33,576 bases of DNA from Pelotomaculum sp. (GTDB lineage Bacteria; Bacillota; Desulfotomaculia; Desulfotomaculales; Pelotomaculaceae): assembly GCA_018435055.1 (NCBI GenBank), contig JAHDOA010000055.1, forward strand, positions 1 through 33,576, in the 5' to 3' direction. The position numbers and the translations under genes are program-made. Below are positions 1-33,576 of this stretch, piece by piece. The notes under the pieces are model-generated. The model was not told the DNA's origin. It saw nothing but the letters and a program-made list of their open reading frames with translations, and did not search any database. How positions within the stretch are numbered: position 1 is the stretch's first letter; every line of letters starts with the position of its first letter.

Positions 1-1
1 T

Positions 2-217
2 ACGGTGAAAGTGGATGGCGCTGACGCTCAAATCACAACAGTAGAATTAACCAAAACTACGAGTAAAATTAAATTAGTTATGGCTACCAAGATAACAAGC
101 GGCCAGGTTGTGACAGTAGCCTATACAAAGGGCGCTGACGATGCCGGTCAGGTCAAAGCGGCGGACGGTGGAATGCTGGAGACCTTTGCGGCGCAGCCTG
201 TGACAAATAACCGCTAA
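2..217 (+). CDS. C-terminal end of a surface/SwmB-like repeat protein (5' truncated)
   Basis: The reading frame is open from the window edge (frame 2) and ends at TAA, leaving about 71 residues. The sequence is Thr/Val/Lys-rich and beta-strand-like, with the segments VVTVAYTKGADDAGQVKAADG and LETFAAQPVTNN. This resembles the SwmB-type repeat found in large bacterial surface proteins, where the repeat usually ends in a phrase like 'F..Q.VTN'. The GTG at position 5 is internal to the frame and not a convincing start, because no ribosome binding site is visible. The next gene, 76 bases on, also encodes an Ig-like surface protein, so the two may form a cell-surface pair. The family call rests on pattern recognition only; the rest of the protein is outside the window. 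Confidence 0.6.
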   Translation, partial: TVKVDGADAQITTVELTKTTSKIKLVMATKITSGQVVTVAYTKGADDAGQVKAADGGMLETFAAQPVTNNR

Positions 218-293
218 CAATGCTTTTCCCAGTTAATACAGGATTAACGGGATTCCAGAGACTAAATGACATTAAATCAAAGGAGGATGGCAC

Positions 294-1115
294 TTGGCAC
301 GTATCAAAAAAAGCTGGTTTATTTTAGTACTGTCTGTAATTCTGCTAGCGCTATTGTCTCTTCCGGTATTTGCCGGTCAGGGCGACGGAACGGGAGGTGG
401 CCAGGGTGTACCCCTCAGGCTGGACTCGTCCAGTCCCTATAACGGGCAAACAGGCGTTTCACTGCCGTTGTTAATCAATATGACTTTTAATAAAAACGTG
501 ATCAACATGACCGTGAATGAAAACAACCGGAATTGTTTTTCGCTGTACGCGGCAGACGGCAGCAAGATCCCGGTAGAGGTGATCATGGCTGACGACCAGA
601 TCGAGCCGGAGAAAAAAAGGGATATAGCCCTGAGGCCGCTGCAGGAGCTGAAGCCTGGCGCCGCCTATACCGTTAGGGTGTCGTCTGCTCTGCAAGCAAA
701 GAGCGGCGTTAATCTGGAAAATGATTTGACGATTACTTTCATTACGGCTAATGGCGGTTTCGCGCCAGGCGCTAATAACAACCCCTCTCCGCAAAACGCG
801 GGCAGCCCTCCGCCGGCAGGCTCCGTTGAGCCAGCGGCAGCACAGACCGGCCAGGGCGATAACAGCACCGGCGCTGCTGCCGGTGCGACTGACGGCGGCG
901 CATCCGCAGGCGATAGCCCGGCTGCCGCGAGCAGTGACAATATCACAAGCGCCGGGCCGGACAGCAGTGCCGGAGAAAGCAGCGGGCAGGGGGAGGCCGT
1001 GAATTCTGAGCAACCCGGAGGGAGCCAGGGCTCCGGCCCGGCTGCGTGGATATTAGCTATAGCTGCTCTGGTACTTATTGGGGCGGGTTATGTTATCTCC
1101 AGGAGAAAGAAATAG
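294..1115 (+). CDS. Membrane-anchored Ig-like (SbsA/Big_5) surface protein
   Basis: A 273-residue protein starts at TTG, seven bases after AGGAGG (281-286). It has a signal peptide or N-terminal membrane segment (about residues 8-27, ending PVFAG). One Ig-like SbsA/Big_5 domain spans roughly residues 43-150, with the features SSPYNGQTGVSL, MTFNKNV, NNRNCFSL and YTVRVSSALQAKSGV. A Pro/Ala/Gly/Ser-rich low-complexity linker follows (about 155-248). A C-terminal hydrophobic segment (about 251-268) ends in RRKK, giving an outside-facing stalked protein held by a C-terminal anchor. No LPXTG motif is seen. The same domain recurs in the LysM protein at 6728, including the F(N/D)KNV...NNR..FSL signature. 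It lies just upstream of the ABC importer, but its role is unknown. The domain call is fairly sure; any link to metal uptake is inference. Confidence 0.75.
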   Translation: MARIKKSWFILVLSVILLALLSLPVFAGQGDGTGGGQGVPLRLDSSSPYNGQTGVSLPLLINMTFNKNVINMTVNENNRNCFSLYAADGSKIPVEVIMADDQIEPEKKRDIALRPLQELKPGAAYTVRVSSALQAKSGVNLENDLTITFITANGGFAPGANNNPSPQNAGSPPPAGSVEPAAAQTGQGDNSTGAAAGATDGGASAGDSPAAASSDNITSAGPDSSAGESSGQGEAVNSEQPGGSQGSGPAAWILAIAALVLIGAGYVISRRKK

Positions 1116-1176
1116 GATCACGGCTTAAATTTCCACCCGTGACATGCAATTTATGTAGCCGCGGAAAACCTCGGGG

Positions 1177-2190
1177 GTGTACGCTGTCAGAAAAAAAACT
1201 ATATATGCCATACTGCTGCTCAGTCCCCTGGTATTTATTTTTCTTTCCCTGTTTATCGGCAGGTACCATGTGCCGCTGCCGGCAATAGTAGAAATATTAT
1301 GGTGCAAATTAACGTTGGGATACTGTAATCTTCCGGACACTTACGTGTCCGTTGTTTGGGACATCCGCCTGCCCCGCGCTATTTTAGGCGCCCTGGTGGG
1401 CGGCTGCCTGGCCATCAGTGGGGCTTCTTTTCAGGGATTGTTCCGCAATCCCCTGGTCAGCTCCGGCATCCTGGGAGTCAGTTCAGGGGCTGGTTTTGGG
1501 GCCGCGCTGGCAATATTGATTTTCAGCACAACTTCATATATTTATGTCTTCGCATTTTTTTTCGGCGGGCTGGCGGTATTGATGAGCTACATGATCGGGC
1601 GGGTATACAACACCACCCCGGCTATTATGCTAGTACTGGGCGGGGTTATTGTATCCTCTGTCTTTTCAGCTTTAATTTCATTTGCCAAATATGTGGCGGA
1701 CCCTTACGATCAGCTACCGGCAATCGTATTCTGGCTGATGGGCAGCCTGGCGTCAGCCCGCTTCCAGGATATTGCCGTGGCCGGTATCCCGATGGCAGTA
1801 GGCATAGCTGGCTTGCTGGCCATCAGGTGGCGGATAAACGTCCTTTCTATGGGGGACAAGGAAGCCCGCTCCCTCGGGATCAATACGGCGCTGAGTAAAG
1901 GCATTGTAATATCCTGTGCCACCCTGGCTACCGCCGGGGCTGTATGCGTAAGCGGCATTATCGGGTGGGTGGGGTTGGTTATCCCGCACATCGGCCGCAT
2001 GCTGGTCGGCAACGACAACAGGGTGCTGATACCGGCGAGCCTTTCTCTGGGCGCGTGTTTTATGCTCCTGGTTGATAACCTGGGCAGAGTGATCACCGGT
2101 TCGGAAATTCCCCTTGGTATCCTGACAGCTATAGTGGGAGGACCCTTCTTTGTCTACCTGCTGAAAAAAACAAAAGGAGGCGGCTGGTAG
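1177..2190 (+). CDS. FecCD/BtuC-type ABC importer permease (probably molybdate or metal chelate)
   Basis: A 337-residue polytopic membrane protein of the FecCD/BtuC family, the transmembrane subunit of type II ABC importers for iron-siderophores, cobalamin, haem or molybdate/tungstate. Diagnostic segments are RLPRAILGALVGGCLAISGASFQGLFRNPL near the N-terminus, GDKEARSLGIN (the loop that contacts the ATPase) and GFIGWVGLVIPHIGR-like GIIGWVGLVIPHIGRMLVG. About ten membrane helices are expected. GTG at 1177 is taken as the start because an in-frame stop (1156-1158) excludes anything longer; its ribosome binding site is poor. The ATPase gene begins one base after the stop. The family does not fix the substrate. 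The molybdenum storage genes downstream make molybdate or tungstate a reasonable guess, as in the MolBCA system of Haemophilus, which uses this architecture. Confidence 0.9.
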   Translation: MYAVRKKTIYAILLLSPLVFIFLSLFIGRYHVPLPAIVEILWCKLTLGYCNLPDTYVSVVWDIRLPRAILGALVGGCLAISGASFQGLFRNPLVSSGILGVSSGAGFGAALAILIFSTTSYIYVFAFFFGGLAVLMSYMIGRVYNTTPAIMLVLGGVIVSSVFSALISFAKYVADPYDQLPAIVFWLMGSLASARFQDIAVAGIPMAVGIAGLLAIRWRINVLSMGDKEARSLGINTALSKGIVISCATLATAGAVCVSGIIGWVGLVIPHIGRMLVGNDNRVLIPASLSLGACFMLLVDNLGRVITGSEIPLGILTAIVGGPFFVYLLKKTKGGGW

Positions 2191-2191
2191 A

Positions 2192-3001
2192 ATGCCATTA
2201 ATTGAATTAAAGGACGCCTCCTTCGGCTATAACCAGCAGGACATATTTAAGGGTATAAGTTTTCAGATTGGAAAAGGTGAGATATTTTGTATTATCGGGC
2301 CCAACGGTTGCGGTAAAACTACTCTGCTGGATACGATCCTGGGAATTTTGAAACTGAGGCAGGGCGATGTCCTTATTAACGGCAGCAACATCCAAAAAAT
2401 GCGGCCCCATGAAATTGCCAGACAGATCGCTTATATTCCCCAGGCCCACAGCAAAACCTTTCCCTATACGGTACTTGATGTGGTTCTCATGGGCCGGGCC
2501 GCCTATACCGGGATCTTCTCTTCGCCTGCTGATGAAGACGTTGTTATTGCTGAAGAGGCTCTCGCACTGGTAGGCTTAACCAGGCTAAAAAGCCGGCCCT
2601 ACACCCAGCTTAGCGGCGGGGAGGGTCAGTTGGTCATGATCGCCAGGGCGCTGGCTCAGAAAACACCGCTATTGATTATGGATGAGCCGACTGCCCACCT
2701 TGATTTCAAGCACGAGCTGACCGTATTGGAAACAATTGTCCAACTGATTAATGATACTAACCTGTCCATCATTATGGCGACCCATTTCCCCAACCATGCT
2801 TTTTATTTTGAAAATAACAACATTAAAACATCAGTTGCTTTGATGGACCAGAAAACTTTTTCCCAGGTTGGGCGCCCGGCTGATATTATCTCTGAAGAAA
2901 ATTTAATGATGTTATACAATATCAACGCCAAAGTAGTTTCATGCCATATCGGCAGCGGCGCGGAACTGAAACAGATTATTCCCATTAGCACCATATCCTG
3001 A
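2192..3001 (+). CDS. ABC importer ATP-binding protein (FecE/BtuD type)
   Basis: A 269-residue nucleotide-binding subunit for the permease just upstream. Walker A is GPNGCGKTT (about residue 36 on), the signature is LSGGEGQLVMIARAL, Walker B is LLIMDEPTAHLD, and the switch His lies in IMATHFPNHA. The signature has E and G where many family members have QRQ, a small deviation. AAGGAGG sits at the end of the permease gene, and the start codon follows the permease stop by one base, so translation is probably coupled. The C-terminal 50 residues carry the usual FecE-type extension (DIISEENLMMLYNINAKVV). Function as the motor of a BtuCD-like importer is secure; the substrate is inferred from context. 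Confidence 0.92.
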   Translation: MPLIELKDASFGYNQQDIFKGISFQIGKGEIFCIIGPNGCGKTTLLDTILGILKLRQGDVLINGSNIQKMRPHEIARQIAYIPQAHSKTFPYTVLDVVLMGRAAYTGIFSSPADEDVVIAEEALALVGLTRLKSRPYTQLSGGEGQLVMIARALAQKTPLLIMDEPTAHLDFKHELTVLETIVQLINDTNLSIIMATHFPNHAFYFENNNIKTSVALMDQKTFSQVGRPADIISEENLMMLYNINAKVVSCHIGSGAELKQIIPISTIS

Positions 3002-3025
3002 TCTTCATGAAAGGACTAAACTGTA

Positions 3026-4138
3026 ATGTATACTAAAAAATCGACGCTTGCTCTTATATTGACAGCCTGTTTGCTGGCTTTACTGCTGGTTGCCGGATGT
3101 GCGCAAAACAACCCGGCAGGGAACGAGGCCGGGAGGCCTGAAAAACAGGGTGCTGTAACAGTGACAGACTTCATCGGGCGGCAGGTGGCAGTCCCGGATA
3201 ATGTGGAGAGGATCGGGTGCCTGTACGCTTTCTCGGGGCATGTGGTAGCCATGCTGGGCAGGGGTGGCGACATTGTTGCTGTTGTTGAGGGATTAAAGAG
3301 GGATGTGATCATGGGTGAACTGTGCCCGGGCATAGGCGAGGCCCTGGTGCCTGCCTCCAGCGGGGCAGTCAACGTGGAAGAGTTGCTCAACGCCAGACCC
3401 GACCTGGTCTTCATCAGGTCGGAAACAGCGGCTAATGAAGGTGAGAAAGCCAAGCTGGAGAAAACCGGTATCCCCTACCTGGTTGTCGATTACAGAAATA
3501 TGAAAGAGCAAATGTATATCGTCGAAATGATCGGCCAGGCTGTAGGGGAGAAAGAAAGGGCGCTTAAATATAATGAATATTACCAGCGCTGTATTGACCG
3601 GGTGCAGGAAAGGGTGCAGAACATCCCTTTGGATGAAAGGGTCAGAATTTACCACTCGATCAATGAAGCCACCAGGACCGATGCCAGGGACACGCTGCCT
3701 GCGGATTGGACCCAGGTGGCCGGGGCGATAAATGTTTCGGTCAATGAAGAGCTAAAATTTCTAGAAGACAAGTATTTTGCGGGATTGGAGCAAATATTGT
3801 TATGGGATCCGGAAGTAATTATAGTAAATGAGGCCGGGGTGGCCGATTATATTATGACCAACACGCAGTGGTCGTCCTTAAGCGCGGTCAAGAACAACAA
3901 GGTCTACCAGATGCCGATCGGGATATCCCGCTGGGGGCACCCTGGCTCGCTGGAGACTCCGCTGGCTATCCTGTGGACTGCCAAAACTCTTTATCCTGAT
4001 CTGTTCTCCGATATAGACCTGGTGGCTGAAACCAAGTACTTTTACCGGGAGATATTCAACTACCCCATATCCGACCAGTTGGTCGCCCAGGTTTTGAGCG
4101 GTAAGGGGATGAGAGCGCCAAAAGGCAAAGCTAACTAA
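3026..4138 (+). CDS. ABC importer substrate-binding lipoprotein (COG0614 type)
   Basis: A 370-residue extracytoplasmic binding protein with a lipoprotein signal peptide. A hydrophobic stretch is followed by the lipobox LVAGC, putting the lipidated Cys near residue 25. The mature part has the two-lobed FecB/BtuF/TroA-like organisation: VTDFIGRQVAVPDNVERIGCL at the start, NARPDLVFIRSE, WDPEVIIVNEAG, and a C-terminal WGHPGSLETPLAILWTAKTLYP, typical of class III binding proteins. The start ATG follows AAAGGA at 3010-3015. It completes the permease-ATPase-binding protein operon. The family includes siderophore, cobalamin, haem and molybdate/tungstate binders, and I cannot choose from sequence alone. 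Proximity to two storage-protein genes favours molybdate or tungstate. Confidence 0.9.
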   Translation: MYTKKSTLALILTACLLALLLVAGCAQNNPAGNEAGRPEKQGAVTVTDFIGRQVAVPDNVERIGCLYAFSGHVVAMLGRGGDIVAVVEGLKRDVIMGELCPGIGEALVPASSGAVNVEELLNARPDLVFIRSETAANEGEKAKLEKTGIPYLVVDYRNMKEQMYIVEMIGQAVGEKERALKYNEYYQRCIDRVQERVQNIPLDERVRIYHSINEATRTDARDTLPADWTQVAGAINVSVNEELKFLEDKYFAGLEQILLWDPEVIIVNEAGVADYIMTNTQWSSLSAVKNNKVYQMPIGISRWGHPGSLETPLAILWTAKTLYPDLFSDIDLVAETKYFYREIFNYPISDQLVAQVLSGKGMRAPKGKAN

Positions 4139-4175
4139 AGTGACGCGTTTGAATTATAAAGGGGGATTATTTAAT

Positions 4176-4919
4176 ATGCGGGTGCTAGTGTGTATCGACG
4201 ATACAGATAACCTGGAAAGTATCGGCACGGGGAAACTGGCTCACAAAATAATCGGGCACATTGAAGAGCGTGGGTGGGGCAGTTGCGAGGCGATCAGTCG
4301 CCACCAGCTTTATGTCCATTCCGAGATTCCGTATACATCCCATAACAGTTCAATGTGTTTCGGGGTTGATCTGGATGGGGCAAATCTTGAGCATTTAATC
4401 AATTACGCTGCTGATTTTTTAATCCGTGAAAGCGCTGCAGGTTCGGACCCGGGCCTGTGCGTGGTTGTGCCGGAGCAGCTGAAGGAGCCCGAACGGCTCA
4501 TTGAATTTGGTTTCAAAGCGAAAGGCGCTGTATTGACCAAGAAAGACGCTTACCAGTTGGCCAGCCAGCTGGGAGTACACCTCTCCGAGCATGGCGGCAC
4601 CGGCGGCGGTGTAATCGGCGCCCTGGCCGGCACCGGCCTGCGCCTGAGCGGCAACGACGGCCGCCTCCGGGGCAGGTTAAAAATAGGGAGTATTAATGAT
4701 GAGGTTTCTGTCAGCGATATCAAGTCGCAGACCATTGTAAACATTGTGCAGAGTCTGGACGGCCAAATGTTGAACGACCACGACCTGGTCAGGCTGGGTG
4801 AGAAGGTTAAGGCGGTTTTAATGGGCGGCAAGGTCGTGATGCCGGTGTATCCCACCGACGCCAATAACGGCGGCGCCCGCTGGCAGACCTGCACCAAGGA
4901 ACAGCTGAAAAAATTCTAA
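4176..4919 (+). CDS. Stand-alone TiaS-like domain protein (IDDTDN motif)
   Basis: A 247-residue protein beginning MRVLVCIDDTDN..SIGTGKLA. The IDDTD..GT motif is the hallmark of the N-terminal kinase-like (TCKD) part of archaeal TiaS, which activates C34 of tRNA-Ile2 before agmatine attachment. Later parts also fit: a glycine-rich HGGTGGGVIGALAGTGLRLSG and a DGRLRG segment. The C-terminal OB-fold and zinc-ribbon parts of TiaS are missing, so this is probably not a tRNA agmatidine synthetase; bacteria use TilS lysidine chemistry instead. ATG 4176 is chosen over GTG 4140 because GGGGGA precedes it by about nine bases and the conserved motif starts immediately. It follows the importer operon by a short gap and is probably co-transcribed. 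Its real substrate is unknown; the fold suggests ATP-dependent phosphotransfer. Confidence 0.7.
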   Translation: MRVLVCIDDTDNLESIGTGKLAHKIIGHIEERGWGSCEAISRHQLYVHSEIPYTSHNSSMCFGVDLDGANLEHLINYAADFLIRESAAGSDPGLCVVVPEQLKEPERLIEFGFKAKGAVLTKKDAYQLASQLGVHLSEHGGTGGGVIGALAGTGLRLSGNDGRLRGRLKIGSINDEVSVSDIKSQTIVNIVQSLDGQMLNDHDLVRLGEKVKAVLMGGKVVMPVYPTDANNGGARWQTCTKEQLKKF

Positions 4920-5240
4920 TGAGACGTAAGATATGAGACGTAGGAATTTTAGGTGCGGCTTCAGCCGCACATTGGCCGGCTGAAGCCGGTCCTACATAGT
5001 GAAACGCATTGAAATAGAGAATGCCAGATATACTCACGACTCACGACACACTACCCACGACCTGTGACTCATGTAATTTCCATGGCTGGAATGGCAGGAT
5101 AAATCCCGCCCTACAACGCAATGCCTGGATACTCACGACTCACGACCCGCGAAATTCTTATAAGACTCCAAAGGAATGCAGTATATACCGACGACTGACG
5201 ACTAACGACTGAATTGGCCGGCAAAGCCGGCTTTATTTTG
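4920..5240. repeat. Intergenic repeat island (REP-like hairpins plus ACTCACGAC-rich repeats)
   Basis: This gap has no credible gene. It holds a tight palindrome (GTGCGGCT-TC-AGCCGCAC, 4953-4970), a second hairpin (CCGGCT-GA-AGCCGG, 4976-4989) ending in TCCTACA, and a third unit GGCAGGATAAATCCCGCCCT (from 5093) continuing into ACTAC-like CTAC. Two copies of TACTCACGACTCACGAC (5031 and 5129) and degenerate ACGACTGACGACTAACGACT (near 5190-5210) follow. Closely related units recur at 28021-28180. The small ORF that could be drawn at 5021-5212 is simply a reading of these repeats and is not annotated. Dyad units with conserved flanks suggest REP-like elements, possibly mobilised in trans. Confidence 0.7.
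5217..5240 (+). terminator. Probable intrinsic terminator after the TiaS-like gene and repeat island
   Basis: Stem GCCGGC (5217-5222) and GCCGGC (5226-5231) with loop AAA, followed by TTTATTTTG. The stem is short and the T-run interrupted, so strength is uncertain. Confidence 0.5.
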
Positions 5241-5391
5241 TTAACCTTGTATTAATAAATTTTTAATAAGTTATTTTTATAATGTATAATTATCATGTAA
5301 TGAATATATTTGTATGGAATTTGAATGGTATTAGATAAAAATGGTTTAGATTAAGATGTAAGCATACTTAACTAAAAGGAGGAATGACAAA

Positions 5392-5607
5392 ATGGAGAAA
5401 GCCATACTGTTTGTGCGTGAAAGGCGTAAAGTGGAAAAAGGCGAGAAAAAGCCGCGTTTTTCTTTCGTCGGCCAGGTGGGAACAGACCTGAGGATTAAAG
5501 TCAAGCATATTAGGAAGAGTGAAATTGAGCAAATCGCGGCAATAATCGGAGCGGAGGTTGTGTATCTGGAAGCCGGCAAACATGATGAAGATGAAGATGA
5601 GGAATAG
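5392..5607 (+). CDS. Small conserved-looking protein with acidic tail, upstream of the Mo-storage gene
   Basis: A 71-residue protein with an excellent ribosome binding site (AAAGGAGGA, 5376-5384) ahead of ATG. The N-terminal half is very basic (RERRKVEKGEKKPR). The middle contains a possible small beta-alpha unit (FVGQVGTDLRIKVKHIRKSEIEQIAAIIGAEVV, shown here only as a span). The end is strongly acidic (HDEDEDEE). No signal peptide, membrane helix or cysteine is present. It lies 35 bases upstream of the first storage-protein gene, with an AT-rich leader before it, so the two are probably co-transcribed. I do not recognise the family. A small partner for the storage protein or an oxyanion/nucleotide-responsive factor is possible, but this is speculation. 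Confidence 0.75.
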   Translation: MEKAILFVRERRKVEKGEKKPRFSFVGQVGTDLRIKVKHIRKSEIEQIAAIIGAEVVYLEAGKHDEDEDEE

Positions 5608-5642
5608 AAATAAAAGTGCGGATAGGAAGGTAAATTGATACC

Positions 5643-6485
5643 ATGGCCTTAATTCGTGAAAGAGACAGCAAGCGGCTGCACATCAAGAGCAAGCTGATGG
5701 GTGAGACCCTGGTGGGCAGGAGTTTTTTGGAGAGCCTGGAGTACGGTAAGACCTTCAGGGTCCTCCCGGATGTAAACGTTTTAAAAATTGGCGGCCAGAG
5801 CATAACTGACATGGGCGCCAGGGCGGTCCTGCCGGTGATGAAAGAAATTGTTGAAAACGCCCGGCGGCATAAAATGATCATTTCCACCGGCGGCGGGACC
5901 CGTTCCAGGCACGTTTACGCTATAGCTATGGAGCTGGGCATGCCTACCGGTATAATTTCTAAACTTGGCCAGAGCATTTCCGAGCAGAACGCCCTGATGC
6001 TGACCGTGCTGCTGAGCCCTCACGGGGGTATTAAAGTAGGCCACGACGATATCCCCAAATTGGGCGCTTATTTTGCCCAGGGATGCATACCGGTTATCCA
6101 CGGCATGCCGCCGTACGGTTATTGGGAGCACCCGCCTGAGGAAGGCCGCATTCCCAGCAACCGCACCGATGTGGGGGCGTTTCTGCTGGCGGAGGTAATA
6201 GGGGCGAAGCAGTGCATATTTGTTAAGGACGTGGACGGCCTCTATTCGGACAACCCCAAATTATACCCTGACGCCGAATTTTTTCCCAGGATAGGCGCCG
6301 CTGAATTACTGGAAAGGGAACAAGACGACCTGGCCGTGGAAAGGGTGGTGCTGGAACTGCTTAACCGTTCCCAGAACATCAGCGAAATACAGATCATCAA
6401 CGGGCTGAAAGAGGGCAGTATAACCAGGGCTTTAAACGGGGAACATGTCGGGACGATCATATACCAGGATAAAACTATTGAATAG
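5643..6485 (+). CDS. Molybdenum storage protein subunit (MosB-like, amino acid kinase fold), copy 1
   Basis: A 280-residue member of the UMP-kinase-like branch of the amino acid kinase superfamily. Features in order: VLKIGGQS (residues 47-53), STGGGTRSRH (81-90), HGGIKVGHDD (127-136), GMPPYGYW (154-161), RTDVGAFLLAE (174-184), FVKDVDGLYSDNP (193-205) and GEHVGTII (266-273). GGQS, GMPPY..W, RTD.G.FLLAE and GEHVGTII match, from memory, the Azotobacter molybdenum storage protein beta subunit (MosB), and differ from true UMP kinases. Such proteins form hexameric cages that store polyoxomolybdate or tungstate using ATP. A perfect terminator follows, so this gene and the small upstream ORF form one unit. 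A paralogue at 7340 is about 80% identical by eye. Assignment to the family is strong; whether Mo or W is stored is inferred. Confidence 0.88.
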   Translation: MALIRERDSKRLHIKSKLMGETLVGRSFLESLEYGKTFRVLPDVNVLKIGGQSITDMGARAVLPVMKEIVENARRHKMIISTGGGTRSRHVYAIAMELGMPTGIISKLGQSISEQNALMLTVLLSPHGGIKVGHDDIPKLGAYFAQGCIPVIHGMPPYGYWEHPPEEGRIPSNRTDVGAFLLAEVIGAKQCIFVKDVDGLYSDNPKLYPDAEFFPRIGAAELLEREQDDLAVERVVLELLNRSQNISEIQIINGLKEGSITRALNGEHVGTIIYQDKTIE

Positions 6486-6518
6486 CGTAATACCAATTAT
6501 TTTCTAAATAATAGCAGT

Positions 6519-6554
6519 ATCAAGCCTTTCATGACGGGAGGCTTGATTTTTTTT
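6519..6554 (+). terminator. Intrinsic terminator after Mo-storage copy 1
   Basis: Nine-base perfect stem ATCAAGCCT (6519-6527) / AGGCTTGAT (6539-6547) followed by a run of eight T. Confidence 0.9.
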
Positions 6555-6727
6555 GTCCGGAGAACAAATAACAGGTTATAAATTAAGACAGAGGCCTGTA
6601 CATCAGTTGCAGCCGGCTAATTATAATTGCATATCTGTAACTTCTTGTATGGTGAAAATCATATTATACATTGCCAAAAAATTTGGATAAGCGGATTGCG
6701 GAACTATGTTAATGTGAGGTAATCGCA

Positions 6728-7288
6728 ATGGATTATACTGTGCAAAGCGGTGACACCTTGTTTCTTATCGCCCGGAGATTTGGCCTAACCCTGGACGCTT
6801 TACTAGCGGCGAACCCGGGGATCCGGGACCCGGATCTTATTTACCCCGGACAGGTTATTACCGTCCCGGTTGGCGATGGGCAAGGCGACGGGATGCCGGG
6901 CATACCGGGCCAAAAACCCTTAAATCTTTTATCTGTTTCACTGGCCAGCGGCGGTGAAGTGCAAGGCTCGACTAATGTCCCTGCAAATCCAAGGTTTATA
7001 TTGAATTTTGACAAGAACGTGGTTAGTGATAATGTCTGGGAAAATAATAGGAAGAGTTTTAGCCTTCAATCCCAGAACATGGTCAGTGTTCCTATTGATG
7101 TGACCAGGATACCTGAAACCGTGGATTTTTCCCAGAGGCAGAATATTTTTATACAACCCCAACGGCCCCTTACTGCGGGGACCGCATATGGTTTGCATAT
7201 TTCACCCCAATTGAGATCGAAGGCCGGGGTAACACTTGGCCGGGCTGTAACAATTAATTTCAGGGTAATCGGTCAGGCGCCCGGCTAA
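6728..7288 (+). CDS. LysM plus Ig-like (SbsA/Big_5) protein between the two storage genes
   Basis: A 186-residue protein. The N-terminal LysM motif (residues 1-46) reads YTVQSGDTLFLIARRFGLTL...NPGIRDPDLIYPGQVITVP and normally binds peptidoglycan or chitin-like glycans. After a short Gly/Pro linker comes an Ig-like domain (about 68-184) with LNFDKNVV, NNRKSFSLQ and AGTAYGLHISPQLRSKAGV. This is the domain type also present at 294-1115. No signal peptide is present; the LysM starts at residue 2, which is seen in some spore-coat and cortex LysM proteins. ATG follows a modest GTGAGGT. A terminator separates it from the first storage gene, but only 51 bases separate it from the second, so it may share that transcript. 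The function is unknown. Confidence 0.8.
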   Translation: MDYTVQSGDTLFLIARRFGLTLDALLAANPGIRDPDLIYPGQVITVPVGDGQGDGMPGIPGQKPLNLLSVSLASGGEVQGSTNVPANPRFILNFDKNVVSDNVWENNRKSFSLQSQNMVSVPIDVTRIPETVDFSQRQNIFIQPQRPLTAGTAYGLHISPQLRSKAGVTLGRAVTINFRVIGQAPG

Positions 7289-7339
7289 TGTCTTATTAGA
7301 AGTTGTAGATGAAATAAATAATTTGAAGAGGATTGTTGA

Positions 7340-8173
7340 ATGGCTCTCATTCGTGAAAGAGAAAGTAAAAGGCTGCATGTTAAAAGCAAGCTGATGGGTG
7401 AATCCCTGGTGGGCAAGGACTTTCTAAGAAGCCTTGAGTACCGGGAGACATTCCGGGTATTCCCGGATGTGAGCGTACTTAAGGTGGGTGGGCAGAGTAT
7501 CACCGACATGGGCGCCGTAGCGTTGCTGCCTGTAATAGGAGAGATTGTTGAAAACGCGAAGCGGCACAAAGTAGTCGTATCCACCGGCGGTGGAACCCGC
7601 TCCCGCCATGTATATTCCATAGCAATGGATCTGGGTATGCCCACCGGTATTATCGCCAGGTTGGGTCAGAGCGTTTCAGAGCAGAACGCCCTGATGCTGA
7701 CTGTGCTGCTGAGTCCTCACGGGGGAATCAAGGTTGGGCATGACGACCTTACCAAACTCGGCGCTTATTTTGCCCAGGGCTGTATTCCGGTCATCCACGG
7801 CATGCCGCCGTACGGTTACTGGGAACACCCGCCGGAAGAAGGCCGCATTCCCAGCAACCGTACAGATGTGGGCGCGTTTTTGCTGGCTGAAGTGATTGGC
7901 GCCAGGCAGTGTATATTTATAAAGGATGTAGATGGCTTATATACAGATAACCCGAAAGTAGATCCCCAGGCTGAATTTATACCGATCATTGGCGCAAATG
8001 AATTAATGGAAAAAGACCAGGACGACCTGGTGGTGGAAAGGATTGTACTGGAACTGCTTGACCGCTCCCAGAATATCAGCCGGATCCAGATCATCAACGG
8101 CCTGAAAGAGGGCAGCATCACTAGGGCTTTAAACGGGGAACATGTGGGGACCATCATTTATAAGGATAATTAA
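7340..8173 (+). CDS. Molybdenum storage protein subunit (MosB-like), copy 2
   Basis: A 277-residue paralogue of the protein at 5643, collinear over its full length and roughly 80% identical by eye. All signature segments are kept: VLKVGGQS, STGGGTRSRH, HGGIKVGHDD, GMPPYGYWEHPPEEGRIPSN, RTDVGAFLLAE, FIKDVDGLYTDNP and GEHVGTII. Substitutions cluster in the N-terminal 80 residues and around residues 205-235. At DNA level the conserved core has many synonymous differences, so the duplication is not recent. Azotobacter storage protein is an alpha3beta3 heterohexamer of two diverged subunits; here both copies look beta-like. They may make a mixed hexamer or two homohexamers. GAAGAGGA lies upstream of ATG. 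A strong terminator follows. Confidence 0.88.
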   Translation: MALIRERESKRLHVKSKLMGESLVGKDFLRSLEYRETFRVFPDVSVLKVGGQSITDMGAVALLPVIGEIVENAKRHKVVVSTGGGTRSRHVYSIAMDLGMPTGIIARLGQSVSEQNALMLTVLLSPHGGIKVGHDDLTKLGAYFAQGCIPVIHGMPPYGYWEHPPEEGRIPSNRTDVGAFLLAEVIGARQCIFIKDVDGLYTDNPKVDPQAEFIPIIGANELMEKDQDDLVVERIVLELLDRSQNISRIQIINGLKEGSITRALNGEHVGTIIYKDN

Positions 8174-8227
8174 TAGGCTTTAGCAAGTAAACAATAAAGA
8201 ATCATGGAGAATTTATCTGCAACCTGG

Positions 8228-8259
8228 CCAACCGGGGGTGAACCCCGGTTGGTCTTTTT
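8228..8259 (+). terminator. Intrinsic terminator after Mo-storage copy 2
   Basis: Ten-base perfect stem CCAACCGGGG (8228-8237) / CCCCGGTTGG (8243-8252), loop GTGAA, then TCTTTTT. Confidence 0.92.
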
Positions 8260-8501
8260 AAGGAAATTATGCTTTGTGAAACTTGTGGATAAATGACCTG
8301 AGGGGCCACATTGGCGGTAATTTTGAACACTTATTCAAAATGAGTAATTAAGGAGCGAAACCGCGTTGTAAGTCTACAGGTCGCCGCAGGCGAATTTGTG
8401 TGCAGGTAGGAATTAGGGCCGGCATTATTGAACTATAATATAGTCAAAGAAAACAGGTTTATTACGGCAGTTGAGAAACATCCCCCTGCTGCAGATTAGG
8501 A
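8260..8501. other. Intergenic leader of the MOT1-like permease with small dyads and a shared short repeat
   Basis: No gene is seen in this stretch, which together with the preceding terminator makes a 328-base gap. It contains a segment (8264-8302) resembling 23264-23302, an inverted repeat TTTTGAA-CACTTA-TTCAAAA (8321-8340), and a small dyad TCGCC-GCA-GGCGA (8381-8393). The 8321 dyad could be an operator for the downstream permease, but no recognised regulator site (for example a ModE box) or Moco riboswitch could be identified. Confidence 0.4.
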
Positions 8502-9680
8502 GTGATTCAGATTACAGAACCAGAAGGAGCGGGAACCACAGCCCAGCCGGCGCAAAAACTGCGTAACCGCTTTGACCGGTACGAGGTTGCCGGCGCTTTT
8601 GGTGATCTGGGCACTTTCATCCCATTTGTTATCGGTTATATTGTAGTAACAGGGATAGACCCGCTGGGCATACTTTTTACCTTCGGCATCATGCTGATCT
8701 GCACAGGGCTTTATTATAAAACACCTGTTCCGGTCCAACCCATGAAAGCTATCGGCGCCGCCGCGGTTACACAGGTATCCGCCGTTACTCCCGGCATGGT
8801 CTGGGGCGCGGGTATCTTTACAGGTATATTCTGGCTGGTCATGGGTCTGACGGGAATGTTGGACGCTATCTCCAAGTTTATCTCCAAGCCTGTGGTCAAG
8901 GGCATTGTTTTGGGCCTGGGCTTGTCTTTTATTGTGCAGGGGATCAGGATGATGCAGTCCGATATAATTGTGGCGTTGATCGCATTGGCCTTAGCGTTTG
9001 CGTTGTTGACCAACAAGCGTGTCCCCGCCATGTTTGTGCTGGTCATTGTGGGAGTGGCCTCGGCGCTGATCAAAGACCCCGGACTATATAAAGAGCTTTC
9101 CGCCATCCATTTTGATTTTCAGCTGCCTTATTTTGCGCTGGGGCAGGTGTCATGGCAGGATTTTGTAAAGGGCGCGCTCATCCTGGGTATCGCCCAGGTA
9201 CCGTTAACCTTTGGCAATGCGGTTATAGCCATTACCGCCGAAAACAACAGGCTGTTTCCCGAACGGCCGGTAACCGAAAAGAAAATAGCTGTTTCCCAGG
9301 GGATTATGAACCTTTTTTCCCCGTTATTCGGCGGCGTCCCCGTTTGTCACGGGGCCGGAGGCCTGGCCGGGCACGTCCGTTTCGGCGCCCGAACCGGTGG
9401 CGGTCCGATTATACTGGGAGTGATCCTGATCGCGGCGGCACTCTGTTTCAGCAGTTCGGTAATGCTGATGTTTAATACTTTCCCTTCAAGCGTCCTGGGG
9501 GTGATCTTGTTTTTTGCCGGGCTGGAGCTGGCTGTCTCAGCCCGGGACGTGGATAAAGGAAAGGGTGAATATTACATATTATTGGTCACCGCAGGTTTTG
9601 CCTTCTGGAATATGGGCGCCGGCTTCGTCGCAGGCATTGTCATGCAGGAAATGCTGAAGAGAAAAGTTTTCAAAGTATAG
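8502..9680 (+). CDS. MOT1-family molybdate/sulfate permease
   Basis: A 392-residue polytopic protein (about ten to twelve membrane segments) related to SulP carriers but with the shorter MOT1 organisation and no STAS domain. Diagnostic pieces are FGDLGTFIPFVIGY near residue 36, PVQPMKAIGAAAVTQ, and GGVPVCHGAGGLAGHVRFGARTGG. These correspond to the two conserved MOT1 signatures known from plant and algal molybdate transporters. It lies next to two molybdenum storage genes, so molybdate uptake is likely, although bacterial members are often named sulfate transporters. The start is uncertain: GTG 8502 overlaps the AGGAG motif at 8498-8502, and an ATT codon at 8511 has better spacing. It would give the cell a secondary importer beside the ABC system. 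Confidence 0.85.
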   Translation: MIQITEPEGAGTTAQPAQKLRNRFDRYEVAGAFGDLGTFIPFVIGYIVVTGIDPLGILFTFGIMLICTGLYYKTPVPVQPMKAIGAAAVTQVSAVTPGMVWGAGIFTGIFWLVMGLTGMLDAISKFISKPVVKGIVLGLGLSFIVQGIRMMQSDIIVALIALALAFALLTNKRVPAMFVLVIVGVASALIKDPGLYKELSAIHFDFQLPYFALGQVSWQDFVKGALILGIAQVPLTFGNAVIAITAENNRLFPERPVTEKKIAVSQGIMNLFSPLFGGVPVCHGAGGLAGHVRFGARTGGGPIILGVILIAAALCFSSSVMLMFNTFPSSVLGVILFFAGLELAVSARDVDKGKGEYYILLVTAGFAFWNMGAGFVAGIVMQEMLKRKVFKV

Positions 9681-9712
9681 GCAATTTATTCCGCTGTATT
9701 AGTTCCAGAAAC

Positions 9713-9740
9713 GAGACAGAGGCACATTTGCCTCTGTCTC
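9713..9740. terminator. Long hairpin between convergent MOT1-like gene and gdhA
   Basis: Perfect 12-base stem GAGACAGAGGCA (9713-9724) / TGCCTCTGTCTC (9729-9740), loop CATT. It is followed by ACACTTTTA on the plus strand and lies between convergent genes, so it probably terminates both. The T-tracts are weak. Confidence 0.7.
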
Positions 9741-9770
9741 ACACTTTTATGAACAATATAGTTATACTAG

Positions 9771-11165
<1,395 letters not shown>

Positions 11166-11259
11166 TTAATATCCTCCATTTTTTGTTTAAAATACTAAAG
11201 CGTTTGTCCAGCGTTATCAAAGTTATCAAAATATATGGAAAAGGATAATTCCTTAACAA

Positions 11260-11282
11260 TAAAAAAACCGCCGTGCGGCGGT
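11260..11282 (-). terminator. Intrinsic terminator of the double P-loop ATPase gene
   Basis: On the minus strand, ACCGCCG / CGGCGGT (11267-11273 / 11276-11282) forms a tight GC hairpin followed by seven or eight T, two bases past the stop codon. Confidence 0.85.
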
Positions 11283-11283
11283 C

Positions 11284-12393
11284 CTATTTAAGGTCATCAG
11301 CCATTGCCAAAATTTTTTTCAACGTTATTTCCCGGCGGGTGTTTATCGCCTCAAAGTCCATGAAAGGAATATAGTAGCGCTCCACCTCGTCATGGACCCT
11401 TTTGGCCCTGCCGATAAAGGCAACCGCCTGTTCCATGCACTGGCGGTACATGCCCCGCGCCGCCCCTTTTTCGGCCAGGTAGGCCTCATTGATCACCGGG
11501 TCCACACAAGTCATGGTGTCTATAATACGGTCACCATCCCGGGGCTGATAGACATGGGGTTCAATGTTGTTGATTACTGCCAGGTCCAGGTCATGGATGA
11601 TCAGGTGGTCTATGTGGTCCGGGTTCAGCGCGCAGTGAAAGGCGGTCACTCTGTAACCCCTGGCTATGGCGGCTTCCAGCAAGCGGCTGACCAGAACGGT
11701 TTTTCCTGTGCCGTCATCACCTTCGATAATGTAGCGTTGTTTAAGGCTGCTGACTACTGTATCCAGGTGGCTGACTGAGCCATCCGGCGTGATAGCGGTA
11801 GCGAAAAGGCGCCGTATCCTGGGGCAGCCGTTTAACAAGGTCTTCCCCGCAAAAATTTCATGGGTCAGGTCGATTACCAGCCTGTTGAACGCTCCCAAAT
11901 TAAAAGCGCCGCTTTCTGTATAATATGACTCCACCTCATCAAGGAAGAGTTTTGCCGCGCTCAAGTAGGCATAAGCCCGTTTGAAAAGTCGCCCGATTTC
12001 CTTATTTAAGGACAGGATTTCTTTTTTATTGCCGCGAATTCCCCGTTCGTTCCAGTGATCGCCGAGATTAATAATGGCATCGACAGCCCCCGGATTTTTC
12101 GGATCTACTACATGCGGGGCGGTTCCATCAAGCATCGCTACGGCGAGCTCTGGTACGCAAATACCGTCCAAAGAGCCGTTGTCAGAGGAGCAGCAGTGGA
12201 ATTCCAGATCATACCCCCGTTCCAGCAAGGCCTCGGCGATTTTTCGCATAAATGTTGATTTGCCGACACCCGGGCCGCCTTTTAAAATAAATATGTGAGC
12301 CGCGTCTTTGTCAATTATGTGATTATAAAAGGAATGAAAACCATATGCAGTATTGCCGCCGGGAAACACTTTAATAGATTTTCCTCTGCTCAA
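11284..12393 (-). CDS. Double P-loop ATPase of the PRK06851 type, function unknown
   Basis: A 369-residue protein with two Walker A motifs in tandem: GGPGVGKST (residues 39-47) and EGDDGTGKT (224-232). The two halves repeat a common layout: P-loop, a short strand with FHC (residues 66-68 and again in the second half), and a helix with an EVE.YY motif near the end (EVESYYTE and EVERYYIP). This indicates an internal duplication. It matches the architecture of the uncharacterised PRK06851 family common in Firmicutes. Cysteines and histidines cluster at HCCSSDNGSLDG, so metal or redox sensitivity is conceivable. It has its own terminator and lies upstream of gdhA on the same strand. No reaction is known to me. 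Confidence 0.8.
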   Translation of the reverse strand: MSRGKSIKVFPGGNTAYGFHSFYNHIIDKDAAHIFILKGGPGVGKSTFMRKIAEALLERGYDLEFHCCSSDNGSLDGICVPELAVAMLDGTAPHVVDPKNPGAVDAIINLGDHWNERGIRGNKKEILSLNKEIGRLFKRAYAYLSAAKLFLDEVESYYTESGAFNLGAFNRLVIDLTHEIFAGKTLLNGCPRIRRLFATAITPDGSVSHLDTVVSSLKQRYIIEGDDGTGKTVLVSRLLEAAIARGYRVTAFHCALNPDHIDHLIIHDLDLAVINNIEPHVYQPRDGDRIIDTMTCVDPVINEAYLAEKGAARGMYRQCMEQAVAFIGRAKRVHDEVERYYIPFMDFEAINTRREITLKKILAMADDLK

Positions 12394-12617
12394 AAATGCC
12401 GCCTCCTAAAAATAATCTGAAAACCAAAAGAGGTAAAACATCTTACTGGTAACAAGGTATGCTATTGGAAAACTACTGCACTATAAAATATATGTCACTG
12501 CGGTAGTAATATGTTCATCTGATTATTCTGCAAAATTGTATATCTTTTTTAAAAAGGCCATGTTAAAATACATGTTATAATTATTTGAAGTTTAGCAGAG
12601 GAGTTGTGCTGATTCTT

Positions 12618-13478
12618 ATGTACAAGGTTTTAAAAAAAGAAATCCTTGCGCCGTCTATCAAACTTTTCGAGATAGAAGCGCCGCTGGTGGCCAGAAAGGC
12701 AATGGCCGGTCAGTTTATTATCCTCCGGATCCAGGACCAAGGTGAGCGGATTCCCCTGACCATTGCTGATTTTGACCGCGAAAAGGGCGCCATCACCTGT
12801 GTTTTCCAGGAGGTGGGCAAGACTACCAGAGAACTGGGTACCCTGGATGAAGGGGATTGTGTCCAGGACTTTGTAGGGCCGCTGGGCGTCCCGTCTGATA
12901 TCGATAATTACGGCCGGGTTGTCTGTGTCGGCGGCGGAGTGGGCGTCGCCCCGGTTTATCCCATAGCCAGGGCCATGAAAGAAGCGGGAAATGAGGTTAT
13001 CGGTATTATGGGGGCGCGGACCGCCGAGCTTGTCTTCTGGGAGGACAAGATGAGAGCCGCCTGCAGTGAGCTGCGGGTAACTACCGATGACGGGTCTTAT
13101 GTCCGCAAAGGGTTTGTTACCGACGTGCTGCAGGAAGTGATACAAGAGAAAGGCGATATCGCCCTTTGTGTCGCCATCGGTCCGCCGCCCATGATGAGGG
13201 CGGTGGCAAACCTGACCAGGAAATATAATCTTAAAACAGTCGTCAGTTTAAACTCGCTAATGGTGGATGGCACCGGCATGTGCGGCTGCTGCCGGGTTAC
13301 CGTTGGCGGCGAGACAAAATTTACCTGTGTGGATGGACCGGAATTTGACGGTCACCTGGTGGACTTTGACGAGCTCGCCCGCCGCGCGGTAATTTACAAA
13401 CCACAGGAGCGGACAGCTTTAGACTTGTATAACGAAAAGGGCGGCCACAAGTGTCAATGCGGCTGCGGGGGTGAATAA
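12618..13478 (+). CDS. nfnA: NADH-dependent ferredoxin:NADP+ oxidoreductase, subunit A
   Basis: A 286-residue FAD/NAD-binding protein of the dihydroorotate-dehydrogenase electron-transfer (PyrK/SudB) family. It binds FAD in the N-terminal barrel (RIPLTIADFD) and NAD in the middle (VCVGGGVGVAPVYPIARAM). A [2Fe-2S] cluster is bound through MCGCCRVTVGGETKFTCVDGPEFDGHLVDFDE (only C, C, C, C matter). In NfnAB it couples NADH and reduced ferredoxin oxidation to NADP+ reduction by flavin bifurcation. ATG 12618 is chosen to give the conserved start MYKVLKKEILAP; in-frame GTG 12606 and TTG 12585 are alternatives, since GAGGAG lies at 12598-12603. The C-terminus adds a cysteine-rich tail KCQCGCGGE. The partner gene follows after two bases. 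Confidence 0.9.
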   Translation: MYKVLKKEILAPSIKLFEIEAPLVARKAMAGQFIILRIQDQGERIPLTIADFDREKGAITCVFQEVGKTTRELGTLDEGDCVQDFVGPLGVPSDIDNYGRVVCVGGGVGVAPVYPIARAMKEAGNEVIGIMGARTAELVFWEDKMRAACSELRVTTDDGSYVRKGFVTDVLQEVIQEKGDIALCVAIGPPPMMRAVANLTRKYNLKTVVSLNSLMVDGTGMCGCCRVTVGGETKFTCVDGPEFDGHLVDFDELARRAVIYKPQERTALDLYNEKGGHKCQCGCGGE

Positions 13479-13480
13479 AT

Positions 13481-14884
13481 ATGACTGAAAAGAAGAAAAT
13501 CACACCAGACAAAAATCCGATGCCGGCCCAGGATCCTGTAGAAAGGGCGGGAAATTTCCATGAAGTGGCCCTGGGCTACAGCGAAGAGGCGGCCGTAGCT
13601 GAAGCAAACCGCTGCCTGCAGTGTAAAAAAGAGCCCTGCAGACAGGGCTGCCCGGTGGAAGTTGATATACCCGCCTTTATCAAGCTGGTCGCCCGGCGGG
13701 ATTTTAAAGGCGCGATCAAGAAGCTAAAAGAAAAAAATGCCCTGCCTGCAGTTTGCGGCCGGGTTTGTCCCCAGGAAAACCAGTGCGAAAAATACTGCAC
13801 TCTCGGCAGGAAATATGAGCCGGTAGCCATCGGCCGCATCGAACGCTACTGCGCTGACTGGGAACTGGCCAACGGAGCGCTGCCTCAGGAAACCAGCTCT
13901 CCTAACGGAAAGAAAGTGGCGATCGTGGGCTCCGGTCCGGCCGGACTTACCTGCGCCGCCGACCTGGCCAAAATGGGTTATCAGGTGACCATATTTGAAG
14001 CGCTGCATATACCGGGCGGCGTACTGATGTACGGCATTCCGGAATTCCGCCTGCCCAAAGCGGTGGTCCAGGCCGAAGTGCAGAGCCTGAAAAAGCTGGG
14101 TGTGGATATACAGGTAAACGCCGTGGTGGGCAAATTTGCCACAGTTGATGAATTGATGGGCGAGTATGGTTTTGACGCCGTCTTTATCGGCGCCGGCGCC
14201 GGCCTGCCCCACTTCATGAGAATACCCGGCGAAAATGCCTGCGGGGTATATTCCGCCAACGAATTTCTCACCCGTACCAATTTAATGAAGGCGTACCTGT
14301 TCCCCGATTATGACACACCGCTCCGCATCGGCAGGAAAGTGGCCGTCCTGGGCGGCGGTAATGTGGCTATGGACGCGGCGCGCACAGCCCTGCGGCTGGG
14401 GGCCGAGGAATCATGGATTGTCTACCGGCGTTCCAAAAATGAGCTGCCGGCGCGCCACGAGGAAGTGGAACACGCGGAGGAAGAGGGGGTCAGGTTCAAG
14501 TTCCTGACCAGCCCCACCAGGATATTATATAATGATGCTTATTGGGTGACCGGGATGGAGTGCCTGCAGTATGAACTCGGTGAGCCGGACGAGTCCGGGC
14601 GGCGCAGCCCGGTGCCGATAAAAGGGTCTGAATTCACCATTGATGTCGATACAGTAGTGGTCGCTATCGGCCAGGGACCGAACCCGCTGGTGCCGAGAAC
14701 TACTAAAGGGCTGGCATGCAACCGGAGAGGCAATATAACCGCTGATCTGGAAACCGGCGCCACCTCCCTGCCGGGTATATTTGCGGGCGGCGATGTGGTC
14801 ACCGGGGCCGCTACAGTGATCCTGGCGATGGGGGCGGGAAGGACAGCAGCCAGGGCTATAGATAACTACCTGACCGGTAAATAA
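13481..14884 (+). CDS. nfnB: NADPH-dependent glutamate synthase-like flavoprotein, NfnB
   Basis: A 467-residue protein annotated in many genomes as homotetrameric glutamate synthase GltA. Beside NfnA it is best read as NfnB. Two [4Fe-4S] ligand sets are visible near the N-terminus: CLQCKKEPCRQGCPV and CGRVCPQENQCEKYC. The first dinucleotide fold is GSGPAGLTCAADLA (FAD) and the second is VLGGGNVAMDAARTALRLG (NADP). The C-terminal FAD segment is GIFAGGDVVTGAATVILAMGAGR. No glutaminase domain is present. It starts two bases after nfnA and is followed by glnA after 27 bases with no terminator, so the three genes form one transcript. The product would provide NADPH, which fits a nitrogen-assimilation role beside glutamine synthetase and gdhA. 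Confidence 0.9.
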   Translation: MTEKKKITPDKNPMPAQDPVERAGNFHEVALGYSEEAAVAEANRCLQCKKEPCRQGCPVEVDIPAFIKLVARRDFKGAIKKLKEKNALPAVCGRVCPQENQCEKYCTLGRKYEPVAIGRIERYCADWELANGALPQETSSPNGKKVAIVGSGPAGLTCAADLAKMGYQVTIFEALHIPGGVLMYGIPEFRLPKAVVQAEVQSLKKLGVDIQVNAVVGKFATVDELMGEYGFDAVFIGAGAGLPHFMRIPGENACGVYSANEFLTRTNLMKAYLFPDYDTPLRIGRKVAVLGGGNVAMDAARTALRLGAEESWIVYRRSKNELPARHEEVEHAEEEGVRFKFLTSPTRILYNDAYWVTGMECLQYELGEPDESGRRSPVPIKGSEFTIDVDTVVVAIGQGPNPLVPRTTKGLACNRRGNITADLETGATSLPGIFAGGDVVTGAATVILAMGAGRTAARAIDNYLTGK

Positions 14885-14911
14885 TGGATCTGCTAAAAGG
14901 GTGTGATTGGG

Positions 14912-16243
14912 ATGGCTAAATTTACTAACGATGATGTGCGCAGCCTGGCCAAAGAATGGGGAGTCAAATTTATCCGGCTGCAGTTTACCGATATTTTTGG
15001 GATCCTGAAAAATGTGGCTATAACAGTTGAGCAACTAGATAAGGCGCTGGAAGGGGAATTGATGTTTGACGGTTCCTCCATTGACGGTTTTGTTCGCATT
15101 GAGGAATCGGATATGTACCTGCGCCCGGATCCCTCAACATTTGCCATTTTTCCCTGGAGGCCGCGGGAAAGCGGTGTGGCCAGGATGATTTGCGACGTTT
15201 ATACTGCTGACGGCGCCCCATTTCAGGGGGATCCGCGCCATGTTTTACGCCGGGCGGTACAGGAAGCCGCTGAGATGGGCTTTGTCATGAATGTTGGACC
15301 GGAGCTGGAGTTCTATCTCTTTCACCTTGACAGCGAGGGGAAGCCTACCACGATTACACACGACCGCGCCGGTTATTTTGATATGGCGCCGGTGGACCTG
15401 GGGGAAAACGCCCGCCGCGATATGGTTCTGGCGCTTGACCAGATGGGCTTTGAAATTGAGGCCTCCCATCACGAAGTCGGCAGCGGCCAGCACGAGATTG
15501 ATTTTAAATACTCCGACGCCCTGGATATAGCGGACAAAATAGTTACTTTTAAATTTGTGGTGCGCACCACAGCCCAGCGGCACGGCCTGCATGCCACCTT
15601 TATGCCCAAGCCTATTTATGGGATGGCCGGTTCCGGTATGCACATCAACCAGTCGTTGATGAGGGAAGGGGAGAATGCCTTTTATGATCCGGCCCGGCCG
15701 GAAGGGTTGAGCCGGGATTGCCTGTATTATGTGGGCGGCCTGATGAAACACATCAAAGCAATCACCGCCATCGCCAACCCCACGGTTAACTCGTATAAAC
15801 GCCTGGTTTCCGGTTTTGAGGCGCCGGTATACATCGCCTGGTCGGGACGAAACAGGAGCCCGCTGATCAGGATTCCGGCCAAAAGAGGCATGTCCACCCG
15901 CATTGAACTGCGCAGCCCCGACCCCACCTGCAACCCCTATCTGACACTGGCGGCATGCCTTAGAGCGGGCCTTGCCGGGATAAAAAATAAGATCCTGCCG
16001 CCGGAGCAGTGCAACCGTAATATTTATGAGATGACACCGGTTGAGCGCGCGCAATTTGGCATAGACAGCCTGCCGGAGAACCTGAAGGCGGCTATAGGTG
16101 AACTGGAAAAGGATGAGGCGCTAAAGGGCGCCCTTGGCGTCCATGTTTTTGAAAGATTCATAGCGGCAAAAAAGATTGAGTGGGGCCGTTACCGCATCCA
16201 GGTCCATCCCTGGGAGACTATAGAGTACCTGGCTAAATTTTAG
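14912..16243 (+). CDS. glnA: Glutamine synthetase type I
   Basis: A 443-residue enzyme of the GSI-alpha length seen in Firmicutes, forming glutamine from glutamate, ammonium and ATP. Features: FTDIFGILKNVAIT near the N-terminus, FDGSSIDGF, GPELEFYLF (metal-binding Glu), HHEVGSGQHEIDF, the ATP/Glu region AGSGMHINQSL, NRSPLIRIP, and RIELRSPDPTCNPYLTLAACLRAGL. The adenylylation loop Tyr motif of GSI-beta is not present, consistent with feedback control rather than adenylylation. ATG 14912 with AAAGGG upstream is preferred over GTG 14903. It is the last gene of the nfnA-nfnB-glnA operon. Its stop overlaps by four bases the stop of the convergent phosphatase gene, with no visible terminator in between. 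Confidence 0.96.
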   Translation: MAKFTNDDVRSLAKEWGVKFIRLQFTDIFGILKNVAITVEQLDKALEGELMFDGSSIDGFVRIEESDMYLRPDPSTFAIFPWRPRESGVARMICDVYTADGAPFQGDPRHVLRRAVQEAAEMGFVMNVGPELEFYLFHLDSEGKPTTITHDRAGYFDMAPVDLGENARRDMVLALDQMGFEIEASHHEVGSGQHEIDFKYSDALDIADKIVTFKFVVRTTAQRHGLHATFMPKPIYGMAGSGMHINQSLMREGENAFYDPARPEGLSRDCLYYVGGLMKHIKAITAIANPTVNSYKRLVSGFEAPVYIAWSGRNRSPLIRIPAKRGMSTRIELRSPDPTCNPYLTLAACLRAGLAGIKNKILPPEQCNRNIYEMTPVERAQFGIDSLPENLKAAIGELEKDEALKGALGVHVFERFIAAKKIEWGRYRIQVHPWETIEYLAKF

Positions 16244-17391
16244 AGATACTCGATTGTTACTTTTTTGCCCAGTGATGACAATATTTCGGCAATATCTCTT
16301 ACCGTCTGGTTTTTAATCACACACGAAACAGGAAATCCAGGGTAGTGGACAGCCTGGTTGATCGCCAATCCGACCATGAAGTGCACCTCATCTGCCCTGA
16401 GGAGCGCCGTGGCGAGCCGGCTGGCGCCGTCCCTGGCGTTTTCCAGATCCCTCAGCCGGCAGCCCTTTTTTAAATGCTGCAGCGCGTAATAAATGGTGAT
16501 GGCGCCCTCCGTAACCAGGTCTATGCCTTCAATAATGCCGGCAGGAGGCACTGTGCTGCAATCGGAATCCAGGTCAACCGCTATCTCCTTTTCCAGTATG
16601 CGGCTGACCATCAGGCTGGTGGAGCCGCCGCATACCACCTTGACACCTGCAGCGCCGGCGAGTTTTTTCACTGCGGGCTTATCTTTTTCTGATTCCCGGG
16701 GAGGCCCGACCAGCGCTGTTAGCTTCCTGGCCTTCCTCGCCTTGACTACTACGATGCTCACGTCATCGCCGGGAAGACCGCCATAAAGTAAATTGCATTG
16801 TGCGGTTATTTCGCCGGCCCAGTCCGCAGCTTCATAATCCGCGGCCGCCAATTTTTTTATAAAGCGGCCGACCTGTATCTCTCCCCAGCCGAAGTTCCAA
16901 ACTGCGCCGATGCCGGCATGGAGTACCCCGTCGCTCAGCATTACCAGCCAATTGCCTTCCTTTAAATGAAAGTGGGCCTCCCTAATAGCTTTTTCGTCTA
17001 TTATCCTGGTGGCCCTGCGTAAATTTTGTAACGAGTCACCACAGCCGAAATAGGATTTGGGATTATCGAATTCCGCCAGGTAGGAGCGCCCATCCTTGAA
17101 AACCTGTAATATGGAAAAAGTACTGTAGGCCAGGTTTCGCACTTTATCAACCGGCAAAGTTCTGGCCATTGTTTCAATGACTTCATCAATATGGCTGCCC
17201 ATTTTCAACATGGTGGCGGCGGTTTTAGCCGTAATGCGGGAAAGGATATTGGCTTTGACACCGCTGGCCAGACCGTCTGCCAGAACAATTACCGAAGAAT
17301 CCGCGGATTGGAGGACCTCAATTGAGTCGCCGCACAGCTCTTCACCCTTTTTATTTAACTGTGAGATGCCAATGTCAAGGTAGAGCGACAT
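16240..17391 (-). CDS. SpoIIE-like PP2C serine phosphatase of hydrogenase-gene type
   Basis: A 383-residue soluble protein. Residues 1-225 form a PP2C/SpoIIE-like phosphatase domain with EELCGDSIEV, IVLADGLASGVKAN (metal Asp), VMLSDGVLHAG and LPGDDVSIVVVKA, which together supply the Mn-binding aspartates. Unlike SpoIIE there are no N-terminal membrane helices. A second domain (about 245-383) contains VKVVCGGSTSLMVSRIL and GIIEGIDLVTEGAITI. Such phosphatases typically sit in operons with [FeFe]-hydrogenase genes and a [2Fe-2S] thioredoxin-like protein in anaerobic Firmicutes; only the latter gene is present, 94 bases upstream. AAGGA precedes ATG. The role is presumably signalling that links redox or hydrogen state to dephosphorylation of an unknown target. 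Confidence 0.82.
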   Translation of the reverse strand: MSLYLDIGISQLNKKGEELCGDSIEVLQSADSSVIVLADGLASGVKANILSRITAKTAATMLKMGSHIDEVIETMARTLPVDKVRNLAYSTFSILQVFKDGRSYLAEFDNPKSYFGCGDSLQNLRRATRIIDEKAIREAHFHLKEGNWLVMLSDGVLHAGIGAVWNFGWGEIQVGRFIKKLAAADYEAADWAGEITAQCNLLYGGLPGDDVSIVVVKARKARKLTALVGPPRESEKDKPAVKKLAGAAGVKVVCGGSTSLMVSRILEKEIAVDLDSDCSTVPPAGIIEGIDLVTEGAITIYYALQHLKKGCRLRDLENARDGASRLATALLRADEVHFMVGLAINQAVHYPGFPVSCVIKNQTVRDIAEILSSLGKKVTIEYL

Positions 17392-17485
17392 GTCCTTTTT
17401 CCTTTCTACTCTTTCAACAACCTGACTAGTTGGCTACCTGGTTTCCGCAGTCATTCCCCCCAAAAGTCCGAACCTGCGGCAACAG

Positions 17486-17743
17486 TCATTTCACCCCGTA
17501 TAAGGCTGAGAACACCTCGTTTTCAAACAATTCAGCAATATTTTCACTGGTTATATTTGTGAAAACCTTTTCATCGATCATTACCGTTACGCCGTCCGAG
17601 CAGCGTTCCAGGCAAAAGATTCCCTTGAGGGTGACAATATCATCCAATTGATAGTGTCTAATCAGATTTTCTATTTCGGCGATGACATTCTTAGAACCGC
17701 GTAAGAAACACGAACTGCCGACGCATACTTTAATAACCAGCAT
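17486..17743 (-). CDS. [2Fe-2S] thioredoxin-like ferredoxin (NuoE/HydA-associated type)
   Basis: An 85-residue protein with four cysteines in the thioredoxin-like ferredoxin pattern: VCVGSSCFLRGS (C-x4-C) and GIFCLERCSDGV (C-x3-C). These would bind one [2Fe-2S] cluster, as in NuoE and in the small subunits linked to bifurcating hydrogenases. CTGGAGG lies ahead of ATG. It is the first gene of a two-gene minus-strand unit with the SpoIIE-like phosphatase. The pairing suggests an electron-state sensor or electron carrier feeding the phosphatase, but no hydrogenase gene is within the window. The fold assignment is good; the specific partner is unknown. Confidence 0.85.
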   Translation of the reverse strand: MLVIKVCVGSSCFLRGSKNVIAEIENLIRHYQLDDIVTLKGIFCLERCSDGVTVMIDEKVFTNITSENIAELFENEVFSALYGVK

Positions 17744-17986
17744 TTTGGGATGCCTCCAGAATCATCTGTGTGAAAAAACATTAAATATAGCTCTTTTCGG
17801 TATTGTGCTGTTTAAATCCTTTTAAATACATGTTAAAATAAATATTTCTTTAAGAAATTTTTGCGTGTATTTTCCAATTTTAAAGATTTGTGCCGCTGTT
17901 GGCAGATGGGCTGCTGCAAAAAAGATAGACAGAAATCGAATATATGATAGAATTTTTATTAGGTGTAAGAAGGAAGGGTGATAGTT

Positions 17987-18493
17987 TTGAAAAACACACT
18001 TGCTGTCCTGGTTGTTAATAAACCCGGAGTGCTGGCGCGCATATCCGGCCTTTTGAGCAGGCGGGTGGTAAATATTGAAAGCATCGCAGCCGGTTATACC
18101 GAGGAACCGGACGTGACCCGGATTACCCTGGATGTGAAGGGTGACGAGCAGTCCCTCGAACAGGTGATCAAGCAGCTTTCCAAGTTGGTTGACGTAATTA
18201 AAATTGTCGAGTTGAAAGCAGAGGAATCAGTGGAACGTGAACTGGCGTTAATTAAGGTTATAGCTGAAAACAATCGCCGCTCTGATATTGTCAACCTGGT
18301 TTCGGTATTCAGGGCGAACATCATTGACGTAAATAAAGAGACGATGATTATAGAAATCCTGGGTGATGCGCAAAAGATCAACGCGTTCTGCGCCGTGCTC
18401 GAGGATTACGGTATTGTTGAGATGGTGCGGACGGGGAAAATCGCCCTGTCCAGGAAACCTGTAGCCGTTAAACAATCCGCAGGGGGGCGGTGA
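17987..18493 (+). CDS. ilvN: Acetolactate synthase small (regulatory) subunit, orphan
   Basis: A 168-residue protein with an N-terminal ACT domain (residues 1-75: NTLAVLVVNKPGVLARISGLLSRR, then NIESIAAGYTEEPDVTRITL) and the usual IlvN C-terminal half (RELALIKVIAENNRRSDIVNLVSVFRANIIDV). It normally binds valine and activates the catalytic IlvB subunit in branched-chain amino acid synthesis. TTG 17987 is chosen because AAGGAAGGG (17970-17978) sits about eight bases before it and the product then begins MKNTLAVLV as in the family; GTG 17978 overlaps that site. No ilvB or ilvC is adjacent. Being alone, it may serve an IlvB encoded elsewhere or be a stand-alone ACT regulator. Confidence 0.88.
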   Translation: MKNTLAVLVVNKPGVLARISGLLSRRVVNIESIAAGYTEEPDVTRITLDVKGDEQSLEQVIKQLSKLVDVIKIVELKAEESVERELALIKVIAENNRRSDIVNLVSVFRANIIDVNKETMIIEILGDAQKINAFCAVLEDYGIVEMVRTGKIALSRKPVAVKQSAGGR

Positions 18494-18564
18494 ACCGGCG
18501 CCGTTGATTATGACCGGCGGTTCACTAAAGAAAATCTTAACTGTGTTTGTGTATCTTGACATCA

Positions 18565-18609
18565 TTGACATTTATGCCGCAAAAGTATATATATAAAGTA
18601 TATATAAAG
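18565..18609 (+). promoter_or_regulatory. Promoter and candidate operator of ndoAI-ndoA
   Basis: A perfect TTGACA (18565-18570; a second copy is at 18556-18561) is followed 17 bases later by TATATA (18588-18593). The -10 region overlaps a direct repeat, GTATATATATAAA then GTATATATAAAGG (18585-18610). A repeat over the -10 is a sensible site for autorepression by the RHH antitoxin; this is inferred. Confidence 0.5.
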
Positions 18610-18642
18610 GTATTTACGGTTGCTCACCGGGGAGGCCGGCCC

Positions 18643-18918
18643 ATGCCAGGCATAAAAAGGATCATGATCAGCCTGCCGGATTCACTTTTAGCGGAAGTAG
18701 ACGGTATTGCGGCGGCTGACCAGCTCAACCGCAGCGAGTTCATTCGGAAAGCGATGAGTTATTATATAACTGAATGCAAAAGGCGCCTTCTTAGAGAGCA
18801 GATGAAAAAAGGCTATCTGGAGATGGCTAAAATAAATTTGGACCTGGTTGTAGAGCATTACCGCCTGGAATCAGAAGTGCATGAGCTCTACGGACTTCCC
18901 GTTCCGGAGGTAAAATAA
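18643..18918 (+). CDS. ndoAI: Ribbon-helix-helix antitoxin (NdoAI/MazE type)
   Basis: A 91-residue protein with an N-terminal CopG/MetJ-like ribbon-helix-helix domain: [34 protein letters not shown] (residues 5-39, given as landmarks only). The C-terminal half is helical ([19 protein letters not shown]) and ends VPEVK, the kind of tail that wraps around the toxin. ATG 18643 is chosen over the longer GTG/ATG options because GGGGAGG (18629-18635) precedes it and the RHH domain starts at once. The toxin gene follows after two bases. Known family role: dimeric antitoxin that blocks the RNase and represses its own promoter. Confidence 0.88.
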
Positions 18919-18920
18919 AT

Positions 18921-19271
18921 ATGCTAATCCACAGGGGGGATATTTATTATGCCGACCTGAGTCCGGTTGTAGGTTGCGAGCAGGGCGGGACCAGGCCGGT
19001 GCTGATCATTCAAAACGACATTGGTAATCAGTACAGCCCCACCACTATAGTAGCCGCAATAACCTCACAGATTGATAAACCAAAGCTGCCGACGCACGTG
19101 CCCCTGCCAGTAACCTCCGGCGGGCTGGAAAAGAATTCGGTCATACTGCTCGAACAAATCAGAACCATCGATAAGAGCAGGCTGCTGGAAAAAGTACATT
19201 CCCTGGATAATGACACAATGGCCAGGGTAAACCAGGCGGCGGAAATAAGTCTGGGCCTGGTGGATCTCTAA
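18921..19271 (+). CDS. ndoA: Endoribonuclease toxin NdoA (MazF/PemK type)
   Basis: A 116-residue single-domain PemK/MazF protein, the exact length of Bacillus EndoA. Landmarks are [29 protein letters not shown] (catalytic Arg in TRPV), [11 protein letters not shown] with the catalytic Thr/Ser region, [21 protein letters not shown] and the C-terminal ISLGL. It cuts single-stranded RNA at short sites (UACAU in Bacillus) under stress. It follows the antitoxin gene with a two-base gap. In Bacilli this pair lies near alr and sigB; here the neighbours are ilvN and glgX. Confidence 0.94.
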
Positions 19272-19298
19272 GGCCGGAAAAAAAATAATAGTTTTCGC

Positions 19299-19339
19299 AA
19301 AAAACCTTAACCGGTTCTGTTATCCGAGCAAGGTTTTTT
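19299..19339 (+). terminator. Possible terminator after ndoA
   Basis: AAAAAACCTT (19299-19308) pairs perfectly with AAGGTTTTTT (19330-19339) across a 21-base loop. The T-run is inside the stem, so strength is doubtful. Confidence 0.4.
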
Positions 19340-19378
19340 AATATTTGCGTGAATATTATGTTTAAAGGATGGTTTAGC

Positions 19379-21526
19379 ATGGAAAAGCGCGTCAGGGAGG
19401 GGAGTCCCTACCCGCAGGGGGCGACACCAGCTGAAGGAGGGGTAAACTTTGCCCTTTTTTCCAAATATGCGGAAGGTGTGGACCTGCTTTTTTTTAAGCA
19501 TCCCCTGGATTCAACACCCACGGAGATCATCCAGGTTAATAACCGTACCAATTTTGTCTGGCACTGTTTTGTGGAGGGCCTGGCTCCCGGGCAGCTTTAC
19601 GCTTATCGCGTGCGGGGCCCCTACCAGCCGCAAAACGGGCTGCGCTTCAACCTCAACCGCCTGCTGATCGACCCCTACGCCAGGGCTATTACAGGCAAGT
19701 TTGTGCCGGGGGTATGCCACCTGGGTTATGATCCTGCTTCGCCTCTGGCCGATCTCTCATTCAACGGGCTGGCTAACACCGGCGGGGCGCCTAAATGTAT
19801 CGTGATCGATAACCAGTTTGACTGGGAGGAGGATGCGCCGCCGCGCATTCCCCTGCGGGAAACAGTTATTTATGAGGTCCACCTGAAGGGATTGACGGCG
19901 CATGCTACTTCAGGGGTAAAGTATCCGGGCGCCTACCTGGGCGTCATAGAAAAAATACCGTATTTAAAGAGCCTGGGGATAACAGCGGTTGAGTTTTTAC
20001 CCGTCCACCACTGTCACTCGGAGCAATCATTGCTGAATAAAGGTTTGACCAATTACTGGGGCTATAACACACTGGGCTTTTTCGCCCCCGACAGCCGGTT
20101 CAGTACCGGAAGCTACCCGGGCTGCCAGGTACGGGAGTTTAAACAGATGGTTAAAGCGCTGCACAAAGCGGGTCTGGAAATTATCCTCGACGTCGTTTAC
20201 AACCATACCTGTGAAGGCGACGAGCGGGGTCCGACCCTTTCTTTCAGGGGGATCGACAACATCACCTATTACAGGCTGCAGACGGATAAAAGATATTATA
20301 CCGATTACAGCGGCTGCGGCAATACTTTGAATTTTGATGAATTTCAGGTCGTCAGGATGGTTATGGATTCATTGCGCTACTGGGTGCAGGAGATGCGCGT
20401 GGACGGTTTTCGGTTTGACCTGGCGACGATACTCGGGCGGGAGAAAAGCGGCTATTCCCGGGGAGCGGGGTTTTTTAAGGCAATTCACCAGGATCCTGTC
20501 CTGGCGGGGGTTAAACTGATTGCTGAACCCTGGGACGCCGGCTACGGCTCCTACCAGTTGGGGAATTTTCCCTCCGATTGGGCAGAGTGGAACGGCGCTT
20601 ACCGTGACTGTGTGCGAAAGTTCGTTAAAGGGATTCCGGGGATGTTGCCGGATATGGGGCGCCGTTTGACCGGCAGCCCGGATTTCTTTGCCGGCAAGGG
20701 GCGGACGCCGTTTGACAGCATCAATTTTATTACCTGTCATGACGGGTTTACCCTAAACGATCTGGTCTCATATGAAAAGAAGCATAACCAGGCAAATCTG
20801 GAAAACAACAAAGACGGCGTCAATGACAATAATTCATTTAACTGTGGTCTGGAGGGCATAACCACTGATCCCTCGATTATGGAACTGAGGAAGAAAAATA
20901 TTAAAAATTTTTTCGCGATTTTGCTGATATCCCAGGGCGTCCCCATGCTCCTGGGCGGGGATGAATTTTTGCGGACGCAAAGGGGGAACAACAACGCCTA
21001 CTGCCAGGACAATGAGATCAGTTATTTTGACTGGTCTCTGGCGGATACTAATCAGGATATGATCGATTACGTGCGGAAGATGATCGCGTTTAGAAAACGC
21101 TACCCCCATTTTTACCAGGACAGATTTTTTACCGGCCGGGACCTCAACCTGGACTCTATAAAAGATATCAACTGGTATGCAGAAGATTGTGGTCCGCAGG
21201 ATTGGGCCTGTCCGGAAAAGGGTTTTCTGGTCTTCTTGATTCAGGGAAGTGAATTAACAGGGGCAGCGGCCAGGGAGAAGGAGCGTGACATTTTGGTGAT
21301 TATAAACGCTCTTAAAACAGGAAGGATCTTCAGCCTGCCCAGGGCCGGGTCTGGCGCAGTTTATTACAGGATTTTGGATACCTCCCGGCCATATGGTCAG
21401 GATCTGCTGGCGGATGAGGACGCGGCGCCGCTGCACGGGCGTTTTTATAGAGTCGCGCCGCAGAGCGTGGTTATACTAGTCAGCAAAGTTCCCGTAAATG
21501 ATGAAACCGTTAAGAATAATGCGTAG
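19379..21526 (+). CDS. glgX: Glycogen debranching enzyme (isoamylase type)
   Basis: A 715-residue GH13 enzyme. It opens with an N-terminal CBM48-like domain (GSPYPQGATPAEGGVNFALFS) and then the catalytic barrel. Conserved regions: region I DVVYNHTCEG, region II RVDGFRFDLAT (nucleophile Asp), region III with AEPWD (acid Glu), and region IV INFITCHDG. The typical GlgX block NNNAYCQDNEISYFDW is present. It hydrolyses alpha-1,6 branches of phosphorylase-limited glycogen or starch. ATG 19379 has AAAGGA at a good distance, whereas GTG 19349 would add ten residues outside the conserved start. No glycogen synthesis or phosphorylase gene is nearby; the next gene follows after 14 bases. Confidence 0.94.
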   Translation: MEKRVREGSPYPQGATPAEGGVNFALFSKYAEGVDLLFFKHPLDSTPTEIIQVNNRTNFVWHCFVEGLAPGQLYAYRVRGPYQPQNGLRFNLNRLLIDPYARAITGKFVPGVCHLGYDPASPLADLSFNGLANTGGAPKCIVIDNQFDWEEDAPPRIPLRETVIYEVHLKGLTAHATSGVKYPGAYLGVIEKIPYLKSLGITAVEFLPVHHCHSEQSLLNKGLTNYWGYNTLGFFAPDSRFSTGSYPGCQVREFKQMVKALHKAGLEIILDVVYNHTCEGDERGPTLSFRGIDNITYYRLQTDKRYYTDYSGCGNTLNFDEFQVVRMVMDSLRYWVQEMRVDGFRFDLATILGREKSGYSRGAGFFKAIHQDPVLAGVKLIAEPWDAGYGSYQLGNFPSDWAEWNGAYRDCVRKFVKGIPGMLPDMGRRLTGSPDFFAGKGRTPFDSINFITCHDGFTLNDLVSYEKKHNQANLENNKDGVNDNNSFNCGLEGITTDPSIMELRKKNIKNFFAILLISQGVPMLLGGDEFLRTQRGNNNAYCQDNEISYFDWSLADTNQDMIDYVRKMIAFRKRYPHFYQDRFFTGRDLNLDSIKDINWYAEDCGPQDWACPEKGFLVFLIQGSELTGAAAREKERDILVIINALKTGRIFSLPRAGSGAVYYRILDTSRPYGQDLLADEDAAPLHGRFYRVAPQSVVILVSKVPVNDETVKNNA

Positions 21527-21540
21527 AGAGGAAGAACTGT

Positions 21541-22668
21541 ATGCTTGCCATTACCGGCGGTAAAATTTTAACTATGGCGGGGCGTCCGCTGGAAAAGGGG
21601 ACGGTACTGATCGACGGCGGCAAAATTGCCGGGGTACACGCGGGTGTCCTGGCGCCTGCCGGCGCTGAGGTGTTTGACGCGTCCGGGATGATTGTCATGC
21701 CGGGGATGATTGATTGTCACAGCCATGTGGGGATTGTGGAAGAAATCTACCGGGAAGAAGGGGACGACAGCAACGAAATGACCGGCCCGGTGACTCCGCA
21801 CCTGCGGGCGATAGATGCTGTAAACCCGCTGGACCTGGGGTTTCGTGACGCTGTGGCGGGCGGTGTTACTACTGTAGTAACGGGGCCGGGCAGCGCCAAT
21901 ATTATCGGCGGGGAAATGGTAGCTCTGAAAACCCGGGGAACAGTGGTTGACGACATGATTGTACGGCAGCCGGCCGGTTTGAAGGCGGCCCTTGGTGAAA
22001 ATCCCAAACGCAGTTACGGCAGGGAAAAAAAGTCCCCCGCCACGCGTATGGCCTCAGCCGCCATGATCAGGGAAGCTTTGATCCAGGGTCTAACCTACCT
22101 GAAAAAGGAATCGCCGGAAAGGGACCTGAAAATGGAAGCGCTGGGGAGGGTCTTAAGGAGGGAAGTACCCCTGCGGGTGCATGCCCACCGCGCGGACGAT
22201 ATTATGACGGCGGTACGGATTGCCGGTGAGTTTGCCATAGATCTGGTCATTGAACACTGCACGGAGGGACACCTGGTAGCGCAAAAACTGGCTGAGAAAA
22301 AAATACCGGCGGTGATTGGTCCGGTGATTACAAACAGGGCCAAGGTGGAAATGCAGGGAATGACCCTGGCCACAGCCAGGGTCCTGGCCGACAATGGGGT
22401 CTTGTTTGCGATCATGACAGACCACCCGGTTGTCCCGGTCCAGTACCTGGCCGCGTCAGCCGCGCTGGCCGTCAAGGGCGGGTTGTCCGCAGAACATGCT
22501 CTCAAGTGTATTACTATTAACGCGGCTAGAATTTTGGGGTTGGAAAAACAGCTGGGCAGTATAGAGCCGGGTAAAGACGCCGACATCGTTATATTGGACC
22601 GCCATCCTCTGGATATTTCTTCCCGTGTGGCGCAGGTATTCATTAACGGTGAAAAAGCCTTGCCGTAA
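21541..22668 (+). CDS. Amidohydrolase (imidazolonepropionase-like)
   Basis: A 375-residue metal-dependent hydrolase of the amidohydrolase superfamily. The N-terminal composite beta domain (GGKILTMAGRPLEKGTVLIDGGKI) is followed by the barrel with metal ligands: DCHSHVG (HxH), a basic GG(E)M region, VHAHRADD (His), VIEHCTEG (His) and MTDHPVVP (catalytic Asp). The C-terminal strand set has GSIEPGKDADIVILDRHPLD. This is the layout of imidazolonepropionase and related cyclic-amide hydrolases. The exact substrate is not deducible. It follows glgX by 14 bases with GAGAGGAAG overlapping, so it is probably co-transcribed. Confidence 0.88.
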   Translation: MLAITGGKILTMAGRPLEKGTVLIDGGKIAGVHAGVLAPAGAEVFDASGMIVMPGMIDCHSHVGIVEEIYREEGDDSNEMTGPVTPHLRAIDAVNPLDLGFRDAVAGGVTTVVTGPGSANIIGGEMVALKTRGTVVDDMIVRQPAGLKAALGENPKRSYGREKKSPATRMASAAMIREALIQGLTYLKKESPERDLKMEALGRVLRREVPLRVHAHRADDIMTAVRIAGEFAIDLVIEHCTEGHLVAQKLAEKKIPAVIGPVITNRAKVEMQGMTLATARVLADNGVLFAIMTDHPVVPVQYLAASAALAVKGGLSAEHALKCITINAARILGLEKQLGSIEPGKDADIVILDRHPLDISSRVAQVFINGEKALP

Positions 22669-22810
22669 AATTAGCAAGTTTGTTAAAAAAAGAAATAATT
22701 ATAGTTTTCTAAAATAAATAAAAAGGAATTTGTATATACAGGTCGAATACAATATCTGGTTAACTTATATTAATATGCCATTATGTATAGATATGTCGAG
22801 GGGTGTGGGA

Positions 22811-23218
22811 ATGAACAGGGGGAGACTTAGAGTATTAATTGCGGATGACCAGCCCGGGGTGCGTTTCCTGCTGGAGATTGTGGTAAAGGAGTGTGGGCAC
22901 GAGGCTTATCTGGCGCAAAATGGGTTGGAGGCTGTTGAAATGGCGCGTTCAATAAACCCTGACCTGGTTTTTATGGACGTACGCATGCCTTTAAACGGGG
23001 GACTGGAGGCGCTGGGAGAAATTAAGGAGACCAACCCCGAAATTGAGGTGATCATCATGACCGCTTACGGTTCAGAGCAGACCATTTCCGACGCGCTGGA
23101 AAAAGGCGCCTGGCGCTATATTGCCAAGCCGTTTGATGTTAACGAGATTAAAGAGCTTTTAATTGATTTCGTCAATGAGTATTGTAGAAAGAGTGCTAAG
23201 GCTGTGGGTTTTCAATAA
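22811..23218 (+). CDS. Single-domain response regulator (Spo0F-like)
   Basis: A 135-residue receiver domain with no output domain. The acidic pair D12/D13 (IADDQP), phosphoacceptor D56 (FMDVRMP), T84 (MTAYG) and K106 (AKPF) are all in place. The overall match is to Spo0F/CheY-type relay proteins. ATG 22811 is selected because an upstream-extended reading from 22730 lacks a Shine-Dalgarno and adds non-homologous residues, while GAGGGG precedes 22811. A terminator follows, so it is monocistronic. Likely role: phosphotransfer in the sporulation phosphorelay, inferred from similarity; no kinase is adjacent. Confidence 0.85.
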   Translation: MNRGRLRVLIADDQPGVRFLLEIVVKECGHEAYLAQNGLEAVEMARSINPDLVFMDVRMPLNGGLEALGEIKETNPEIEVIIMTAYGSEQTISDALEKGAWRYIAKPFDVNEIKELLIDFVNEYCRKSAKAVGFQ

Positions 23219-23230
23219 ATTGGTTTTATT

Positions 23231-23254
23231 CCCCCCACAAGAGGGGGTTTTTTT
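23231..23254 (+). terminator. Intrinsic terminator after the Spo0F-like gene
   Basis: CCCCC (23232-23236) / GGGGG (23243-23247) stem with loop ACAAGA and seven T after it. Confidence 0.88.
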
Positions 23255-23449
23255 GTTCTGGAGATTATGCTATGTTAAACCCGTGGATAACTGTATGAGG
23301 CGCGAAACGCCTGCAATTGTATTTGCTGGAATACCGGGGCGGCAGAAACGCAGGATGAGACACCAGGCGACTAAAGGTTGTAAATTTTTTCGGCATACAG
23401 CTGCCGCAGGTTTTATCTACGGCCGGCAAAGGGTTATAATATATGCGGG

Positions 23450-23947
23450 GTGGTGTGCCAGTTGGTTATAATTAAAACTTCATCTGCGGCAGAAACCGGC
23501 ATGCTGGGTGAAAAACTGAGCGCCTTATTGGGCGCGGGTGACTTGATCTGTCTTTATGGCGGGCTCGGCGCCGGCAAGACTTGTTTCGCCCAGGGAGTCG
23601 CACGTGGTCTGGGCGTAGAAGGCGCTGTGACCAGTCCCACCTTTACCTTGATCAATGAATATTACGGCCGGCTGCCTTTTTTTCATATGGATGTATACCG
23701 CCTGGATTCTGTCATGGAGATGGAGGACCTCGGCTACGAGGAATACTTTTATGACGGCGGCGTCACCCTGGTGGAATGGGCGGAAAAGATAGAGGAGCTG
23801 CTGCCGGAAGACAGACTGGACATATCTATCGACAGGGCCGCGGCAGGCGAGGGAGAAGACTTCAGGCAGGTGACCCTTTCGTCCAGGAGCGAAAGATACC
23901 GGCTTTTAATAAAGGAGCTGATGACCTTTGTACGTCCTGGGGATTGA
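23450..23947 (+). CDS. tsaE: tRNA t6A synthesis ATPase TsaE
   Basis: A 165-residue P-loop protein with Walker A GGLGAGKT (about residues 37-44), switch-like [17 protein letters not shown] and [17 protein letters not shown]. All are standard for TsaE (YdiB/YjeE), which powers the TsaBDE complex making N6-threonylcarbamoyladenosine at tRNA A37. Start options are GTG 23450, GTG 23453 and TTG 23462; GCGGGG just upstream suits the later ones better by spacing, so the N-terminus is uncertain by a few residues. tsaB overlaps its 3' end by 20 bases. The operon continues with rimI. Confidence 0.92.
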
Positions 23948-24635
23948 GTCGGCAACACCGGTTGCCGCGGTGGCGGTGGCCGGTGACGGGGTAATTCTGG
24001 CCGAGCGGATGGTGTTCAACAAGCGGACCCACTCAGTCAACCTGCTGCCCATGATTAAGTCCGCTCTGGAGGAGTCAGGGGTAGGGAAACGGGGCCTCAG
24101 CGGGATTGCGGTGTCAGGCGGGCCTGGTTCGTTTACCGGCCTGCGCATCGGCATGAGTACGGCCAAATCTCTGGCGCAGGCTCTGGACCTGCCGGTGGCG
24201 GGTATATCCACTCTGGCGTCTTTGGCCTACCCGCTGGCCGGGCACGGCTGTTTTATCTGCCCGGTATTAAATGCGCGCAAGAACGAAGTATATACAGCTG
24301 TATATGATAATAAAGATGTACTATCCTGTCTGGCCGGTCCTATGGCCGTGCACCCCGATAAGCTAGTAGAGATCCTGCTGAAGTTAAACGGTCCGGTAAT
24401 CTTTGCCGGAGACGGCGTTTCCCAGTACGCGGACGTGTTTAAAGCCGGCCTGGGGAAATTGGCCGGGTTTGCCCCCGCCATGTCAAATTTCCCCCGGGGC
24501 GCCGCGGTGGCGGAACTGGGCCTGGCCGCCTTTAAGGAAGGCCGGGGCGTGGCGCCCGCGGACCTGTGCCCGGAATACATCAGGCCTTCAGAAGCGGAAA
24601 TAATCTGGCTTAAAAAGAATAGCCCCGGGAGTTGA
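23928..24635 (+). CDS. tsaB: tRNA t6A synthesis protein TsaB
   Basis: A 235-residue ASKHA-fold protein: [20 protein letters not shown], then NLLPMIKSALEE, and the signature AVSGGPGSFTGLRIGMSTAKSLAQ. TsaB is the scaffold partner of TsaD in t6A formation. Start TTG 23928 lies inside tsaE with AAGGAG about nine bases upstream, giving a 20-base overlap and probable translational coupling. Length and motifs are normal for the family. No tsaD follows rimI here. Confidence 0.92.
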   Translation: MYVLGIESATPVAAVAVAGDGVILAERMVFNKRTHSVNLLPMIKSALEESGVGKRGLSGIAVSGGPGSFTGLRIGMSTAKSLAQALDLPVAGISTLASLAYPLAGHGCFICPVLNARKNEVYTAVYDNKDVLSCLAGPMAVHPDKLVEILLKLNGPVIFAGDGVSQYADVFKAGLGKLAGFAPAMSNFPRGAAVAELGLAAFKEGRGVAPADLCPEYIRPSEAEIIWLKKNSPGS

Positions 24636-24639
24636 AACA

Positions 24640-25131
24640 ATGGCTGTTGCTTTTGAAAAAATGAGCGCAGCACACCTGGACCAGGTTTTGGAGATTGAAA
24701 AGGTTTCTTTCCCGACACCGTGGTCCAGAGATTCTTTTATGGGCGAAATTCAGCAAAATGACTTCGCTCTTTATATTGTCGCCGTCTATGACGGTGCGGT
24801 GATTGGTTACGGCGGGATGTGGCTGATTTTTAATGAGGCGCATATCACCAATGTGGCTGTCAGGCCTGATTTGCGCGGGAAAAACATTGGCAAGGCGTTA
24901 ATGCTGGAGATTATCCGGCAAGCTGTAATCAGAGGCGCCAACAGTATGACCCTGGAGGTCCGCCCTTCAAACAAAACCGCCAGGAGGCTTTATCAGGGTT
25001 TGGGCTTTGAGGAAAGAGGCGTAAGGAAGCATTATTATGTAGACACCAATGAGGATGCGATAATCATGTGGAAAGAAAATCTGCCGGCGCAGGAATTTAA
25101 ATTTTTTCACGCCGGCAGGAGAAATGTTTGA
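24640..25131 (+). CDS. rimI: Ribosomal-protein-S18-alanine N-acetyltransferase
   Basis: A 163-residue GNAT-fold protein. FPTPWSRDSF and the acetyl-CoA loop VRPDLRGKNIGKALM are followed by MTLEVRPSNKTARRLYQGLGFEERGVRKHYY (landmarks). It modifies the N-terminus of S18 in known cases. It starts four bases after tsaB, completing the common tsaE-tsaB-rimI operon. The C-terminal 15 residues (after WKENL) extend past the usual family end. Confidence 0.92.
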   Translation: MAVAFEKMSAAHLDQVLEIEKVSFPTPWSRDSFMGEIQQNDFALYIVAVYDGAVIGYGGMWLIFNEAHITNVAVRPDLRGKNIGKALMLEIIRQAVIRGANSMTLEVRPSNKTARRLYQGLGFEERGVRKHYYVDTNEDAIIMWKENLPAQEFKFFHAGRRNV

Positions 25132-25148
25132 AGCTTATGCCCTGATGT

Positions 25149-25175
25149 AAGCTGGCTCCGGGCCATATCCAGCTT
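25149..25175. terminator. Inverted repeat between convergent rimI and DUF2269-like gene
   Basis: AAGCTGG (25149-25155) and CCAGCTT (25169-25175). There is no clear T-run on either side; a weak bidirectional terminator is possible. Confidence 0.3.
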
Positions 25176-25194
25176 CTGATTTGTCCCTCGATGT

Positions 25195-25701
25195 TTAATG
25201 CTGTACCCCTCTTTTACCCCATGGCTTATATGCGGATATTAACACCTGGGCAATCAGCAGCAGCACCTGGATACTGCCAAATACGGCGCCCATCTGCTTG
25301 TCGTATAAATACGTGGTATTTTGCAAAGCCAGGCCCCGTTCCAGGTCTGCGATGGCCGTGGCGCTGTCTGTCCAGGGTCCGAGCCAGAAGGTGCCGAATA
25401 TGATTTGCGCCACTGTGGCGACCCATTTAAAGATCACCCAGTTAAACTTGAAAAAACCCCAGTTAGTGAACAGGGAGATCAATAGACCTGTTATGAGTGA
25501 GCCTAAAGCCGCCGGTATAATAATATAATAATCCAGTAGTTGTATCGAAGCGTTGACAGCGTAAAGCTCATCCCCGTTCTGGATATGACCGTCCAAGAGC
25601 GACAGCAGCAGCATCGAAATACCGGCGCCGACCCAGGCGCAGGCAAAAAAGATATGGAACCCCTTTAACCATGACTTTCCCTTCAAACCAAGTTTCTTCA
25701 T
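25195..25701 (-). CDS. DUF2269-like integral membrane protein
   Basis: A 168-residue protein with four predicted membrane helices: about 15-34 (FHIFFACAWVGAGISMLLLS), 57-78, 85-107 and 145-165. The first helix carries a conserved His and a Trp-Val-Gly (W-x-G) pattern seen in DUF2269/CopD-like membrane proteins, where histidines may bind metal or haem. AGGGGG lies ahead of ATG. A hairpin at 25717-25755 separates it from the selenoprotein gene upstream on the same strand. No specific function is known. Confidence 0.7.
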   Translation of the reverse strand: MKKLGLKGKSWLKGFHIFFACAWVGAGISMLLLSLLDGHIQNGDELYAVNASIQLLDYYIIIPAALGSLITGLLISLFTNWGFFKFNWVIFKWVATVAQIIFGTFWLGPWTDSATAIADLERGLALQNTTYLYDKQMGAVFGSIQVLLLIAQVLISAYKPWGKRGVQH

Positions 25702-25716
25702 GTTAACCCCCTGCTA

Positions 25717-25755
25717 AAACACCGGCTGACACATCTCATGAAAATGTCCAGCCGG
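25717..25755 (-). terminator. Probable terminator between the selenoprotein gene and the DUF2269-like gene
   Basis: On the minus strand, CCGGCTG and CAGCCGG (25749-25755 / 25722-25728) form a stem extended by ACAT/ATGT after a small internal loop, followed by TGTTTT. Confidence 0.5.
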
Positions 25756-25778
25756 GGTTTGAAAAATTAATTGTTACA

Positions 25779-25798
25779 ATCCGATCAAACTATCGAAT
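25779..25798 (-). promoter_or_regulatory. Candidate bacterial SECIS element
   Basis: Minus-strand RNA reads AUUCGAU (25798-25792), loop AGUUUG (25791-25786), AUCGGAU (25785-25779). This is a seven-pair stem (one U-G) with G as the second loop nucleotide, followed by U. That G is 22 nucleotides after the first UGA (25814-25812). These values fit the published bacterial SECIS pattern as I recall it: apical loop 16-37 nucleotides after UGA, and G in one of the first two loop positions. Confidence 0.7.
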
Positions 25799-25802
25799 AT
25801 GT

Positions 25803-26018
25803 TCATACGCCTCAGGCGCCGCCGTAGCCAATTGTTACTTTTTCTCCCTCCACGATCACCGGGACCCTGCGCACGCCGCCTGAGAGTTTCAGCATCTCCG
25901 CCAATTTTTCGCTGTCTGACTTAACGTCGTAGTATTTCGCCCTATCCCCATAGTCCGATAACGCCCGTTGGGTATAAGGGCATCCGGCTTTGCCGTAAAT
26001 GACTGTTTCCTCAGCCAT
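25803..26018 (-). CDS. UXX-star-type glutaredoxin-like selenoprotein (UGA read as Sec at residue 69)
   Basis: The conventional ORF stops at UGA 25814-25812 after 68 residues: a glutaredoxin-like protein with TVIYGKAGCPYTQRAL (active-site C13), a cis-Pro segment VRRVPVIV (P53) and VTIGYGG at the end. Beyond that UGA come GGC, GTA and a second UGA (25805-25803). The C-terminus would therefore be Ala-Sec-Gly-Val-stop. This is the layout of the UXX-star family (Sec or Cys, two residues, stop) as I remember it. A SECIS-like hairpin lies at the right distance. The full product is then 71 residues with a Cys at the N-terminal active site and Sec at the C-terminal end, resembling a redox relay. AGGAGG precedes the ATG. 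An automated caller would end the gene at 25812. The physiological role is unknown; selenium or redox handling is a guess. Confidence 0.75.
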
Positions 26019-26207
26019 AGTCTAAAACCTCCTTTTTATTTTAATTTACAACTAGTCTCCAGCCGGGGAAATATGCTGTTTATGACAATGATAACGCGGA
26101 TGGCCTTATAAGGCTATATTTTTTATATGATATAATTTTTGTAAGTGTCATAAAAACAGCTTTGAACCTGTTATATATATGAAACTGTCAATGGAGGTCC
26201 TAAGGCA

Positions 26208-26747
26208 GTGCCGCAAATTACCACCAGTTTCAATAAAAGCCTGGCTGGTTTTAAGGAAATTTTCGAAAGCCACTATCCGTCTGTTTGCCGCAAGCTTACT
26301 TCTCTTCTGGGCAGTCGTGCCGCCGCGGAGGACGTTGCCCAGGAAGCTTTCATCAAGCTGTACGAGGCGCCGCCCAGAGAATTTTCCAACCTGGGCGGGT
26401 GGTTGACGAGAGTAGCCACCAATATGGCTTACAACCACCTGAACAGCGAAAATAGCCGACGCCGTAGGGAGGCGGACGCCGGCAGTTCCCTGGTGACAGT
26501 CGAGCCCGAGCCGGGCGAGGAGTTATTGCGAAGCGAAGAAGCGGCTTTGACCCGCCGGGTGCTTGAGCTTCTGCCTGAAAGGGACCGGGCCTGCCTGCTT
26601 TTGAGGTATTCAGGAATGGATTATGCTTCCATAGCGCGGGTTATCGGTGTTAAGGAGTCTTCCGTCGGTACATTGCTGGCGAGGGCGCGGGCCAGGTTCA
26701 GGAAGGAATATTTAAAGCTCGGGGGAAGTGATCATGGTGTGTTATAA
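26208..26747 (+). CDS. ECF-type RNA polymerase sigma factor
   Basis: A 179-residue sigma-70 family ECF protein. Region 2 includes FESHYPSVCRKLTSLLGSRAAAEDVAQEAFIKLYE and WLTRVATNMAYNHL. Region 4 includes LPERDRACLLLRYSGMDYASIARVIGVKESSVGTLLARARARF, with the helix-turn-helix. These are cited as landmarks only. GTG 26208 follows GGAGGT by nine bases. The anti-sigma gene overlaps its end by 14 bases, the usual arrangement for co-regulation. A TATAAT at 26131-26136 could be its -10, but no -35 is clear. Which signal it answers to is unknown. Confidence 0.93.
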   Translation: MPQITTSFNKSLAGFKEIFESHYPSVCRKLTSLLGSRAAAEDVAQEAFIKLYEAPPREFSNLGGWLTRVATNMAYNHLNSENSRRRREADAGSSLVTVEPEPGEELLRSEEAALTRRVLELLPERDRACLLLRYSGMDYASIARVIGVKESSVGTLLARARARFRKEYLKLGGSDHGVL

Positions 26748-27879
26748 TACCGGTTCCCTGCAGGCGTATCTGGAGGGGGAGGTAACAGCAGGACAAAAAG
26801 CTGAGATCGAGGAACACCTCGCCTCCTGCCGGCTGTGCCGTGAGAAATACGAGAAGATAAAGGAAAACCAGGCCTTTGCCAACAGCAGGCTGGCCGGATA
26901 CATGCAACTGCTCGGGCGGGGAAATGTGGATACTGGCGCGGCTTGGGACCGGTTTAAAGGTGGATTCGTCCATAGACAGGGAAGAAAAAGAAAAAACGCT
27001 TATGTTTGGAAAGGGGTTTTAACGATGCTGTCAAGATATCGTGCTGCCGCGACCGCCGCGGTAATTGTTTTAGCCATAGCGTTCAGCTTCAGCTTTGGGG
27101 CTGTGCGGACTGCTGCCAGTGAACTGCTTACCATATTCAGGGTTGAAAAGGTGAAAATTATAAACATCACTCCGGCCGATATGGCGAGTATAGAAGAAGC
27201 AATGCGAGAGGGAGCAGGCCAGGTTGATGTCGAAAACTTCGGCAAATTAGAGTTTAACGGAAAAATGCAGACAGAGAAAACGACAATGGACAAGGCGAGC
27301 AGCGCGGTTGATTTCATAATCAAGCTGCCAGCCGCCCTGTCCGGTTACGGCGAGCCGGAATTATACATGGAATCCGGAGGAACTATGGATTTCACCCTGG
27401 ATACTGTCAATACGAACAATTTCCTGCGGTCACTGGGCAGTGAGAAACTTTTGCCTGATGAACTTAACGGCAAGACTTTTACAGTAAAAATACCGGCGCT
27501 GATTACCGCCGAATACCGTGGGGTTGGAAACAAAGAGATCATTATCGGTCAAGGCAGAAGCCCCGAACTGGCTGCCCCCGGTTCTGATTTGTCGGCCATC
27601 CGTGACGCGTTGCTGGCGATACCCTTCCTGCCGGATAACCTGCGGAGCCAGTTGGCGTCGATTAACGACTGGCAGCATACCTTTATATTGCCGAATATAG
27701 AGGGCTCGTCAAAGGATGTTAAGGTTGGCGGAGCAGAGGGCGTGTTTATCAGTGCGCCTGAAGGTTCCGCAGCGGGCAGTTACTCCGGCCTGATCTGGCA
27801 AAAAGACGGTGTTGTATACGGGATTAGCGGAGACCTGACCCTGGAGCAAACCCTGGATATAGCAAACAAGATGAAATAG
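26734..27879 (+). CDS. Membrane anti-sigma factor (zf-HC2) with large extracytoplasmic domain
   Basis: A 381-residue protein. The N-terminal zinc anti-sigma module has C3 and HLASCRLC (H-x3-C-x2-C), as in ZAS-type anti-sigma factors. One membrane helix lies near residues 105-127 (AATAAVIVLAIAFSFSFGAV). A C-terminal domain of about 250 residues lies outside the membrane, ending with a DUF4367-like portion (SGLIWQKDGVVYGISGDLTLEQTLDIANKM). ATG 26734 is chosen over GTG 26728 because GGGGGA is seven bases before it. Its product should hold the ECF sigma inactive until an envelope signal. The ligand is not identifiable. Confidence 0.88.
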   Translation: MVCYNTGSLQAYLEGEVTAGQKAEIEEHLASCRLCREKYEKIKENQAFANSRLAGYMQLLGRGNVDTGAAWDRFKGGFVHRQGRKRKNAYVWKGVLTMLSRYRAAATAAVIVLAIAFSFSFGAVRTAASELLTIFRVEKVKIINITPADMASIEEAMREGAGQVDVENFGKLEFNGKMQTEKTTMDKASSAVDFIIKLPAALSGYGEPELYMESGGTMDFTLDTVNTNNFLRSLGSEKLLPDELNGKTFTVKIPALITAEYRGVGNKEIIIGQGRSPELAAPGSDLSAIRDALLAIPFLPDNLRSQLASINDWQHTFILPNIEGSSKDVKVGGAEGVFISAPEGSAAGSYSGLIWQKDGVVYGISGDLTLEQTLDIANKMK

Positions 27880-28245
27880 TGGCAATTTATTAAGCGGAAT
27901 GGGGACACACCTCTGTTTGGGGTCCGGCTTTGGGGCTGAGGTATGTCCCCGATGGAAGGCATTTGCTGCAAAGTCCACGGTGTTGAAACCAGCAGCTTAA
28001 TTGAGACGTGAGAATGAGCCTTGAGCAGGCGGGATGAAACCTGCCCTACAGTGAGAAATGAGACTGTAGGTGCGACTTCAGTCGCACAATGGTCGGCTGA
28101 AACCGTATTGGAACGGCGGGATGAAACCCACCCTACAGGAAACAGGATATACCCACGGCTCATGTCCAGCGACTCAAATGCCAAGCGGGTTCAACACCGT
28201 GAAAAATTTTATCAGGGTTTTAAACTAACAGCTAGGAGGGCGAAA
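27880..28245. repeat. Second intergenic repeat island
   Basis: No gene is seen in this stretch. It contains an imperfect inverted repeat GGGGACACACCTC (27901-27913) / GAGGTATGTCCCC (27938-27950). Next are CGGGATGAAACCTGCCCTAC (28030 on) and a second copy CGGGATGAAACCCACCCTAC (near 28117), plus the palindrome GTGCGACT-TC-AGTCGCAC (28070-28087). The palindrome and the CGGGAT...CCCTAC unit are the same family as at 4949-5114. An in-frame GTG-start extension of the ABC gene from 28021 only reads these repeats and is rejected. Confidence 0.7.
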
Positions 28246-29160
28246 ATGGTAATTGAAACCGATGGCCTGACAAAAATGTACTGCCAAAAGGTTGGGTGCT
28301 CGGAGATCTGCCTCAACGTAGGTGAAGGGCAGATCTTCGGTTTTCTCGGTCCTAACGGCGCCGGTAAAAGTACCCTGGTTAAGATCCTGGTGGGACTGCT
28401 TTTCCCCACTGCCGGCAGCGCCCGCATTCTTGGCAAACCCCTGGGCGACCAGGGTGTGCGGCGAAAAATAGGCTTTTTGCCGGAAAACTTTCGCTACCAG
28501 GACTGGTTAACCGGGGTAGAGCTGCTCTCCTTTCATGGTTCTCTGTATGGATTAAGGGGTGCGGAAAAGACGCGGCGCATTCGGCAGGTTTTAGAGCGGG
28601 TTGGACTGGGAGATAAGGGGAGGCAAAAAGTAGGTTCCTACAGTAAGGGTATGCAGCAGAGGGTGGGGCTGGCCTGCGCCCTTTTGCCCGATCCCGAGCT
28701 GATTTTCCTGGACGAGCCCACATCCGCGCTTGACCCGCTGGGCCGGCGTGAGGTGCGCGAAATAATGCTGGATCTCCGCGAGAAAGGTAAGACCATTTTT
28801 CTAAACAGCCACCTTTTAAGCGAGGTAGAGATGATTTGTGACCGGGTAGCCATTATAAACAAAGGAAACATAGTGAAAGAAGGCCCCCTTGGGAAACTGC
28901 TGGCGGGAGCTGTTGAGGTTGAGATGGTGGCCGGGAACATAACGCAGAAAATGGTCGATGAGCTTTCCGCCCTGGGCAGCTTGCTCAAAGTTAAAGGCAA
29001 TACGATCAGGCTCAGTCTCAGGGAAACCGGGGACATTCCCGTTGTGGCCGAAATCGTTGTAAACAACGGCGGCAGGCTGTTCAGCCTTAACACCAGGCAA
29101 AACTCACTCGAAGACCTGTTTGTAGACCTCGTTAAAGAAGGGGGCGCGGATAAATGCTGA
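28246..29160 (+). CDS. ABC-2 type exporter ATP-binding protein
   Basis: A 304-residue ATPase: Walker A GPNGAGKST (about residue 35 on), Q-loop region FLPENFRY, signature YSKGMQQRVGLACALL, Walker B LIFLDEPTSALDP and H-loop NSHLLSEVE. A C-terminal extension of about 80 residues follows, as usual in drug/antibiotic-type ABC-2 ATPases (DrrA/NatA-like). AGGAGGG (28234-28240) is ahead of ATG 28246. The permease gene overlaps it by seven bases. The substrate is unknown. It is preceded by the ECF/anti-sigma pair and could be one of its targets, but the repeat island separates them. Confidence 0.92.
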   Translation: MVIETDGLTKMYCQKVGCSEICLNVGEGQIFGFLGPNGAGKSTLVKILVGLLFPTAGSARILGKPLGDQGVRRKIGFLPENFRYQDWLTGVELLSFHGSLYGLRGAEKTRRIRQVLERVGLGDKGRQKVGSYSKGMQQRVGLACALLPDPELIFLDEPTSALDPLGRREVREIMLDLREKGKTIFLNSHLLSEVEMICDRVAIINKGNIVKEGPLGKLLAGAVEVEMVAGNITQKMVDELSALGSLLKVKGNTIRLSLRETGDIPVVAEIVVNNGGRLFSLNTRQNSLEDLFVDLVKEGGADKC

Positions 29161-29987
29161 CCATAGCCGCTTTAACCTGCAAAGAGGTAGTGCGCCGCCG
29201 GATCCTCCTGGTCACGATAGTCCTGGCCGCAGCTTTTCTGTCGTTATACGGCATCGGGGTCCATTACGGCTACCAGGACATGGGCGGCAGCCAGTACGCC
29301 GGTCCCATGAGTGCGCTGATAGCGCCGATGTTCCTGTCCTTAGGGCTGTATTTCGGCAGTTTTATTATCGCTTTTTTAGCCGTCATGGCCGCAGTAGGTT
29401 CAGTCTCAGGTGAAATCGAAAACGGCGTTATTAACGCTATTGTGCCTAGCCCGGTGAGGCGCGTGGATATTATCCTGGGTAAATTTATCGGATACAGTCT
29501 GATGCTTTCAGTTTTCTCATCGCTGTTTTACGCGGCCGTACTGTTGATTGTGCGGTACAATACAGGCCTGCACTTGCCTGTCAAGGCCGGCGCAATAACG
29601 CTTTTCTGCCTGCAGCCTGTAGTCCTCCTGGCGGTGACCATGTTCGGCAGCACCTTCCTTTCCACCCTGGCCAACGGTATTGCCTGCTTTATGCTCTACG
29701 CCGTCGGAGTTGTCGGGGGCATGCTGGAGCAAATCGGCACCCTGGTCAACAGCCAGATGCTTGTTAACATCGGCATCGTTTCCAGCCTGCTGATGCCAGC
29801 CGACTCAGTATACAGGAAAATAGTCTTTAATCTTTTGTCCGCTCCGGGATCTTCTATGTCATACATGATGCTGGGCCCTTTCGGCAGTTACTCCGAGCCC
29901 AGCGTCTGGATGCTGGTTTACACCGGTTTATATATTGTAATTTTCCTGGCCCTGGCTTCATTAATTTTCTCCCGCAAAGATATCTAA
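29154..29987 (+). CDS. ABC-2 type transporter permease
   Basis: A 277-residue protein with about six membrane helices, beginning LTIAALTCKEVVRRRILLVTIVLAAAFL. An SGEIENGVINAIVPSPVRRVDIILGKF segment in the first cytosolic loop is typical of NatB/ABC-2 permeases (landmark only). Its ATG overlaps the stop of the ATPase gene (ATGCTGA arrangement, seven bases), indicating coupled translation. Together they form an exporter of unknown substrate. Confidence 0.88.
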   Translation: MLTIAALTCKEVVRRRILLVTIVLAAAFLSLYGIGVHYGYQDMGGSQYAGPMSALIAPMFLSLGLYFGSFIIAFLAVMAAVGSVSGEIENGVINAIVPSPVRRVDIILGKFIGYSLMLSVFSSLFYAAVLLIVRYNTGLHLPVKAGAITLFCLQPVVLLAVTMFGSTFLSTLANGIACFMLYAVGVVGGMLEQIGTLVNSQMLVNIGIVSSLLMPADSVYRKIVFNLLSAPGSSMSYMMLGPFGSYSEPSVWMLVYTGLYIVIFLALASLIFSRKDI

Positions 29988-30068
29988 CAAAAGTACTATA
30001 GAGGGATGGTAAAGGGGAATAATACTCCTGCGTTTTATCTGCGGATAATTGACAGGGGGATATAAAAA

Positions 30069-31010
30069 TTGCACAAAACAGACGAACGGAAAATAGCGGT
30101 GGTGGGTGTGGGGGCGGTAGGGGCCTCCGCAGCTTATGCGCTTGCCGTAAGCGGACTGGCATCGGAGTTGGTGCTTGTTGATATTAACAAGGCCAAAGCC
30201 GGGGGAGAGGCTATGGACCTGGCGCACGCGGCGGCTTTTATCAAACCTGTCAGAATTTACGCCGGTGATTATGAAGACTGCCGGGACGCTTCAATCATCA
30301 TTTTTACCGCCGGGGCAAATCAAAAACCGGGTGAGACAAGGCTGGACCTGCTGCTGAAGAACTACAGCATTTTAAAGGAAATTCTGCCGAGGCTATTAGG
30401 AGGCGAGGACAGCATCTTGCTCATTGTGAGCAACCCGGTCGACGTCCTCACTTACGCCGCGCTGAAAATATCGGGGCTGCCCCCGGAGAGGGTTTTTAGC
30501 ACAGGGACAGTTCTGGACAGTTCCCGCTTCCGGCACAGCCTGAGCCATCACTGCGGCGTGGCGCCGCGGAATGTCCACGCCTATGTTGTAGGAGAGCACG
30601 GCGACAGTGAGGTGCTGCTCTGGAGCCTGGCCAATATTGCCGGCGCCGGCATTGACAGTTACTGCGAGCTGGCCGGTATTCCCCCGGTAAACCGCCAGGA
30701 AGTGGACAGCCAGGTGAGAAATGCGGCATACGAAATCATTTCCAGAAAGGGCGCGTCTTATTACGCGGTCAGCCTGGCAATACAGCGCATCTGCGAAAGT
30801 ATTTTAAGGGATGAGAACAGCTTGCTCAGTGTCAGCGGGCTGCTTGAAGGAGTATACGGGCTCAGCGGCTGCTGTCTCAGCCTGCCGTCCGTGATCAGCG
30901 CAGAAGGACGGGGCAAGCCGCTGGAGCTGCCTTTATCGGACGTTGAAGAGGATGCCTTACGAAGGTCTGCAGATGTCTTAAAAGCGGCCATAAAAGAATT
31001 AAATCTGTAA
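30069..31010 (+). CDS. ldh: L-lactate dehydrogenase
   Basis: A 313-residue NAD-dependent enzyme. The Rossmann motif is [15 protein letters not shown], the substrate loop is [14 protein letters not shown], where Gln marks lactate rather than malate specificity, and the later motifs are [25 protein letters not shown] (active-site Arg) and VVGEHGDSE (catalytic His). Start TTG 30069 is preceded by AGGGGGA. Length is normal for Bacillus-type LDH. It lies directly upstream of tRNA-Arg in the same direction, with about 95 bases between. It would interconvert pyruvate and L-lactate. Confidence 0.94.
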
Positions 31011-31051
31011 AAAAGCAAATATCCCCTGGCGGTAGTAACGAATAAATATCC

Positions 31052-31079
31052 TTGCAATAATAATCGATTTCGATATAAT
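31052..31079 (+). promoter_or_regulatory. Promoter of tRNA-Arg
   Basis: TTGCAA (31052-31057), 16-base spacer, perfect TATAAT (31074-31079), 27 bases ahead of the tRNA. Confidence 0.6.
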
Positions 31080-31105
31080 AGAGTAGTAACCCTAGCGGTT
31101 GAAAT

Positions 31106-31180
<75 letters not shown>

Positions 31181-31201
31181 GCTAAATAACCAAAAAACCT
31201 A

Positions 31202-31327
31202 GAGGACAAGGGGCTTCCAGCCCAATTAAATCAAAGGGAGTCAGGCAATTATATCCCGTAGTAATCCCCAAGAATACTGAGGTATTCCCACCTATGAGGA
31301 CAAGGTGGAGGACAAAATGGAGGACAA
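31202..31327 (+). repeat. Directly repeated GAGGACAA boxes (12-base period)
   Basis: GAGGACAA occurs at 31202, 31296, 31308 and 31320; the last three have exactly 12-base spacing. They lie between the tRNA and the initiator-like gene. Candidates are arm-type sites for the recombinase or iterons for the initiator. Confidence 0.6.
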
Positions 31328-31331
31328 AAAC

Positions 31332-31358
31332 CCTGCTAAAGAAAGCAGGATTTTTTCT
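31332..31358 (+). terminator. First of two tandem terminators left of the element genes
   Basis: CCTGCT (31332-31337) / AGCAGG (31344-31349), loop AAAGAA, followed by TTTTTTCTTT. Confidence 0.85.
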
Positions 31359-31395
31359 TTGTGAGGCCAGAAAAAAAATTAAATCTATGACAACG

Positions 31396-31427
31396 ACAGC
31401 CTATACTTTTAGGGCTGTTTTTCTTTT
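31396..31427 (+). terminator. Second tandem terminator
   Basis: ACAGCC (31396-31401) / GGCTGT (31413-31418), then TTTTTCTTTT. Together with the preceding one it insulates the element from transcription coming from tRNA-Arg. Confidence 0.75.
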
Positions 31428-31452
31428 GTTTTTATTAGGGAGGTTTAGAGTA

Positions 31453-32259
31453 ATGAATAATGAAAAAACTTTAGTCATACTCGATCCTGTACTAAAAAGA
31501 GGGTTTACGTCAGTCCCTAATGTCGTGCTTTGGGCAAAAAAATTATCAATGCCGGCAAAATGCCTGTATGGCATCCTACTCTCGTTTGCATGGCAAGAGA
31601 ACGAATGTTTTCCTGGGCAGGAGAGGTTGGCAGAGGCCGCCGACTGCACCGACAAAACGATAAGAAAGTATTTGGAGGAGCTGCGGAAGTACGGTTTGAT
31701 TTCCTGGGTCCGGCGGGGGCTGAATCAAACGAATATTTACTACATTTGTGATTTAAATGGGGTTGAGAGGCTGAAAGCCTTGGGGGACAAGGACCGGAAA
31801 GGATGTTCCGGTCAAGAACGGAAAGAGCTTTCCGACAAAGAATACTCAGTTAAGAGATCTGTTGTTGTTGATCCTCGCGCGAACGATAAAAAATCAAACA
31901 GTAACACTGAAAGCAGCACTGTCACGGACGACGGAGCTGCTTTTGATTTGCCGGCCGGCGGCGAAATGGAAGTCTGCAGCCAGGGAGAAGATCAAAAGGA
32001 CAAAAGCCCGCAGGAACCTCCGGCCCGGGAGCAGCTCCGGAAAAAAGTCCGGGCCCTGGCCGGCGCCGAAATATCTGCGGGATTCGCAGAGGAAATTCTG
32101 GAGAGGTACCCGCCGGAGAAAATATCCTCTGCTTTAACTGAACTTCAACGGCAACTCTCTCAGGGGATCGAGATAAGAATTTTTAAAAGATTGATGAAAT
32201 ACAAACACCAGGAGATAGACGGTGTTTTTTGCTTTATAAGGAAAACGATTAACGGTTAA
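31453..32259 (+). CDS. Replication-initiator-like winged-helix protein of an integrative element
   Basis: A 268-residue protein. The N-terminal 105 residues form a helix-turn-helix domain with VPNVVLWAKKLSMPAKCLYGILLSFAWQENECFPGQERLAEAADCTDKTIRKYLEELRKYGLISWVRRG (cited only as a span, residues about 17-85). This matches the 'helix-turn-helix domain' seen in RepA_N/initiator proteins of plasmids, phages and ICEs. A Ser/Asp/Glu-rich linker follows (about 135-200), then a helical C-terminal domain (LEELRKK.. to IRKTI). ATG 31453 is chosen because GGGAGG is nine bases upstream; the longer GTG reading from 31294 would cross two terminators. Replication or partition of the element is inferred. Confidence 0.65.
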   Translation: MNNEKTLVILDPVLKRGFTSVPNVVLWAKKLSMPAKCLYGILLSFAWQENECFPGQERLAEAADCTDKTIRKYLEELRKYGLISWVRRGLNQTNIYYICDLNGVERLKALGDKDRKGCSGQERKELSDKEYSVKRSVVVDPRANDKKSNSNTESSTVTDDGAAFDLPAGGEMEVCSQGEDQKDKSPQEPPAREQLRKKVRALAGAEISAGFAEEILERYPPEKISSALTELQRQLSQGIEIRIFKRLMKYKHQEIDGVFCFIRKTING

Positions 32260-32339
32260 ACTGATAAAGAGATTTGCGTAAAAGCAGCTGAGATTATGGC
32301 TTAAAGGTTCAATTCCCTTGAAAGGGTGGGTGAAGATTA

Positions 32340-32507
32340 TTGTCGGACTTGAGGCAAAACCTTGAAACCCTTGCCAAAATGAGCGAGGGGGAAGACACGT
32401 TTACCGCACTGGAAGAAAACCTTGAATTGCTGGGAAGTTTAAAAATTGCGGAACCGGCATTTGCAGACTGGGACAATGAAGAGGATGCAGTCTATGATCA
32501 GGTATGA
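32340..32507 (+). CDS. Small acidic 55-residue protein of the integrative element
   Basis: A TTG-start frame reading MSDLRQNLETLAKMSEGEDT and continuing to TGA at 32505-32507. It is rich in Glu/Leu and likely helical, with no cysteine. GGGTGGGTGAAG is just upstream. It lies 80 bases after the initiator-like gene and before a strong terminator, so it may share that transcript. Homology is not known; support is moderate because of its length. Confidence 0.5.
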   Translation: MSDLRQNLETLAKMSEGEDTFTALEENLELLGSLKIAEPAFADWDNEEDAVYDQV

Positions 32508-32589
32508 ACCGGGTATCTAAATAAGCCGCTGGAGGGACCCTGCCGAGTTAATTTGTAAGAAGCATGCAACAACCCATTAACCAACAGGA

Positions 32590-32632
32590 GGACAGTAATA
32601 AGACGTAGTTTGTCTTGTTATCGTCCTTTTTT
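32590..32632 (+). terminator. Strong intrinsic terminator before the integrase
   Basis: A 15-pair stem with one mismatch, two G-T pairs and loop GTAGTTT (from GGAC at 32590 to GTCC at 32626), then TTTTTT. Confidence 0.88.
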
Positions 32633-32655
32633 GCATTTAAAAAAGATTTAAGGGG

Positions 32656-33576
32656 GTGGCTCATATCTCCACCATTAGATACAAATACAAGAAAACCGGA
32701 ATCGGCGCAGTAGACAACCTCGGTGCGCAATTAGAGAAAGTGTTTAAAGGCGCCCGGCAGGGGAGCATTGAAACGAAGTACCGCTATATTGCCGCCGCTG
32801 AGAGATTTGTCAAATTTGTTGGGATACATTTTAAACTTAAAAAAATCCAGAATATCCAGGATAAACACCTTGAAGCCTTCGCCGTGAATTTGAAAGACCG
32901 CAAGTGCAGCAACAAGTATATAAAAAATGAACTGGCCGGGATAAGATACCTGCACCGTCAGCTTCCGCAAGCAAGGTATAGCCTGAAAGACAGTAAGACG
33001 GCTAATAAAGAAATGGGCCTTGGCAGCACTCCGGACGGCCGGGCGGATAGGGCCTGGACTGAAGACGAGTTGTCCCAAATGAAAAATGAAGCCATATTAC
33101 GTGGCCACCATGACATCGCAAGAATAATGGAGGTTATCAGGACAACGGGAATGAGGTTGGATGAAGCGGCCAGCCTCCGGCGCTCTGTGGTCGAGGACGC
33201 GCTGAGAACCGGCGTATTGGAATTGAAAAACACCAAGGGTGGCCGCCCCAGGAGCGTGCCTCTCATCGATAGGGCTAAAGCAATTCTGGACAAAGCCTTG
33301 AAAAACTCTGCCCGGGGCGATTACGCTTTTACTCCGGCTGGTTTAAAGGTCCATGTTTATGAGAAAAGAGTAAAAAACTTTATTTACAACCACCGCAAGG
33401 TGATTCAGGAACAGAAAAGAAGCGCTTCCGGTCATAACCTGGACACTGGCGACAGGGGCGCTCTTACTCCCCACGGTTTGCGGCACACGTTTGCCCGTGA
33501 ATATATCGCCCGCCGGTACAAGGAATATTTGTCGGCAGGTATTTCTGCAGCTACAGCCTCGGCCAGGGCCAGGAAA
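32656..33576 (+). CDS. Tyrosine recombinase/integrase (3' truncated by the window)
   Basis: The frame is open for 307 codons from GTG 32656 to the window edge. It has an N-terminal SAM-like core-binding domain (residues about 25-110) and then the catalytic domain. The catalytic Arg lies in TTGMRLDEAASL (R167), the beta-hairpin Lys in NTKGGRPRSVPL (K194), and the box II motif is HGLRHTF (H273, R276). The second conserved His/Trp and nucleophilic Tyr lie beyond the window. An in-frame stop at 32638-32640 excludes a longer start; AAGGGGG is immediately adjacent to the GTG, so spacing is poor. It would integrate the element, probably at tRNA-Arg, 1.5 kb away. Confidence 0.88.
   Translation, partial: MAHISTIRYKYKKTGIGAVDNLGAQLEKVFKGARQGSIETKYRYIAAAERFVKFVGIHFKLKKIQNIQDKHLEAFAVNLKDRKCSNKYIKNELAGIRYLHRQLPQARYSLKDSKTANKEMGLGSTPDGRADRAWTEDELSQMKNEAILRGHHDIARIMEVIRTTGMRLDEAASLRRSVVEDALRTGVLELKNTKGGRPRSVPLIDRAKAILDKALKNSARGDYAFTPAGLKVHVYEKRVKNFIYNHRKVIQEQKRSASGHNLDTGDRGALTPHGLRHTFAREYIARRYKEYLSAGISAATASARARK

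Follow-up and report, generated by a model that had tools for sequence, protein, structure and literature searches.

Where does the protein encoded by the glutaredoxin-like open reading frame at 25779–26018 end, at the UGA codon that closes this frame or beyond it, with the UGA encoding selenocysteine (Sec)? The window, that is, the whole stretch of 33,576 nucleotides analyzed here, carries this frame on the minus strand: 68 codons from the ATG at 26018 to a first UGA (25814–25812), followed by GGC (25811–25809), GTA (25808–25806) and a second UGA (25805–25803).

Two UGA codons at the end of a glutaredoxin-like gene

The arrangement expected of UXX-star family 1 (NF041114), in which two codons and then a stop come after an in-frame UGA, is present at 25814–25803 (minus strand). 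The first-pass annotation had described this frame, with Sec third from the end, and both the sequence and its translation bear out the description. The features of the gene are the following.

26028–26034, minus strand: ribosome-binding site AAGGAGG, read from the sequence, 9 nt before the ATG
25806–26018, minus strand: coding sequence of a predicted 71-residue UXX-star selenoprotein with Cys13 in CPYT, Sec69 and a C-terminal Gly-Val (translation with TGA read through; match to NF041114)
25812–25814, minus strand: UGA almost certainly read as selenocysteine (Sec69); UGA here in 50 homologues, Cys codons in L027–L029
25803–25805, minus strand: UGA that is the true stop codon; the final stop is TGA in 22/51, TAA in 21/51 and TAG in 8/51 sequences (window included), and protein-level conservation does not extend past it
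25779–25798, minus strand: SECIS-like hairpin AUUCGAU[AGUUUG]AUCGGAU, wholly 3' of the stop, with covariation in homologues; best local match of a model built without the clade of the window
25722–25755, minus strand: terminator-like hairpin CCGGCTG...CAGCCGG, then TGTTTT, seen by eye

The last of these hairpins probably ends the transcript; it is missing from the hairpin scan because the loop limit of that scan was 8 nt.

The read-through product scores 109.3 bits against the NCBIfam model NF041114, ‘UXX-star selenoprotein family 1’ (cut-off 72), so the UXX-star name proposed in the first pass was right. The truncated product of 68 amino acids also passes, with 101 bits. Ordinary ORF callers do truncate the gene, as had been claimed, and reading through restores the reactive residue that they cut off; the gene is ‘hidden’ only in a relative sense, because NCBIfam recognizes even the truncated form. 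That the truncated product retains CPYT and scores above the family cut-off would also fit an ordinary stop at the first UGA, that is, a 68-residue monothiol glutaredoxin-like protein with an incidental hairpin, or one that is part of a terminator, behind it.

Homologues taken from the genomes of relatives and from named genome contigs argue against such a stop. At the equivalent place, 50 homologues have UGA, never UAA or UAG, followed in nearly all of them by two codons and a stop. The exceptions are L058, which has one codon more (UGVR-stop instead of UGV-stop), and L065, in which the Sec/Cys tail is not recognizable. Cysteine at this position, the replacement that the first-pass annotation proposed to look for, was found in three relatives from the same taxonomic family (L027–L029), which have Cys codons there and end in Cys-x-x-stop. 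These Cys forms have neighbor genes in common with the Sec forms L022, L025 and L026, so that Sec and Cys interchange in what looks like one orthologous locus. A consistent Gly-Gly-Ala ending, named in the first pass as evidence against Sec, is not what the homologues have; they run on with Sec (UGA) or Cys and two residues.

The genome also encodes the full Sec machinery, the absence of which would likewise have counted against the first-pass reading. The gene for tRNA-Sec (71.9 bits, also called by ARAGORN) is on contig C49, together with selA and selB, which adjoin each other, and selD is on contig C18, with its own in-frame TGA. Across genomes, the presence of selA fails to separate the two forms: three genomes with Cys tails (G010, G018 and G022) keep selA, and, among those with Sec, none was detected in G075 and only a fragment in G100, both incomplete assemblies. 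The same genome contains a second Sec glutaredoxin, of the YruB type (G000 contig C38:24987–25181, L021); its N-terminal site (U-P-H-C) contains an in-frame TGA, downstream of which lies a 7-bp hairpin.

The hairpin behind the stop codon

The hairpin (25798–25779, minus strand) has 7 pairs, including one wobble, and the start of its loop (25791–25786) is 20 nt from the Sec UGA and 11 nt from the stop UGA; the first-pass description of seven pairs and an AGUUUG loop, with its G 22 nt after the first UGA, is exact (loop G at 25790). By itself, this hairpin is within chance, which again would fit an ordinary stop: with ViennaRNA on 40 nt, its minimum free energy (MFE) is −6.8 kcal/mol (z −0.68), a value equaled or bettered by 43 of 200 shuffles, and an equally good hairpin arises at SECIS distance in 9.5% of shuffles. 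A scan of the hairpin region with Rfam gave no relevant match. The bacterial SECIS search model calls for a loop of 3–9 nt, an upper stem of 4–16 bp, a G in the first two loop positions and a distance of 16–37 nt from the UGA (PMC13188914); the hairpin of the window, with a 6-nt loop, a 7-bp stem, G at loop position 2 and a spacing of 20 nt, agrees with all four. It misses the energy threshold of that model, an MFE of −7.5 kcal/mol or lower (PMC13188914), although the energy program and the folded interval behind the threshold may differ. The hairpin of the nearest relative, L038, reaches −9.2 kcal/mol.

The comparative evidence is much stronger. The 30 nt after the stop have a mean fold energy of −10.9 kcal/mol in the 51 UGA-bearing sequences (window included), compared with −4.0 kcal/mol for 204 control stretches located farther 3' (p = 4e-22). 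Being located past the stop codon, the 7-pair stem is under no coding constraint. Of 44 hairpins, several were misaligned by MAFFT, and covariation was assessed in a subset of 27 homologues, all outside the clade of the window. In these, 82% of the cells are standard-paired compared with 61.5% after shuffling, both sides of the stem have changed in 50 cells compared with 19.4, and the covariation score is 0.65, compared with 0.28 for shuffled and at most 0.21 for slid controls, beyond all 500 shuffles, figures that may be flattered by the choice of these hairpins for alignable spacing; the energy comparison over 51 sequences is free of such selection. The loops in the family begin 16–24 nt after the UGA, and many are of the AGUU or GGU types.

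A covariance model made from the 27 hairpins has its best local match (E 0.043 in 501 bases) at 25800–25771 (minus strand), on the hairpin of the window, although the model is short and other hairpins in the 33 kb score equally well or better. The same model finds the hairpins of the held-out L038, L026 and L033 and, in the same test, none in the Cys forms. Behind the Cys codons of L027–L029, no convincing hairpin was found (best-hairpin shuffle p 0.23–0.70), and the fold energies after the stop are −0.5, −2.8 and −6.7, weak in two of the three. Where the Sec forms carry the hairpin, a degenerate 13-nt tandem repeat (GTGAGATGTGAAC) starts from the stop codon in Cys forms (L028:1710–1758; also L029, by eye).

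Judged by this comparative evidence, the hairpin of the window appears to work like a SECIS even though a strict energy filter would miss it. The bacterial SECIS proposed in the first pass thus draws its support from the covariation across the family and from the energy contrast, not from the hairpin of the window taken alone. Together, the conserved UGA, its replacement by Cys, the covarying hairpin, the Sec machinery and the NF041114 score settle the Sec reading, which the hairpin of the window would not do on its own. The first UGA is almost certainly read as Sec in this organism, and it is very improbable that it is an ordinary stop.

The hairpin just 3' of the gene is the presumed binding site of SelB carrying Sec-tRNA, whereby the first UGA would be decoded as Sec69, and the second UGA, two codons on, would end translation because, as proposed, its distance from the hairpin is unsuitable. 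Both UGAs could, in principle, encode Sec, with the protein continuing past the second, given that the second codon is UGA as well and that five further open codons separate it from a third UGA. This possibility is very improbable: UAA or UAG occupies the second position in 29/51 sequences, and no protein-level conservation past the second stop was found across the 51. At 9 nt past the Sec codon, UGA is not avoided, UGA-x-x-UGA being present in 22/51 sequences. Thus, it is probably the distance to the hairpin that separates the Sec UGA from the stop UGA. It seems likely that the hairpin is a natural bacterial SECIS located wholly in the 3' untranslated region, with distance alone separating two UGAs 9 nt apart, the first for Sec and the second for stop. 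Because such a hairpin carries no coding duty, UXX-star family 1 would be a clean natural test of the choice of SelB between two nearby UGAs.

Family, fold and the two Sec/Cys sites

The gene is a further member of a known selenoprotein family, UXX-star family 1, and not a new kind of system. The family appears as ‘Distant Grx-like protein 1’ in a 2026 review, which refers to a 2008 ocean metagenome study (PMC13188914); having been catalogued since 2008, and with an NCBIfam model of its own, this kind of protein is already known. In the accessible part of Zhang and Gladyshev 2008, no detailed description of the family was found. For family 2 and the HUGP fusion, Haft and Tolstoy 2025 is the reference given in the review (PMC13188914). 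UXX-star families 2 and 3, as well as the HUGP/GUXX-star fusion, share with the protein of the window a related glutaredoxin-like domain and a tail Sec or Cys, but this protein scores only 52, 51 and 55 bits against NF041211, NF047338 and NF045501, far under the respective cut-offs of 100, 97 and 325. With family 1 it has in common the length, the glutaredoxin fold, the tail Sec followed by two residues and a stop, and the hairpin after the stop; it differs in having Cys (CPYT) at the N-terminal site, whereas both sites are Sec in 22/54 members of the tree, including L051, the nearest relative outside the taxonomic family of the window.

An AlphaFold2 model (mean pLDDT 85.6) has the glutaredoxin fold without the usual last helix. 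The fold, the N-terminal CPYx site and the cis-Pro are shared with classical glutaredoxin 3 and the YruB/NrdH-type proteins (TIGR02181, TIGR02196, TIGR02194), in contrast to which the window protein has CPYT, the dithiol CxxC active site of glutaredoxin 3 being absent, and a tail Sec where the last helix would be. Classical glutaredoxin 3 itself (TIGR02181) can be dismissed as the identity of the protein, at 28.2 bits compared with a cut-off of 90.

Across 53 aligned sequences, Pro53 and Gly64 are invariant and columns 13 and 69 are always Cys or Sec, the constancy of column 69 being partly by construction because these are the homologues with a recognized tail. When both chalcogen columns were masked for tree building, the resulting tree required 7 Sec/Cys changes at the N-terminal site and 1 at the C-terminal site, so that the tail Sec appears to be the more constrained of the two. 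A nearly fixed tail Sec next to an interchangeable N-terminal Sec/Cys points to which selenol matters in a family without known function. The clade of the window (window, L038, L045 and L046), with CPYT or CPFT, groups with the double-Sec L051 (support 99/86). This placement, within a group with mostly Sec at both sites, suggests replacement of an N-terminal Sec by Cys. In double-Sec relatives, GGCC[AGGUC]GGCC lies 18 nt after the N-terminal UGA, and L038 keeps the stem. A remnant of an N-terminal SECIS at CPYT was considered for the window and set aside as only suggestive; its copy is broken, and conserved codons confound the pattern. A horizontal origin of the version in the window was also not adopted: it nests among sequences from Nitrospirota and Deltaproteobacteria, yet a grouping with the other copies from its own taxonomic family is not rejected (p-AU 0.13, only 73 columns).

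Under the proposed mechanism, Cys13 of CPYT and Sec69 of the GG-x-Sec-x-x tail would act together by selenenylsulfide exchange, and Sec69 would be harder to dispense with than Cys13. In mammalian-type thioredoxin reductase, a Sec near the C-terminus is likewise thought to exchange with a second redox site; the likeness is of principle only, that enzyme being a flavoenzyme with an unrelated fold and a eukaryotic SECIS. The putative redox pairing of residues 13 and 69, the internal relay suggested in the first pass, is plausible and is the simplest reading, with about an even chance of being correct. Alternatively, the protein might bind a soft metal or metalloid, with Sec69 and Cys13 as ligands and no redox catalysis. 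The short GG-x-Sec tail replaces the usual glutathione-binding region and the last glutaredoxin helix, and, according to the review, the Sec of UXX-star proteins may be a metal-binding ligand (PMC13188914). In its fold and in its C-P-Y-T site with cis-Pro, however, the protein matches thiol oxidoreductases, and no conserved metal-handling neighbor was found at the locus; a ligand role is conceivable but rather unlikely. A small thiol/selenol oxidoreductase is the most likely identity of the protein. Taken as a whole, it is highly probable that the product of the gene is a UXX-star family 1 selenoprotein of 71 residues with a glutaredoxin fold, likely an oxidoreductase, in which the first UGA is Sec69 and the second is made a stop by distance.

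Surroundings of the gene

The selenoprotein gene is flanked on one side by a gene for a membrane protein with weak HemJ/UPF0093 similarity and on the other by a divergent ECF sigma factor gene. As a clue to function, this neighborhood was discarded, homologues of the flanking genes having been found only in the close-kin loci L045 and L046, not across the family. The sigma factor and a zf-HC2 anti-sigma-like membrane protein occupy 26208–27879 (plus strand), and a homologue of the sigma factor is also present in both L045 and L046; shared regulation of this pair and the selenoprotein gene is possible.

Elsewhere in the window, two paralogues (5643–6485 and 7340–8173, plus strand) have the beta subunit of molybdenum storage protein as their closest match (E 3e-72 and 6e-74, respectively, against solved chains). 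A LysM gene separates the two, and a MOT1-type molybdate transporter is encoded at 8502–9680. Together, these genes look like a molybdenum storage locus in which both subunits are beta-like. Just before an ABC transporter gene, a direct repeat, GGCGGGATGAAACC(TG/CA)CCCTACAG, occurs twice, at a spacing of 87 nt, within a 14-nt inverted repeat (27977–28200); it may be a small dispersed element. At 31106–33576 (plus strand), tRNA-Arg (CCG) is followed by a gene for an HTH_36-domain protein and by a protein at the contig end that resembles a tyrosine recombinase (by eye), possibly an element integrated at the tRNA.
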